Shown here piece by piece: positions 1 to 42,257 of a stretch of DNA of 42,257 nucleotides. The stretch is from an uncultured Oscillospiraceae bacterium. GTDB taxonomy: Bacteria > Bacillota > Clostridia > Oscillospirales > Oscillospiraceae. The notes beneath the pieces were generated by a model. The model searched no databases. It saw only the letters and a program-made list of their open reading frames with translations, and was not told the DNA's origin. The stretch covers positions 1-42,257 of the forward strand of contig CANQDL010000006.1 of NCBI GenBank assembly GCA_947591105.1, given 5' to 3'. The number at the start of each line of letters is the position of its first letter. Position 1 is the first letter of the stretch. The translations under genes were made by a program, and so were the position numbers.

Positions 1-27
1 GCCCCTGCGGGGTGTGAGTCGTCAGAG

Positions 28-105
28 CAAGATTCTACCATGGGCCCAAAATTCGCTCTGCGCTCATTTTTGCCCCACGGAATCTTGTTGGGGAGTGCCT
101 TCCCC
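28..105. other. candidate oriT (nested inverted repeats upstream of mobC)
   Basis: An 8-bp perfect inverted repeat, CAAGATTC at 28-35 and GAATCTTG at 80-87, encloses a second imperfect pair, TGGGCCCAAAA near 40-50 and TTTTTGCCCCA near 68-78. A small GGGGA/TCCCC hairpin follows at 90-105. Nested inverted repeats just upstream of a mobC gene are the usual layout of a MOB-P-type transfer origin. The nick site cannot be named from sequence alone. The rest of 1-290 is GC-rich and shows no convincing gene. Confidence 0.35.
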
Positions 106-290
106 AAACCCTGCTTGTCGTCGTCGCAAGCTCCACATCCCTTGCTTCGCCGCAAGCGGCAAAGCTCGTCCGTTCCGCTGCTCCTCCTCTCCCCATCGCA
201 AACGCTCCGCTGGTTTGCGCTGGGGGCCCCATACCGGCTTGTTTGCTCATTTTTCAAATTCGCTTGTCTCCAAAGGAGATCATTTTGCCC

Positions 291-689
291 ATGCCGAAAA
301 AGTACAACACGCCCCATCGGAGCATGACCGTAAAAACACGTCTTAGCAAAGAGGAATATGCCGCCTTTGAAGAAGTCGCAGCTTTGTGCGGCGTCAGCAA
401 AGCGGCATATATCCGTAAGGCTATCACCGGCGCGCTACTCAAGCCAACTATCGTGATCACGGCGGTGAATGATGAACTTCTGAAAAAACTGGATGATCTC
501 ATCACACAGTACGGCAAGATCGGCGGCAATCTCAACCAGATCGCACGGCGTCTGAACGAGTTCGGCGCGCCCTACACCGACTTGGAGAAGGAAGTCCGGG
601 ACGCGGTCGTTGACCTCGCTATGCTGAAATACGAAGTCTTGGAAAAGGTGGCGGCGACCGTTGGAAACGTTCAAACACATAAGCTCTAA
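291..689 (+). CDS. mobC: MobC-like relaxosome accessory protein
   Basis: A 132-residue protein from the ATG at 291, chosen because AAAGGAG (about 273-279) lies at good distance; an in-frame start at 243 lacks a ribosome site. The N-terminal half resembles a ribbon-helix-helix DNA-binding region (basic start, then SKEEYAAFEEVAALCGVSKAAYIRKAI). The second half holds the MobC-type stretch GGNLNQIARRLNEFG at about residues 83-97. Family members bind oriT beside the relaxase and help open the DNA for nicking. The gene overlaps the following relaxase stump by 29 bp, the usual mobC-relaxase coupling. Because that relaxase is truncated, this MobC could only work with a relaxase supplied elsewhere. 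Confidence 0.8.
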   Translation: MPKKYNTPHRSMTVKTRLSKEEYAAFEEVAALCGVSKAAYIRKAITGALLKPTIVITAVNDELLKKLDDLITQYGKIGGNLNQIARRLNEFGAPYTDLEKEVRDAVVDLAMLKYEVLEKVAATVGNVQTHKL

Positions 690-1086
690 AAACGCCCGGT
701 ACAGCGACGCGGAGAAGTACCTACTGTTTGAGCACGACGAGTTCACCATGAAGCCCATTCTGGATGACAGCGGACGGCTTATTCCAAGAACGAATTACCG
801 CATCGCTACGCTCAACTGCGACGGCCAGGATTTCGCCGTCGCGTGCATGAGGGCCAATCTGCAATATGGCAAGAACCTGGATCGGGGCGACGTGAAAACC
901 CACCACTACATACTCGGCAAGGACGCCATGAAGCGGTGCGCGATCTGCGGCAGAGCGTTTCTCCCCGGTTCCAACCGGGCGAAATATTGCGACGATTGCA
1001 GAGCCATAGCCCAGCGACGGCAAAAGGCGGAGTACGCCAAACGCCGCAGGGCGAATAGTAGAACGATAGAACAGCAAAGTTCTTGA
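661..1086 (+). pseudogene. relaxase N-terminal stump fused in frame to a zinc-ribbon ORF
   Basis: Translation starts at a TTG (661) inside mobC, with AAGGTGG upstream. Residues 1 to about 82 match the start of MOB-P/MobA-type relaxases from gut Firmicutes: TFKHISSKNARY, FEHDEFTMKP, RIATLNCDGQDFAVACMRANLQYGKN and the HHY metal-site motif. At about residue 83, where the relaxase should continue for several hundred residues, the sequence becomes a short basic protein with CAICG and CDDC pairs, a zinc-ribbon look. The latter has its own possible ATG at 928 after AAGGA. The simplest reading is a deletion that removed most of the relaxase and joined two ORFs. The catalytic core is incomplete, so no nicking activity is expected. 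The zinc ribbon may still be made as a 52-residue protein. Confidence 0.7.
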
Positions 1087-1189
1087 ATCTGCAAGGCTTT
1101 CCGGGTGCAAAACCCGGCGGGGTGGCATCCTTGTACCCCCTGCCCACAGATCCAGGCTTTAGACTATATCAGAAAGGAGAGAGCAGAAC

Positions 1190-1216
1190 ATGACAACGTT
1201 CATCCATCACTACTAG
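1190..1216 (+). other. possible 8-codon leader ORF
   Basis: ATG ACA ACG TTC ATC CAT CAC TAC TAG follows a strong AAAGGAG at 1173-1179, and ends 25 bp before the 59-residue ORF. It may be a translational leader, or a remnant start after a deletion. No function can be assigned. Confidence 0.25.
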
Positions 1217-1241
1217 AATAGCGCCACATAGGAGGTAAGAA

Positions 1242-1421
1242 TTGGGTCGTAGGAAAAAGCTTATAAACGACACCAACATCCCGCAGCACGAGATCGAAAA
1301 GCTCGCTCGGTGCTTCCTGCCGGACATCCTCGCGTTTTATGAGAGCGACGAGGGCCAGCGGGAGTTCGCAGCGTGGAAAGCCCAGCGGGAAGAAAGACAC
1401 CTCCAAGACACCAGGGCGTAA
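1242..1421 (+). CDS. 59-residue mobile-element protein, unknown function
   Basis: Starts at TTG 1242, seven bases after GGAGG (1231-1235), and ends at TAA 1419-1421. The 59-residue product is charged and helical-looking: basic start GRRKKLIND, centre HEIEKLARCFLPDILAFYES, then a Glu/Arg-rich tail. From memory, very similar small ORFs sit just upstream of recombinase genes in Firmicutes integrative elements, but their function is unknown to me. Here the next gene is instead an AT-rich ATPase, which suggests cargo replaced or was inserted beside the recombination module. It is too short for most gene finders and has a non-ATG start. Confidence 0.6.
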   Translation: MGRRKKLINDTNIPQHEIEKLARCFLPDILAFYESDEGQREFAAWKAQREERHLQDTRA

Positions 1422-1429
1422 TAACGCCA

Positions 1430-1457
1430 GCGGCGGCAGTCAAGTGACTGCCGCCGC
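1430..1457. repeat. perfect 28-bp palindrome
   Basis: GCGGCGGCAGTCA (1430-1442) is followed by AG and its exact reverse complement (1445-1457). It lies 8 bp after the 59-residue ORF. No T-run follows, so it is not a standard terminator. It sits at the point where composition changes from GC-rich element DNA to the AT-rich ATPase gene. Confidence 0.7.
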
Positions 1458-1502
1458 AATAATGACCAATATGCCAGTTTAATGCTTTAGAAATGTGTTC
1501 CA

Positions 1503-1531
1503 TTGCATCCACAAGCGGTTTGTGGTATTAT
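1503..1531 (+). promoter_or_regulatory. sigma-A promoter of the OLD-like ATPase gene
   Basis: TTGCAT at 1503-1508 and TATTAT at 1526-1531 are separated by 17 bp. The predicted start is about 25 bp before the gene. The cargo gene therefore carries its own promoter. Confidence 0.6.
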
Positions 1532-1563
1532 TGGGAAAACTTTGAAATCAGGAGGCGGATATA

Positions 1564-3078
1564 ATGAACATTCAAGAGACCATTGGTGCATTGCACAATA
1601 TGTATTTGCCTACAAATAGATACAATACATATGGCGACGTCCTCCTGAAAATGAATATTAACGGAATAAGAGGCCTGTCAACTGTTATAAATTTTGATTT
1701 TCCTATAACAGTAATCACAGGGAAAAACGGATCGGGCAAGAGCACAATAGCCCAGTTGGCACTGTGTTGTTATCAATACAAACGGCCAGGAGAAACACAT
1801 CGAAATCCTGAGGATTACTATACGTTAGGCAACTTTTTTATTAGATCAAATCTCGATCCGCATCCGTATGCTGACGATGCCTATTTAAGTTATACATATG
1901 CAACATCATCAGAGGCAGACAATTCCGGGCAATTGTCTTTGGATGGGTTTAATTCTGAGGGCGATTGCCCAGCCAGAACGCGTATTATTAAAAAAGGAAG
2001 CACAAAATGGAGAGGATATTCTGAACGGCCAAATAGAAAGTGTATCTATTTTGGCATGGGCTTCTTTGTGCCCCACCATGAGATGGGTAGCCGGATATAT
2101 TTAGATCCAACAACAAAAATTAGAAACAAGCGAGGCTTTAGTTCTGAAGCTAAGAAAACAGCTGCCCAGATTCTTGGAACGACGTATCAGAGCCTAGAAG
2201 TAGCAACGATAGAGAATCAATCTAAACGAGCTCAAATGGGATTTGCATCTCGGTTCAATGCTACATATTCAGAGAACCATATGGGATGCGGTGAAGGGCG
2301 GCTAATCAGAATGGTTGACGCACTTGAATCAGCTCCAGAGCGTAGCCTTGTTGTCATTGAAGAGCCTGAAACAGCTCTACATCAGGACGCACAGCATCAA
2401 TTGGCCTGTTATTTTTTAGATGTCTGCAAGAGAAAGCGCCATCAACTTATTATCACTACCCATTCACCATCTATTATCGAAGTGATGCCCATGGAGGCGC
2501 GAAAGAAAATAGAGCGCACCGACACGGCAACAACCGTTGAAAACAATCCTACGATTGCAGAAATAGTTGCTCACCTGTCAGATGGCCATCATAAGACTCT
2601 CCTCATTTATGTTGAAGATCGTTTCTCGGAGCAACTACTTATAGAAATTATCAGAAAATATGCAGATGAGTTTTCACAGGCCATTTCAATCGCCGCTGTT
2701 GGGAACAAAGACGATGTTGCAAAGGCTGTAGATTACACTAACCATCACTTGAGGCTACATGCAATCGGCATTAGAGATGAGGAGAAAACTGCGGAGCCCA
2801 CAAAAAGAATCTTTGCCTATCCATCTAACCAAGCGCCAGAGAGTGAGGTTTTTATGGATTCAGGCGTTACTAGGTTTTTCTTAGAGCGGTATAAAATCAA
2901 TTTATCAGAATTTCTAGGAGCTATTGACGACCATCATAACTACCCAGATCGTATAGCACGCCGTTGCAATCTGAAAGAAGATGCTGTCATCTTACAGGGA
3001 ATTCAAGCGTATCTTGACAACCAAAACCCTGAAAGATTTTACCCCTTACTAAACAGCATTAAGAGCCAATGTCCTTAA
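1564..3078 (+). CDS. OLD-like AAA ATPase with TOPRIM-like C-terminal half, probable defence protein
   Basis: A 504-residue protein with AGGAGG about 9 bp before the ATG. Seen in it: a Walker A motif GKNGSGKST at residues 53-61, an ABC-signature-like MGCGEGR near 240, a Walker B/glutamate motif VVIEEPETALH near 262-272, and a switch histidine in ITTHSPSI near 298. The C-terminal third has a TOPRIM-like pattern: an acidic cluster YVEDRFSEQLL near 343 and GIRDEE near 402. This order matches OLD-family and AAA_15/21 ATPases, several of which act in phage defence (OLD, Gabija GajA, PARIS AriA). The TOPRIM acidic residues are imperfect, so nuclease activity is uncertain. No partner gene (helicase, reverse transcriptase or AriB-like) follows. 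The gene is clearly AT-rich beside its neighbours and has its own promoter, both signs of transfer. It lies in a decayed mobilizable element. Confidence 0.75.
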   Translation: MNIQETIGALHNMYLPTNRYNTYGDVLLKMNINGIRGLSTVINFDFPITVITGKNGSGKSTIAQLALCCYQYKRPGETHRNPEDYYTLGNFFIRSNLDPHPYADDAYLSYTYATSSEADNSGQLSLDGFNSEGDCPARTRIIKKGSTKWRGYSERPNRKCIYFGMGFFVPHHEMGSRIYLDPTTKIRNKRGFSSEAKKTAAQILGTTYQSLEVATIENQSKRAQMGFASRFNATYSENHMGCGEGRLIRMVDALESAPERSLVVIEEPETALHQDAQHQLACYFLDVCKRKRHQLIITTHSPSIIEVMPMEARKKIERTDTATTVENNPTIAEIVAHLSDGHHKTLLIYVEDRFSEQLLIEIIRKYADEFSQAISIAAVGNKDDVAKAVDYTNHHLRLHAIGIRDEEKTAEPTKRIFAYPSNQAPESEVFMDSGVTRFFLERYKINLSEFLGAIDDHHNYPDRIARRCNLKEDAVILQGIQAYLDNQNPERFYPLLNSIKSQCP

Positions 3079-3229
3079 AACTTACGATAGAACCGTCAGT
3101 ATTATCTCCTAGAGCTTTTTGATAGGTGCTCATGTCTTTTTCTTCCTCGGTCCCCTTGGCTTCGATTCCGGTCTCTTTCGTACCCCGTTCCTGAAGTACC
3201 TCGCCTCATACGGCTCAAACCAAAACACA

Positions 3230-3287
3230 AGTCCGAACCCATCGCCTACGGGATATGGTCCCACAGGTCTTGGGTTCGGATTATGTT
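3230..3287 (-). terminator. candidate terminator or element-end inverted repeat beside tRNA-Leu
   Basis: Arms AGTCCGAACCC and GGGTTCGGATT pair across a loop of about 34 bases. On the minus strand the structure begins within 10 bases of the tRNA CCA end and is followed by GTGTTTTGG, so it could end tRNA-Leu transcription. It could equally be part of an integration site. The span 3079-3290 otherwise holds no supported gene. Confidence 0.35.
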
Positions 3288-3291
3288 GGTT

Positions 3292-3378
3292 TGGTGCCGG
3301 TGGCGGGGGTCGAACCCGCACGGTGTCGCCACCGCCGGATTTTGAGTCCGGTACGTCTGCCAATTCCATCACACCGGC
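3292..3378 (-). tRNA. tRNA-Leu(CAA), CCA encoded
   Basis: On the minus strand the 87-nt sequence starts GCCGGTGTGATGG and ends CACCGGCACCA. The acceptor arms GCCGGTG and CACCGGC pair fully. The anticodon loop CTCAAAA gives anticodon CAA. A long variable arm (GGTGGCGACACC) and a GGTTCGACCCC T-arm are present, as expected for a class II tRNA. Its 3' end faces the decayed mobile element, a common insertion target. Confidence 0.95.
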
Positions 3379-3380
3379 AT

Positions 3381-3434
3381 GGTGTACGGCGGTCGTACAC
3401 CGGCTATTATACATGGTACCCCGCCGGAAATCAA
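3381..3434 (-). promoter_or_regulatory. tRNA-Leu promoter with leader hairpin
   Basis: On the minus strand TTGATT (3434-3429) and TATAAT (3411-3406) are 17 bp apart. Between promoter and tRNA lies a perfect 8-bp hairpin, GGTGTACG/CGTACACC, at 3381-3401, ending 2 bases before the mature 5' end. Confidence 0.7.
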
Positions 3435-3507
3435 GTGCTTTCCGGTCTGGCGGCGGGCGTGGATCTGCTTGGCCTCCGGGCGCTGCCATATGCGGCGCGG
3501 CATTTGC

Positions 3508-3536
3508 TTGTACTTCTCCGGCCGACATGCTATAAT
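3508..3536 (+). promoter_or_regulatory. uvrB promoter
   Basis: TTGTAC at 3508-3513 and TATAAT at 3531-3536 have 17-bp spacing, with an extended -10 TG at 3528-3529. No LexA-type palindrome is obvious. Confidence 0.75.
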
Positions 3537-3567
3537 TATTCTTCAGCAATCGCAAGGAGGTCATGCC

Positions 3568-5544
3568 ATGGAGAGCCGGCCCTTCAAGGTCGTATCGCCC
3601 TATGAGCCCGCCGGGGATCAGCCAGAGGCCATCGACGCGCTGGCGGCGGGACTGGAAAACGGCATAGAGGAGCAGGTGCTGCTGGGCGTCACCGGCTCCG
3701 GCAAGACCTATACCATGGCCAAGGTCATTGAGCGCATCCAGCGGCCCACCCTGGTGCTGGCCCACAACAAGACCCTGGCCGCCCAGCTGTGCGCGGAGTT
3801 TCGCCAGTTCTTCCCGGACAACGCGGTGGAGTACTTTGTCTCCTACTACGATTACTACCAGCCGGAGGCCTACATCCCCCACACGGACACGTTCATTGAA
3901 AAGGATTCCTCCATCAACGACGAGATCGACCGGCTGCGTCTGTCCGCCACCGCGTCGCTGCTGGAGCGGCGGGACGTGATCGTGGTCAGCTCCGTCTCCT
4001 GCATTTACGGCCTGGGCGAGCCGGACGACTTCGCCGCCATGATGGTCACCCTGCGGGTAGGGATGGAGATCAAGATCGAAGATCTGCTCATGCGCCTGGT
4101 GAACATCCGCTATGAGCGTAACGACGTCGCCTTCGAGCGCAACAAGTTCCGTGTCCGGGGGGACACGGTGGAGATCTGGCCGGCCTACTGGAAGGATACC
4201 GCCATTCGGGTGGAGTTTTTCGGCGACGAGATCGACCGGATCAGCGAGATCAACGCCGTCTCCGGGGCGCCTCTGCGGCGGCTAAACAACATCCCCGTCT
4301 GGCCCGCCACCCACTACGTGACCCCCAAGGAGAAGATGGAGGCGGCCATTGTGGAGATACGCCGGGAGCTTGAGGAACGGGTGGCGTGGTTTGAGCAGAA
4401 CGGCCGGCTTCTGGAGGCCCAGCGCATCCGGCAGCGGACGGAATATGATATTGAGATGATGCAGGAGCTGGGCTACTGCTCCGGCATCGAGAACTACTCC
4501 CGAATCATCTCCGGCCGGGCGCCGGGCAGCGCCCCCATGACGCTGCTGGACTACTTCCCAAAGGATTTTGTGCTGTTTGTGGACGAGAGCCACGTGACCC
4601 TGCCCCAGGTGCGGGCCATGTACAAGGGCGACTTCAGCCGGAAGCAGACGCTGGTGGAGTACGGCTTCCGCCTGCCCTCCGCCTTTGACAACCGGCCGCT
4701 GAAATTCCCGGAATTCACCCAGCGGCTCAACCAGGTCATATACGTGTCCGCCACGCCGGCGGAGTACGAGCGCAGCCGGGCCGGGCAGATCGCCGAGCAG
4801 GTCATCCGGCCCACCGGACTGCTCGACCCGGAGATCATCGTCCGGCCTGTGGAGGGGCAGATTGACGATCTCATCGGCGAGATCAACGGCCGCATCGCCA
4901 AGAACCAGCGCACCCTGGTCACCACGCTGACCGTGAAGATGGCGGAGGATCTGACCGCGTATCTGACCGACGCGGGGATACGCAGCCGGTATCTGCACCA
5001 CAACATCGGCTCCATTGAGCGGATGGAGATCATACGGGATATGCGTTTGGGCCACTTTGACGTGCTGGTGGGAATCAACCTGCTGCGGGAGGGCCTGGAC
5101 TTGCCGGAGGTGTCCCTGGTGGCCATTTTGGACGCGGACAAGGAGGGCTTTCTCCGGTCGGAGACCAGCCTGATCCAGACCGTGGGCCGGGCCGCCCGGA
5201 ACGCGGAGGGCACGGTCATTATGTACGCGGACACGGTGACCCCCTCCATGGACGCCTGCATCCGGGAGACGGAGCGCCGCCGGAAAAAGCAGCAGGCCTA
5301 TAACCAGGCCCACGGCATCGTGCCCCAGACCATCATCAAGAGCGTGAAGGACATGATGGAGATATCTGACGGGGCGGAGGAGGCCAAGGCCGTCACCGCC
5401 GCGGGCATCAAGATGACCGCCGCCGAGCGCAAGGCGGAGATCGAGAAGCTGGAAAAGCAGATGCGCAAGGCCGCCCAGATGCTGGAGTTCGAATATGCCG
5501 CCGTCATCCGCGACCGGCTGGTCAAGCTCCGGGGAGAGAAATAA
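3568..5544 (+). CDS. uvrB: UvrABC excinuclease subunit B
   Basis: A 658-residue protein, the normal UvrB length. The ATG at 3568 follows AAGGAGG (about 3554-3560); longer in-frame starts upstream run across the promoter and tRNA. Domains in order: Walker A GVTGSGKT at residues 40-47; the beta-hairpin region with [12 protein letters not shown] near 93-105; DESH box [12 protein letters not shown] near 336; helicase motifs V and VI ([16 protein letters not shown] and QTVGRAARN); and a C-terminal UVR motif that binds UvrC. UvrB verifies lesions delivered by UvrA and loads UvrC in nucleotide excision repair. It has its own promoter and terminator; no uvrA or uvrC lies nearby. Confidence 0.97.
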
Positions 5545-5554
5545 CGGCAAAAAG

Positions 5555-5592
5555 CGCCGCCTCCGAAAAAGGAGGCGGCGTATGTTATTTTT
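5555..5592. terminator. bidirectional terminator between uvrB and the diacylglycerol kinase gene
   Basis: A perfect 10-bp stem CGCCGCCTCC/GGAGGCGGCG (5555-5580) has a GAAAAA loop and a T-rich tail ending TTATTTTTT. The other strand has GCTTTTTGCC after the stem, so it can serve both converging genes. Confidence 0.85.
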
Positions 5593-6433
5593 TCGCGCTG
5601 TAAGTGGTGACCCGTTCCAACGGCTCCCCATCCAGGTTGATGGCGCCGGGGCGGTCGAAGCGGACGGATATCTCCCGGCCGAAACGCACGTCGCACTGGG
5701 GCATGTGCTCATGGCTGCCGCTGAGGACTTTCGGCAGCTTCAGCAGCGCCCTGAACCGGCCCAGGCCGAACAGCACCACGCAGCACAGCTCCTGGCCGGT
5801 TCGATCCTGCCGGGGCGCCAGCTTCTGGCCGCCGCCCACGTACCGGCCGTTGAACACGGAGGCCACCCACACCCGGTCGTAGGTCTTGCTCTGGCCGTCC
5901 ACCGTGACGGTGGCGTTTGCCACGTGGTAATCCCGAAACACCAGCCGTAGCGCCAGGGCGATGTAGTTGACCGGCCGGCCCAGCCGGGCCTTCTCCTGCT
6001 CCCCCAGCTCGCACACCTGGCCGTCCAGACCGAAGCTGACGTTGTTCAAAAAGCGCTGGGTGCCATGGACGGTCTTAACTGTGGGAAGGTTTCCTATGTA
6101 TTTATTGAAAAGAACCAGCTGCTCCTGGCTGCCCTCCAGCACGTCCCGGAGAAAGTCGTTGCCCGTGCCCATGCGCCACACGTATACCGGCGCGGCGGGC
6201 ACCCGTCCGTCCAGGGCGTTGATGAGATAGTGCAGCGTGCCGTCCCCGCCGCACACGATGGCCTCGTCCTCCGGGGAGAGGCCCATGAGCAGGGCGGCGG
6301 CGTCCTGCTTGGTCACGTCCGCCAGCACCGGCGTCTGCCCGGGGCGGCGCTGGCCGGCGGCGGCGATCACCCCGTCCAGGCCCTCGGTGCCCTTGCCGTT
6401 GTTCGCAAGGGGATTGTAGAGAATATACACCAT
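5585..6433 (-). CDS. diacylglycerol kinase family lipid kinase
   Basis: A 282-residue protein from ATG 6433, preceded by a modest GAAAGAGAG; upstream extension crosses the promoter. The N-terminal catalytic domain (DAGK_cat) begins VYILYNPLANNGKG and holds the nucleotide-binding CGGDGTLHYLINAL near residues 59-72. MGTGNDFLRDV near 85 and the C-terminal beta-rich lobe ending INLDGEP are typical of YegS/DgkB-type enzymes. These phosphorylate diacylglycerol or related lipids at the membrane surface; DgkB recycles diacylglycerol released by lipoteichoic-acid-type polymer synthesis. The exact substrate is not shown by sequence. It stands alone with its own promoter. Confidence 0.85.
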   Translation of the reverse strand: MVYILYNPLANNGKGTEGLDGVIAAAGQRRPGQTPVLADVTKQDAAALLMGLSPEDEAIVCGGDGTLHYLINALDGRVPAAPVYVWRMGTGNDFLRDVLEGSQEQLVLFNKYIGNLPTVKTVHGTQRFLNNVSFGLDGQVCELGEQEKARLGRPVNYIALALRLVFRDYHVANATVTVDGQSKTYDRVWVASVFNGRYVGGGQKLAPRQDRTGQELCCVVLFGLGRFRALLKLPKVLSGSHEHMPQCDVRFGREISVRFDRPGAINLDGEPLERVTTYSAKK

Positions 6434-6470
6434 GGCGTCTCTCTTTCTCTGTGCCGCTTTATTCCTAAAA

Positions 6471-6499
6471 ATTATACTCCTTCCCGCCCCGTTCGTAAA
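6471..6499 (-). promoter_or_regulatory. promoter of the diacylglycerol kinase gene
   Basis: On the minus strand TTTACG (6499-6494), 17-bp spacer, TATAAT (6476-6471). The -35 is weak, the -10 perfect. Confidence 0.6.
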
Positions 6500-6595
6500 G
6501 CCTCTCTTGCTGTCCGGCTTATGGGACATCTGCCCTGATATCCTATACTTGCCGGGCGGGAGAACGGCCCGGACAAAATAAAGGAGGCCGCGGCG

Positions 6596-6721
6596 ATGCG
6601 GGGATATTTTACGGGAACCGGTTTTTACGGATTGGTGGACGGACGGTATATGCTCTTCTCCAGCGAGTCGGAGTACTATGAGTACATGGAATCGGAAGCG
6701 GATGGGGCGGACGCCTCTTGA
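6596..6721 (+). CDS. 41-residue protein of unknown function
   Basis: ATG 6596 lies 8 bp after AAGGAGG (6581-6587). The product is short and aromatic: MRGYFTGTGFYGLVDGRY, then MLFSSESEYYEYMESEAD. The strong ribosome site, Gly/Tyr-rich start and acidic tail suggest a real small protein rather than chance, but no family can be named. Its stop codon overlaps the -35 box of the next gene. Confidence 0.55.
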   Translation: MRGYFTGTGFYGLVDGRYMLFSSESEYYEYMESEADGADAS

Positions 6722-6746
6722 CAAGAAGAAATTTGACCGTTATAAT
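6718..6746 (+). promoter_or_regulatory. strong promoter of the preQ1-riboswitch transcript
   Basis: Consensus TTGACA at 6718-6723 and TATAAT at 6741-6746 with 17-bp spacing. Transcription would start near 6753, giving a leader of about 180 nt before the transporter gene. A small hairpin AGACGG/CCGTCT (about 6768-6786) lies in the leader. Confidence 0.85.
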
Positions 6747-6830
6747 AAGCAAAGCTAATTTCATAAAGACGGCGTAAGACCGTCTCGCCGGAGCCTCTCA
6801 TGGGGCGTGACGGGGCAGACCAGACCGCCG

Positions 6831-6870
6831 CAGACAGTTCGTGACCATCCTGTCTATAAACAAAACTACG
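6831..6870 (+). promoter_or_regulatory. preQ1-I riboswitch aptamer
   Basis: P1 stem AGACAG (6832-6837) and CTGTCT (6850-6855) encloses a 12-nt loop TTCGTGACCATC. The A-rich tail ATAAACAAAACTA (6856-6868) matches the preQ1-I pattern, in which the tail folds into the P1 minor groove and its 3' end pairs with the loop. It lies upstream of a queuosine-precursor transporter, the expected regulon. The class is known; assignment here is by motif and context. Confidence 0.85.
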
Positions 6871-6885
6871 GCGAGGAGAAGATCA

Positions 6886-6918
6886 CGGGAGAGCGTATCG
6901 CTCTCTCTTTTCTTGTCC
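6886..6918 (+). terminator. riboswitch-controlled intrinsic terminator
   Basis: Stem GAGAGCG (6889-6895) and CGCTCTC (6899-6905) is followed by TCTTTTCTT. It lies between the preQ1 aptamer and the transporter start, so ligand binding probably favours termination. Confidence 0.75.
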
Positions 6919-6933
6919 GGGAAGGAAAATTGA

Positions 6934-7656
6934 ATGAACGAGCTTATTTTGGCCGCCTCGGTGGTATTTATTTTCGGGGCGGTGCTGCTGGCCTACCGGC
7001 TGTTCGGGGACACGGGACTTTACGGTATGACGGTGGCGGTGACCATCCTGTCCAACATCGAGGTGCTGATCCTGGTGGTGGCCTTCGGCATGGAGCAGAC
7101 CCTGGGCAACGTGCTGTTCGCGGCCACGTTTCTCATCACGGATATCCTCAGCGAGAACAGCGGCAAACGTGCGGCCAACCGGGCGGTGTTTTTGGGGATC
7201 GCCGTGTCGGCGTTCTTCGCGCTGCTGACGGCCAGCTGGATGCTGTACGTCCCGGCCGAGAGCGACTGGGCCATGCCGTCCATCCGGGCCATTTTCTCCA
7301 CCACGCCCCGGCTGGTGCTGGCCAGTATGTCGGTGTACGCGGTGAGCCAGCTGCTGGACGTGTGGCTCTACCACAAATGGTGGGAGTTTACGGACAGGAG
7401 ATTCGGCGACCACCGGAAGTTTCTGTGGCTGCGCAACAACGGTTCCACCCTCGTCAGCCAGCTGGTGAACACGGTGCTGTTCAATCTGGGGGCCTTCGCG
7501 GGCATGGAGGGCTACACCCCCGCCCTGCTGGCCAGCATCATCTTCGCAGGCTACGCCATCTACGTGGTCACCAGTCTGCTGGACACCCCCGTCGTGTATC
7601 TGGCCAGAAAAATACACGATCAAAAATGTGCAAAAGCCACGCCCAACAAGGCGTGA
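6934..7656 (+). CDS. yhhQ: queuosine precursor transporter, YhhQ/VUT family
   Basis: A 240-residue membrane protein; ATG 6934 follows GGAAGGAAA. About six to seven hydrophobic segments are visible. The diagnostic stretch NVLFAATFLITDILSENSGK near residues 56-75 matches the YhhQ/VUT signature of a Thr/Asp-rich segment followed by a conserved GK. The family imports queuosine precursors such as preQ0 and preQ1 or queuine; the preQ1-I riboswitch directly upstream supports this. No queuosine biosynthesis genes are in the window, fitting a salvage lifestyle, though they may lie elsewhere. Confidence 0.88.
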   Translation: MNELILAASVVFIFGAVLLAYRLFGDTGLYGMTVAVTILSNIEVLILVVAFGMEQTLGNVLFAATFLITDILSENSGKRAANRAVFLGIAVSAFFALLTASWMLYVPAESDWAMPSIRAIFSTTPRLVLASMSVYAVSQLLDVWLYHKWWEFTDRRFGDHRKFLWLRNNGSTLVSQLVNTVLFNLGAFAGMEGYTPALLASIIFAGYAIYVVTSLLDTPVVYLARKIHDQKCAKATPNKA

Positions 7657-7663
7657 CCGGCGG

Positions 7664-7706
7664 AGTGCCGGACAGAGTTTCAAAACTCTGCCCGGCACTT
7701 TTTATA
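7664..7706. terminator. bidirectional terminator
   Basis: A long stem AGTGCCGGACAGAGTTT / AAACTCTGCCCGGCACT with one mismatch is followed by TTTTTAT. It separates yhhQ from the converging formate/nitrite transporter gene. Confidence 0.9.
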
Positions 7707-7714
7707 TTGCTCCG

Positions 7715-8467
7715 TTATTTTCGCAGGTGTATGGCGTGCAGCACCGCGCCCAGGCCGGCGCCGCCCAGGACGTTGCCCACCGTCACCGGCAGGAGGTTTT
7801 TCAGGAAAAAGGCGCCCCAGCCCAGGCCCTCGGCCCCGCCGCCGTAGCGCATCACAGAGAACAGCCCCGCGGGGATGTAGAACATATTGGCGATGGAGTG
7901 CTCAAACCCGCACAGCACGAAGGCCATCACCGGCATATACAGGCCCACGACCTTGCCGGCCACGTCCTTGGCGGCCATGGTCATCCACACCGCCGTGCAC
8001 ACCAGCACGTTGCACAGCACGCCCCGGATGAGCGCCTGGCCGAAGGCGAGGCCGCACTTTCCCGCGGCGGTGGCGATCACAGCCTCGTAGCAGCCGGAGA
8101 AAGTCCCGCCCCACACGGCCAGCGCCGCCACCAGGACAGCCCCGGCCAGATTGCCAACGTATACCACCGCCCATGCCGTCAGCAGCTGCCCGGCGGTGAT
8201 CCGTCTTTCCAGCAGGGATATCACCATCAGGTTGTTGCCGGTAAAAAGCTCGCTGCCGGCCACCACCACCATGGCCAGGCCGGCGGGGAAAATGCAGGCC
8301 CCCGCCAGCTTTCCCGCCAGGGAGGTGCCGATGCTGGCCGCCACGCCGGCCAGGGCGATGAAAGCCCCCGCCAGCACGGCCAGCAGGAACATCCGGCCCC
8401 GGGGCATGGCCGCCTTGGCGGCGCCGGTCTCGACATAATTCTGGGCGATCTCTTTGGGTGTATTCAT
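7715..8467 (-). CDS. formate/nitrite transporter family channel
   Basis: A 250-residue protein from ATG 8467, preceded by GGGAGGAC. Six hydrophobic helices are evident. The FNT features GSELFTGNN (end of helix 2) and the NMFYIPAG region are present, plus small-residue-rich AAVAS/GGAGLGA packing segments. FNT proteins form pentameric channels for small monovalent anions such as formate, nitrite or hydrosulfide. The substrate cannot be read from sequence; for a fermenting anaerobe formate export or import is plausible. No pyruvate-formate lyase or nitrite reductase gene is adjacent. Confidence 0.88.
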   Translation of the reverse strand: MNTPKEIAQNYVETGAAKAAMPRGRMFLLAVLAGAFIALAGVAASIGTSLAGKLAGACIFPAGLAMVVVAGSELFTGNNLMVISLLERRITAGQLLTAWAVVYVGNLAGAVLVAALAVWGGTFSGCYEAVIATAAGKCGLAFGQALIRGVLCNVLVCTAVWMTMAAKDVAGKVVGLYMPVMAFVLCGFEHSIANMFYIPAGLFSVMRYGGGAEGLGWGAFFLKNLLPVTVGNVLGGAGLGAVLHAIHLRK

Positions 8468-8522
8468 GGCGTCCTCCCGCGAAAAATCTTGCATTATGGG
8501 CCTGTTCGCTGTAATATGTTTT

Positions 8523-8552
8523 ATTGTATCATGCGCGGACACTTCTTGTCTA
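8523..8552 (-). promoter_or_regulatory. promoter of the formate/nitrite transporter gene
   Basis: On the minus strand TAGACA (8552-8547), 18-bp spacer, TACAAT (8528-8523). It lies in the divergent intergenic region shared with lysA. Confidence 0.6.
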
Positions 8553-8570
8553 CGGGAACGGAGAAACTCC

Positions 8571-9869
8571 ATGCTGCACCAACCCAATCTCACCGTGAAC
8601 GCCGCCGGCCACCTGGCCCTGGGCGGCGTGGACACCGTCGCGCTGGCGGAGAAGTACGGCACGCCTCTGTACGTGCTGGACGAGGATATGATCCGCTCCA
8701 GGATGGGGCTTTACAAGACGGCCATGACGGCCTGTCTGCCTGCGGGAAGCCGGCCGCTCTATGCCAGCAAGGCAATGTGCTGCAAGGCGCTGTGCCGCGC
8801 GGCCATGGAGGAGGGGATGGGCCTGGACACCGTCTCCGCCGGGGAGCTGTACACCGCCCTGGCCGCGGGCTTTCCCCCGTCGGGCATATGCTGCCACGGC
8901 AACGCCAAGACGGACGAGGAACTGCGCTACGCCATCCAAAGCCGGGTGGGCTGCATCGTGGCGGACGGGGAGCAGGAGCTGGCCCGCATCGACCGGCTCT
9001 GCGGGCAGATGGGTCTGCGCCAGAGCGTGCTGCTGCGGGTGACCCCGGGCATCGACCCACACACCTTCGCCGCGGTGAATACCGGGGTGGTGGACGTGAA
9101 ATTCGGCGTGCCCGTCCCCACCGGCCAGGCCCTGGCCGTCACCGGCGCGGCGCTGAAAATGCCCCACATCGACCTGGAGGGCTTTCACTGCCACATCGGC
9201 TCCCAGATCTTTGACGCGGGCCCCTTCCGACTGGAGGTGGACGTGATGCTCTCCTTTTTGGACAGCGTCCGGCGCGCCTACGGCTATACCGCCGGGGTGC
9301 TGAATCTGGGCGGGGGATTCGCGGTGCCCTACGAGCCCGGGGAGAGCGCCCCCGACTGCGGCGGGATGATCCGGCAGGTGGGCGAGCATCTGGCCGCCCT
9401 GTGCCGGCAGTACGATTATCCCGCTCCGGCGGTGATGATGGAGCCGGGCCGGGGCATCGTGGCCGCCGCAGGCATCACGCTCTACACCGTGCAGAACGTC
9501 AAGACCGTCCCGGGAGGCAGTACCTACGCGGCGGTGGACGGTGGCATGGGGGACAATCCCCGCTACGCCCTTTACCGCGCACGCCACAGCGCCGTGCTGG
9601 CCAGCCGGGCGGGGGAGCCGGAGGACTGCGCCGTCACCATCGCGGGACGGTGCTGCGAGAGCGGCGACCTGATCGGGGAGAACGTGCCCTTGCATATGCC
9701 GCAGGCAGGGGATATCCTGGCCGTGCTGGTCACTGGGGCCTATACCTATTCCATGGCATCCAACTACAACCGGGTGCCCCGGCCGCCGGTAGTGGCGCTC
9801 CGGGGCGGACAGGATCGGCTCATCGTCCGCCGGGAGACCCTTCAGGACGTGGCCGCGCTGGATCTTTGA
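8571..9869 (+). CDS. lysA: diaminopimelate decarboxylase
   Basis: A 432-residue protein of normal length; the ATG at 8571 follows a weak GGAG. The alanine-racemase-like barrel has the PLP lysine in LYASKAMCCKAL near residue 65, the HCHIGSQI region near 205 and the phosphate-binding LNLGGGFAVPYEPGE near 245. The C-terminal beta domain contains the substrate-binding GRCCESGDLIGEN with the catalytic Cys, and GAYTYSMASNYN. It decarboxylates meso-diaminopimelate to L-lysine. It heads an apparent operon with the FUSC-HAD and C26 amidotransferase genes (gaps of 14 and 11 bp). Confidence 0.95.
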   Translation: MLHQPNLTVNAAGHLALGGVDTVALAEKYGTPLYVLDEDMIRSRMGLYKTAMTACLPAGSRPLYASKAMCCKALCRAAMEEGMGLDTVSAGELYTALAAGFPPSGICCHGNAKTDEELRYAIQSRVGCIVADGEQELARIDRLCGQMGLRQSVLLRVTPGIDPHTFAAVNTGVVDVKFGVPVPTGQALAVTGAALKMPHIDLEGFHCHIGSQIFDAGPFRLEVDVMLSFLDSVRRAYGYTAGVLNLGGGFAVPYEPGESAPDCGGMIRQVGEHLAALCRQYDYPAPAVMMEPGRGIVAAAGITLYTVQNVKTVPGGSTYAAVDGGMGDNPRYALYRARHSAVLASRAGEPEDCAVTIAGRCCESGDLIGENVPLHMPQAGDILAVLVTGAYTYSMASNYNRVPRPPVVALRGGQDRLIVRRETLQDVAALDL

Positions 9870-9883
9870 CAGAAAGGCACCAA

Positions 9884-11209
9884 ATGAGGCAAAACACACC
9901 AGAAAAAAAGCCCGGCCGCCGGCGCATCCCTCTGCCCGGTCAGAGGATCGTCCGCACGGTGATCTCTGTGTGGCTCTGTTTCGGGGTATATCTTCTGCGG
10001 GGCAAGCAGGGGCTTCCCATCTTCTCCACCATCGCCGTGCTCTCGGGCATACAGCCCTACGTAAAGAGCATGCGCCAGGTGGCAAAGGAGAAGGTGCTGG
10101 GCACCCTGATCGGCGCCGGATGGGGACTCATCCTCATCACCCTGGAGCTGGCGCTCATCGAGGGCGGCATACCGGACGAGGCCGTGCACTACCTGCTGGT
10201 GGGGCTTTTCACCGGCGTGACCATCTACTCCACGGTGCTGCTGGGGCTGGCCGGCATGGCCTCCTTCGCGGCGGTGGTATTTTTGTGCATCGCCATCAAC
10301 CACATCCAGGGGGTCAACGCTTACACCTATGCCTTCAATCGGCTGCTGGACACGGTCATCGGACTGCTGATCGCGGAGCTGGTCAACCGGGTGCAGCTGC
10401 CACGGGCCCGGAACCGGGACACCCTGTTTGTCTCCGGCCTGGGCACCACCATCCTCCGGGAGGGCAGCACCCTCACCCCCTACTCCCGGGTGGAGCTCAA
10501 CCGGCTCATTGAGGACGGGGCGCTGTTCACCATCTCCACCCGGGCCTCCCAGGCCACCGTGCGGGAGATCCTCCGGGAGGTGGATCTGCGGCTGCCCATC
10601 ATCACCCTGAACGGGGCGGCCATGTATGATCTGAAAAACGAGCAGTACCTGCGCACCACGCCCATGTCCCCGGAAAAGGCGGAGCGGATCATGACCTGGG
10701 CCCGGGACGAGGGGCTGCCCTTCTTCTGCCACATCATCCGGAACAATATGCTCATCATCCGCTACCGGGAGCTGGCCAACGACGCCATGGCCCAGGCATA
10801 CGAGGCCCGGCGGCGCTCCCTCTACCGCAACTATGTGCGCAGCCAGGAGGATCAGTATGAGGACGTGGTATATCTGACCATCGTGGACAAGACCGAGCGG
10901 ATCGAGGACGCCTACGCCCGCCTGACGGGCCAGAGCTGGGCGGCGCAGTACCAGCTGGCCAAGGAGCGGTACTACTTCGGCCAGGGCTATTCCTTCCTGC
11001 GGGTCTATGACAGCGCCGTCAGCTGGCAGGCCATGGTGGAGCAGCTGAAGCGGCAGCTGGGCGTGGAAAACACCGTCACTTTCGGCAGCATCCCGGGGCA
11101 GTACGACGTGCTCATCCAGGATGCGGATCGAAACACGGTGGTCAAGCAGCTCCGCCGCCGGTATGAGCCGGTGGATATCCGGGGCTGGCGAACCATATTC
11201 CGCCGGTGA
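9884..11209 (+). CDS. FUSC-type membrane protein fused to a degenerate HAD domain
   Basis: A 441-residue protein from ATG 9884, where the preceding lysA ends. Residues about 25-165 form an aromatic-acid-exporter/FUSC-like membrane domain with four to six helices. From about 178 to the end the pattern is that of a HAD-IIB (Cof-like) hydrolase: FVSGLGTTI lines up with the FVSDLDGTL nucleophile loop, RLIEDGALFTISTRAS with motif II, LPIITLNGAAMYD with the cap start, and VTFGSIPGQYDVLI with the FGDxxND motif. The nucleophile Asp, the acid/base Asp and the motif IV acids are all replaced, so the domain is probably a non-catalytic sensor or scaffold. The transported compound is unknown. Confidence 0.8.
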   Translation: MRQNTPEKKPGRRRIPLPGQRIVRTVISVWLCFGVYLLRGKQGLPIFSTIAVLSGIQPYVKSMRQVAKEKVLGTLIGAGWGLILITLELALIEGGIPDEAVHYLLVGLFTGVTIYSTVLLGLAGMASFAAVVFLCIAINHIQGVNAYTYAFNRLLDTVIGLLIAELVNRVQLPRARNRDTLFVSGLGTTILREGSTLTPYSRVELNRLIEDGALFTISTRASQATVREILREVDLRLPIITLNGAAMYDLKNEQYLRTTPMSPEKAERIMTWARDEGLPFFCHIIRNNMLIIRYRELANDAMAQAYEARRRSLYRNYVRSQEDQYEDVVYLTIVDKTERIEDAYARLTGQSWAAQYQLAKERYYFGQGYSFLRVYDSAVSWQAMVEQLKRQLGVENTVTFGSIPGQYDVLIQDADRNTVVKQLRRRYEPVDIRGWRTIFRR

Positions 11210-11220
11210 GAGGTGAGAGC

Positions 11221-11865
11221 ATGAGGGAAGTTGCCATTCCCGGTTATGCCGACCGGGTGTCAAATTACGTCGCCGCCCTGCAGGGGGTAGGTCTGGAGCC
11301 GGTGGTGACCCTGGAAAGGGAGCGGGCCGCGTCCTGCGCCGGGCTGCTGCTGCCCGGCGGCGGGGACATGGACCCGGCCCGGTTCGGACAGGAGAACGCC
11401 GGCTCCCGGGACATGGACGAGTTTCTTGTCCAGATCCGGTTCGATATGCTGGACGCCTTCGTCCGGGCGGGAAAGCCCGTGCTGGGCATATGCCAGGGCC
11501 ATCAGGTCATCAACGTCTACTTTGGGGGCGATCTGATACAGGATCTGCCCACCGCCCAAAGCCATATGGCCCACGGCCATGAGGACAGCGTCCACGGGGT
11601 GATCCTCCGGCCGGAGAGCCTGCTGTACCGGCTGTACGGCCCCGACGCCACGGTCAACAGCTCCCACCACCAGGGGGCGGGCAGACTGGGCCGGGGGCTT
11701 GCAGCCACGGCCTTCGCCCCGGACGGGGTGGTGGAGGCTGTAGAGCACGGGAGCCTGCCCATCCTGGGGGTGCAGTTTCACCCGGAGCGGATGGCCTTCG
11801 CCCACGCCCGCCCCGACACCGCAGACGGCCGGCTGGTGTTCGACTGGCTCCGGGCGCAGCTGTAG
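11221..11865 (+). CDS. class I glutamine amidotransferase-like hydrolase (peptidase C26, PuuD-like)
   Basis: A 214-residue protein; ATG 11221 follows GAGGTGA, and is preferred over a GTG at 11206. Motifs: the oxyanion loop LLLPGGGDMDPARFGQ near 40-55, the nucleophile Cys in GICQGHQ near 91-97, NSSHHQGAG near 144, and the catalytic His/Glu pair in VQFHPE near 184. The family hydrolyses gamma-glutamyl amide bonds, e.g. gamma-glutamyl-GABA or other gamma-glutamyl amines. Somewhat short for PuuD but complete. Last gene of the lysA operon; its substrate and link to lysine synthesis are unclear. Confidence 0.85.
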   Translation: MREVAIPGYADRVSNYVAALQGVGLEPVVTLERERAASCAGLLLPGGGDMDPARFGQENAGSRDMDEFLVQIRFDMLDAFVRAGKPVLGICQGHQVINVYFGGDLIQDLPTAQSHMAHGHEDSVHGVILRPESLLYRLYGPDATVNSSHHQGAGRLGRGLAATAFAPDGVVEAVEHGSLPILGVQFHPERMAFAHARPDTADGRLVFDWLRAQL

Positions 11866-12025
11866 AAAGCGCCTGCCCTGTTCCTGCGGCGATTGCATAT
11901 TTGTCGTGGAGGGAAAGACGACGTTTTGCCAGTCCGAAAAGCTCAACGCGTCGCGGGTAAGCCTATTAAGTGCGCGGCCCGTATACTGCCCGCCTGACCC
12001 GGCGTAAGACCTGCACGCCAAACCA
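11866..12025. ncRNA. candidate structured RNA, class undetermined
   Basis: This 160-bp gap has no ORF with a ribosome site on either strand but has dense pairing potential on the plus strand: GTCGT/ACGAC, GCGGG/CCCGC and GGCGT/ACGCC hairpins, the last just before the terminator. A stretch reading AAGCCTATTAAGTGCGCGG loosely recalls a conserved 6S RNA segment, but closing-stem pairing was not found. It may be a small RNA ending at the strong terminator at 12031-12060, or simply operon 3' sequence. Confidence 0.3.
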
Positions 12026-12066
12026 CAAAAAGAGACACGCGCTTTTTGGCGCGTGTCTCTTTTTGT
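12026..12066. terminator. strong bidirectional terminator
   Basis: A 12-bp perfect stem AGAGACACGCGC/GCGCGTGTCTCT (12031-12060) has a TTTTTG loop, an upstream A-run and a downstream TTTTTGTG. It serves the lysA operon and, on the minus strand, the exporter operon. Confidence 0.92.
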
Positions 12067-12101
12067 GCCCCCCGGGGCATGAAGGGGGCCCTTGCCGCGG
12101 G

Positions 12102-13370
12102 TCACTCTCTCCGCAGCGCGTCGATGGGATTCAGCTTGGCGGCCTTGATGGCGGGGATCATGCCGAACACCACGCCGATGAGCATGGAAAACAGCACCGC
12201 CACGGCGATGGCCGGGTAGCTCACCGCCGTGGGCGTGCCCATGGCGGAGGAGATAAACCGGCTCAGGCCCACCCCCGCGGCCACGCCCAGCACGCCGCCG
12301 ATGCTGGTGAGGGCGGCGGCCTCCGTCAGAAACTGCCAGAGGATGCGCCGCTTGCGGGCGCCGATGGCCTTTTTCAGACCGATCTCCCGGGTGCGCTCGG
12401 TGACGGTCACCAGCATGATGTTCATCACGCCGATGCCGCCCACCAGCAGGGAGATGCCCGCGATCCACAGCAGCTGGTTGTTGGTGGCGTTGGACATCTT
12501 CTGGATCTGGGCCGCCTGATCCATCAGATCGTCGCTCTTGTAGGCAAAGCCCATCTGGGACGCCTGCTGGGAGATCTGGCTCGCGGTGAGCAGATCCTCC
12601 GCCTGCTGGCCGATACGGGTCATATCGTCGGTGCTGGCGGCCTTGAGCACCACCCCCTGGGGTTCGTCGAACCGGTAGGCGATGGGCCAGTCGGCCAGGG
12701 GGATGAAGATCTTTCCGCCGGACTGGTCGGCGTACATCTCATAGTCCCGGATGCTCTCGATCACAAAGTCGCTGGAGGCCGTCCGCTCCACCACGCCCAC
12801 GATGGTATAGGGCTCGCCCTTGATCTCCAGGATGCCCCCCACGGCGCTGGCGCTGCCGAACAGGACGGAGCTGGCCCCGGTGTCCAGAATGGCCACCTTG
12901 CGGAATTTGGAGAAGTCGTCCTCCAGAAAATCCCTGCCCCGGGTCAGGCGGAAGCCGTTGGCGGCAAAGAAGTTCTGATCCACCCCGTACAGCTGCCCGG
13001 AGTAGGCAATGTTGCCGCAGCAGACGGCGCTGTCGTAGCTGTCTACCTGGCGGTAGCAGAAAAGACTCACCGCCCGGACGTTGTCCAGCTCCGTCAGCTG
13101 CTGGTACGTCTCCTCCGAGATGGGCGAGACCCCCTCCGGCGGGTCGCGCCAGGACAGATCGTAGGTGGAGTTGTTCTGGCTCAGCTGCACGGTGACCGCG
13201 TTGGTGCCGGCGCCGATCAGACTCTCCTTGATCTGGTCGTTGGTGCCCTTGATGGTGGACACGATGGTGATGATGGAGGCGATGCCGATGATGATGCCCA
13301 GCATCGTCAGAAACGACCGCATCTTATGGCCCCAGATGCCCTGGAAAGCCAGAGATATGTTCTCAAACAT
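12102..13370 (-). CDS. ABC exporter permease, MacB/YknZ (FtsX-like) type
   Basis: A 422-residue protein; ATG 13370 follows AAGGAGG. It begins with the typical MacB_PCD start, FENISLAFQGIWGHKMRSFLTMLGIIIGIASIITIV, giving one N-terminal helix. A large extracytoplasmic domain (about 45-290) follows, then three C-terminal helices of an FtsX domain with the family's GxGVMNIMLVTVTERTREIGLKKAIGA segment near 305-330. MacB-type permeases couple ATP hydrolysis to extracytoplasmic substrate movement with an adaptor protein. In B. subtilis the similar YknWXYZ protects against SdpC toxin; lipopeptides, peptides and lipoproteins are usual substrates. Last gene of the four-gene operon. Confidence 0.9.
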   Translation of the reverse strand: MFENISLAFQGIWGHKMRSFLTMLGIIIGIASIITIVSTIKGTNDQIKESLIGAGTNAVTVQLSQNNSTYDLSWRDPPEGVSPISEETYQQLTELDNVRAVSLFCYRQVDSYDSAVCCGNIAYSGQLYGVDQNFFAANGFRLTRGRDFLEDDFSKFRKVAILDTGASSVLFGSASAVGGILEIKGEPYTIVGVVERTASSDFVIESIRDYEMYADQSGGKIFIPLADWPIAYRFDEPQGVVLKAASTDDMTRIGQQAEDLLTASQISQQASQMGFAYKSDDLMDQAAQIQKMSNATNNQLLWIAGISLLVGGIGVMNIMLVTVTERTREIGLKKAIGARKRRILWQFLTEAAALTSIGGVLGVAAGVGLSRFISSAMGTPTAVSYPAIAVAVLFSMLIGVVFGMIPAIKAAKLNPIDALRRE

Positions 13371-13385
13371 GCTCGCGCCGCCTCC

Positions 13386-15597
13386 TTAATAGCCGTTGTA
13401 GAGGATGCTGACGTCCTCCTGCTGCACCGTGGGAGCCCCGGCCTTCACGCTGCGCCCGTAGGGGAACGCGATGTAGTCGGCGTTCATATCCAGGCCGCTT
13501 TTGATCTCGGTGAGCTGGCCGTACAGGCTCTTGCCGGTGGTCACATACCGTTTCTCCAGCAGGCCGTCGGCCCCGGCCACGTACACATAGCTCCGGCTGC
13601 CCTCCGTGCGCATGAAGGCGTTTTGCAGATAGAAGGTGCCGCCGTCCGGATCGTCGCGCACGGCCTCGCCGGTGGTGGAGAAGTACACGTCCACCCAGTA
13701 GCCCTCCCGCAGGTTGGCGTCCTCGCCCACCTCCACGGTGAAGGGGTACTTGGAGGAATTGCCGTTGGCGCTGTTGGAGTAGTAATTCACATACTGCTCG
13801 TTGGTGGGGTACTTGGATATCTCCGTGATGGTGGCGTCCATCTGGCTGCCGGACATGTAGTCGTCCACGGTGACGGTGTCGCCCACGTGCAGGTTCTGCA
13901 TGTCGAACTCGCTCATATAGGCCTCGATGAAGTAGCCGCCTCCGCCGGAGATCTTCACCACCGGCTGCTGGCTCTGCAGGGCCTCGTCGGGGTCGAGCAC
14001 GCTCTTGACCACGCCGGCGGTGGTGCACAGCACCTCCCCGTTGGAAAGCTCGTACTGCACCTGCTTGAGCTCCTGCTCCGCCATCTTCAGCTGGATGGTC
14101 TTGCTGGCGATCTCCCGCTCGGTCTCGGCCCGCATCTGGGCGATCTCCTCGGCGGGGTACATATTGCCGCCGCCTCCGCCGCCGAAGCCGCCGCCGTCCT
14201 CTTCCGGCAGCTCCTCGGTCTGGGGCATATACTGGGGATCCATCACGATAAAGCTCCAGTACCGCTCCCCGGCCCGGTTGCCGGTGAGGATGAACTGGAT
14301 CTCAAAGGAGCGGAGAACGGCCCCCTTCATGCTGTTGCCCTCCCGCATCTCAAAGACCATGTAGTAGGACGCGCCGGTGGGGCCGGGCGTGGGAGAGGGA
14401 GAGGGGCTGGGCTCCGGGGTCTCCGTGGGCACGGGTGTGTCCGTAGGCGCCGGTGTGTCCGTGGGCGCGGCCGTGGCCTCCGGCGCGGGGGTGTCCGTGG
14501 GGGAGGGGATGTCCGCGGGCTTGGTGGGGGCCTCCGAGGGCTCTACGGGCGCGATGGTGGGAGATACCGGCGGGGCGTCCGTGGGCGCGGGGGTATCCGT
14601 GGCCTCCGGCACAGGGGTGTCCGCAGGCGCGGGGGCATCCGTGGCCTCCGGCACAGGGGTGTCCGTGGGCGCGGGGACGTCCGTGGGCATGGGGGTGTCC
14701 GTAGGCGCGGCCGTGATCTCCGGCGCGGGGGTGTCCGTGATCTCCGGCGCAGGCGTATCGGTGATCTCCGGCAGGGGGGTGTCCGTGGGCTGGCCTGCGT
14801 CCAGCAGCACCTGCCGGCCGACCAGGCTGGGCCGGGACAGCATGATGAGCTGGTTGAGCCGGTGGCTCTGCCCGGCGGACACGGGCACGGGCGCTATGGC
14901 GGAGACGGCCTGGGCGGTCTCGCCGCCGGCGCTCTGGTCAGGGGCGGTCTGCCCCTCCGGGCTGGGGGAGGGGGACGGCTGGGCCATCATCAAAAGTTCC
15001 TCCACCACGCCGCCGTTCAGGGGCCGGCCGTCCGCCCACAAAAACACATAGGGATCGGCCGCCGTGCCCTCGCCGCCCTGGAAGAAGGGGATGTCGGTGG
15101 GAACGGGGGTGGCGGTGGGCTCGGGCGTCCTCTGGGGGGCAAAGCCGGGAGTGCCAACCTTGTAGCCGTCGATCTCCTCCAGCTTCTCCTGGGCCTCCTC
15201 CAGATCCATCTTCAGTTGGTCGATGGCGATTTGCTTACGGGTCAGCTCCACCTCGTCCAGGGTGGTGTCAAAGGCCAGGATGGGGTCGCCCACCTGCACC
15301 TGCTGTCCCTCCTGCACGAACACCTCCGTGACGGTCTGGGTGGAGGAAAGATACACGGTCTGCATCTTGTCGGAGCGCACCTGGCCGCCGGTGTTCACCC
15401 GGTCGTACCAGGAGTCCGTGGTGCCCAGCTGCTCCAGGGGAAAGACGTTGACCGCCTCGCCCGTGCGGTTTTGCAGATAGTAATACACGCCGCCGCCCCC
15501 GGCGCCCAGCAGGATGAGGACGGCCAGGGTGATGGCGACGGCCTTGCGGGCCTTGCCGCTTTTCGCCTTGACAGGCTTTGGGCTCTGGGAGGACATC

Positions 15598-15611
<14 letters not shown>
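13386..15611 (-). CDS. second adaptor (membrane fusion) protein with long Pro/Thr repeat insert
   Basis: A 741-residue protein, nearly twice the usual adaptor length; ATG 15611 follows AAGGAGG. A single N-terminal helix (residues 22-46, GGGGVYYYL) anchors it. A first biotinyl-lipoyl half (VTEVFVQEGQQVQVGDPILAFDT near 93-115) and coiled-coil arm (115-150) follow, then a 270-residue insert. Part of the insert (about 275-405) is a Pro/Thr/Asp/Glu repeat of the type TDTPVPEATDAPAP. The second coiled coil (AEEIAQMRAETEREIASKTIQLKMAEQELKQVQYELSNG), the second lipoyl half and the beta-barrel follow. This is a HlyD/YknX-like adaptor whose hairpin tip has been replaced by a wall-spanning linker (inference). 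The insert begins where the two coiled-coil arms should join. It overlaps the ATPase gene by 14 bp. Confidence 0.88.
14390..14805. repeat. degenerate tandem repeat coding the Pro/Thr linker
   Basis: Units such as GTGTCCGTGGGCGCGG and GTGGCCTCCGGCACAGG recur many times in this stretch. On the minus strand they encode the TDTP/PEATDAPAP repeat of the second adaptor. Slippage between units could change linker length between strains. Confidence 0.85.
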
Positions 15612-16293
<682 letters not shown>

Positions 16294-16305
16294 GGCTGCC
16301 TCCCG

Positions 16306-17568
16306 TTAAAAATCCGCCGAGATCGCGGGCGCGTTGCTTTCCGCCTCCGGCTCGCCCTCCTGGGCGGCCGCGGGATCGAACTTCTCGGTGGGGAGGCCCT
16401 CCTCCATCCCCTCCTGGGGGAAGGCGATGTAATCGGTCAGATCCAGGCCGTCCGCGATCTCATAGCTGTCCGTGGTCTCGCTGTACTGGCCCAGGGTCAC
16501 GGGGCGCTTTTCCAGCTTGCCTTTTCCGTCGTCCGCCCACACGTAGGCGTCGTCGCCCTCCCGCACCAGGTAATACCCGGGCAGCATGGGCCCGGCGGGC
16601 TTATCCTCTTCCTCGTCCGTATAGGGCTCTATGTACACGTGCTGGCCCAGCATGAGCCCGTCCGTGTTCTCCAGCTCGATATAAAAGGGGTACTTGCTGG
16701 ACGAGGTCATCTCGTCGCTGCTGCTGTCGGAGGATGAGACCACCACCATGCCGGAGGCGCTGTCGTTGTTCTGCACCGGGTTCTCCCAGTCGATCATGGT
16801 CAGGCTCCCGTCCCAGGTCTGCTCGCTGTCCGTCCGGGAGCGGATGGTCATCTCCATCCCCTCCGTGAGGGCATAGGCGTTCATCTCGCTGATGTTGCCC
16901 TGGATGCGCATACGGGTCACGTCGGTGACGGTGATGTAATCGACGCCGGAGCCGGCGGACTGGTCGGGGCTGTAATAGTCGCTGCCGCTGCCGCCGGTCT
17001 CGTCCACGGACATCACCCGGCCGGCGATGGGGCTGACCACCACGGTGTTCTCCAGCGCCGCCTCCATGGAGGCGATGTCCCGGTCGTTGACGGACATGTT
17101 GTACTCCGCCTCCCGGATATCCGCCTTCCGGGAGTCGATCTGCAGGGTGTAGCTCAGCTTGTCCTCTTCCTTGGCCTTGTCCCGCTCCTTCTCCAGCTCG
17201 CCGATCTCCGCGTTGGCGGAGGAGACGGTGTTCTCATAGTCGGCCTTCTTCAGACGCAGGTTTTCCAGATCCAGCTGCATCTTCTCCACGTCATAGGCAA
17301 ACAGGGGGTCGCCCGCCTGGATCATGTCCCCCTGCTGTACGTAAGTTTCCAGCACCACCTTGTCGCCGTCCCGCTGCACCTTGGCGGTCTCTCCGGCCAC
17401 CACCATGCCCGCGTAACGATCCGCAAGGCCCACGGAGCCGGTGCCCACGATAGAGGCCACCGCCTCCACGCTCACCGTCTGGCCGCCGGCTGTCCCGCTG
17501 TTGGAACAGCCGCCCAGAAGGCCCAGAAACACCGCTCCCGCCATAGCCGCCGCAATGGTTTTTCTCAT
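16306..17568 (-). CDS. first adaptor (membrane fusion) lipoprotein of the ABC exporter
   Basis: A 420-residue protein from ATG 17568, preceded by GGAAAGAG; longer in-frame forms lack a ribosome site. A lipoprotein signal ends FLGLLGGCSN with the lipid-modified Cys near residue 22. The first lipoyl half (ETYVQQGDMIQAGDPLFAYD) is near 70-95. A helical hairpin rich in Lys/Glu lies at 95-175, then the second lipoyl half (VVVSPIAGRVMSVD), a beta-barrel, and a membrane-proximal domain ending in TDYIAFPQEG. This resembles RND/MacA-type adaptors. It is first in the operon, and a second adaptor follows the ATPase, an unusual pairing. It is of ordinary size, with an acidic C-terminal tail. Confidence 0.88.
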   Translation of the reverse strand: MRKTIAAAMAGAVFLGLLGGCSNSGTAGGQTVSVEAVASIVGTGSVGLADRYAGMVVAGETAKVQRDGDKVVLETYVQQGDMIQAGDPLFAYDVEKMQLDLENLRLKKADYENTVSSANAEIGELEKERDKAKEEDKLSYTLQIDSRKADIREAEYNMSVNDRDIASMEAALENTVVVSPIAGRVMSVDETGGSGSDYYSPDQSAGSGVDYITVTDVTRMRIQGNISEMNAYALTEGMEMTIRSRTDSEQTWDGSLTMIDWENPVQNNDSASGMVVVSSSDSSSDEMTSSSKYPFYIELENTDGLMLGQHVYIEPYTDEEEDKPAGPMLPGYYLVREGDDAYVWADDGKGKLEKRPVTLGQYSETTDSYEIADGLDLTDYIAFPQEGMEEGLPTEKFDPAAAQEGEPEAESNAPAISADF

Positions 17569-17629
17569 CGGCTCTTTCCTCCGTCTGTGCGCATACCGCG
17601 CCGCTTTCCCGGCGCGGTCGATTGAGCCT

Positions 17630-17678
17630 ATCATAGCACACTCCGCTATAAAAGAAAACCTCTTAAATCTTAAGATTT
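17630..17678 (-). promoter_or_regulatory. exporter operon promoter with upstream operator-like palindrome
   Basis: On the minus strand a good -10 TATGAT (17635-17630) has a poor -35 TTTTCT (17658-17653) at 17-bp spacing. Six bases further upstream is a perfect 14-bp palindrome AAATCTTAAGATTT (17665-17678), overlapping a direct repeat of TTAAGA at 7-bp phase. A weak -35 with such a site just upstream suggests activation by a DNA-binding regulator, perhaps of the OmpR type. Confidence 0.5.
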
Positions 17679-17741
17679 CATTAAAATACAGCCGCCCGGG
17701 GCGCGTCATCTGAAAAGGGGCTGCCGCCGGCAAAAAACCGT

Positions 17742-17770
17742 TTGTCAGATCGGGGATTGTGTGATATCCT
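17742..17770 (+). promoter_or_regulatory. promoter of the DMT transporter gene
   Basis: TTGTCA at 17742-17747 and TATCCT at 17765-17770 with 17-bp spacing, 61 bp before the start codon. Confidence 0.6.
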
Positions 17771-17830
17771 TAGCTGACGCGAATTGCCTTTCGCCGGCAT
17801 AGCGTCTCAGAGCGAAAAGAGGTCTTTCCC

Positions 17831-18769
17831 ATGAACCGCAGATCCCTGAAAAATCCCCTGCTGCTGTTTATCACCGCCCTGGTGTGGGGCGTGGCCTTCG
17901 TGGCCCAGAAGGACGGCATGGCCTATGTGGGGCCGTTCACCTTCAACTGCATCCGCTCCTTCATCGGCGCGCTCACGCTGCTGGCGGCGCTGCCCCTGCT
18001 GGATCGGATTCGGAGCCGGGAGCATACCTTTGAAAAAGGCAGCCGCCGGGATATCCTCATAGGCGGCGCGGCCTGCGGCGTGGTGCTGTTCGTGGCCGCC
18101 AATTTGCAGCAATACGGCATCGCCCTGCAGGACGCCGCCACCAACGTGGGCAAGGCGGGATTCATCACCGCCTGCTACTGCGCGCTGGTGCCGGTGGCGG
18201 GCCTGTTCATCGGAAAGAAGTCCCCCCTGCTGGTGTGGGTGGGGGCGGCGGTGGCCGTTGTGGGCTTTTTCTTCCTGTGCCTGATGGACGGCGTCATGGC
18301 CGGACAGGGCCTGGGCCTGGGGACGAGCGACCTGCTGCTGATGCTGTGCGCGGTGGGTTTCACCGTCCACATCCTGGTCATCGACCACTTCTCCCCCCTG
18401 GCCGACGGGGTGCGCATCAGCTGCGTGCAGTTTTTCGTGTGCGGCCTGCTGGGCCTGCCCTGCATGTTCCTGTTCGAGACCCCCGTTCTGGCCGACATCC
18501 TGGACTGCGCCATGCCCATCCTGTACGGCGGCGTGATGAGCAGCGGCGTGGCCTATACCCTGCAGATCGTGGCCCAGAAGGGCGTGCACCCGGCGGTGGC
18601 GTCGCTGATACTGAGTCTGGAGAGCGTGGTGAGCGTGCTGGCGGGGTACGTGCTCCAGCCCGGCTCCCGGCTCACCGGCTGGGAGATACTGGGCTGCGCG
18701 CTGGTGTTCGCCGCGGTGGTGATGGTGCAGCTGGCGCCCCAGGGGGAGAGGGAGAGAGCAAAAAAATAA
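17831..18769 (+). CDS. DMT-superfamily (EamA) transporter
   Basis: A 312-residue protein; ATG 17831 follows AAAAGAGG. Ten hydrophobic segments form two EamA repeats, each about 140 residues. It starts with the family pattern LFITALVWGVAFVAQKDGMAYVGPFTFNCIRSFIGAL. The second repeat ends VASLILSLESVVSVLAGYV, with the conserved LExV near residue 260. Members export or import amino acids and other small metabolites; the substrate cannot be predicted. Single-gene transcription unit, flanked by a promoter and a terminator. Confidence 0.9.
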   Translation: MNRRSLKNPLLLFITALVWGVAFVAQKDGMAYVGPFTFNCIRSFIGALTLLAALPLLDRIRSREHTFEKGSRRDILIGGAACGVVLFVAANLQQYGIALQDAATNVGKAGFITACYCALVPVAGLFIGKKSPLLVWVGAAVAVVGFFFLCLMDGVMAGQGLGLGTSDLLLMLCAVGFTVHILVIDHFSPLADGVRISCVQFFVCGLLGLPCMFLFETPVLADILDCAMPILYGGVMSSGVAYTLQIVAQKGVHPAVASLILSLESVVSVLAGYVLQPGSRLTGWEILGCALVFAAVVMVQLAPQGERERAKK

Positions 18770-18787
18770 ACGGCTCTGCCAAAATGC

Positions 18788-18825
18788 GGCCGCGCCCCGG
18801 AGAGATCTCCAGGGCGCGGTTTTTG
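18788..18825 (+). terminator. terminator of the DMT transporter gene
   Basis: Stem CCGCGCCCCGG (18790-18800) and CCAGGGCGCGG (18809-18819), with one mismatch, is followed by TTTTTG. Confidence 0.85.
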
Positions 18826-18836
18826 TTATTTTGGAT

Positions 18837-19598
18837 TCAGTCGGTATACACGTTGCCGGAGGCCTCCACGTCGGTGATATCCACGTCGTTGTAGGTGCCG
18901 CCGAAGCGCCAGGAGACGCTCATCGTCCCGGAGGTGCCGGAGGGCACGTCGATGTAAGTGGAGAACAGGCTGGAGCTGGTCAGGCTTCCGTTATTGGACA
19001 CGTTCAGGCTCTTGCCCATGGTGGAGGTGGAGTAGCCGCCGAAGCTGATGGACACGGGGTGGCTGGCCACCGATATACTGTAGGAGTTGATGGTGCCGGT
19101 GATGTACACCCGGCATTTTCCGCTGCCCTGCTCCCGGGCCTCCCAACTGACGTTCATGTTCAGATTGGTGCCGGTGTTGGAGGAAAAGCTGCCAGAGCCC
19201 ACGCTGGTGCCGGGCTTTTCCGTGGGGGGAGGCGGGTTGGTGGGCTTGGCCGTTGGCTTGGCGGTGGGCTTTGAGCTGGAGGAATTGTTGTTGCTGCTGC
19301 TGTTGTTATTGTTGGAAGAACCGCCGCTGTTGGAGGAACTGCCGCCGCCACCGCCGCTGCTTCCGCCGCCGCCCAGAGGGGGACTGGTGAAGCCGGGCAT
19401 GGTGGGCACCGCCACAAAGGTGGGGACGGGCGTCTGCGCCGGCACGTCCGACGCCTGCACGTCGCTGGAGGGAACCGGAGTGGAGACAGGCTGGTCGATG
19501 GAGATCTCCTCGCTGGTGAAGCGGTCAAGCATCACAGCCTCAAACCCCACAGTCAGAGACAGCACGAGCAGCAAAATGGCAACTCTTTGAAGTTTCAT
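18837..19598 (-). CDS. secreted or membrane-anchored protein with Ser/Asn/Gly-rich linker, unknown function
   Basis: A 253-residue protein from ATG 19598. The N-terminal hydrophobic segment (residues 4-22) is a signal peptide or anchor. Residues about 35-70 are Pro/Thr/Val-rich, 75-110 a Gly/Ser/Asn linker with runs of Gly, Ser and Asn, and 111-130 a KPTAKPT/Pro-rich stretch. The C-terminal 120 residues are Ser/Thr-rich with alternating beta pattern (NLNMNVSWEAREQ, YSISVASHPVSISFGGYS) and look like a compact beta domain. I recognise no family. The layout of anchor, flexible linker and terminal beta domain suggests a cell-surface binding protein. Its mRNA leader carries an inverted repeat. Confidence 0.65.
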   Translation of the reverse strand: MKLQRVAILLLVLSLTVGFEAVMLDRFTSEEISIDQPVSTPVPSSDVQASDVPAQTPVPTFVAVPTMPGFTSPPLGGGGSSGGGGGSSSNSGGSSNNNNSSSNNNSSSSKPTAKPTAKPTNPPPPTEKPGTSVGSGSFSSNTGTNLNMNVSWEAREQGSGKCRVYITGTINSYSISVASHPVSISFGGYSTSTMGKSLNVSNNGSLTSSSLFSTYIDVPSGTSGTMSVSWRFGGTYNDVDITDVEASGNVYTD

Positions 19599-19647
19599 AG
19601 GATTATCCCTCCCCTGGCACTCTGGCAGGCGCTCCCAATCATTTCAG

Positions 19648-19700
19648 AATATACCTTTGGCAGTATATTGCATTATACGCCCTTTTCTCCGGGAACGCAA
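19648..19700 (-). promoter_or_regulatory. promoter and leader inverted repeat of the secreted-protein gene
   Basis: On the minus strand TTGCGT (19700-19695), 17-bp spacer, TATAAT (19677-19672). Just downstream an inverted repeat AATATAC/GTATATT (19648-19669) overlaps the expected transcription start region and could be a repressor site. Confidence 0.6.
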
Positions 19701-19706
19701 CCATTT

Positions 19707-20882
19707 TTACCGGCCCATGGCCAGCTGAAAGTAGTTGCATTCCAATAACTGCCGGGCGTAGGAATATCTGTCATACACCACCTGCCGCATCCGGCCCACG
19801 TACCGGCGGGCCTCGCTCTGGCCGGAAAAACGCCCGTCCGTCGGGGAAAACACCCCCTCCACGGCGTGGTAGCGCCCCGCCGCCGTCACCCAGTCGCAGT
19901 AGGCGCTTCCTGCCAGACTCACCGGCACGTCCACCTCCGGCCCGTCCGCCAGCACGTCCCGCCCGGACAGGAACCGGGCGTCGTAGGGCGCGCCGAAGAG
20001 ATCCAGGAGCGTGGGCGTCACGTCCAGCTCCGAGCAGGGCGCGGCCACCTCCGTGCCCGCCAGACCGGGAGCCCGGAGAAACAGCGCCCCCCGGCCGGCG
20101 CCGTCCCCTGCCGCCGCCAGACACACCGCCGTGCTGTCCTGTCGGCCCGTCTGCTCCAGAAGCTGCCACAGCTGGGCCAGGGTCTGCTCCACGTCCTGGC
20201 CCGACAGCACGAAATAGGCCGCCCAGGGCCTGCCCGTCTCCGGCGCCGAAAGGGCCTGGGCCAGGGCGTCCCCTTCGGAAGCCGGGCGCTGCTGAACGGC
20301 AAAGCCCAGCGCCTGGTATGCCTCTGGCCGGGCGTCGCCGGTATAGGCCCGGCAGTCGTAGCCCGCCGCCCCCAGGCCCACCCCCAGACTGAAGGGCAGA
20401 TACGTCCCCTGCTGGCCCACCCAGGCCAGAGAGGTGCTCTCCTGCACCGCGGTGGGCGCCAGCCCGGTCAGCAGGGCAAACTCCCGGCCGTCCATGCCCT
20501 GGAACCAGTCGGGGGCGTATACCGACTGAAAGCGGACGCCCTCCGCCAGCATCCGCCACAGCGCCGGCGTCTGCTCCGGGGTTGGGTCTGGGGCCGTCCA
20601 GTTCTCCGCCAGCAGCAGGATCAGATCCTTTCCCCGCAAAAGACCGGTGCAGGGGGTTTTGGCCGTGGGCGTGCAGGAGTAAAAATAGCTCTCCAGCTCC
20701 CGGATGCGGGCGCTGCCCGCGGTGGCCGTACCGCCGGATCTTTTCAGCTCCAGCACGTTGTAGCCGCTCTCGTCCCAGCGCGCCGCCATGGCCGCCGTCT
20801 CCTCCGACGGGGCCTCTCTCGTCCTGGCCGCCACCAGCGCCGTCAGCACCGCCAGCAGTATGGCCAGAAATACCCGCCGCAT
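19707..20882 (-). CDS. LTA-synthase/sulfatase-like protein lacking catalytic residues
   Basis: A 391-residue protein; ATG 20882 follows AAAGGAGG. Only one hydrophobic segment (residues 3-19) is present, so the multi-helix domain of true LTA synthases is missing. The extracellular fold is recognisable: DLILLLAENW (metal-site strand), WFQGMDGREFALLTGLAPT, LPFSLGVGLGAAGYDCRAY, and CSELDVTPTLLDLFGAPYD with FLSGRDVL. In LtaS-type enzymes the second segment reads ST(S/T)DGEF with a catalytic Thr; here it is GMDGREF. The DH metal pair is replaced by AAAGDGAG and the SGH histidine by SGQ. I infer a surface pseudoenzyme, or one with changed chemistry. Intact reading frame and a strong ribosome site argue against simple decay. 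Confidence 0.75.
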   Translation of the reverse strand: MRRVFLAILLAVLTALVAARTREAPSEETAAMAARWDESGYNVLELKRSGGTATAGSARIRELESYFYSCTPTAKTPCTGLLRGKDLILLLAENWTAPDPTPEQTPALWRMLAEGVRFQSVYAPDWFQGMDGREFALLTGLAPTAVQESTSLAWVGQQGTYLPFSLGVGLGAAGYDCRAYTGDARPEAYQALGFAVQQRPASEGDALAQALSAPETGRPWAAYFVLSGQDVEQTLAQLWQLLEQTGRQDSTAVCLAAAGDGAGRGALFLRAPGLAGTEVAAPCSELDVTPTLLDLFGAPYDARFLSGRDVLADGPEVDVPVSLAGSAYCDWVTAAGRYHAVEGVFSPTDGRFSGQSEARRYVGRMRQVVYDRYSYARQLLECNYFQLAMGR

Positions 20883-20961
20883 ACTTGTCCCTCCTTTGCC
20901 CGTGCTGCCTATAGAATGACGCAGCGGCCGGGTCGAAGGCGGTCGAACCCCGTAAAAGGCG

Positions 20962-20997
20962 CGAAAAAAAGTGGGCCCGCCGTCAGGCGAACCCAAA
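20962..20997 (-). terminator. terminator of the degV gene
   Basis: On the minus strand TGGGTTCGCC and GGCGGGCCCA pair fully (two G-U pairs) around TGAC, followed by a run of seven T. Confidence 0.85.
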
Positions 20998-21022
20998 TAT
21001 CCGGTTTTGTGATCCGGGAGGC

Positions 21023-21880
21023 CTACCTCTCCGGGCCGTAGAAGAACAGGGCCACAGTCCCGGGGCCCACGTGGGAGCCGGTGACCGGCTCATAGCAGAC
21101 GGTGAGGATCTCTCCGGTGCATCCGGCCTGCCGGAGCTTATCCGCCACCCGCTGGGCGTCGTCGGCGCAGTCGCAGTGGGCCAGACCCACCGGGCCGGAC
21201 ATATCGGCGCAGAACTGGCGGTACTTGTCCGCCAGCGTGTCCAGAGAGCGGCGCCGGCCCACGTTCATGTGCCGCAGCACGATGTGGCCGTCCCCGTCGC
21301 CGTAGAGGATGGGCTTGACGTTGAGCATGTTGCCCACCACCGCCACCGCGGAGTGGAGCCGGCCGCCCCGGCGCAGGTATTCCAGATCCTCCACAGTGAA
21401 TATCTGGTACATGTGGTCGCACTTGTCCTGGGTGCGGCGCACCGTCTCGTCAAAATCCACGCCCTCGTCCCGCAGCTTTGCCGCGAACAGCACGGGCAGT
21501 CCCTCCCCAAGGGAGGCCCCCTTCGTGTCGATGACGGCCGCCTTCCGGCCGGGGAATTCCTCCCCCAGCTCCGCCGCCACCGTCCGGGCCAGACCCACCG
21601 TGCCGCTGATGCCGCTGGACATGCCGATATAGATCAGATCCTCCCCGGCCCCCAGCACCGGGCGGAAGGCGTCCAGAAACGTGGCCGGCGCGGGCATGGA
21701 GGTGCTGGTCTTTGCGCCGGCGCGCATCGCCGCGTAAAAGGCCGGGCCGTCAAAGCCGTCCTTTGCCACGTCCAGCAGCTTTCCGTCCACCGTGCAGTGG
21801 ATGGGGATGATCCCAAGGCGGTTTTTGTCCACCAGGTCTTGGGGGATGTTGGCCGCAAGATCGGTAAATACTTGGAACAT
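21023..21880 (-). CDS. DegV family fatty-acid-binding protein (first copy)
   Basis: A 285-residue protein; ATG 21880 follows GGAGGAA. It starts FQVFTDLAANIP, with the DegV pattern of a Ser/Thr-Asp-x-x-x-(D/N) loop, and contains TSMPAPATFLDAF, YIGMSSGISGT near residue 96, EYLRRGGRLHSAVAVVGNMLNVKPIL near 168-192, and the C-terminal GSHVGPGTVALFF. DegV/FakB proteins hold one fatty acid and present it to the kinase FakA for phosphorylation, feeding phospholipid synthesis from exogenous fatty acids. No fakA is nearby. A second DegV lies at 35175-36062, and copies commonly differ in fatty-acid preference. Confidence 0.93.
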   Translation of the reverse strand: MFQVFTDLAANIPQDLVDKNRLGIIPIHCTVDGKLLDVAKDGFDGPAFYAAMRAGAKTSTSMPAPATFLDAFRPVLGAGEDLIYIGMSSGISGTVGLARTVAAELGEEFPGRKAAVIDTKGASLGEGLPVLFAAKLRDEGVDFDETVRRTQDKCDHMYQIFTVEDLEYLRRGGRLHSAVAVVGNMLNVKPILYGDGDGHIVLRHMNVGRRRSLDTLADKYRQFCADMSGPVGLAHCDCADDAQRVADKLRQAGCTGEILTVCYEPVTGSHVGPGTVALFFYGPER

Positions 21881-22050
21881 GGTGCATTCCTCCCCGCGTG
21901 TTCTCATTGCCCCCAGCTTACCAGACCGGCGCCGCCGGGGCAACCTCCGGTTCCGTCCCCGGCTCTCCTTCCCGCAAACCGGGACTCTCCGGCCGTGGGA
22001 GGGTGACTCTCTTTTTCGTAGAATCCCGCTTTTTTCAAGGGCTTGCGGGC

Positions 22051-22088
22051 ACAAAAATGCCGGGCGTCCGGGAAAGGACGTCCGGCTG
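22051..22088 (-). terminator. terminator of the 72-residue ORF
   Basis: On the minus strand GCCGGACGTCC and GGACGCCCGGC pair with one mismatch around TTTCCC and are followed by ATTTTTG. Confidence 0.75.
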
Positions 22089-22092
22089 GGGA

Positions 22093-22311
22093 TCAGTGTG
22101 TCTGTCCCGGCTCCATGCCCACCAGGGAGTCCACAAAGGAGCGCATCTCCTCCCGGGAGCGGACGCGGCGGGATTTTTCCAGCACCTGCCGGCGCTCCTG
22201 CTCGCTCAGGCCGGAGAACACGTCCATGGCGTTGGGGTTCTGGGCCAGAGCCATGCCGAATCCCAAGGGGATACCCGGGCCGTTTACGAAGTTTTCCTTC
22301 ACTTTCATCAC
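22093..22311 (-). CDS. 72-residue conserved-looking protein, unknown function
   Basis: Begins with tandem ATG codons (22311 or 22308). The N-terminal half has MKVKENFVNGPGIPLGFGMALAQNPNAM, a Gly/Pro-rich motif I have seen in small Firmicutes proteins without known function. The C-terminal half is a helix-rich region: FSGLSEQERRQVLEKSRRVRS and EEMRSFVDSL. It lies 41 bp downstream of the endonuclease IV gene on the same strand and is followed by a terminator, so it is probably the last gene of the csaB-nfo unit. Confidence 0.65.
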   Translation of the reverse strand: MMKVKENFVNGPGIPLGFGMALAQNPNAMDVFSGLSEQERRQVLEKSRRVRSREEMRSFVDSLVGMEPGQTH

Positions 22312-22352
22312 CGCAGGTAGTATCCCCGGCTGCCGGCGGAGTATGTACCGGC

Positions 22353-23183
22353 TCAGCCGTGGAGCTGGCGCACCAGGGCGATCTCGGCGGCGTAGCCGGC
22401 GTCGTCGTTGGGCGTCTCCAGGATGAAGGGGAGTTTTTCCAGCGCCGGGTGGGTGACGATGCGCCCGATGGCCTCCAGGGGGATGAGACCCTCTGTCAGC
22501 TTGGCGTGGCGATCCTTGGGGCTGCCCAGAGGGTTTTTGCTGTTGTTGAGATGCACGGCCTTCAGCCTGTCCAGACCCACCGCCTTGTCAAAGGCGGTCA
22601 GCACCCCGTCCAGGTCGCCCACGATGTCGTAGCCCGCGTCCCACACGTGGCAGGTGTCCAGACACACCCCCACCTTGCCGGACAGCTCCACCCGGTCGAT
22701 GATGGCCCGCAGCTGCTCGAACCGGCCGCCCACCTCGCTGCCCTTGCCGGCCATGGTCTCCAGCAGAACGGTGGTGGTCATCCCGGGAAAGAGCACCTGG
22801 TTGAGCACCTGGGCGATCTTCTCGATGCCCGTTTCCAGACCCTGACCCACGTGGCTGCCGGGGTGGAAGTTGTAGTATTGGCCCGGGGTGTACTCCATGC
22901 GCGCCAGGTCGTCCGCGAAGGTGCTCAGGGCGAACTCGCGCACGTAATCCTTCTCCGCGCAGGGATTGAGGGTATAGGGCGCGTGGGCCACGATGCGGTC
23001 TATGTCCCTGTCCCGGCAGAAGGCCGCGAAGGCGTCCACGTCGGCCTGGTCGATCTGCTTGGCCGCGCCGCCCCGGGGGTTGCGGGTGAAGAAGGCAAAG
23101 GTATTGCCCCCCAGCGCGTCGATGCGCTGGCCCATGGCCAGGTAGCCGCCGGAGGCGGAGATGTGACATCCGATACGAAACAT
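22353..23183 (-). CDS. nfo: endonuclease IV (deoxyribonuclease IV)
   Basis: A 276-residue TIM-barrel protein. The ATG at 23183 (MFRIGCHIS) is chosen over 23192 and 23213 because AGAGG lies 9 bases upstream. The Nfo zinc ligands appear in order: IGCHISASGG, VAHAPYTLN, YNFHPGSHVG, LLETMAGKG, CLDTCHVWDAGYD, HLNNSKNPLGSPKDRHAKLTEG and FILETPND. It cleaves 5' of abasic sites and repairs 3' blocking groups in base excision repair. It lies 58 bp after csaB on the same strand, so may share its transcript; the functional link is not obvious. Confidence 0.95.
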   Translation of the reverse strand: MFRIGCHISASGGYLAMGQRIDALGGNTFAFFTRNPRGGAAKQIDQADVDAFAAFCRDRDIDRIVAHAPYTLNPCAEKDYVREFALSTFADDLARMEYTPGQYYNFHPGSHVGQGLETGIEKIAQVLNQVLFPGMTTTVLLETMAGKGSEVGGRFEQLRAIIDRVELSGKVGVCLDTCHVWDAGYDIVGDLDGVLTAFDKAVGLDRLKAVHLNNSKNPLGSPKDRHAKLTEGLIPLEAIGRIVTHPALEKLPFILETPNDDAGYAAEIALVRQLHG

Positions 23184-23241
23184 GCGATCCATCCTCTTTT
23201 CTTTATAAATCAACCGGGAGCGCGGCGAATGGCGGCGGTTT

Positions 23242-24309
23242 TTACGTCCCGTCCCCGGCGCTCAAAAGCTCCGCCGCGGCGCCGGCGTTTACCCGCTCTC
23301 TCGTCTGAAGGGTGCGGGCGGAGGCGGACAGGTGCTCCGCGTCCATGTGCATGGCCAGGTCGGCCAGCTCGCACAGGCTCTCCGCCGTCACGTTCTCCAG
23401 CCTCACCAGGGGAAAGCCCGCCTCCCGGCAGAAGGCGTCCACCTTGGGGTCGTAGCTCACCCCCGCGGCGGGCACCCCGTCCCGCAGGGCGAACACCAGC
23501 CCGTGCAGACGCATGGCCAGCACCATGCTCATCCGGCCGATCCGCCGGGCGTCGGCCGACACCGTATAGGGCACGCCCTCCAGCTCCGCGCACACGGAGC
23601 GCACCGCCTGCCGGTCGCCGGGGGCCATGCAGAAGAACACCGGCGGCAGCCTGTAGCGCTGCCAGACGTACCGCACCGCCTGGGCAAAGTCCGGCACGTG
23701 CGCCCAAAAGCCCGGCCAGGGCCGCAGCGCTATCCCCACCTTCCGCTCCCGCTCCCCGGAAGCGCTCGGCAGATTCAGCGCCGGATCGGCCGCCAGCAGG
23801 ATACGGGGCCTGTCCACTCCCCAGTCCCGGAGGGTCTGCAGGCTCTGCTCGTCCCGGACGGTGATCGCGTCCGCGCACCGGCTGAGGATCTCCGCCGTCC
23901 GGCGGCGCTCCCGCTCCCGCCTGATGGGCCCCGCGCCCACGCCGTAAAGCTGTGTGGCACAGCCCATGGCCTTTGCCGCCCGGAGCACCGTCAGGTAGTA
24001 CCAAAGACTCCGGCGGCTGGTCACGTCCTGCAAAAGGCTCCCGCCCCCCAGGATAAACAGCCGGGCCCGGCCCATGGCGAGCAGCCATCCGGGTATGTTC
24101 ATCCGGCCCACGCCGCCGGCGGCCACCCGGCGGCCGGCCTTTTTTCCGCCCCGGGCGATCACCGTCACGGGCATGTCCCGCTCCAGCCGGCGCAGAGCCG
24201 CCGTCACGGCGGCCAGAACCGCGTCGTCCCCGGCGTTGTCCATGCCGTAGGCACCGGATATGACCGCCCCGCGCCGGTCGGCGGGCGGGCGTATGAACCA
24301 GTTTTTCAT
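23242..24309 (-). CDS. csaB: polysaccharide pyruvyl transferase, CsaB type
   Basis: A 355-residue protein; ATG 24309 follows AAGGAGC. The N-terminal nucleotide-fold half starts AVISGAYGMDNAGDDAVLAAV, the CsaB pattern, and includes LFILGGGSLLQDVTSRRSLWYY. The C-terminal half has MSMVLAMRLHGLVFAL near 275, followed by GVSYDPKVDAF, the conserved (R/K)xHxxxFA-type region. CsaB adds pyruvate ketals to secondary cell-wall polysaccharide so that SLH-domain proteins can bind. The NlpC/P60 protein at 30933-32807 with SLH-like repeats is a possible client. Confidence 0.92.
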   Translation of the reverse strand: MKNWFIRPPADRRGAVISGAYGMDNAGDDAVLAAVTAALRRLERDMPVTVIARGGKKAGRRVAAGGVGRMNIPGWLLAMGRARLFILGGGSLLQDVTSRRSLWYYLTVLRAAKAMGCATQLYGVGAGPIRRERERRRTAEILSRCADAITVRDEQSLQTLRDWGVDRPRILLAADPALNLPSASGERERKVGIALRPWPGFWAHVPDFAQAVRYVWQRYRLPPVFFCMAPGDRQAVRSVCAELEGVPYTVSADARRIGRMSMVLAMRLHGLVFALRDGVPAAGVSYDPKVDAFCREAGFPLVRLENVTAESLCELADLAMHMDAEHLSASARTLQTRERVNAGAAAELLSAGDGT

Positions 24310-24319
24310 CCCTTGCTCC

Positions 24320-24348
24320 TTGTGCAATCGGCCCGATTGCGGTACAAT
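24320..24348 (+). promoter_or_regulatory. promoter of the phosphatase-acetyltransferase operon with spacer palindrome
   Basis: TTGTGC at 24320-24325 and TACAAT at 24343-24348, spacing 17. The spacer holds a palindrome GCAATCGGCCCGATTGC (24324-24340), well placed to act as an operator. Confidence 0.65.
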
Positions 24349-24407
24349 GAATGTGAGCAGTATCGCTTTCAATTGGATTATAGCGCATTTTTCGGAAAGG
24401 GGCAACC

Positions 24408-25559
24408 ATGACCGATCTCTATCTCATCCGCCACGCGGAGGCGGAGGGCAATCTCTACCGCCGGCCTCAGGGACAGTACGACTCCAACATCACCCCCCTG
24501 GGCCGCCGGCAGGCGGCGGCACTGGCAGAGCGGTTCCGGAACGTGCCGGTGGACGCGCTGTGGGCCAGCGACCTGATCCGTACCCAGTCCACGGCCAGCG
24601 CCATCCTGAAATACCACCCCCAGCTGACGCTGCACACCGACCCCGCCCTGCGGGAGGTGGACGTGGGCTGCTGGGAGAACCGGACGTGGGGAGAGCTGAT
24701 CCAGCAGCAGCCGGAGCAGCACTACTACTTTGCCCACGACCCCGCCCGGTGGCATGTGCCCGGCAGCGAGAGCTACCAGGCCGTGCAGCAGCGGATGGAG
24801 CGGGCCCTGCTGGCTCTGGCGGACGCCTACCCCGGCAAGACGGTGGCGGTGGTCAGCCACGCCTTCGCCATCCGGGCGCTGGCCTGCCGGCTGACGGGGA
24901 CGGACTATGACCAGCTCCCCTTCGGGGACAACACCGCCGTGACGCACCTGACCGCCGAGGACGGAAAGCTGACCCTTCTCACCTACGGCGACGCCTCCCA
25001 TCTGGGGGCGCTGAGCACCTTCGCCCACCAGGGCCTGGCCAACGACCACCGGGGGAAGAAGGCGGACGGACTGTTCCAGCCCATGACCCTGCCCCGGGAG
25101 CAGGAGCTCTATACCCGCTGCTACCGGCAGACGTGGCTGGCCAGTCACGGGGATCTGGCGGGCTTTTCGGCCGTCATCTACCTGCGCTCCGCCGCCCAGC
25201 ACGCGGGCAAAGACCCCCGCTGCCTGATGAAGATCTATTATGAGGACGCCTTTGCGGGGCTTATAGAGCTCGACCCGGATCGGGGCGAGTCGGAGGGCTT
25301 CGGGTGGATCAGTCTTATCTGGGTGGAGCCGGATCACCGGAACCGCCGGTTCGGCGCCCAGCTGCTGGGCCACGGGGTGGTTTTTTTCCGCCAGCGGGGC
25401 CGGCGGGCGCTGCGGCTGCACGTGTCCCAGACCAACAGCACCGCCATCGCCTTTTACGAGAGCATGGGCTTTCGCTCCGTGGGGAGCGCCGAGGGAGTGG
25501 GCGGGCCGCTCTATTTGATGGAGCTGGACATCGTCCCCCGGGTCTGGCGTCTGCCATGA
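24408..25559 (+). CDS. histidine phosphatase fused to a GNAT acetyltransferase
   Basis: A 383-residue protein; ATG 24408 follows GGAAAGG. Residues 1 to about 195 are a histidine phosphatase (phosphoglycerate mutase) domain: catalytic LYLIRHAEAEGN at 5-15, second Arg in ASDLIRTQSTA near 63, Glu in LREVDVGCWENR near 84, second His in AVVSHAFAIRAL near 150. Residues about 205-375 form a GNAT fold: ISLIWVEPDHRNRRFGAQLLGHGVVFF is the acetyl-CoA-binding region and LHVSQTNSTAIAFYESMGF the C-terminal motif. Both halves keep key residues, so both may be active; substrates are unknown. Its stop overlaps the start of the next gene (ATGA). Confidence 0.88.
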   Translation: MTDLYLIRHAEAEGNLYRRPQGQYDSNITPLGRRQAAALAERFRNVPVDALWASDLIRTQSTASAILKYHPQLTLHTDPALREVDVGCWENRTWGELIQQQPEQHYYFAHDPARWHVPGSESYQAVQQRMERALLALADAYPGKTVAVVSHAFAIRALACRLTGTDYDQLPFGDNTAVTHLTAEDGKLTLLTYGDASHLGALSTFAHQGLANDHRGKKADGLFQPMTLPREQELYTRCYRQTWLASHGDLAGFSAVIYLRSAAQHAGKDPRCLMKIYYEDAFAGLIELDPDRGESEGFGWISLIWVEPDHRNRRFGAQLLGHGVVFFRQRGRRALRLHVSQTNSTAIAFYESMGFRSVGSAEGVGGPLYLMELDIVPRVWRLP

Positions 25560-26662
25560 GAGCCGCGCCCCTCTACCTGGACGCCCCGCCCACCGTGAAG
25601 CGGGTGCATGTGGGCCCGGGCCGGCGGATCGTGGCCATCTCGGACATCCACGGGAACCTTGCCTACCTCCGGGGCCTGCTGGAAAGGTGCGCCCTCACGG
25701 AGCGGGACGTGATCTTTTTCGTGGGGGATCTGCTGGAAAAGGGGCCCGACTCCCTGGGCACGCTCCGGTATGTGATGGAGCTGGCCCGGCGGCGGGAGGT
25801 GCACACCGTGTGCGGCAACTGCGACTTCTGGCAGAACTTCTGCGACCTGCCGGAAGATCCGGCCCAGAACGCGTTTTATCTCCAGTACCTGGTGGGACGC
25901 AACCGGGGCTGGGGTGACGGGCTCATCGCCCAGATGCTCCATGAACAGGGGATCGGCATCTGCTGGGACATGGACTTGACGGCCGCCAAGGCCGCCGTCC
26001 GGGACAACTACGGCCCGGAGCTGGACTTTCTGCGGGCGCTGCCCCACATCATCGAGACGGAGGATTACACCTTCGTCCACGGGGGCCTGGCGGCGGACAG
26101 GGGCGCTTTCGCCTGCATGAAGATGGATCATTACCGCACCGTGGCCAGACCCCACCGGAAGTGGACGGTGGTGGGCCACTGGCCGCTGGTGCTGTACGGG
26201 GACGACACCGTGGACGCCAGGCCCATCGTGGATCGGGATCTGAAGCTTATCAGCATCGACGGCGGGTGCGTGCTCAAGGACGATGGCCAGCTCAACGCCT
26301 TCTTCCTGCCGGACATGACCTGGACGAGCTACGACCGCTTTCCCACCGCCCGGGTGAAAACGGCTCAGGCCGCCAGCGCCCGGCACTATTATATCCGCTA
26401 CGGGGACAACGCCGTGGAGATCCTCTCGGAGGACGGGGACTTTGTCCGCTGCCGCCATATCCGCACCGGCTACGTGATGGACGTGCCCGCCGACCATATC
26501 CTCACCCGGGAGGGAAACCGGGCCACCGTCAACGACATCACCGACTACCGCCTGCCCCTGAACGCCGGGGATGAGATCTCCGTCGTGCGGCGCACCAGCC
26601 GGGGGATCATGTGCAAAAAGGACGGCATCTCCGGCTGGTACGACGGCCAGCTGATCCAGTAG
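25556..26662 (+). CDS. PPP-type metallophosphatase with C-terminal extension
   Basis: A 368-residue protein whose ATG overlaps the previous stop codon, implying translational coupling. Metal and catalytic motifs of the PPP/calcineurin family are in order: SDIHGNLAYL near 31, GDLLEKGPDS near 59, GNCDFW near 87, FVHGGL near 177 and VVGHWPL near 205. These resemble serine/threonine phosphatases and ApaH-type enzymes. After about residue 275 an added region of some 95 residues follows: DNAVEILSEDGDFVRCRHIRTGY, then ISVVRRTSRGIMCKKDGISGWYDG, with an SH3-like beta pattern. Coupling to a histidine phosphatase-acetyltransferase suggests one pathway with phospho-substrates. Confidence 0.85.
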   Translation: MRAAPLYLDAPPTVKRVHVGPGRRIVAISDIHGNLAYLRGLLERCALTERDVIFFVGDLLEKGPDSLGTLRYVMELARRREVHTVCGNCDFWQNFCDLPEDPAQNAFYLQYLVGRNRGWGDGLIAQMLHEQGIGICWDMDLTAAKAAVRDNYGPELDFLRALPHIIETEDYTFVHGGLAADRGAFACMKMDHYRTVARPHRKWTVVGHWPLVLYGDDTVDARPIVDRDLKLISIDGGCVLKDDGQLNAFFLPDMTWTSYDRFPTARVKTAQAASARHYYIRYGDNAVEILSEDGDFVRCRHIRTGYVMDVPADHILTREGNRATVNDITDYRLPLNAGDEISVVRRTSRGIMCKKDGISGWYDGQLIQ

Positions 26663-26690
26663 CCGGACGAAAACTTCACCGCATCCAGCA

Positions 26691-26718
26691 AGCCCCGTTT
26701 TCAACGGGGTTTGTTTTT
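26691..26718 (+). terminator. terminator of the phosphatase operon
   Basis: Stem CCCCGTT/AACGGGG (26693-26709) with loop TTC, then TTTGTTTTTG. Confidence 0.85.
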
Positions 26719-26767
26719 GTCTGCCGCGATATCAACCGGCCGTTGAGCCGGCCCGAAGAGCCGGTCA

Positions 26768-26795
26768 TTGTTTTTTGCCGGCAGGGGCGTATGAT
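26768..26795 (+). promoter_or_regulatory. promoter of the XRE-TPR regulator gene
   Basis: TTGTTT at 26768-26773 and TATGAT at 26790-26795, spacing 16. Confidence 0.55.
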
Positions 26796-26831
26796 AGGGA
26801 CATGGGCCCAAAACAGAAAGGAGCTATACAC

Positions 26832-27863
26832 ATGGACATCGGAAAACAGATCAAAGCCCTGCGCCTGCGCCGGGGCGTCACACAGCAGGCCATGGCCCGG
26901 GCGCTGGGCGTAAGCGCCCAGGCCGTCAGCAAGTGGGAGCGGGACACCGCCGCCCCGGACATCGCGCTGCTGCCGGAGCTATCCGTCTATCTGGGCGCGA
27001 GCATCGACGAGCTCTTTTCCCTGTCGGATGACACCCGCATGGAGCGGATACAGAACATGCTCTGGGACAATCGGACGCTCTCCGCCGCGGACGCGGAGAC
27101 CGCCCGCGCCTTCCTTCTGGAGAAGGCCCGGCGGGAGCCGTCAAACGGCGCGCCCCTGGCCCTTCTGGCGGATATGGAGAACCACATCGCCCAAAGCCAT
27201 ATGGAGCTAGCGGCGGAGCACGCGAAAGAGGCCCTGCGTCGGGATCACAGTCTCAAGCAGGCCCACAGCGAGCTTACCCGGGCCATGGACGGGGCGGGAG
27301 ACTGGTGCGTGCGCAACCACAGCGCCCTCATTGCGTTTTACAAGGATCTGGCCGCCCGCTGGCCGGAGGACAAGCGCATATATTGGTGGCTGCTGGATCA
27401 GCTCATCGACGACGGGCGTCTGGAGGAAGCCCAGGCGTATCTGACCGCCCTTGAAAAACTGGACGACAGCTACCGGCCCGCTCTTTACCGCTGCCGGATC
27501 GCCTTCCGGGCGGGGAAGAAGGAGCAGGCCGCCGAGCTGCTGGGTAAGTTGCAGCAGACCTGGCCCGACGACTGGGCCGCCGCCTTTGACATCGGGGACG
27601 TGCTGGCCCGGGCTGGGGAGTATGAGCAGGCCAAGAAATACTACCGGGCCTCCATGGAGCTGCAGGGGCCGCCCCGGTATACGGACGGGCTGACCTCCAT
27701 TTCCCAGATATGCGAGATACAGGGAGACCTGGCCGGGGCCGTCGCCGCCGCGGAGGAGGAGATCGCCGTCCTTGCCAGCGACTGGGACACCGTGGCGGGC
27801 AATAGCGTGGATCAACACCGCCGGCGCATCACCGCGCTGAAGCAGCGGATGGAAAAGAGCTGA
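26832..27863 (+). CDS. XRE-family regulator with TPR-like C-terminal domain
   Basis: A 343-residue protein; ATG 26832 follows AAAGGAG. Residues 1-62 are a helix-turn-helix of the HTH_3 class (IGKQIKALRLRRGVTQQAMARALGVSAQAVSKWERDTAAPDI, ending LGASIDELF). From about residue 80 the protein is all-helical with TPR-like units: LALLADMENHIAQSHMELAAEHAKEAL, GRLEEAQAYLTALEKLDDSYRPALY, GKKEQAAELLGKLQQTWPDDW, AGEYEQAKKYYRASMEL. This RRNPP-like architecture often responds to a peptide signal, but no adjacent peptide gene is seen. Regulatory target unknown. Confidence 0.85.
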   Translation: MDIGKQIKALRLRRGVTQQAMARALGVSAQAVSKWERDTAAPDIALLPELSVYLGASIDELFSLSDDTRMERIQNMLWDNRTLSAADAETARAFLLEKARREPSNGAPLALLADMENHIAQSHMELAAEHAKEALRRDHSLKQAHSELTRAMDGAGDWCVRNHSALIAFYKDLAARWPEDKRIYWWLLDQLIDDGRLEEAQAYLTALEKLDDSYRPALYRCRIAFRAGKKEQAAELLGKLQQTWPDDWAAAFDIGDVLARAGEYEQAKKYYRASMELQGPPRYTDGLTSISQICEIQGDLAGAVAAAEEEIAVLASDWDTVAGNSVDQHRRRITALKQRMEKS

Positions 27864-27875
27864 CGGCGGGAAAAG

Positions 27876-27914
27876 AGACAGAGGCGGGACAGCGTGTCCC
27901 GCCTCTGTTATTTT
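27876..27914 (+). terminator. terminator of the XRE-TPR regulator gene
   Basis: A perfect 14-bp stem ACAGAGGCGGGACA/TGTCCCGCCTCTGT around GCG, followed by TATTTTG. Confidence 0.9.
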
Positions 27915-27932
27915 GAAGATCATAAGCTGCTG

Positions 27933-28042
27933 TGCCTCCCTGTGCAAGGAGAGGTGGGCGCCGCTTCGCGGCGCCGGGGGGTGTTACAATCCCCCAGTCA
28001 GCGCCTTTGGCGCTGACGGCCCCCTTTGCACAAGGGGGCCTT
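27933..28042. repeat. palindromic intergenic repeat, copy 1
   Basis: Outer arms (TGCCTCCCTGTGCAAGG and CCCTTTGCACAAGGGGGCC) are inverted. Internal hairpins are GGCGCCGC/GCGGCGCC and GTCAGCGCC/GGCGCTGAC, and GTTACAATCCC lies at the centre. It shares outer arms, the GTTACAATCCC centre and the AGTCAGCGC hairpin with the copies near 32985 and 33870. A short non-coding MITE/REP-like element. Confidence 0.8.
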
Positions 28043-28125
28043 TCCATATTGTATCGCTTTCGGCGGTAAAGCCCTTTCGACGGTCTGTCCGGCGTCTGTC
28101 CGGGCCGCTCCCGCTGGAAAAACTC

Positions 28126-28154
28126 TTGCACTAAACCCAACAACGCGCTATAAT
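28126..28154 (+). promoter_or_regulatory. promoter of a candidate small RNA
   Basis: TTGCAC at 28126-28131 and TATAAT at 28149-28154 with 17-bp spacing; no start codon with a ribosome site follows within 150 bp. Confidence 0.65.
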
Positions 28155-28160
28155 GACAAT

Positions 28161-28246
28161 AACGGAATAACAAAGGCGGGCCGCAAGGTGATAGGGACAC
28201 CTCACGGCCCTATGCAGGAGTAGTGGCTCCTACACAGCTTTTCAGC
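28161..28246 (+). ncRNA. candidate small RNA, about 85 nt
   Basis: Downstream of a strong promoter, GGGCCG/CGGCCC (28178-28183 and 28205-28210) encloses an inner AGGTG/CACCT hairpin. AGGAG/CTCCT (28216-28231) follows, then ACACAGCTTTT as a weak terminator. The sequence resembles, from memory only, regulatory antisense RNAs of small hydrophobic-toxin (type I) modules in gut Firmicutes. No toxin ORF was found on the opposite strand nearby, so it could be an orphan. Confidence 0.45.
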
Positions 28247-28329
28247 GCCCAAGGTTCATTATACTTTCTCCCGCTTGTTTTTACAAGGGGAAAAGGTTAG
28301 CTGGCTTTGTGTTGTGTTGTGCGCGGTGT

Positions 28330-28393
28330 GGGGTATTGCCCTGCGCCGCCTTTGTTGTTTCGGCGGGAAAGTTCACGGGGCAGGGCAAACCCC
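28330..28393. other. long imperfect hairpin in the 5' region of the duplicated-domain protein
   Basis: GGGGTATTGCCCTG (28330-28343) pairs almost fully with CAGGGCAAACCCC (28381-28393), with an inner CCGCC/GGCGG stem. It could form in the leader of the gene at 28503. No riboswitch class is recognised. The rest of 28247-28500 shows nothing else I can name. Confidence 0.4.
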
Positions 28394-28502
28394 TGTTCCG
28401 TGGGCGAGTACCGTTGAGACAGCGCAGCGCAACACCGCTGGGATAGATCGTTTTCCTTTCTGACGGTGGCTGTAGAACTAGATCGAGAAAGGAAAGCAAA
28501 AG

Positions 28503-29819
28503 ATGAAGAAAAGAATATTGGCGATGCTTCTTGCCCTGTGCATGATCCTGCCCCTGGGGGCCGGGGCCCTGGCGGAGGGGGAACTGAACGCCTACCAGCT
28601 CACCGAGCCGGAGATGGCGGCGCTGATCGAGGCGCTGGGCGGCGCCGATCCTATGGCGATCGGCAACGGGTTCTTTCATATCATCATGACCTATGAACAG
28701 ACGTCCAAAAGCCAGGCCTTCACCTATGCCGACGCCATAGCGGACGTTCTGGCCGCAGACGGGGACGGCAGCGCCGCCGATTCGCTTGCCTCCATGTTCG
28801 GCATAGGGGACGAGGCGGAGCTGGAGGTGGTCACGGCTATCTCCGACTGGCTGAATGAACAGCAGATGGACGAGGCGAGGACTGCGGCCTTTTTCCAGTC
28901 CCTGTCCGACGGGATGAACTGGCCCACGGACGCTTATGAGGCGTTTGCGGAGGAGCTGTTCTCCGGCCGCGAGGCCGCCCCCGCAGAAGAGGACGCGGCT
29001 TCTGCGGAGGAGGCAGCCCCCGCGGAGGACGGCGAAGAAGACGTGAGCGCCTACCATCTCACCGCGGAAGAGGCGCAGGCGTTTGCCGATGCGATGAGCG
29101 GTTTTGATGTGGAGGACGTCTTCCATGCCTTTGACCATATCCGCCTGACCATGGATCTGTTCCCCACCTCCTATGCCGATGCCATCGCGGACATCCTGGA
29201 CGGGGGCGACGGCGCCGCTGAAAAGGTCGCCTCGGACTTCTCCATCGGAACCGAGGCGCAGCTGGAGGTCGTGGCGGCCGTCTCCGACTGGATAGAGCGG
29301 CAGCAGATAGAGCAGGACAGGGTCGAGGACTTTTTCTGGGCGCTGTTCGATGTGGACGACATCAGCCAGACCTTTGACGCCCTGGATAAGCTTCTCTCCG
29401 GCGAGCTGCTCCCCGCGGAGGGAGCCGCAAAAACGGCGGAGGATACGGTGACGGAGCAGGATCTCCAGGAGCTGCTGACCTGTATCGGCAAGGCGGTGCA
29501 GGACGAGTATCTGACGCCCAACGGCGTCGACCCGGCGGCCCTTGTCTGGCCCACCGACCCGGGTACGTTCCGGTATTTTGATGTGCTGTTCACCAACTAT
29601 TGCATAAGCGCTCTTACCGGCGAGCCGCCTAAGCCTGTCACGGATGATTACGTTCCCGCCTCCCCGGACAAGGAGATCATGGACGCGGTCTATGCCGGCG
29701 TCATGAACTGGCTGGACGGATTTGAGAGCGTAGATTATGAGTATCTGGTCACCTTGGGGCAGGAGATAAACAATATCGAGTATGTTTTGGAGTATCTTCC
29801 CGCCAACCTGACATTTTGA
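28503..29819 (+). CDS. secreted acidic protein with internal duplication, unknown function
   Basis: A 438-residue protein; ATG 28503 follows GAAAGGAAAG. The Sec signal peptide (MKKRILAMLLALCMILPLGAGALA) has an Ala-x-Ala site near residue 24. Two homologous blocks of about 120 residues follow: 31-154 and 182-300. Each runs Y(Q/H)LTxxE, then a variable helix, then YADAIAD(V/I)L, (F/S)xIGxEAxLEVV(T/A)A(I/V)SDW and ending LLSG/LFSG. They are joined by an Ala/Glu linker (AAPAEEDAASAEEAAPAED). A third, unrelated region (about 310-438) is aromatic and acidic. No catalytic motif or known family is visible. Probably exported; may bind a surface partner or cation. Confidence 0.75.
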   Translation: MKKRILAMLLALCMILPLGAGALAEGELNAYQLTEPEMAALIEALGGADPMAIGNGFFHIIMTYEQTSKSQAFTYADAIADVLAADGDGSAADSLASMFGIGDEAELEVVTAISDWLNEQQMDEARTAAFFQSLSDGMNWPTDAYEAFAEELFSGREAAPAEEDAASAEEAAPAEDGEEDVSAYHLTAEEAQAFADAMSGFDVEDVFHAFDHIRLTMDLFPTSYADAIADILDGGDGAAEKVASDFSIGTEAQLEVVAAVSDWIERQQIEQDRVEDFFWALFDVDDISQTFDALDKLLSGELLPAEGAAKTAEDTVTEQDLQELLTCIGKAVQDEYLTPNGVDPAALVWPTDPGTFRYFDVLFTNYCISALTGEPPKPVTDDYVPASPDKEIMDAVYAGVMNWLDGFESVDYEYLVTLGQEINNIEYVLEYLPANLTF

Positions 29820-29821
29820 AT

Positions 29822-29858
29822 ATGCGGGGGCATCTTTAACGATGCTCCCGCCCTGTTT
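29822..29858 (+). terminator. terminator, repeated-sequence type, copy 1
   Basis: GCGGGGGCATC/GATGCTCCCGC (29824-29851) with loop TTTAAC, followed by CCTGTTTAT. Nearly the same hairpin recurs at 30700-30731 and 32901-32932. Confidence 0.75.
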
Positions 29859-29882
29859 ATCTCCCCGGCGAAGGGAAAGTCG

Positions 29883-30626
29883 TCACGCGCCGCTGTCTTT
29901 TATCAGCAGCGCGCGGATATCCTCGCGCAGATCGAACATTTTCATGTAAACAAGAAAGTCCCTTTCCAGAAGAGCAGCAGAGATCCCGAAGGTCTGCGCA
30001 AAGGCCTGCGCCGAATCATCAGCGCACCGTTTATAGAATTCAACGTATTTTTCCGTGCCGAAGCGCTCGATCAGGTATCCTGTAAACGCGCCTGCGAGAG
30101 GGTAGGTCAGCGTACAGTCATACGCACGGAAATGGCTGTTTTCAATCAGATCGGCTACGGATGGATTCTTTCCCTGCTCAATATACCACCGCGTCCAGGA
30201 ATAATTGTCGATCCCCCACCAGTACCGGTCAAAAAACATGGCAAGCCCTTCGCTGATGAACCGGGAATCCGGTCTGCAGATCGAATAGGAAATGATATGC
30301 GCGTCTTCGTGGAAGCCGACGCATTTTACTGTTTCGCTGTATACGGCAAACACATGATTCATGCCGTCCTTGCTCATGATCTCCGGAAGGGCGAAGCCGT
30401 TGCACGGCTCGTCGTCATCCTCGTCGTGGATGATGGCGTATTGTTTTCCTACCTCTTGGGGCGTATCGAACAGATGATAGTGGATCTTGCCCTTTGCGTC
30501 GGCGTGAAGGCAGCTGCTGATAAATGTATAGCATCCCTCCTGCTTGTCAGCGATCTGATCTATCTCTTTTTCCGCCAAGCTGTTTTCCTTGTAGTGGAAA
30601 ACATAGTGCGTCGTTGTCATTTCCAT
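29883..30626 (-). CDS. cytoplasmic zinc metallopeptidase-like protein (gluzincin/MA type)
   Basis: A 247-residue protein; ATG 30626 follows GAGGTG. No signal peptide or membrane segment. The zinc site HEDAH lies at residues 106-110 (FHEDAHIISY), a slight variant of HExxH, and a possible third ligand Glu is at 126 in ISEGLAMFF. The 16-residue spacing and the EGLA motif fit MA-like gluzincins such as DUF4157/peptidase_MA_2-like proteins. The C-terminal helices (GTEKYVEFYKRCADDSAQAFAQTFG) match that group. Substrate unknown. A perfect -10 lies upstream. Could be an aminopeptidase-like enzyme or an inactive relative. Confidence 0.7.
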   Translation of the reverse strand: MEMTTTHYVFHYKENSLAEKEIDQIADKQEGCYTFISSCLHADAKGKIHYHLFDTPQEVGKQYAIIHDEDDDEPCNGFALPEIMSKDGMNHVFAVYSETVKCVGFHEDAHIISYSICRPDSRFISEGLAMFFDRYWWGIDNYSWTRWYIEQGKNPSVADLIENSHFRAYDCTLTYPLAGAFTGYLIERFGTEKYVEFYKRCADDSAQAFAQTFGISAALLERDFLVYMKMFDLREDIRALLIKDSGA

Positions 30627-30670
30627 ACTGGCTTCACCTCTGTAAACCTCAATTTGCCGCGCTGGTTGCC

Positions 30671-30699
30671 ATTATACCCCGGCGCCGGCGATAGCGCAA
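30671..30699 (-). promoter_or_regulatory. promoter of the metallopeptidase-like gene
   Basis: On the minus strand TTGCGC (30699-30694), 17-bp spacer, TATAAT (30676-30671). Confidence 0.65.
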
Positions 30700-30731
30700 G
30701 GGCGGGAACATCCCAAACGATGCTCCCGCCC
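30700..30731. terminator. repeated terminator-like hairpin, copy 2
   Basis: GGGCGGGAACATC and GATGCTCCCGCCC pair with one mismatch around CCAAAC. It lies between divergent genes, just upstream of a promoter, so it is not placed to end either gene. The rest of 30732-30932 shows only a possible TTGACT (30838-30843) -35 box for the next gene. Confidence 0.55.
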
Positions 30732-30932
30732 TTCGTATTCTTTGCGTAACTGGCAGCCGACAAACATCGCCGCGCGTATAGAAGAGGCCCGAAGGACGCA
30801 ATTCGTGCCGTGATTCTGTCGATTCGGGACAAAGTGGTTGACTACCGGCGGGATTTTTCTGATACTATAACTATTCCTAAAATCGTCTTGCGCTTGACTG
30901 AAAACAGATAACGATCGACGGAGGCGACGGAC

Positions 30933-32807
30933 ATGTTCCACAGAAATAAACGGATCTTGAGCGCACTGTTGGCGCTGGCGGCGCTGGCGGGTCTCGCGCC
31001 GGCAGCGGCGGCCGCCGGAGACGTGACGCTCATGCCCGGCGTGACGCCGGAGATGTCGGACGCCTCGTACTGGGCGGATCGGCAGCCCGGCGCGGACAAG
31101 GTCATCCTGACGCCGGAGGAGATCCGGGCGTTCAACCAGGACTCGGCCGAGCGGGAGGGCACCATGGTCATGGATCTGCGCTCCGCTGCCGAGACATACA
31201 ACGGACTGACCTACAACAAGAACCTGGAGAAGTCCGAGACCTCGGACGGGGAGTATTACTTCGAATGGACTTACACCGGCGAGGGGGAGGAAGCGCCCTG
31301 GGAGTACTTCCAGGCCATGATCGACAACTGCCAGGATCCTGACGCGGAAGAGGATATGCCGGTGCGCTATGGCATCGCCGTAACGCGCACGCTCCTGCGG
31401 GTGTTCCCCAGCCAGAACCCCATCCTGGACGACCCCGATGACCCGGACTTCGACTACCAGTCCCTCAGCTCTATCCGGGTCAACGAGCCCATGCTCATCT
31501 ACAACACATCCGCCGACGGGAAGTTTTACCAGGCCCGTATATCCAGCTGCTCCGGCTGGGTGCCGGCGGAGGACGTGGCCCTGTGCGCCGACAAGGACGA
31601 GTGGCTTGCCGCCTGGGATCTTCCGGAGGAGAAGCTGCTGGTGGTGTACGGGAACAAGGAATATACCGACGCCTCCAACTCCACCCCCGAGACGGCCCGG
31701 CGAATGCTCACCCAGGGAACGGCTCTGGAACTGGTGACGGACATCGAGCCGGATCAGCTCATCGGCAATCGCTCACCCTACCACAATTATGTGGTGTATC
31801 TGCCCGTGCGCCGGGCGGACGGCACATATGAAAAGCAGATGGCCCTGATCCCGGAGACAGCCAAGGTCAGCGTGGGCTATCTGCCCCTGACCATGCGGAA
31901 TATCGCCATGGTGGCGCTGGAGAGCCTAGGGGACGCCTACGGCTGGGGCGGGATGCTGGACGTGGAGGACTGCTCCGGCATGATCCGCACCATCTACCGC
32001 TGCTTTGGCCTGGACATCGGCCGCAACGGCAACTGGCAGTATAACATGAACATCGAAAAGATCGACATGAAGAATATGTCCCTGGAGGAAAAGAAGCTCA
32101 TTCTGGACAAACTGCCCTTGGGCGCGGCGCTGTGCTTCGACGGCCACGAGATGATGTATCTGGGCAAGGTGGACGGCGAGTATTATGTGGTGAGCACCGT
32201 CAGCAGCATCGTCAGTCCCGACACGGGGAATATCCTGCGGACGCGGGACGTGATGATCAACGACCTGCAGGTGAAGCGGGGCAGCGGCAAGACCTGGCTG
32301 GGGGCGCTGAATATGGCGTTCATGCCCTGCTACGCCAAGCTGGAGGGCAAGAGCTACGCCTTCCCGGCCTTGCAGTGGTACCATGACGACGTGGCCTGGT
32401 GCCTGGAGTCGGGCGTGATGCCGGCCCTGGACATCGACGACACCTTCGGCATCGGCGCTCCCGCCAGCCGGGCGGATCTGGACTATGCCCTTCGTGTGCT
32501 GGCCGGCGAGGATGTGCAGGGGGAAGAGGCGGCCGTCGAGCCGGACGGCAGCACCGTGAGCCAAAACGAAGCGCTGACGGCGCTGTGGGAGTTGGCCGTG
32601 GCCCAGGACTGGCCCGAGGCGGCGGACAGCCCGTTCCCCTATAACTGGGCGATGGACGCGGGCGTAGCGACTGGGAACGACTGGGCCCTGCCCATCGGCG
32701 ACCCCGTCACGCGGGAGGGTCTGGCCACCTGGCTTGCCCGGTACGGCCGGCTTTGCCCCGCCGCGCAGGAGGCGGAGGATGCACAGGACGAGTCAGACGC
32801 CGCGTAG
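30933..32807 (+). CDS. secreted SH3/NlpC-P60 protein with C-terminal SLH-like repeats
   Basis: A 624-residue protein; ATG 30933 follows GGAGG. Signal peptide to about residue 28 (LAPAAAAAGD). Residues about 30-330 resemble the N-terminal stabilising and tandem SH3b regions of SH3-type cell-wall hydrolases (RVFPSQNPILDD, EPMLIYNTSADGKFYQARISSCSGWV). The NlpC/P60 core has the nucleophile Cys in DVEDCSGMIRTIYRCFGLDIGRN near 347 and the His in GHEMMYLGKV near 404. After about 470, two SLH-like repeats are seen: WYHDDVAWCLESGVMPALD with ASRADLDYALRVLAG, and NWAMDAGVATGND with VTREGLATWLARYG. It probably cleaves peptidoglycan stem peptides while held on pyruvylated polysaccharide made with CsaB (inference). 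Confidence 0.82.
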   Translation: MFHRNKRILSALLALAALAGLAPAAAAAGDVTLMPGVTPEMSDASYWADRQPGADKVILTPEEIRAFNQDSAEREGTMVMDLRSAAETYNGLTYNKNLEKSETSDGEYYFEWTYTGEGEEAPWEYFQAMIDNCQDPDAEEDMPVRYGIAVTRTLLRVFPSQNPILDDPDDPDFDYQSLSSIRVNEPMLIYNTSADGKFYQARISSCSGWVPAEDVALCADKDEWLAAWDLPEEKLLVVYGNKEYTDASNSTPETARRMLTQGTALELVTDIEPDQLIGNRSPYHNYVVYLPVRRADGTYEKQMALIPETAKVSVGYLPLTMRNIAMVALESLGDAYGWGGMLDVEDCSGMIRTIYRCFGLDIGRNGNWQYNMNIEKIDMKNMSLEEKKLILDKLPLGAALCFDGHEMMYLGKVDGEYYVVSTVSSIVSPDTGNILRTRDVMINDLQVKRGSGKTWLGALNMAFMPCYAKLEGKSYAFPALQWYHDDVAWCLESGVMPALDIDDTFGIGAPASRADLDYALRVLAGEDVQGEEAAVEPDGSTVSQNEALTALWELAVAQDWPEAADSPFPYNWAMDAGVATGNDWALPIGDPVTREGLATWLARYGRLCPAAQEAEDAQDESDAA

Positions 32808-32897
32808 TAAGTTGAAGGACTGTCCCTCCCAGCAACTATGAGCGGTTGCTCTGACGGGGCCCAGGGGAGGGCCCGGCATCAAGCGCAGGAAAAAACC

Positions 32898-32938
32898 ACG
32901 GGGCGGGAGCATCTCAAACGATGCTCCCGCCCTTTTTG
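32898..32938 (+). terminator. terminator, repeated-sequence type, copy 3
   Basis: A perfect 13-bp stem GGGCGGGAGCATC/GATGCTCCCGCCC around TCAAAC, followed by TTTTTGG; ends the NlpC/P60 gene. Confidence 0.88.
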
Positions 32939-33146
32939 GCTCCCCGACAAAGGGGAAGTTGTCGAAGTCACCGCCAGCCCCACAGCCTCCCCTGTGCAAG
33001 GGGAGGGTGCCGAGCGTAGCGAGGAGGAGGGGTTGTTACGGAGCAGTAGAATCAACATGACAATCCCTCAGTCAGCGCTTCGCGCTGCCAGCTCCCTTTA
33101 CACAAGGGAGCCATAAGTTGTGCGCCATAGGCGCGACAAAGGGGAA
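32939..33146. repeat. long repeat with palindromic core, copy 2
   Basis: Contains CTCCCCGACAAA, GGGAAGTTGTCGAAGTCACC, a palindromic core (about 32985-33112) with arms CCTCCCCTGTGCAAGGGGAGG and GCTCCCTTTACACAAGGGAGC, and the tail ATAAGTTGTGCGCCATAGGC. Nearly the same order recurs at 33826-34012, as direct repeats flanking the AT-rich gene. Confidence 0.8.
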
Positions 33147-33160
33147 TTTTTGAAGATACG

Positions 33161-33781
33161 CTACCATGGAAAAATTAAATAGAACACTAAACTGCTTAAT
33201 GCAATTCCAATAATATACAGTTTTCTATGTTTTACTTTTTTGAAAAATAATACACTAAACACAACAGCCCCTATAATATCCATTAACAGCTGAAATAGGA
33301 ATGTATGATGTTCCAAAAAATAAAATGAAATTGCTATTGTTTCTGCTACTAATGCACCTACTGGTAAAGAATACAACAATGAACTTAAAACATTGTCTTT
33401 ATTCCAATAATATAAAACAAAAGCTGCTATTGCACACAGAATAGAAAGCAAAGTAAATAGTATAAACAAAGATTTACGGAATCCACCTGAAAATAATGGG
33501 ATAAACATTCCTAATATTGCCTGTAATCCGTAGAAACTCAATGTCATTCCAAACATATATAAGAATGAACTAATACCTGCACATTTATTTGAAGTGCTTA
33601 ATAAAACAATTATTGTATTTGTAATAATCCAAAATCCCAATAATGTTTGAATTGACGAAAATCCCCACAAAGAGTCTAAAGAGCAATAATCTAACAATCT
33701 ACATATACATCCTATAAATATACCAACTAAAAACACTATACTATAAGACTTTAATGTATGGCTTAATTTTATATTTTTCAT
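33161..33781 (-). CDS. AT-rich integral membrane protein, unknown function
   Basis: A 206-residue protein from ATG 33781. Six hydrophobic helices are seen; between helices 1 and 2 the sequence CRLLDYCSLDSLWGFSSIQTLLGFW is striking and looks conserved. The end is basic (KKVKHRKLY) before a last helix. Base composition is strongly AT-rich, unlike every neighbour. The gene sits exactly between two long direct repeats, so it was probably acquired as a unit. I know of no assigned function; hydrophobic small-membrane families of this kind occur singly in Clostridia. Confidence 0.65.
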   Translation of the reverse strand: MKNIKLSHTLKSYSIVFLVGIFIGCICRLLDYCSLDSLWGFSSIQTLLGFWIITNTIIVLLSTSNKCAGISSFLYMFGMTLSFYGLQAILGMFIPLFSGGFRKSLFILFTLLSILCAIAAFVLYYWNKDNVLSSLLYSLPVGALVAETIAISFYFLEHHTFLFQLLMDIIGAVVFSVLFFKKVKHRKLYIIGIALSSLVFYLIFPW

Positions 33782-33825
33782 TTCAACACCCCTCTCTACA
33801 AATCCCGATTTGCCGCCCTGGTCAT

Positions 33826-34012
33826 CTCCCCGACAAACGGGAAGTTGTCGAAGTCACCGCCAGCCTAAAGCCTCCCCTGTGCAAGGGAGGTGGCCGCCAA
33901 AGGCGGCCGAAGGGGTTGTTACAATCCCTCAGTCAGCGCTTCGCGCTACCAGCTCCCTTTACACAAGGGAGCCATAAGTTGTGCGCCATAGGCGCGACAA
34001 ACGGGAAGTTGT
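33826..34012. repeat. long repeat with palindromic core, copy 3
   Basis: Same order as copy 2. In addition the 18-bp sequence CGACAAACGGGAAGTTGT occurs twice without change, at 33831-33848 and 33995-34012, bracketing the palindromic core (about 33870-33973). Confidence 0.85.
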
Positions 34013-34043
34013 GAGGGCAAACACAAGGCTCTTCCATTCTCGC

Positions 34044-34794
34044 CTATACTCTGGCTCCAACCTCTACTGCAATGCGCAAGATACGTTCCCGCATGTCCTC
34101 CGGCATGTGGCCGAGGATGCGGTGATCCCAAGCTACTCCGTCCAGACAGTCGGCGGCATAGAGCAAGTAGTGGACATCGACCCCGCGAAAATCGCCGCAG
34201 GCAGTCAGGGAGGCACATTCCATTTCCACGGCGGCGCAACCCTCGGCTTTCCGGCGCGCCATGGCTCCTCTCGTCTCCCGGTATACGGCATCCGTGGTCC
34301 AGACCTTCGCCTTGCGGAAGGGCACCTTCAACTCGTCAAGGATTGTAATCAGACGCGCCGCTGTTTTGACCTCTATGTAATCGGAGGGCGGGGCGTAGTG
34401 GTAGCTTGTGCCCTCGTCCCGGTATGCAGCGGTCGGGACGATGAGATGCCCGCTTGTCAGTTTCTTATCCAGCGACCCCGCTGAGCCGAAAAAGAGGAGC
34501 TTCCTCGCCCCCCATGGCGATCACCTCCTCCAGGACGATGGCGGCGGCGGATCCGCCGATGGGCGATTGGTAATAGGCCATTGCCTGTCCCCGGACTTCA
34601 AATTTCCATATCGGAATGGGACGCCCGCTTTGGCTGGCCGCGATCTGTTCCACCGGGAAGAGCGAGGTGAGCAAATTCGTGGTTTTCGCGGAAAAGGCAG
34701 ATAAGACCGTTTCCGGGAACCCTGGCACTGCGTTCGCTATATCCCGCGCCGTGAGGATCTCCTCTCCGCTACGTTCAAAGGAATCAATAATCAT
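34044..34794 (-). pseudogene. nucleoside phosphorylase (PNP/UDP family), frameshifted in a G6 tract
   Basis: Read from ATG 34794, the first frame gives FERSGEEILTARDIANAVPGFPETVLSAFS... to EEVIAMGGEEAP and then a stop. Removing one G from the six-G run (34508-34513 on the plus strand, as C6) joins it to the second frame: IAMGARKLLFFGSAGSLDKK, which is the family's phosphate-binding GxAG region. This second frame continues through GHLIVPTAAYRDEGTSYHY and AVEMECASL, ending at 34044. The repaired product would be 249 residues, the normal size for uridine/purine nucleoside phosphorylases, which cleave nucleosides with phosphate. All else is intact, so this is either a recent mutation, a phase-variable tract or a base-calling error. 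Confidence 0.85.
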
Positions 34795-34930
34795 TTTGAG
34801 ACCCCCTTAAATTATCATGTCAAGGTCATAGATTTCGTTTCTTGACCGCTTGTCTCCCATCATCATTGTTCATGTAACAGTGTGGCCCTATAAAGCCCAA
34901 TCTGCCGCTTTATCCGTTTCTTTGGCTCTC

Positions 34931-34960
34931 ATTATACCCCGATCTCCCGTAAAAGCACAA
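34931..34960 (-). promoter_or_regulatory. promoter of the nucleoside phosphorylase gene
   Basis: On the minus strand TTGTGC (34960-34955), 18-bp spacer, TATAAT (34936-34931); leader of about 135 nt. The CATTATACCCCG sequence context also occurs at the promoter at 30671. Confidence 0.6.
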
Positions 34961-34986
34961 GGGCGGGGCCGTGCCCGCTGGGCGGA

Positions 34987-35023
34987 CAAAAGACCGGCCC
35001 GGGAGCAGCGCCCCCGGGCCGGT
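34987..35023 (-). terminator. terminator of tRNA-Pro
   Basis: On the minus strand ACCGGCCCGGG/CCCGGGCCGGT (35023-34993) is followed by CTTTTGTCC. Its first stem base is the final A of the encoded CCA. Confidence 0.85.
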
Positions 35024-35098
35024 GGTCCGAGTGACTGGACTTGAACCAGCGGCCTGGTGGTCCCAAACCACCCGCGCTACCAACTGCGCTACACCCGG
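35023..35098 (-). tRNA. tRNA-Pro(TGG), CCA encoded
   Basis: Minus-strand 76-nt sequence begins CCGGGTGTAGCGCAG and ends CACTCGGACCA. Acceptor arms CCGGGTG/CACTCGG pair (one G-U). The anticodon loop TTTGGGA gives TGG. The D-arm and GGTTCAAGTCC T-arm are normal. Confidence 0.96.
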
Positions 35099-35103
35099 AT
35101 AAA

Positions 35104-35161
35104 GGGCCGCCGCATGCCGCGGCGGCCCCTATACTATATCCTCTTGTCACCCTTCTGTCAA
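35104..35161 (-). promoter_or_regulatory. tRNA-Pro promoter with strong leader hairpin
   Basis: On the minus strand TTGACA (35161-35156), 17-bp spacer, TATAGT (35138-35133). Between promoter and tRNA is a 10-bp perfect hairpin GGGCCGCCGC/GCGGCGGCCC (35104-35128). Confidence 0.8.
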
Positions 35162-35174
35162 GAAAAAGCCGGTT

Positions 35175-36062
35175 TTAGTTCTCCCGCTTCTTTCCCCAGA
35201 AAAACAGCGCCACGGTGCCGGGGCCGGTGTGGCTGCCGATAACGGTTCCGATGGGGTTGATGAGCACTTTCCCGTTCAGGTTGGGGAAATGGGCCTCCAC
35301 CAGCGCCGCCACCGCCTGGGCGTCCTCCAGGCAGGCGGAGTTGGACATGAAGCACTTGCCGTCGTAGGCCGTGCCCCCGTCGGCATACGCCGCCATCTTG
35401 TCGGCGATGGCCTGGATGACCTTCTTCTTGGTGCGGATCTTCTCCCGGGGGATGAGCCGTCCCTGGTAGTCCACATTCATCAGCGGGCAGATGTTCAGCA
35501 TCCCGCCGAACACCCCCGCCGCCTTGGAAATACGCCCGCCCCGGACGAAGAACGTCAGATCCGTGGAGAAAAACCAGTGGTGCAGCCGCAGCTTGTTTTC
35601 CTCCGCCCAGTCCCGGAGGCTGTCGATGTCCATCCCCTCGTCCCGCCTGTCGGCCAGCGCGTCCATCAAAAGGCCGTAGCCGGAGGAGGCCGCCAGAGAA
35701 TCGACGATGTATATCTTCCGCTCCGGGAACCGCTCCCGGGCAATGGCCGCCGCGTTCTGGGCGGAGTTGAACGTGCCGGAAATGCCGGAGGACAGGGTCA
35801 GGTGCAGGATGTCCTTGCCCTGCTCCAGGAAGGGGGTGAAGTAGTCCAGGTATTCGGATATGTTCACCTGGGCGGTCTTGGTCATGGCGCCGTTGGCCAT
35901 GGCCTGATAGAACTTGTCAAGGGGCATGGACTGGCCCAGATCGTCCAGATACTCCTTGCCGTCCAGGAAGTAGTGAAAGTAGGTGCAGTGGATGTCCCGG
36001 CTCTGCAGGTGCTCCCGGGACAGGTCAACGGTGGAACAGCAGCTCAGGATATAATCGCTCAT
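35175..36062 (-). CDS. DegV family fatty-acid-binding protein (second copy)
   Basis: A 295-residue protein; ATG 36062 follows AAGGAGG. DegV features: start YILSCCSTVDLS, TAQVNISEYLDYF, LHLTLSSGISGTFNSAQ near 88-104, FFVRGGRISKAAGVFGGMLNICPLM near 172-196 and C-terminal GSHTGPGTVALFFWG. It differs widely from the copy at 21023-21880 in the ligand-contact regions, so probably binds another fatty acid for FakA. Transcribed alone; tRNA-Pro lies 76 bp downstream with its own promoter. Confidence 0.93.
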   Translation of the reverse strand: MSDYILSCCSTVDLSREHLQSRDIHCTYFHYFLDGKEYLDDLGQSMPLDKFYQAMANGAMTKTAQVNISEYLDYFTPFLEQGKDILHLTLSSGISGTFNSAQNAAAIARERFPERKIYIVDSLAASSGYGLLMDALADRRDEGMDIDSLRDWAEENKLRLHHWFFSTDLTFFVRGGRISKAAGVFGGMLNICPLMNVDYQGRLIPREKIRTKKKVIQAIADKMAAYADGGTAYDGKCFMSNSACLEDAQAVAALVEAHFPNLNGKVLINPIGTVIGSHTGPGTVALFFWGKKREN

Positions 36063-36168
36063 GAGATCCTCCTTGGTCAGGGCGCGAGCCCCGTATCTTT
36101 GTGCCCATTTTATCAGCAGGCGCCCGGCAGAGCAACCTACCCTGGGGAGTGTGGCGCTCTCAAATCGC

Positions 36169-36202
36169 GGCCGGGACGTAGAAATCACTCTACGTCCCGG
36201 CC
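36169..36202. other. perfect 13-bp-stem hairpin without T-run
   Basis: GGCCGGGACGTAG (36169-36181) and CTACGTCCCGGCC (36190-36202) around AAATCACT. It lies between the XRE gene end and the second degV start, both on the minus strand. No U-tract follows on either side, so it may be an mRNA-processing or attenuation structure rather than an ordinary terminator. Confidence 0.6.
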
Positions 36203-36237
36203 ATCGCTATTCTACAAATAGGAGAATCCCGCTGTTT

Positions 36238-36846
36238 TCAGCTCCTGCGGCGGCGGATGTGGAAGCTCAGGAACACCAAAAGCTCCGCCGGCACCAGGAT
36301 CAGGAAGAGCTGCCAGGGCTGCAGCTTATAGTGGAGCATAAAAAGATACACCAGCGTGATGACCGCCGCCACCAGCCCCATTACGATGAGCATGTTGTAC
36401 TTGCCCTTGTTCCAGACGGAGTTGAGTACCAGCAGGGTGACCAGCGACACCGGCACGGCGCAGGCAAATATCAGCCACTGCAGCTGGTCAAGGGCCAGCC
36501 AGAAGGCCACGAACATGATCAGCGCCATCGTCCATATGCCCACGATGGCCACCAGCGTCACCACGCCGCTGCTGAAGGTGGGGGCGTTGGCCTTTTCCTC
36601 CGCCCGGGCACGCTCCGCCGGATCTTGCCAGGCGCTGTCGTCCCGCAGCAGATCATCGACGGTCAGGCCGTAGATCTGCGCCAGGCGCATGAGCACATAG
36701 GCGTCGGGGATGGATTCGCCCCGCTCCCATTTGGAGACGGTCTTGTCGGAATAGTTGAGCTTTTCGCCCAGCTCCGCCTGGGTCATGCCCGCCTTCTGGC
36801 GCAGCTTGATCAGGTTGCTGGCCACCACCAGCTTCAGCTCCTCCAT
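36238..36846 (-). CDS. XRE-family regulator with membrane domain
   Basis: A 202-residue protein; ATG 36846 follows AAAGGGGG. Residues 1-70 are an HTH_3 domain: VVASNLIKLRQKAGMTQAELGEKLNYSDKTVSKWERGESIPD, then LAQIYGLTVDDLLR. After a polar linker, four hydrophobic helices (about 92-115, 120-142, 150-170, 175-195) follow, ending HIRRRRS. Such XRE-membrane hybrids are common in Clostridia and are thought to sense membrane or envelope state. Target genes unknown; no obvious partner anti-sigma or transporter in the same unit. Confidence 0.87.
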   Translation of the reverse strand: MEELKLVVASNLIKLRQKAGMTQAELGEKLNYSDKTVSKWERGESIPDAYVLMRLAQIYGLTVDDLLRDDSAWQDPAERARAEEKANAPTFSSGVVTLVAIVGIWTMALIMFVAFWLALDQLQWLIFACAVPVSLVTLLVLNSVWNKGKYNMLIVMGLVAAVITLVYLFMLHYKLQPWQLFLILVPAELLVFLSFHIRRRRS

Positions 36847-36942
36847 CGATCCGCCCCCTTTCCACGCCTTGGTGGGTTTATTTTACCATACCCCCGTCGG
36901 TTTCGCAAGCGGCGAAACCGGGAGAATGCCCCCGCCCCGGCA

Positions 36943-36977
36943 AAAACGACGCCTCCCCCGAGCCGGGGGAGGCGTTA
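36943..36977 (-). terminator. terminator of the MFS transporter operon
   Basis: On the minus strand ACGCCTCCCC/GGGGAGGCGT stem with a short loop, followed by CGTTTTTGCC. Confidence 0.85.
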
Positions 36978-37009
36978 CGGATGGTATGGCGCGCCGGTAT
37001 GGGGCGGCG

Positions 37010-37468
37010 CTACCGTTTTTTGCCGAAGAAAACGAAGAGATAGGGGGAAAGACACCCGACAACGGCGCTGAAGATAAAGCTGTTTGTAAGGCGCATCAGG
37101 AGCATGGGGATAAAGCTGCACCAGTCGCTGGTCATGCCCAGATAGGAGATGGCCGCCGCCAGGGAACCGGTGACGTCAAACAGCAGTTCGATCAGCAGAA
37201 GCACCAGATGAAAGACCGCCCAGATGGTGGCGGAAACGAGGATCTCTTTTTTCGTCAGCTTCTTGAAAAACAGAAGGCCGCCGATGATCAGCGACGCGGC
37301 CAGGATGAAGCCGTAGATGAGCAGCGAGCGGTTCGCGTCGCTGGTGACGGTGCCGTCCGGCAGGGTGACGATGGCGAACCGGCCGATGCCGTAAACGATC
37401 AGATAAAAGGAGACCAGGCTCGCGGCGATGCAAAAAAGGGGCACGGTGAACAGGGTGTTTTTTCGCAC
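37010..37468 (-). CDS. four-helix membrane protein, unknown function
   Basis: A 152-residue protein starting at GTG 37468; GGAGG lies inside the end of the upstream MFS gene, 7 bases away. Four hydrophobic helices (about 6-28, 45-66, 78-100, 125-148), a basic KKLTKKE loop and a basic tail GKKR. No family recognised. Only 3 bp separate it from the MFS gene, so the two are probably translationally linked and it may assist that transporter. Confidence 0.75.
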   Translation of the reverse strand: MRKNTLFTVPLFCIAASLVSFYLIVYGIGRFAIVTLPDGTVTSDANRSLLIYGFILAASLIIGGLLFFKKLTKKEILVSATIWAVFHLVLLLIELLFDVTGSLAAAISYLGMTSDWCSFIPMLLMRLTNSFIFSAVVGCLSPYLFVFFGKKR

Positions 37469-37471
37469 GGG

Positions 37472-38731
37472 TCAGCCTCCTTTTTTCGTCAGCGTCCGGC
37501 CCAGAAGCGGCAGGAAGATGAGCCCTGCGGCGGCGACAGCCATCAGCACGATGTAGAGCCTTGCCCGCGCCCCGCCGCCCAGCAGCTCCGCCCCGGGGCC
37601 CGCCAGCGCGGCTAGCAGCAACAGCGCGGGAAAGAGGACGCGGCAGACGGCCAGCAGCTGCTGCCGGCCAAAGGCGCGCGCGATGAGCGCGGGGACTACC
37701 GTGGAGATGCCGCCCAGCAGACAGGCCATTGCCAGACACAGGGGCACGCCTACCACCGCGTCCACCTCCTTGGGGAAGGCCCACAGCAGATACGCGCACC
37801 CCACCTCCGCCAGCAGCAGCGGCAGCGAGGCCCATACCTCGCCAAGCTTATCACACAGCCAGCCGAAGATGTAGCTGGCGGGCATGGCGAAAATGGCTCC
37901 CAGGGCCAGCCAGGGCGCCGCCCGGTTGAGAAGGGTGGGCCCGCCGCCGCCCTTGGCCAGCAGCCGGGCCTCCACGGTGCCCAGGCAGCCCGCGCCGGCG
38001 GCGGTCAACGCCCCCGTCACGGCCAGCGCCAGCCAAAAGCGCCAGCTGCGCAAAAGCTTCCCCACGGACAGGGGCGGCTCCGGCTCCTGGGACTCAAAGG
38101 TGGGCGCGTAGCCCTCCCCGTCCGGGTAGAGCCCCGCGTCCTCCGGCCTGTCCCGCAGCAGAAAGCGCACCGCCAGCGCCAGCAGCGCCAGCGCGGCCGC
38201 CGCGGCGAGATAGAGGGGACGCCAGTCGCCGCCCAGGGTGGTCTGGACAAAGTTTGCCACGGCCGGCGCGCCGATGGCGGAAAAGAGGGGCCCGCCCATG
38301 GTCACCAGACCCAGCACCCGGCCCCGGCAGCGGATGAACCAGTGCACGCACAGAGCAGCGATGCCTATTTGCAGCATGGCGCACACGCACCGCACCAGGA
38401 CGAGGGAGACGAACAGGAGCCAATACCGACCCCCGGCGTTCATAAGCCCCACGCAGCCGGCCGCCGCGGCAGCGCCCAGGAGAATGAGGCCCTGGCGGAT
38501 GCCGTGCCTCAAAAACACCGTCCCACACAGAAACGCCCCCGGCACGGCCAGAAAGGCGCCCACCGTCAGCGGCAGCTGCACGTTCTCCGGCCGCCAGTCC
38601 GGCCCGCCGGACAGCTGGCCGCGGAAAAGCTCGATCTGGCCGCCCTCCAGTCCGGCGCACAGGAACGTGTACACCAGCCCGGTCAGGCACAGTATGACGG
38701 CGTAAAAGCCGAATTTTTTGTTTTGGAACAT
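37472..38731 (-). CDS. MFS transporter
   Basis: A 419-residue protein; ATG 38731 follows AGAGAGG. Twelve hydrophobic helices in two halves joined by a hydrophilic loop near residues 200-225 (RDRPEDAGLYPDGEGYAP...), where the RPEDxGLxPDG motif is typical of the oxalate-formate-antiporter-like MFS group. The helix 4-5 region WFIRCRGRVLGLVTMGGPL matches the group's start of TM4-5. Substrate unknown; small organic anions are likely for the group. First gene of a two-gene unit with the small membrane protein. Confidence 0.9.
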   Translation of the reverse strand: MFQNKKFGFYAVILCLTGLVYTFLCAGLEGGQIELFRGQLSGGPDWRPENVQLPLTVGAFLAVPGAFLCGTVFLRHGIRQGLILLGAAAAAGCVGLMNAGGRYWLLFVSLVLVRCVCAMLQIGIAALCVHWFIRCRGRVLGLVTMGGPLFSAIGAPAVANFVQTTLGGDWRPLYLAAAAALALLALAVRFLLRDRPEDAGLYPDGEGYAPTFESQEPEPPLSVGKLLRSWRFWLALAVTGALTAAGAGCLGTVEARLLAKGGGGPTLLNRAAPWLALGAIFAMPASYIFGWLCDKLGEVWASLPLLLAEVGCAYLLWAFPKEVDAVVGVPLCLAMACLLGGISTVVPALIARAFGRQQLLAVCRVLFPALLLLAALAGPGAELLGGGARARLYIVLMAVAAAGLIFLPLLGRTLTKKGG

Positions 38732-38755
38732 GGCGCCGGCCTCTCTGTGGGGTTG

Positions 38756-39631
38756 TTATATGGTGGTCTTGCTCTTTTTCAGCGAGCGCACCAGAAACAC
38801 CGTCTCGATGACAATGAATACCAGCGCGCCGGCGGAGACGGCGATCCACAGACCGGTGCGGCCGTCGTCCGTTTCTTCCGTTTGCTCTGCCTCCGTTGCC
38901 TCTTCCGTCTGCTCCCGGGGAAGCTCTTGCTCTGTCTCCGTCTGCTCCTGGATGGGGATCTCCCGGGCGGCGGGCTCCGTGTCGGCGGGGGAGCTATCGT
39001 CATAGTTCTCACCGCCGGCCAGGGTCAGGTCGGTGCCGGAGCTGTCCTCGGGCGTCTCGGGCGCCTGGGCGGACTCGTCCAGCTGGTAGTAGTACATCAC
39101 GTTGCCTAGGGTGGCGGGCAGCACGCTTCCGCAGTTGGCGCACTTCCATGTGCCGTAGTAGGTGGGGTCGCCGTTTTCGTCAAACTCCGCGTCATACTGG
39201 TAGGCGTATTTGTGACCCACCGGCGGCTCCAGCGTCTGGCCGCACACAGTGCAGACAACGCCCTGGGCGCAGTCGGCCGGCTCCCCGCTGGGCACGTGGC
39301 CGGTGGCGGGAGCGGGCTCGGTGTATGTGTCCCCGCAGTAGGAGCAGGTGTAGGTGGCCTCTCCGTCCTCGGTGCAGGTGGCGGTGGTGTCGGTGAGCTC
39401 GTAGTTGTGCTCGCCGTTCGGCAGGGTCTCCGCCGTGTAGGTCAGGCCGCACTTGGAGCAGGTGTAGGCCAGCAGCCCCTTCTGGGAGCAGGTGGACGGC
39501 TTGACGACGGACACCTCGAAATGGTGGCTGCACACCGCCGGATCGGCGGAGCGGCTGTCCGGGCCCGCCGAGGCGAAAACCGGCGTGACCAGCAGCGCGG
39601 CTGTCAGTATGAACACAAAGAGCTTTTTCAT
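38756..39631 (-). CDS. Cys-rich surface protein with C-terminal membrane anchor
   Basis: A 291-residue protein; ATG 39631 follows AAAGGATAAGG. Signal peptide to about residue 21. Residues 30-135 hold three or four repeats of a short zinc-ribbon-like unit, C-x-x-x-G then YTCSKCGLTYT, later YTCSYCGDTYTEPAPATGH and VVCTVCGQTLEPPVGH, then TWKCANCGSVLP near 160. A long acidic linker of Glu/Thr/Gln follows (about 195-255), then a membrane helix TGLWIAVSAGALVFIVIETVFLV and a basic tail. Such Cys-pair repeats are common in large surface proteins of Clostridia and may bind metal or be structural. Function unknown. Confidence 0.75.
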   Translation of the reverse strand: MKKLFVFILTAALLVTPVFASAGPDSRSADPAVCSHHFEVSVVKPSTCSQKGLLAYTCSKCGLTYTAETLPNGEHNYELTDTTATCTEDGEATYTCSYCGDTYTEPAPATGHVPSGEPADCAQGVVCTVCGQTLEPPVGHKYAYQYDAEFDENGDPTYYGTWKCANCGSVLPATLGNVMYYYQLDESAQAPETPEDSSGTDLTLAGGENYDDSSPADTEPAAREIPIQEQTETEQELPREQTEEATEAEQTEETDDGRTGLWIAVSAGALVFIVIETVFLVRSLKKSKTTI

Positions 39632-39687
39632 ATATCCTTATCCTTTCTGTGACAGGGAACAAATCGGATGCGTCCGAAGCGGATCAA

Positions 39688-39707
39688 CTCTATGATACTC
39701 TATGATA
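39688..39707. repeat. perfect tandem 10-bp repeat near the Cys-rich protein promoter
   Basis: CTCTATGATA occurs twice in succession. On the minus strand it reads TATCATAGAG, offering duplicated TATCAT -10-like boxes upstream of the Cys-rich protein gene; it may also be a regulator site. Confidence 0.6.
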
Positions 39708-39755
39708 GCATAGATCGGCGAAAAAACCAACTGCTTTTCTCACGCCCGCGGGCGC

Positions 39756-39784
39756 TTGACAGCAGGGTCGTTTTCGTCTACAAT
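39756..39784 (+). promoter_or_regulatory. strong tRNA-Arg promoter
   Basis: Consensus TTGACA at 39756-39761 and TACAAT at 39779-39784, spacing 17. It ends 14 bp before the truncated tRNA-Arg. Confidence 0.88.
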
Positions 39785-39798
39785 AGCATCCGCGATAT

Positions 39799-39857
39799 GC
39801 CCATGTAGCTCAGCAGGATAGAGCAGCCGCCTCCTAAGCGGTGGCTCGTTCCAATCC
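39799..39857 (+). pseudogene. truncated tRNA-Arg(CCT)
   Basis: The 5' acceptor strand GCCCATG, D-arm (GCTCAGCAGGATAGAGC) and anticodon arm with loop CTCCTAA are all normal. After CTAAGCGG the sequence departs from a tRNA: no T-stem pairs around GTTCCAATC, and no matching 3' acceptor CATGGGC follows. The break falls at or just after the anticodon arm. It sits directly behind the strong promoter, so was once the functional gene. Confidence 0.8.
39828..39840. other. candidate attachment core, copy 1
   Basis: CGCCTCCTAAGCG, shared exactly with 39920-39932 in the intact tRNA-Arg. It marks the point where the first tRNA sequence is lost. Confidence 0.5.
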
Positions 39858-39891
39858 AAATGCAGCTCATAATTGAATAAAAACTTGGTAT

Positions 39892-39967
39892 GCCCCAGTA
39901 GCTCAGCGGATAGAGCATTCGCCTCCTAAGCGAAGGGCCAGAGGTTCGATTCCTCCCTGGGGTGCCA
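39892..39967 (+). tRNA. tRNA-Arg(CCT), CCA encoded
   Basis: A complete 76-nt tRNA: GCCCCAG ... CTGGGGT acceptor (one terminal G-U), D-arm GCTCAGCGGATAGAGC, anticodon loop CTCCTAA giving CCT, T-arm GAGGTTCGATTCCTC, ending GCCA. It differs from the truncated copy in acceptor, anticodon stem and variable arm. It has no close promoter, so would be read from the one at 39756. It may be the element-reconstituted or element-carried replacement gene. Confidence 0.95.
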
Positions 39968-39975
39968 GCTTTTCT

Positions 39976-40014
39976 GCAAGCTCCTGATCTTGTATCAGGG
40001 GCTTGTTTTTTTGT
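39976..40014 (+). terminator. tRNA-Arg terminator
   Basis: Stem AAGCTCCTGAT/ATCAGGGGCTT with loop CTTGT (one G-U pair), then a run of T; it is just before the integrase gene end and also blocks read-through toward the element. Confidence 0.9.
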
Positions 40015-40123
40015 CCGCTGAAAGATTCATTATGAACTGTATCTTCTGGGTGCTTGCTAATTGGATTGGAACTGGAGAAAGGGGTCGTGCTAATGAAATA
40101 AGGGTGTGTGCTAATTTGAGAGA

Positions 40124-41512
40124 TCATCTTGCTTTTTGACCGGCAAGCAGTGCGGCCAGCGTGTTGGCCAATTCCGGGGACTTCTGAAGCTGCTCTATCA
40201 AAGCGGCCAGATCGAGTGTCTGCTGGGGCCGCTCTGGCTCTTGTGGGGGACGGACGTTACGCAGATCGGGATTGGAGTAAAAGGCACTCTCAAATTTCTG
40301 CGCGTTCACCTTTCTGTCCTCGTCCAGAATATGGGCGTAGACCCGTGTGATCATATCCAGCTCCGCATGGCCGGTGTCGCCTTGGGTGGCCTTGAGATCG
40401 CCGTGGTTCAGCTTCAGCTTATAGGTAGTGCTGGAGTGACGGAGCGAATGGAATACCACGTTTGGCAGACCAGCCTTTTCTTTCAGCAGATTGAACTCTT
40501 TGTCGATGATCCGCTGTTCGCACGGGCGTCCGTTGGGGAGGGCAACTACCAAGTTGAAGTCCTGGTATTCATCGCCCAAAAACGAGCGGAGTTCACTTTG
40601 GGCCTTCTTCCATTCAAGCAGGATGTAGGCAAGCGTTTTTGGGAGCCACACTTTTCGGACGCTGGAATCGGTCTTTGGCTTCTTTAGGACTAGCCGGGTG
40701 CTGGTGTTGGGCAGGAGGGGAGTGAAGATGTGGTAAATCCCTTTTTCGCCCAGCATCTCAATAGCTCGCTTGGAGGCCCGTGTCAGTTCTTTGTCGATGT
40801 AGACGTAGGCGTTATCTGCGGCGATGCTATCATCATCAATGCACACATTGTCCCAGGTGAGGCCCAAGATTTCACCGATTCGGAGCGAGCAAGCGAACGC
40901 AAGGTTCATAGCGATATAGAGCTTGCTGTCCGCACACTGATCCAGGGCCAGACGAATGGTGTCAGCGTCCCAAATGTCGCGCTTTTTATATTCCGTCTTG
41001 GGCAGAACGGCATTGTCAAAGGGGTTTTTGCCGATCAATTCCCAGCGGACTGCCTGCTTGAAAGCACAGCGCAGCAGCTTGATGATCTTCTCTATGGTCT
41101 TATCAGTGACGTATGTGGTCTTGGCACTTCTGGTCCGTGTAGATACGGCAGGGGTCTTTTGAAGGGTCTGGATGTACTTGTCAACTGTCCGTGTTGTGAT
41201 CGACTGAACTTCCAGATCTCCGATGATGGGATTGATATAGTTTGCGATTAAAGAGGTGTTGCTGTCATATACGGAGACGCCCCAGCGTTTTTCGCCGTAT
41301 AAGGTCACAAAGTCATAGAGAAAGTCCGATACTTTTTGATTGTTCGGGGGGAGAAACGTGCCGTTGTTCATCTGATTCTCTACCTCCGCTTTTCTACGGA
41401 GAGCATCTTTATGAGTGTGCCACGTTTCCCACTTTTGCTTTGTCTCGCCGCTTTCATCCGTATAGGTGTAGACGACGGAGTAAGAGTTTTTCCGTTTGAT
41501 GATGGACGCCAT
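40124..41512 (-). CDS. int: Tn916-type tyrosine recombinase/integrase
   Basis: A 462-residue protein; ATG 41512 (MASIIKRKN) is chosen because AAGGAGG lies 9 bases upstream, while the longer form to 41557 lacks one. N-terminal arm-type DNA-binding domain about 1-60 (YSVVYTYTDESGETKQKWETWHT), core-binding SAM-like domain about 65-165, catalytic domain after 175. Catalytic residues: Arg in CSLRIGEILGLTW near 210, HSLRHSS (His-x-x-Arg) near 365, His in GHAELDMITRVYAH near 390, with the nucleophile Tyr in that last motif. Element integrases of this type use tRNA 3' ends or anticodon arms. Gene end lies 157 bp from tRNA-Arg. Confidence 0.95.
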   Translation of the reverse strand: MASIIKRKNSYSVVYTYTDESGETKQKWETWHTHKDALRRKAEVENQMNNGTFLPPNNQKVSDFLYDFVTLYGEKRWGVSVYDSNTSLIANYINPIIGDLEVQSITTRTVDKYIQTLQKTPAVSTRTRSAKTTYVTDKTIEKIIKLLRCAFKQAVRWELIGKNPFDNAVLPKTEYKKRDIWDADTIRLALDQCADSKLYIAMNLAFACSLRIGEILGLTWDNVCIDDDSIAADNAYVYIDKELTRASKRAIEMLGEKGIYHIFTPLLPNTSTRLVLKKPKTDSSVRKVWLPKTLAYILLEWKKAQSELRSFLGDEYQDFNLVVALPNGRPCEQRIIDKEFNLLKEKAGLPNVVFHSLRHSSTTYKLKLNHGDLKATQGDTGHAELDMITRVYAHILDEDRKVNAQKFESAFYSNPDLRNVRPPQEPERPQQTLDLAALIEQLQKSPELANTLAALLAGQKAR

Positions 41513-41535
41513 ATTCTGTATCCTCCTTGTCGTGA

Positions 41536-41745
41536 TTAAGATTGATTTTCCAACCACGCATCGAAGGAGTGCTTGGATATGCGTATGGACGTACCAACGT
41601 GTACGGTCTTGAACAGTCCCGCTTTCACCAAACTATACGCAGAAGAACGACCAATGTCTAAAATCTTTGCTATATCGGCGACGCGGTATGTTTGGTTGGT
41701 GACAGAGGGGACGGTCCTGTTGCTATCGGCCTTTACAGATTCCAT
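41536..41745 (-). CDS. xis: excisionase-like helix-turn-helix protein
   Basis: A 69-residue protein; ATG 41745 follows AGGAGG at 6 bases, preferred over ATG 41769. It contains a MerR/excisionase-type winged helix (YRVADIAKILDIGRSSAYSLVKAGLFKTVHVGTSIRISKHSFDAWL). Small proteins like this direct Tn916-type integrases toward excision. It is 23 bp upstream of int on the same strand. Confidence 0.88.
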   Translation of the reverse strand: MESVKADSNRTVPSVTNQTYRVADIAKILDIGRSSAYSLVKAGLFKTVHVGTSIRISKHSFDAWLENQS

Positions 41746-41837
41746 CACGGCCTCCTTTCTCAATTTCACGCCGATAGCTCTATGGTGTCTTGCAATAGCA
41801 TTATACAGGATATGGCTGTCGGCTGCAAAGGTGTGAT

Positions 41838-42104
41838 CTGTTTTTCATCCAGAGGGATAATATAATTCGAGATGTCTTAACAGTTTTACTGGTGCCGTCA
41901 TGTTTGCCACGCCCCCTGACGACAAGGAACATTCCAGCCCGCGCATGGTCAGCGCGTCACAGGTCTTTGCCTCCCCGTGGATCACACCGGGCTGCCCCCA
42001 TTGCGTGCGGCGGATTGGCTACCGCTCATGCTGTGGCTGGACAGGAGTATCATTGAGTAAGTAAGACATACCAACAGATTGCAGAAATGGAGGGATGTAC
42101 GATT
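41838..42104. other. element region without a supported gene
   Basis: No ORF with a plausible ribosome site and family was found in about 270 bp. A possible TATAAT lies near 41870. The stretch 41915-42050 is GC-rich and could be decayed element coding sequence. Confidence 0.4.
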
Positions 42105-42164
42105 ATGCCAATCAAGCGTTCCATTGATGCAGCACTAAAAAAACTGAAAAAATTTTTAGAGTGA
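42105..42164 (+). CDS. possible 19-residue basic peptide
   Basis: ATG 42105 follows GGAGGG at 42089-42094. The product is PIKRSIDAALKKLKKFLE after Met, an amphipathic lysine-rich helix. It may be a real small element protein, or chance. A GGTGGAGG/CCTCCACC hairpin follows near 42198-42222. Confidence 0.3.
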   Translation: MPIKRSIDAALKKLKKFLE

Positions 42165-42257
42165 GGGGCTAAATTTGCCATTTTAGTTAGGAAACAGGTG
42201 GAGGGGTACTTCTCCTCCACCCGTTCTCCGCTGCTGCGGTGAATGGGTTGCCTTGAC

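Follow-up and report, generated by a model that had tools for sequence, protein, structure and literature searches.

The window, by which we mean the whole stretch of 42,257 nucleotides analysed here from an uncultured Oscillospiraceae bacterium, opens within a decayed mobilizable element, and its first base is also base 1 of the contig, so that the remainder of the element lies beyond view. The part in view ends at a tRNA-Leu gene and comprises the following features:

243 to 689, plus strand: MobC/NikA-like relaxosome accessory gene (Pfam NikA-like 2e-14, MobC_2 5e-8)
661 to 1086, plus strand: remnant ORF in which the start of a relaxase is joined to a cysteine-rich VLP-type tail (from comparison with relatives)
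1242 to 1421, plus strand: small ORF of 59 codons at the end of the mobilization module (by eye; the DNA is conserved in relatives)
1430 to 1457: palindromic hairpin closing the mobilization module and forming the left edge of the slot (fold -27.8 kcal/mol, z -5.95)
1458 to 3136: cargo slot, holding the HEC-04 gene only (content differs between the same two edges in related genomes)
1564 to 3078, plus strand: HEC-04-family gene, 504 aa, with an N-terminal ABC-type ATPase half (about residues 1-330) and a C-terminal TOPRIM half (about residues 340-504) (ORF; PADLOC HEC-04; AlphaFold2 model; Foldseek)
3137 to 3291: conserved right end, with a minus-strand coding-like stretch and a long hairpin (restart of homology, alignment of 11)
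3292 to 3378, minus strand: tRNA-Leu (CAA), whose 3' end the element abuts (ARAGORN; Rfam tRNA)

The initial annotation had placed the 1564-3078 gene in a decayed mobilizable element beside tRNA-Leu, and both parts of this description are borne out. A MobC/NikA-like gene is present, and of the relaxase only the first 90 residues or so remain, joined to the end of the gene that follows. In relatives, about 1.53 kb separates the two halves of this 661-1086 ORF at six or more places (G012:C6, G026:C20, G026:C6, G030:C56, G033:C3, G034:C11), and 0.9 kb separates them in G002:C1. Among eight loci with the first half, the ORF is 512-546 aa long in six, 423 aa in L086 and 315 aa in L092. One such ORF (L090, 522 aa) matches annotated plasmid relaxases and mobilization nucleases from residue 68 or 90 to residue 510, with 24-26% identity and E-values of 4e-18 to 1e-24 among the matches listed; when a relative's full-length relaxase was searched against the PDB, no match came back. 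For the tail half, the matching proteins carry the annotation "cysteine-rich VLP domain-containing". Only the first 90-100 or so residues of the relaxase gene are retained in the window, and it is because nearly the whole relaxase-like part has been lost that "decayed" is the right word. The module was matched in 16 of the 60 genomes searched, all of the window's genus.

At the other end, the short stretch before the tRNA has features of its own. On the minus strand of 3140-3260, variable columns among 11 aligned sequences number 7/40, 7/41 and 30/40 by codon position, a coding-like periodicity, and translation of the stretch would give a short peptide that is very basic at one end. Just before the 3' end of the tRNA lies a near-perfect long hairpin (3217-3291) that is nearly invariant in relatives. 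The fold of 3200-3291 has a z-score of -6.42, and 2 of its 34 pairs covary; because there is hardly any covariation, we do not argue for an RNA role. Rfam at gathering threshold returned only the tRNA in window positions 1-6000. As judged by eye, the tRNA-Leu precedes a uvrB-like gene here (3292-5544) and sits beside a prfB-like gene in several genomes of the same genus.

The ORF at 1564-3078 is intact over its 504 residues and is preceded by an AGGAGG ribosome-binding site (by eye); the genome holds no second copy of the gene. It had been described as AT-rich, and the two kilobases that it mostly covers do have a G+C content of 0.47 and 0.43, against 0.52-0.71 in the remaining window, save 0.39 at 33-34 kb and 0.49 at 41-42 kb. 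The former of these two exceptions (33001-34000) is a second sharp dip, about 1 kb from a tRNA-Pro, and is possibly another insertion. Pfam matches to AAA_15 (8e-21) and AAA_21 (5e-19) agree with the proposed OLD/AAA identity. The suggestion that the gene has its own promoter was not confirmed: a promoter scan of 1050-3560 gave 5 sites where 4.7 are expected, with none at the scan threshold on the plus strand of 1460-1563. A 17-base palindrome lies upstream of the gene at 1509-1525, and no counterpart was noticed by eye upstream of eight homologues.

The edges of the slot were defined by comparison with 17 places (L096-L112) in 12 genomes of the same genus. These were fetched from 20 places outside the window's own genome that reach the end of the module (query end at least 1172); of the three left out, one lies at the end of a contig, another stops at 1172 and the third measures 47 bases. 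Homology to the module ends just after the hairpin, at window positions 1456-1465 and thus within 10 bases, in 16 of the 17 loci. The exception is L107, where it ends inside the hairpin; its stem differs yet still pairs, as do those of L103 and L108 (by eye). Of the 17 loci, 11 show the right side: ten of them regain homology at 3132-3139, and one at 3203. Eight of these 11 loci contain a tRNA gene, namely tRNA-Leu with anticodon CAA (4), TAA (2) or CAG (1) and tRNA-Arg CCG (1), and none was called in L097, L103 or L104. Between the two edges, the ten loci in which both are clear carry 558 to 3632 bases of cargo; the window carries 1678.

PADLOC and Pfam scans were run on 30 cargo proteins, drawn from 13 of the 17 loci; the unscanned remainder comprises L103, L105 (the same ATPase as L104, by eye), L110, L112 and smaller or more distant ORFs elsewhere. 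Strong PADLOC matches (E <= 1e-15) occur in seven of the 13 scanned loci, a raw count with no control for the background rate: AbiLi with AbiLii (L099), AbiLi (L100), a type II methyltransferase with Vsr (L101), ThsB with PDC-M50A (L102), PD-Lambda-2_B (L108, L109) and the PDC-M60C phosphorylase (L111). Three loci gave weaker matches of 1e-10 to 1e-13 (L097, L106, L107), and the scanned cargo of L096, L098 and L104 gave no PADLOC match. In four of the seven strong loci (L100, L101, L102, L108) the right edge is out of view, and the L101 methyltransferase, which a HEPN gene and some 2.4 kb separate from the left edge, may or may not belong to the slot. The eight scanned loci with both edges divide into three with strong matches, two with weak ones and three with none. 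By eye, the slots of two genomes (L104:1234-2724 and L105:3571-5061) are filled by near-identical P-loop proteins of 496 aa; this protein, which has no PADLOC match in L104, is a candidate for a new defence gene.

Defence hotspots are known in mobile elements, among them P2/P4 satellites and genomic islands. The slot of the window resembles them in its fixed edges and exchangeable defence cargo; unlike them, it forms the tail end of a mobilization module in Oscillospiraceae, next to tRNA-Leu or tRNA-Arg. We regard this fixed slot, between the hairpin and the tRNA-side end, as new here; among the papers listed by literature searches, no description of it was noticed, which is weak evidence of absence.

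The family of the window protein is given by its best PADLOC model, HEC-04 (PDLC04149; E 8e-52, 174 bits, against 76 bits for the runner-up), the models being ranked by score and PADLOC's own calling thresholds not applied. HEC-04 is also the top model for all eight relatives scanned and for IbfA of the IncI1 plasmid R64. The available text of PMC12111858 describes HEC-04 as a single-gene system in which an ABC ATPase is fused to TOPRIM, protecting E. coli from T4 and T5 and not from T7 or lambda; it also reports deletion and complementation experiments in which ibfA by itself reduced phage plating. The window protein likewise joins an ABC-type ATPase and a TOPRIM domain in one chain, as profiles, model and fold search agree, and like HEC-04/IbfA (R64, pUA1135) it is encoded by a single gene on mobile DNA. 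The two are distant relatives, R64 IbfA having only 27% identity to the window protein over 295 aligned columns, and they differ in two further respects: IbfA keeps a second catalytic aspartate that the window's clade lacks, and the window gene, unlike HEC-04/IbfA, is not within an Hma system. We conclude that the window protein is an HEC-04-family member with a clade-specific change in a catalytic motif, carried in an exchangeable cargo slot.

The initial annotation had held that this gene does not fit the known two-gene OLD systems, and the novelty claimed for it is not supported, because single-gene OLD-like systems have already been described, to judge from the accessible portions of the sources: HEC-04/IbfA (PMC12111858), stand-alone OLD proteins as Class 1 (PMC10568477) and, more recently, the OLD-like YbjD, whose TOPRIM domain is dispensable under induced expression (PMC13261556). 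With Class 1 (P2 Old, Thermus scotoductus OLD, YbjD) the window gene shares its stand-alone character and the order of ATPase then TOPRIM, and the best fold match of its model is T. scotoductus OLD (TsOLD, 6p74). By profile, however, it is nearer HEC-04, with no Old model among the 25 best PADLOC models, and its catalytic Glu and DxD set is incomplete: E351 and D405 are kept, and the DxD reads D-E-E. Gabija GajA (Class 2) is another fold match, with the Glu and first Asp of the TOPRIM site in common by motif, but the second Asp of GajA, D434, is not kept, and the UvrD-like helicase GajB is missing from the slot, which holds no other gene; around it lie the mobilization ORFs upstream and, downstream, the tRNA-Leu followed by the uvrB-like gene (by eye). 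AriA of PARIS (Class 4) is among the best sequence matches of the window protein; PARIS has a separate TOPRIM gene, ariB, whereas the TOPRIM of the window sits in the same chain. The Class 3 retron Eco8 appears among the fold matches, but the slot has no second cargo gene such as a reverse transcriptase, and the Rfam scan of positions 1-6000 showed no ncRNA besides the tRNA.

Conserved positions were read from an alignment of 14 homologues, seven rows from the window's clade and seven others:

1720 to 1746, plus strand: Walker A, residues 53-61 (GKNGSGKST); G53, N55, G56, G58, K59 and T61 invariant in 14/14
2269 to 2295, plus strand: residues 236-244 (SENHMGCGE), which we take to be an ABC-signature-like stretch; M240, G243 and E244 invariant in 14/14
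2350 to 2370, plus strand: residues 263-269 (VVIEEPE), presumably Walker B and the following Glu; E267 invariant in 14/14
2461 to 2463, plus strand: H300, assumed from ABC ATPases to be a switch-type histidine; invariant in 14/14
2614 to 2616, plus strand: TOPRIM glutamate E351, at the end of a predicted strand (346-350); invariant in 14/14
2776 to 2784, plus strand: DxD position, D405-E406-E407; D405 invariant in 14/14, the +2 Asp replaced
2836 to 2841, plus strand: P425-E426, a third conserved acidic site; invariant in 14/14

According to the part of PMC10781630 available, the GajA site consists of E379 with D432 and D434, and we take E351 as the probable counterpart of E379 by motif, not by superposition. 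The aspartate at the +2 position of the DxD is present in all seven rows outside the window's clade and in none of the seven within it, where it is Glu in the window and K, A, K, Q, N and H in the six other members. The TOPRIM-like half had been called degenerate. This is right as far as the second Asp goes, but the description does not extend to E351, D405 and E426, which are invariant.

A structural check supports the TOPRIM-like reading of this half. In an AlphaFold2 model built from seven sequences (mean pLDDT 78.9, pTM 0.61), predicted strands 346-350, 374-378 and 399-404 alternate with helices, and E351 and D405 fall just after strands. TsOLD 6p74 (1.6e-13) heads the Foldseek matches in the PDB, followed by GajA (3.7e-12) and Eco8, with loose fits among the 50 rows listed (TMq 0.28-0.40, rmsd about 10-20 A). 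Also among the matches are the heads of Rad50 and SMC, with which only the ATPase is shared; for this reason, and given the loose fits, we base the TOPRIM call on strand order, motifs and HEC-04 profile taken together.

The seven sequences without the second Asp form one clade (support 97/95), so that a single loss is enough to account for them. They come from Oscillospiraceae, from an assembly labelled "Clostridiales" and from Candidatus Scatousia (L007, unplaced in taxonomy). Two sequences outside the clade, one from the host's family (L082) and one from its class (L016), have D-G-D by eye, and the loss therefore tracks the clade and not the host group. A "clostridial" label would not suit the clade, given the unplaced L007 and the retained D-G-D of L082 and L016. 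The tree has long branches and weak deep forks; well supported are only the clades with the window and the IbfA-like group, and IbfA falls outside the well-supported clades of the window.

The presence of the gene is sporadic. A true orthologue was found in two of 99 related genomes, the window's own included; the five other matches, out of seven, were short and weak and were not counted. At the level of the family, 5/400 genomes match the alignment at 1e-30 (one weakly), at that of the class 2/391 match the protein at 1e-20, and at that of the phylum 6/398 match the HEC-04 profile at 1e-20. The species collection yielded eight homologue loci, 36-63% identical. One relative, G030, has an HEC-04 homologue on a contig (L004) that is absent from the matches of the module search, and this homologue seems to be carried elsewhere than on this module. 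A phage collection gave one partial match, and viral contigs had no homologue, whether searched by protein or by alignment.

Taken together, these observations make it probable that the gene, sole cargo of a fixed slot in an integrative mobilizable element beside tRNA-Leu, encodes an HEC-04-family protein that acts against phages as a single-gene system. The proposal that it is stand-alone phage-defence cargo is well supported by the HEC-04 profile, the sporadic presence and a slot that often holds defence-type genes in relatives, and a role in defence is likely.

An alternative, which we consider unlikely, is that the protein is half of a two-gene system whose partner was lost here or lies elsewhere in the genome. 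The partner survey proposed by the initial annotation covered nine neighbours from seven of the eight homologue loci, and no scanned family occurred at more than two of them. The one suggestive case is a DUF3800 gene directly beside the homologue in L004 (3940-4635) and L009 (9544-10218), the two DUF3800 proteins being 42% identical to each other. Other neighbours include DUF1016/YhcG upstream in L003 (as fragments) and L005, and a below-cutoff KilA-N match in L002; those of L007 and L008 had no Pfam match. Serine-recombinase-like genes near L002, L004 and L005 (by eye) fit mobile DNA. DUF3800 is a possible optional partner, beside distant HEC-04 homologues. Against the two-gene reading stands its presence at only 2/8 loci, on differing sides and strands, and the window's genome, 78% complete, yielded no DUF3800. 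Near a homologue on an E. coli plasmid there is also a DUF3800 protein, but its sequence is unrelated. The slot of the window itself is occupied by the HEC-04 gene alone: as had been claimed, no partner is seen, since 1458-3136 contains no further whole ORF of at least 60 aa except one nested in the gene. Among the loci seen there is no constant partner.

The target might also be plasmids or competing mobile elements instead of phages, as had been suggested at the outset. The carrier is a mobilizable element, and homologues that span at least 80% of the protein occur in 14 plasmid records. Set against this, HEC-04 and IbfA are reported in the available text of PMC12111858 to be anti-phage, and nothing in our analysis points to plasmid loss; we consider such a target improbable.

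That the gene is a relic, with a decaying TOPRIM half and no remaining function, appears very unlikely. The missing second Asp would fit such decay, as would the lower conservation of the TOPRIM half (compared with the four nearest relatives, it is 47-53% identical and the ATPase half 64-67%) and two damaged copies, L005 with an in-frame stop and L009 split in two frames, although both of these come from metagenome assemblies. The ORF of the window is intact, however, and the DxD change is common to all seven aligned members of the clade, in which E351, D405 and E426 stay fixed. The only two estimable dN/dS ratios, both for the pair L002-L003, are 0.06 and 0.13; since dS (not dN) is saturated for nearly all pairs, they are only a rough sign of constraint. 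A housekeeping role is extremely unlikely: the archaeal OLD protein Cran1 indicates that OLD ATPases can serve the cell cycle (PMC12796447, from the part available), but the window gene is exchangeable cargo present in so few related genomes (2/99, and 5/400 of the family).

If the gene is indeed a single-gene anti-phage system active in this host, its working may be pictured by analogy with OLD proteins. The ABC-type ATPase half would dimerise and keep the C-terminal TOPRIM half inactive; a putative infection cue would alter the nucleotide state and free the TOPRIM half, which might then attack DNA or tRNA, so that phage production would fail and the cell may die. Within the window's clade, the TOPRIM domain may still cut, or it may have become weakened or non-cutting. 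An altered TOPRIM site need not mean a dead protein, because YbjD, an OLD-like ATPase, can act without its TOPRIM domain. We tentatively propose, as a possibility somewhat short of even, that this HEC-04 branch, having lost the second Asp with E351, D405 and E426 fixed, has changed the working of its TOPRIM half, which would cut through a reduced metal site or bind without cutting, and that protection comes mainly from the ATPase, as is reported for YbjD. It would be one exchangeable cassette among many, carried here in a fixed and so far undescribed slot of a family of Oscillospiraceae integrative mobilizable elements at the 3' ends of tRNA-Leu and tRNA-Arg.

These results place a single-gene OLD-like defence protein, likely to act as such, in gut Oscillospiraceae. 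The branch lacking a catalytic residue offers a natural experiment on the need for the TOPRIM nuclease site. Because cargo in seven of the 13 scanned loci strongly matches known or candidate defence genes, the unannotated cargo found at the same edges in other genomes makes up a short list of candidate new systems.
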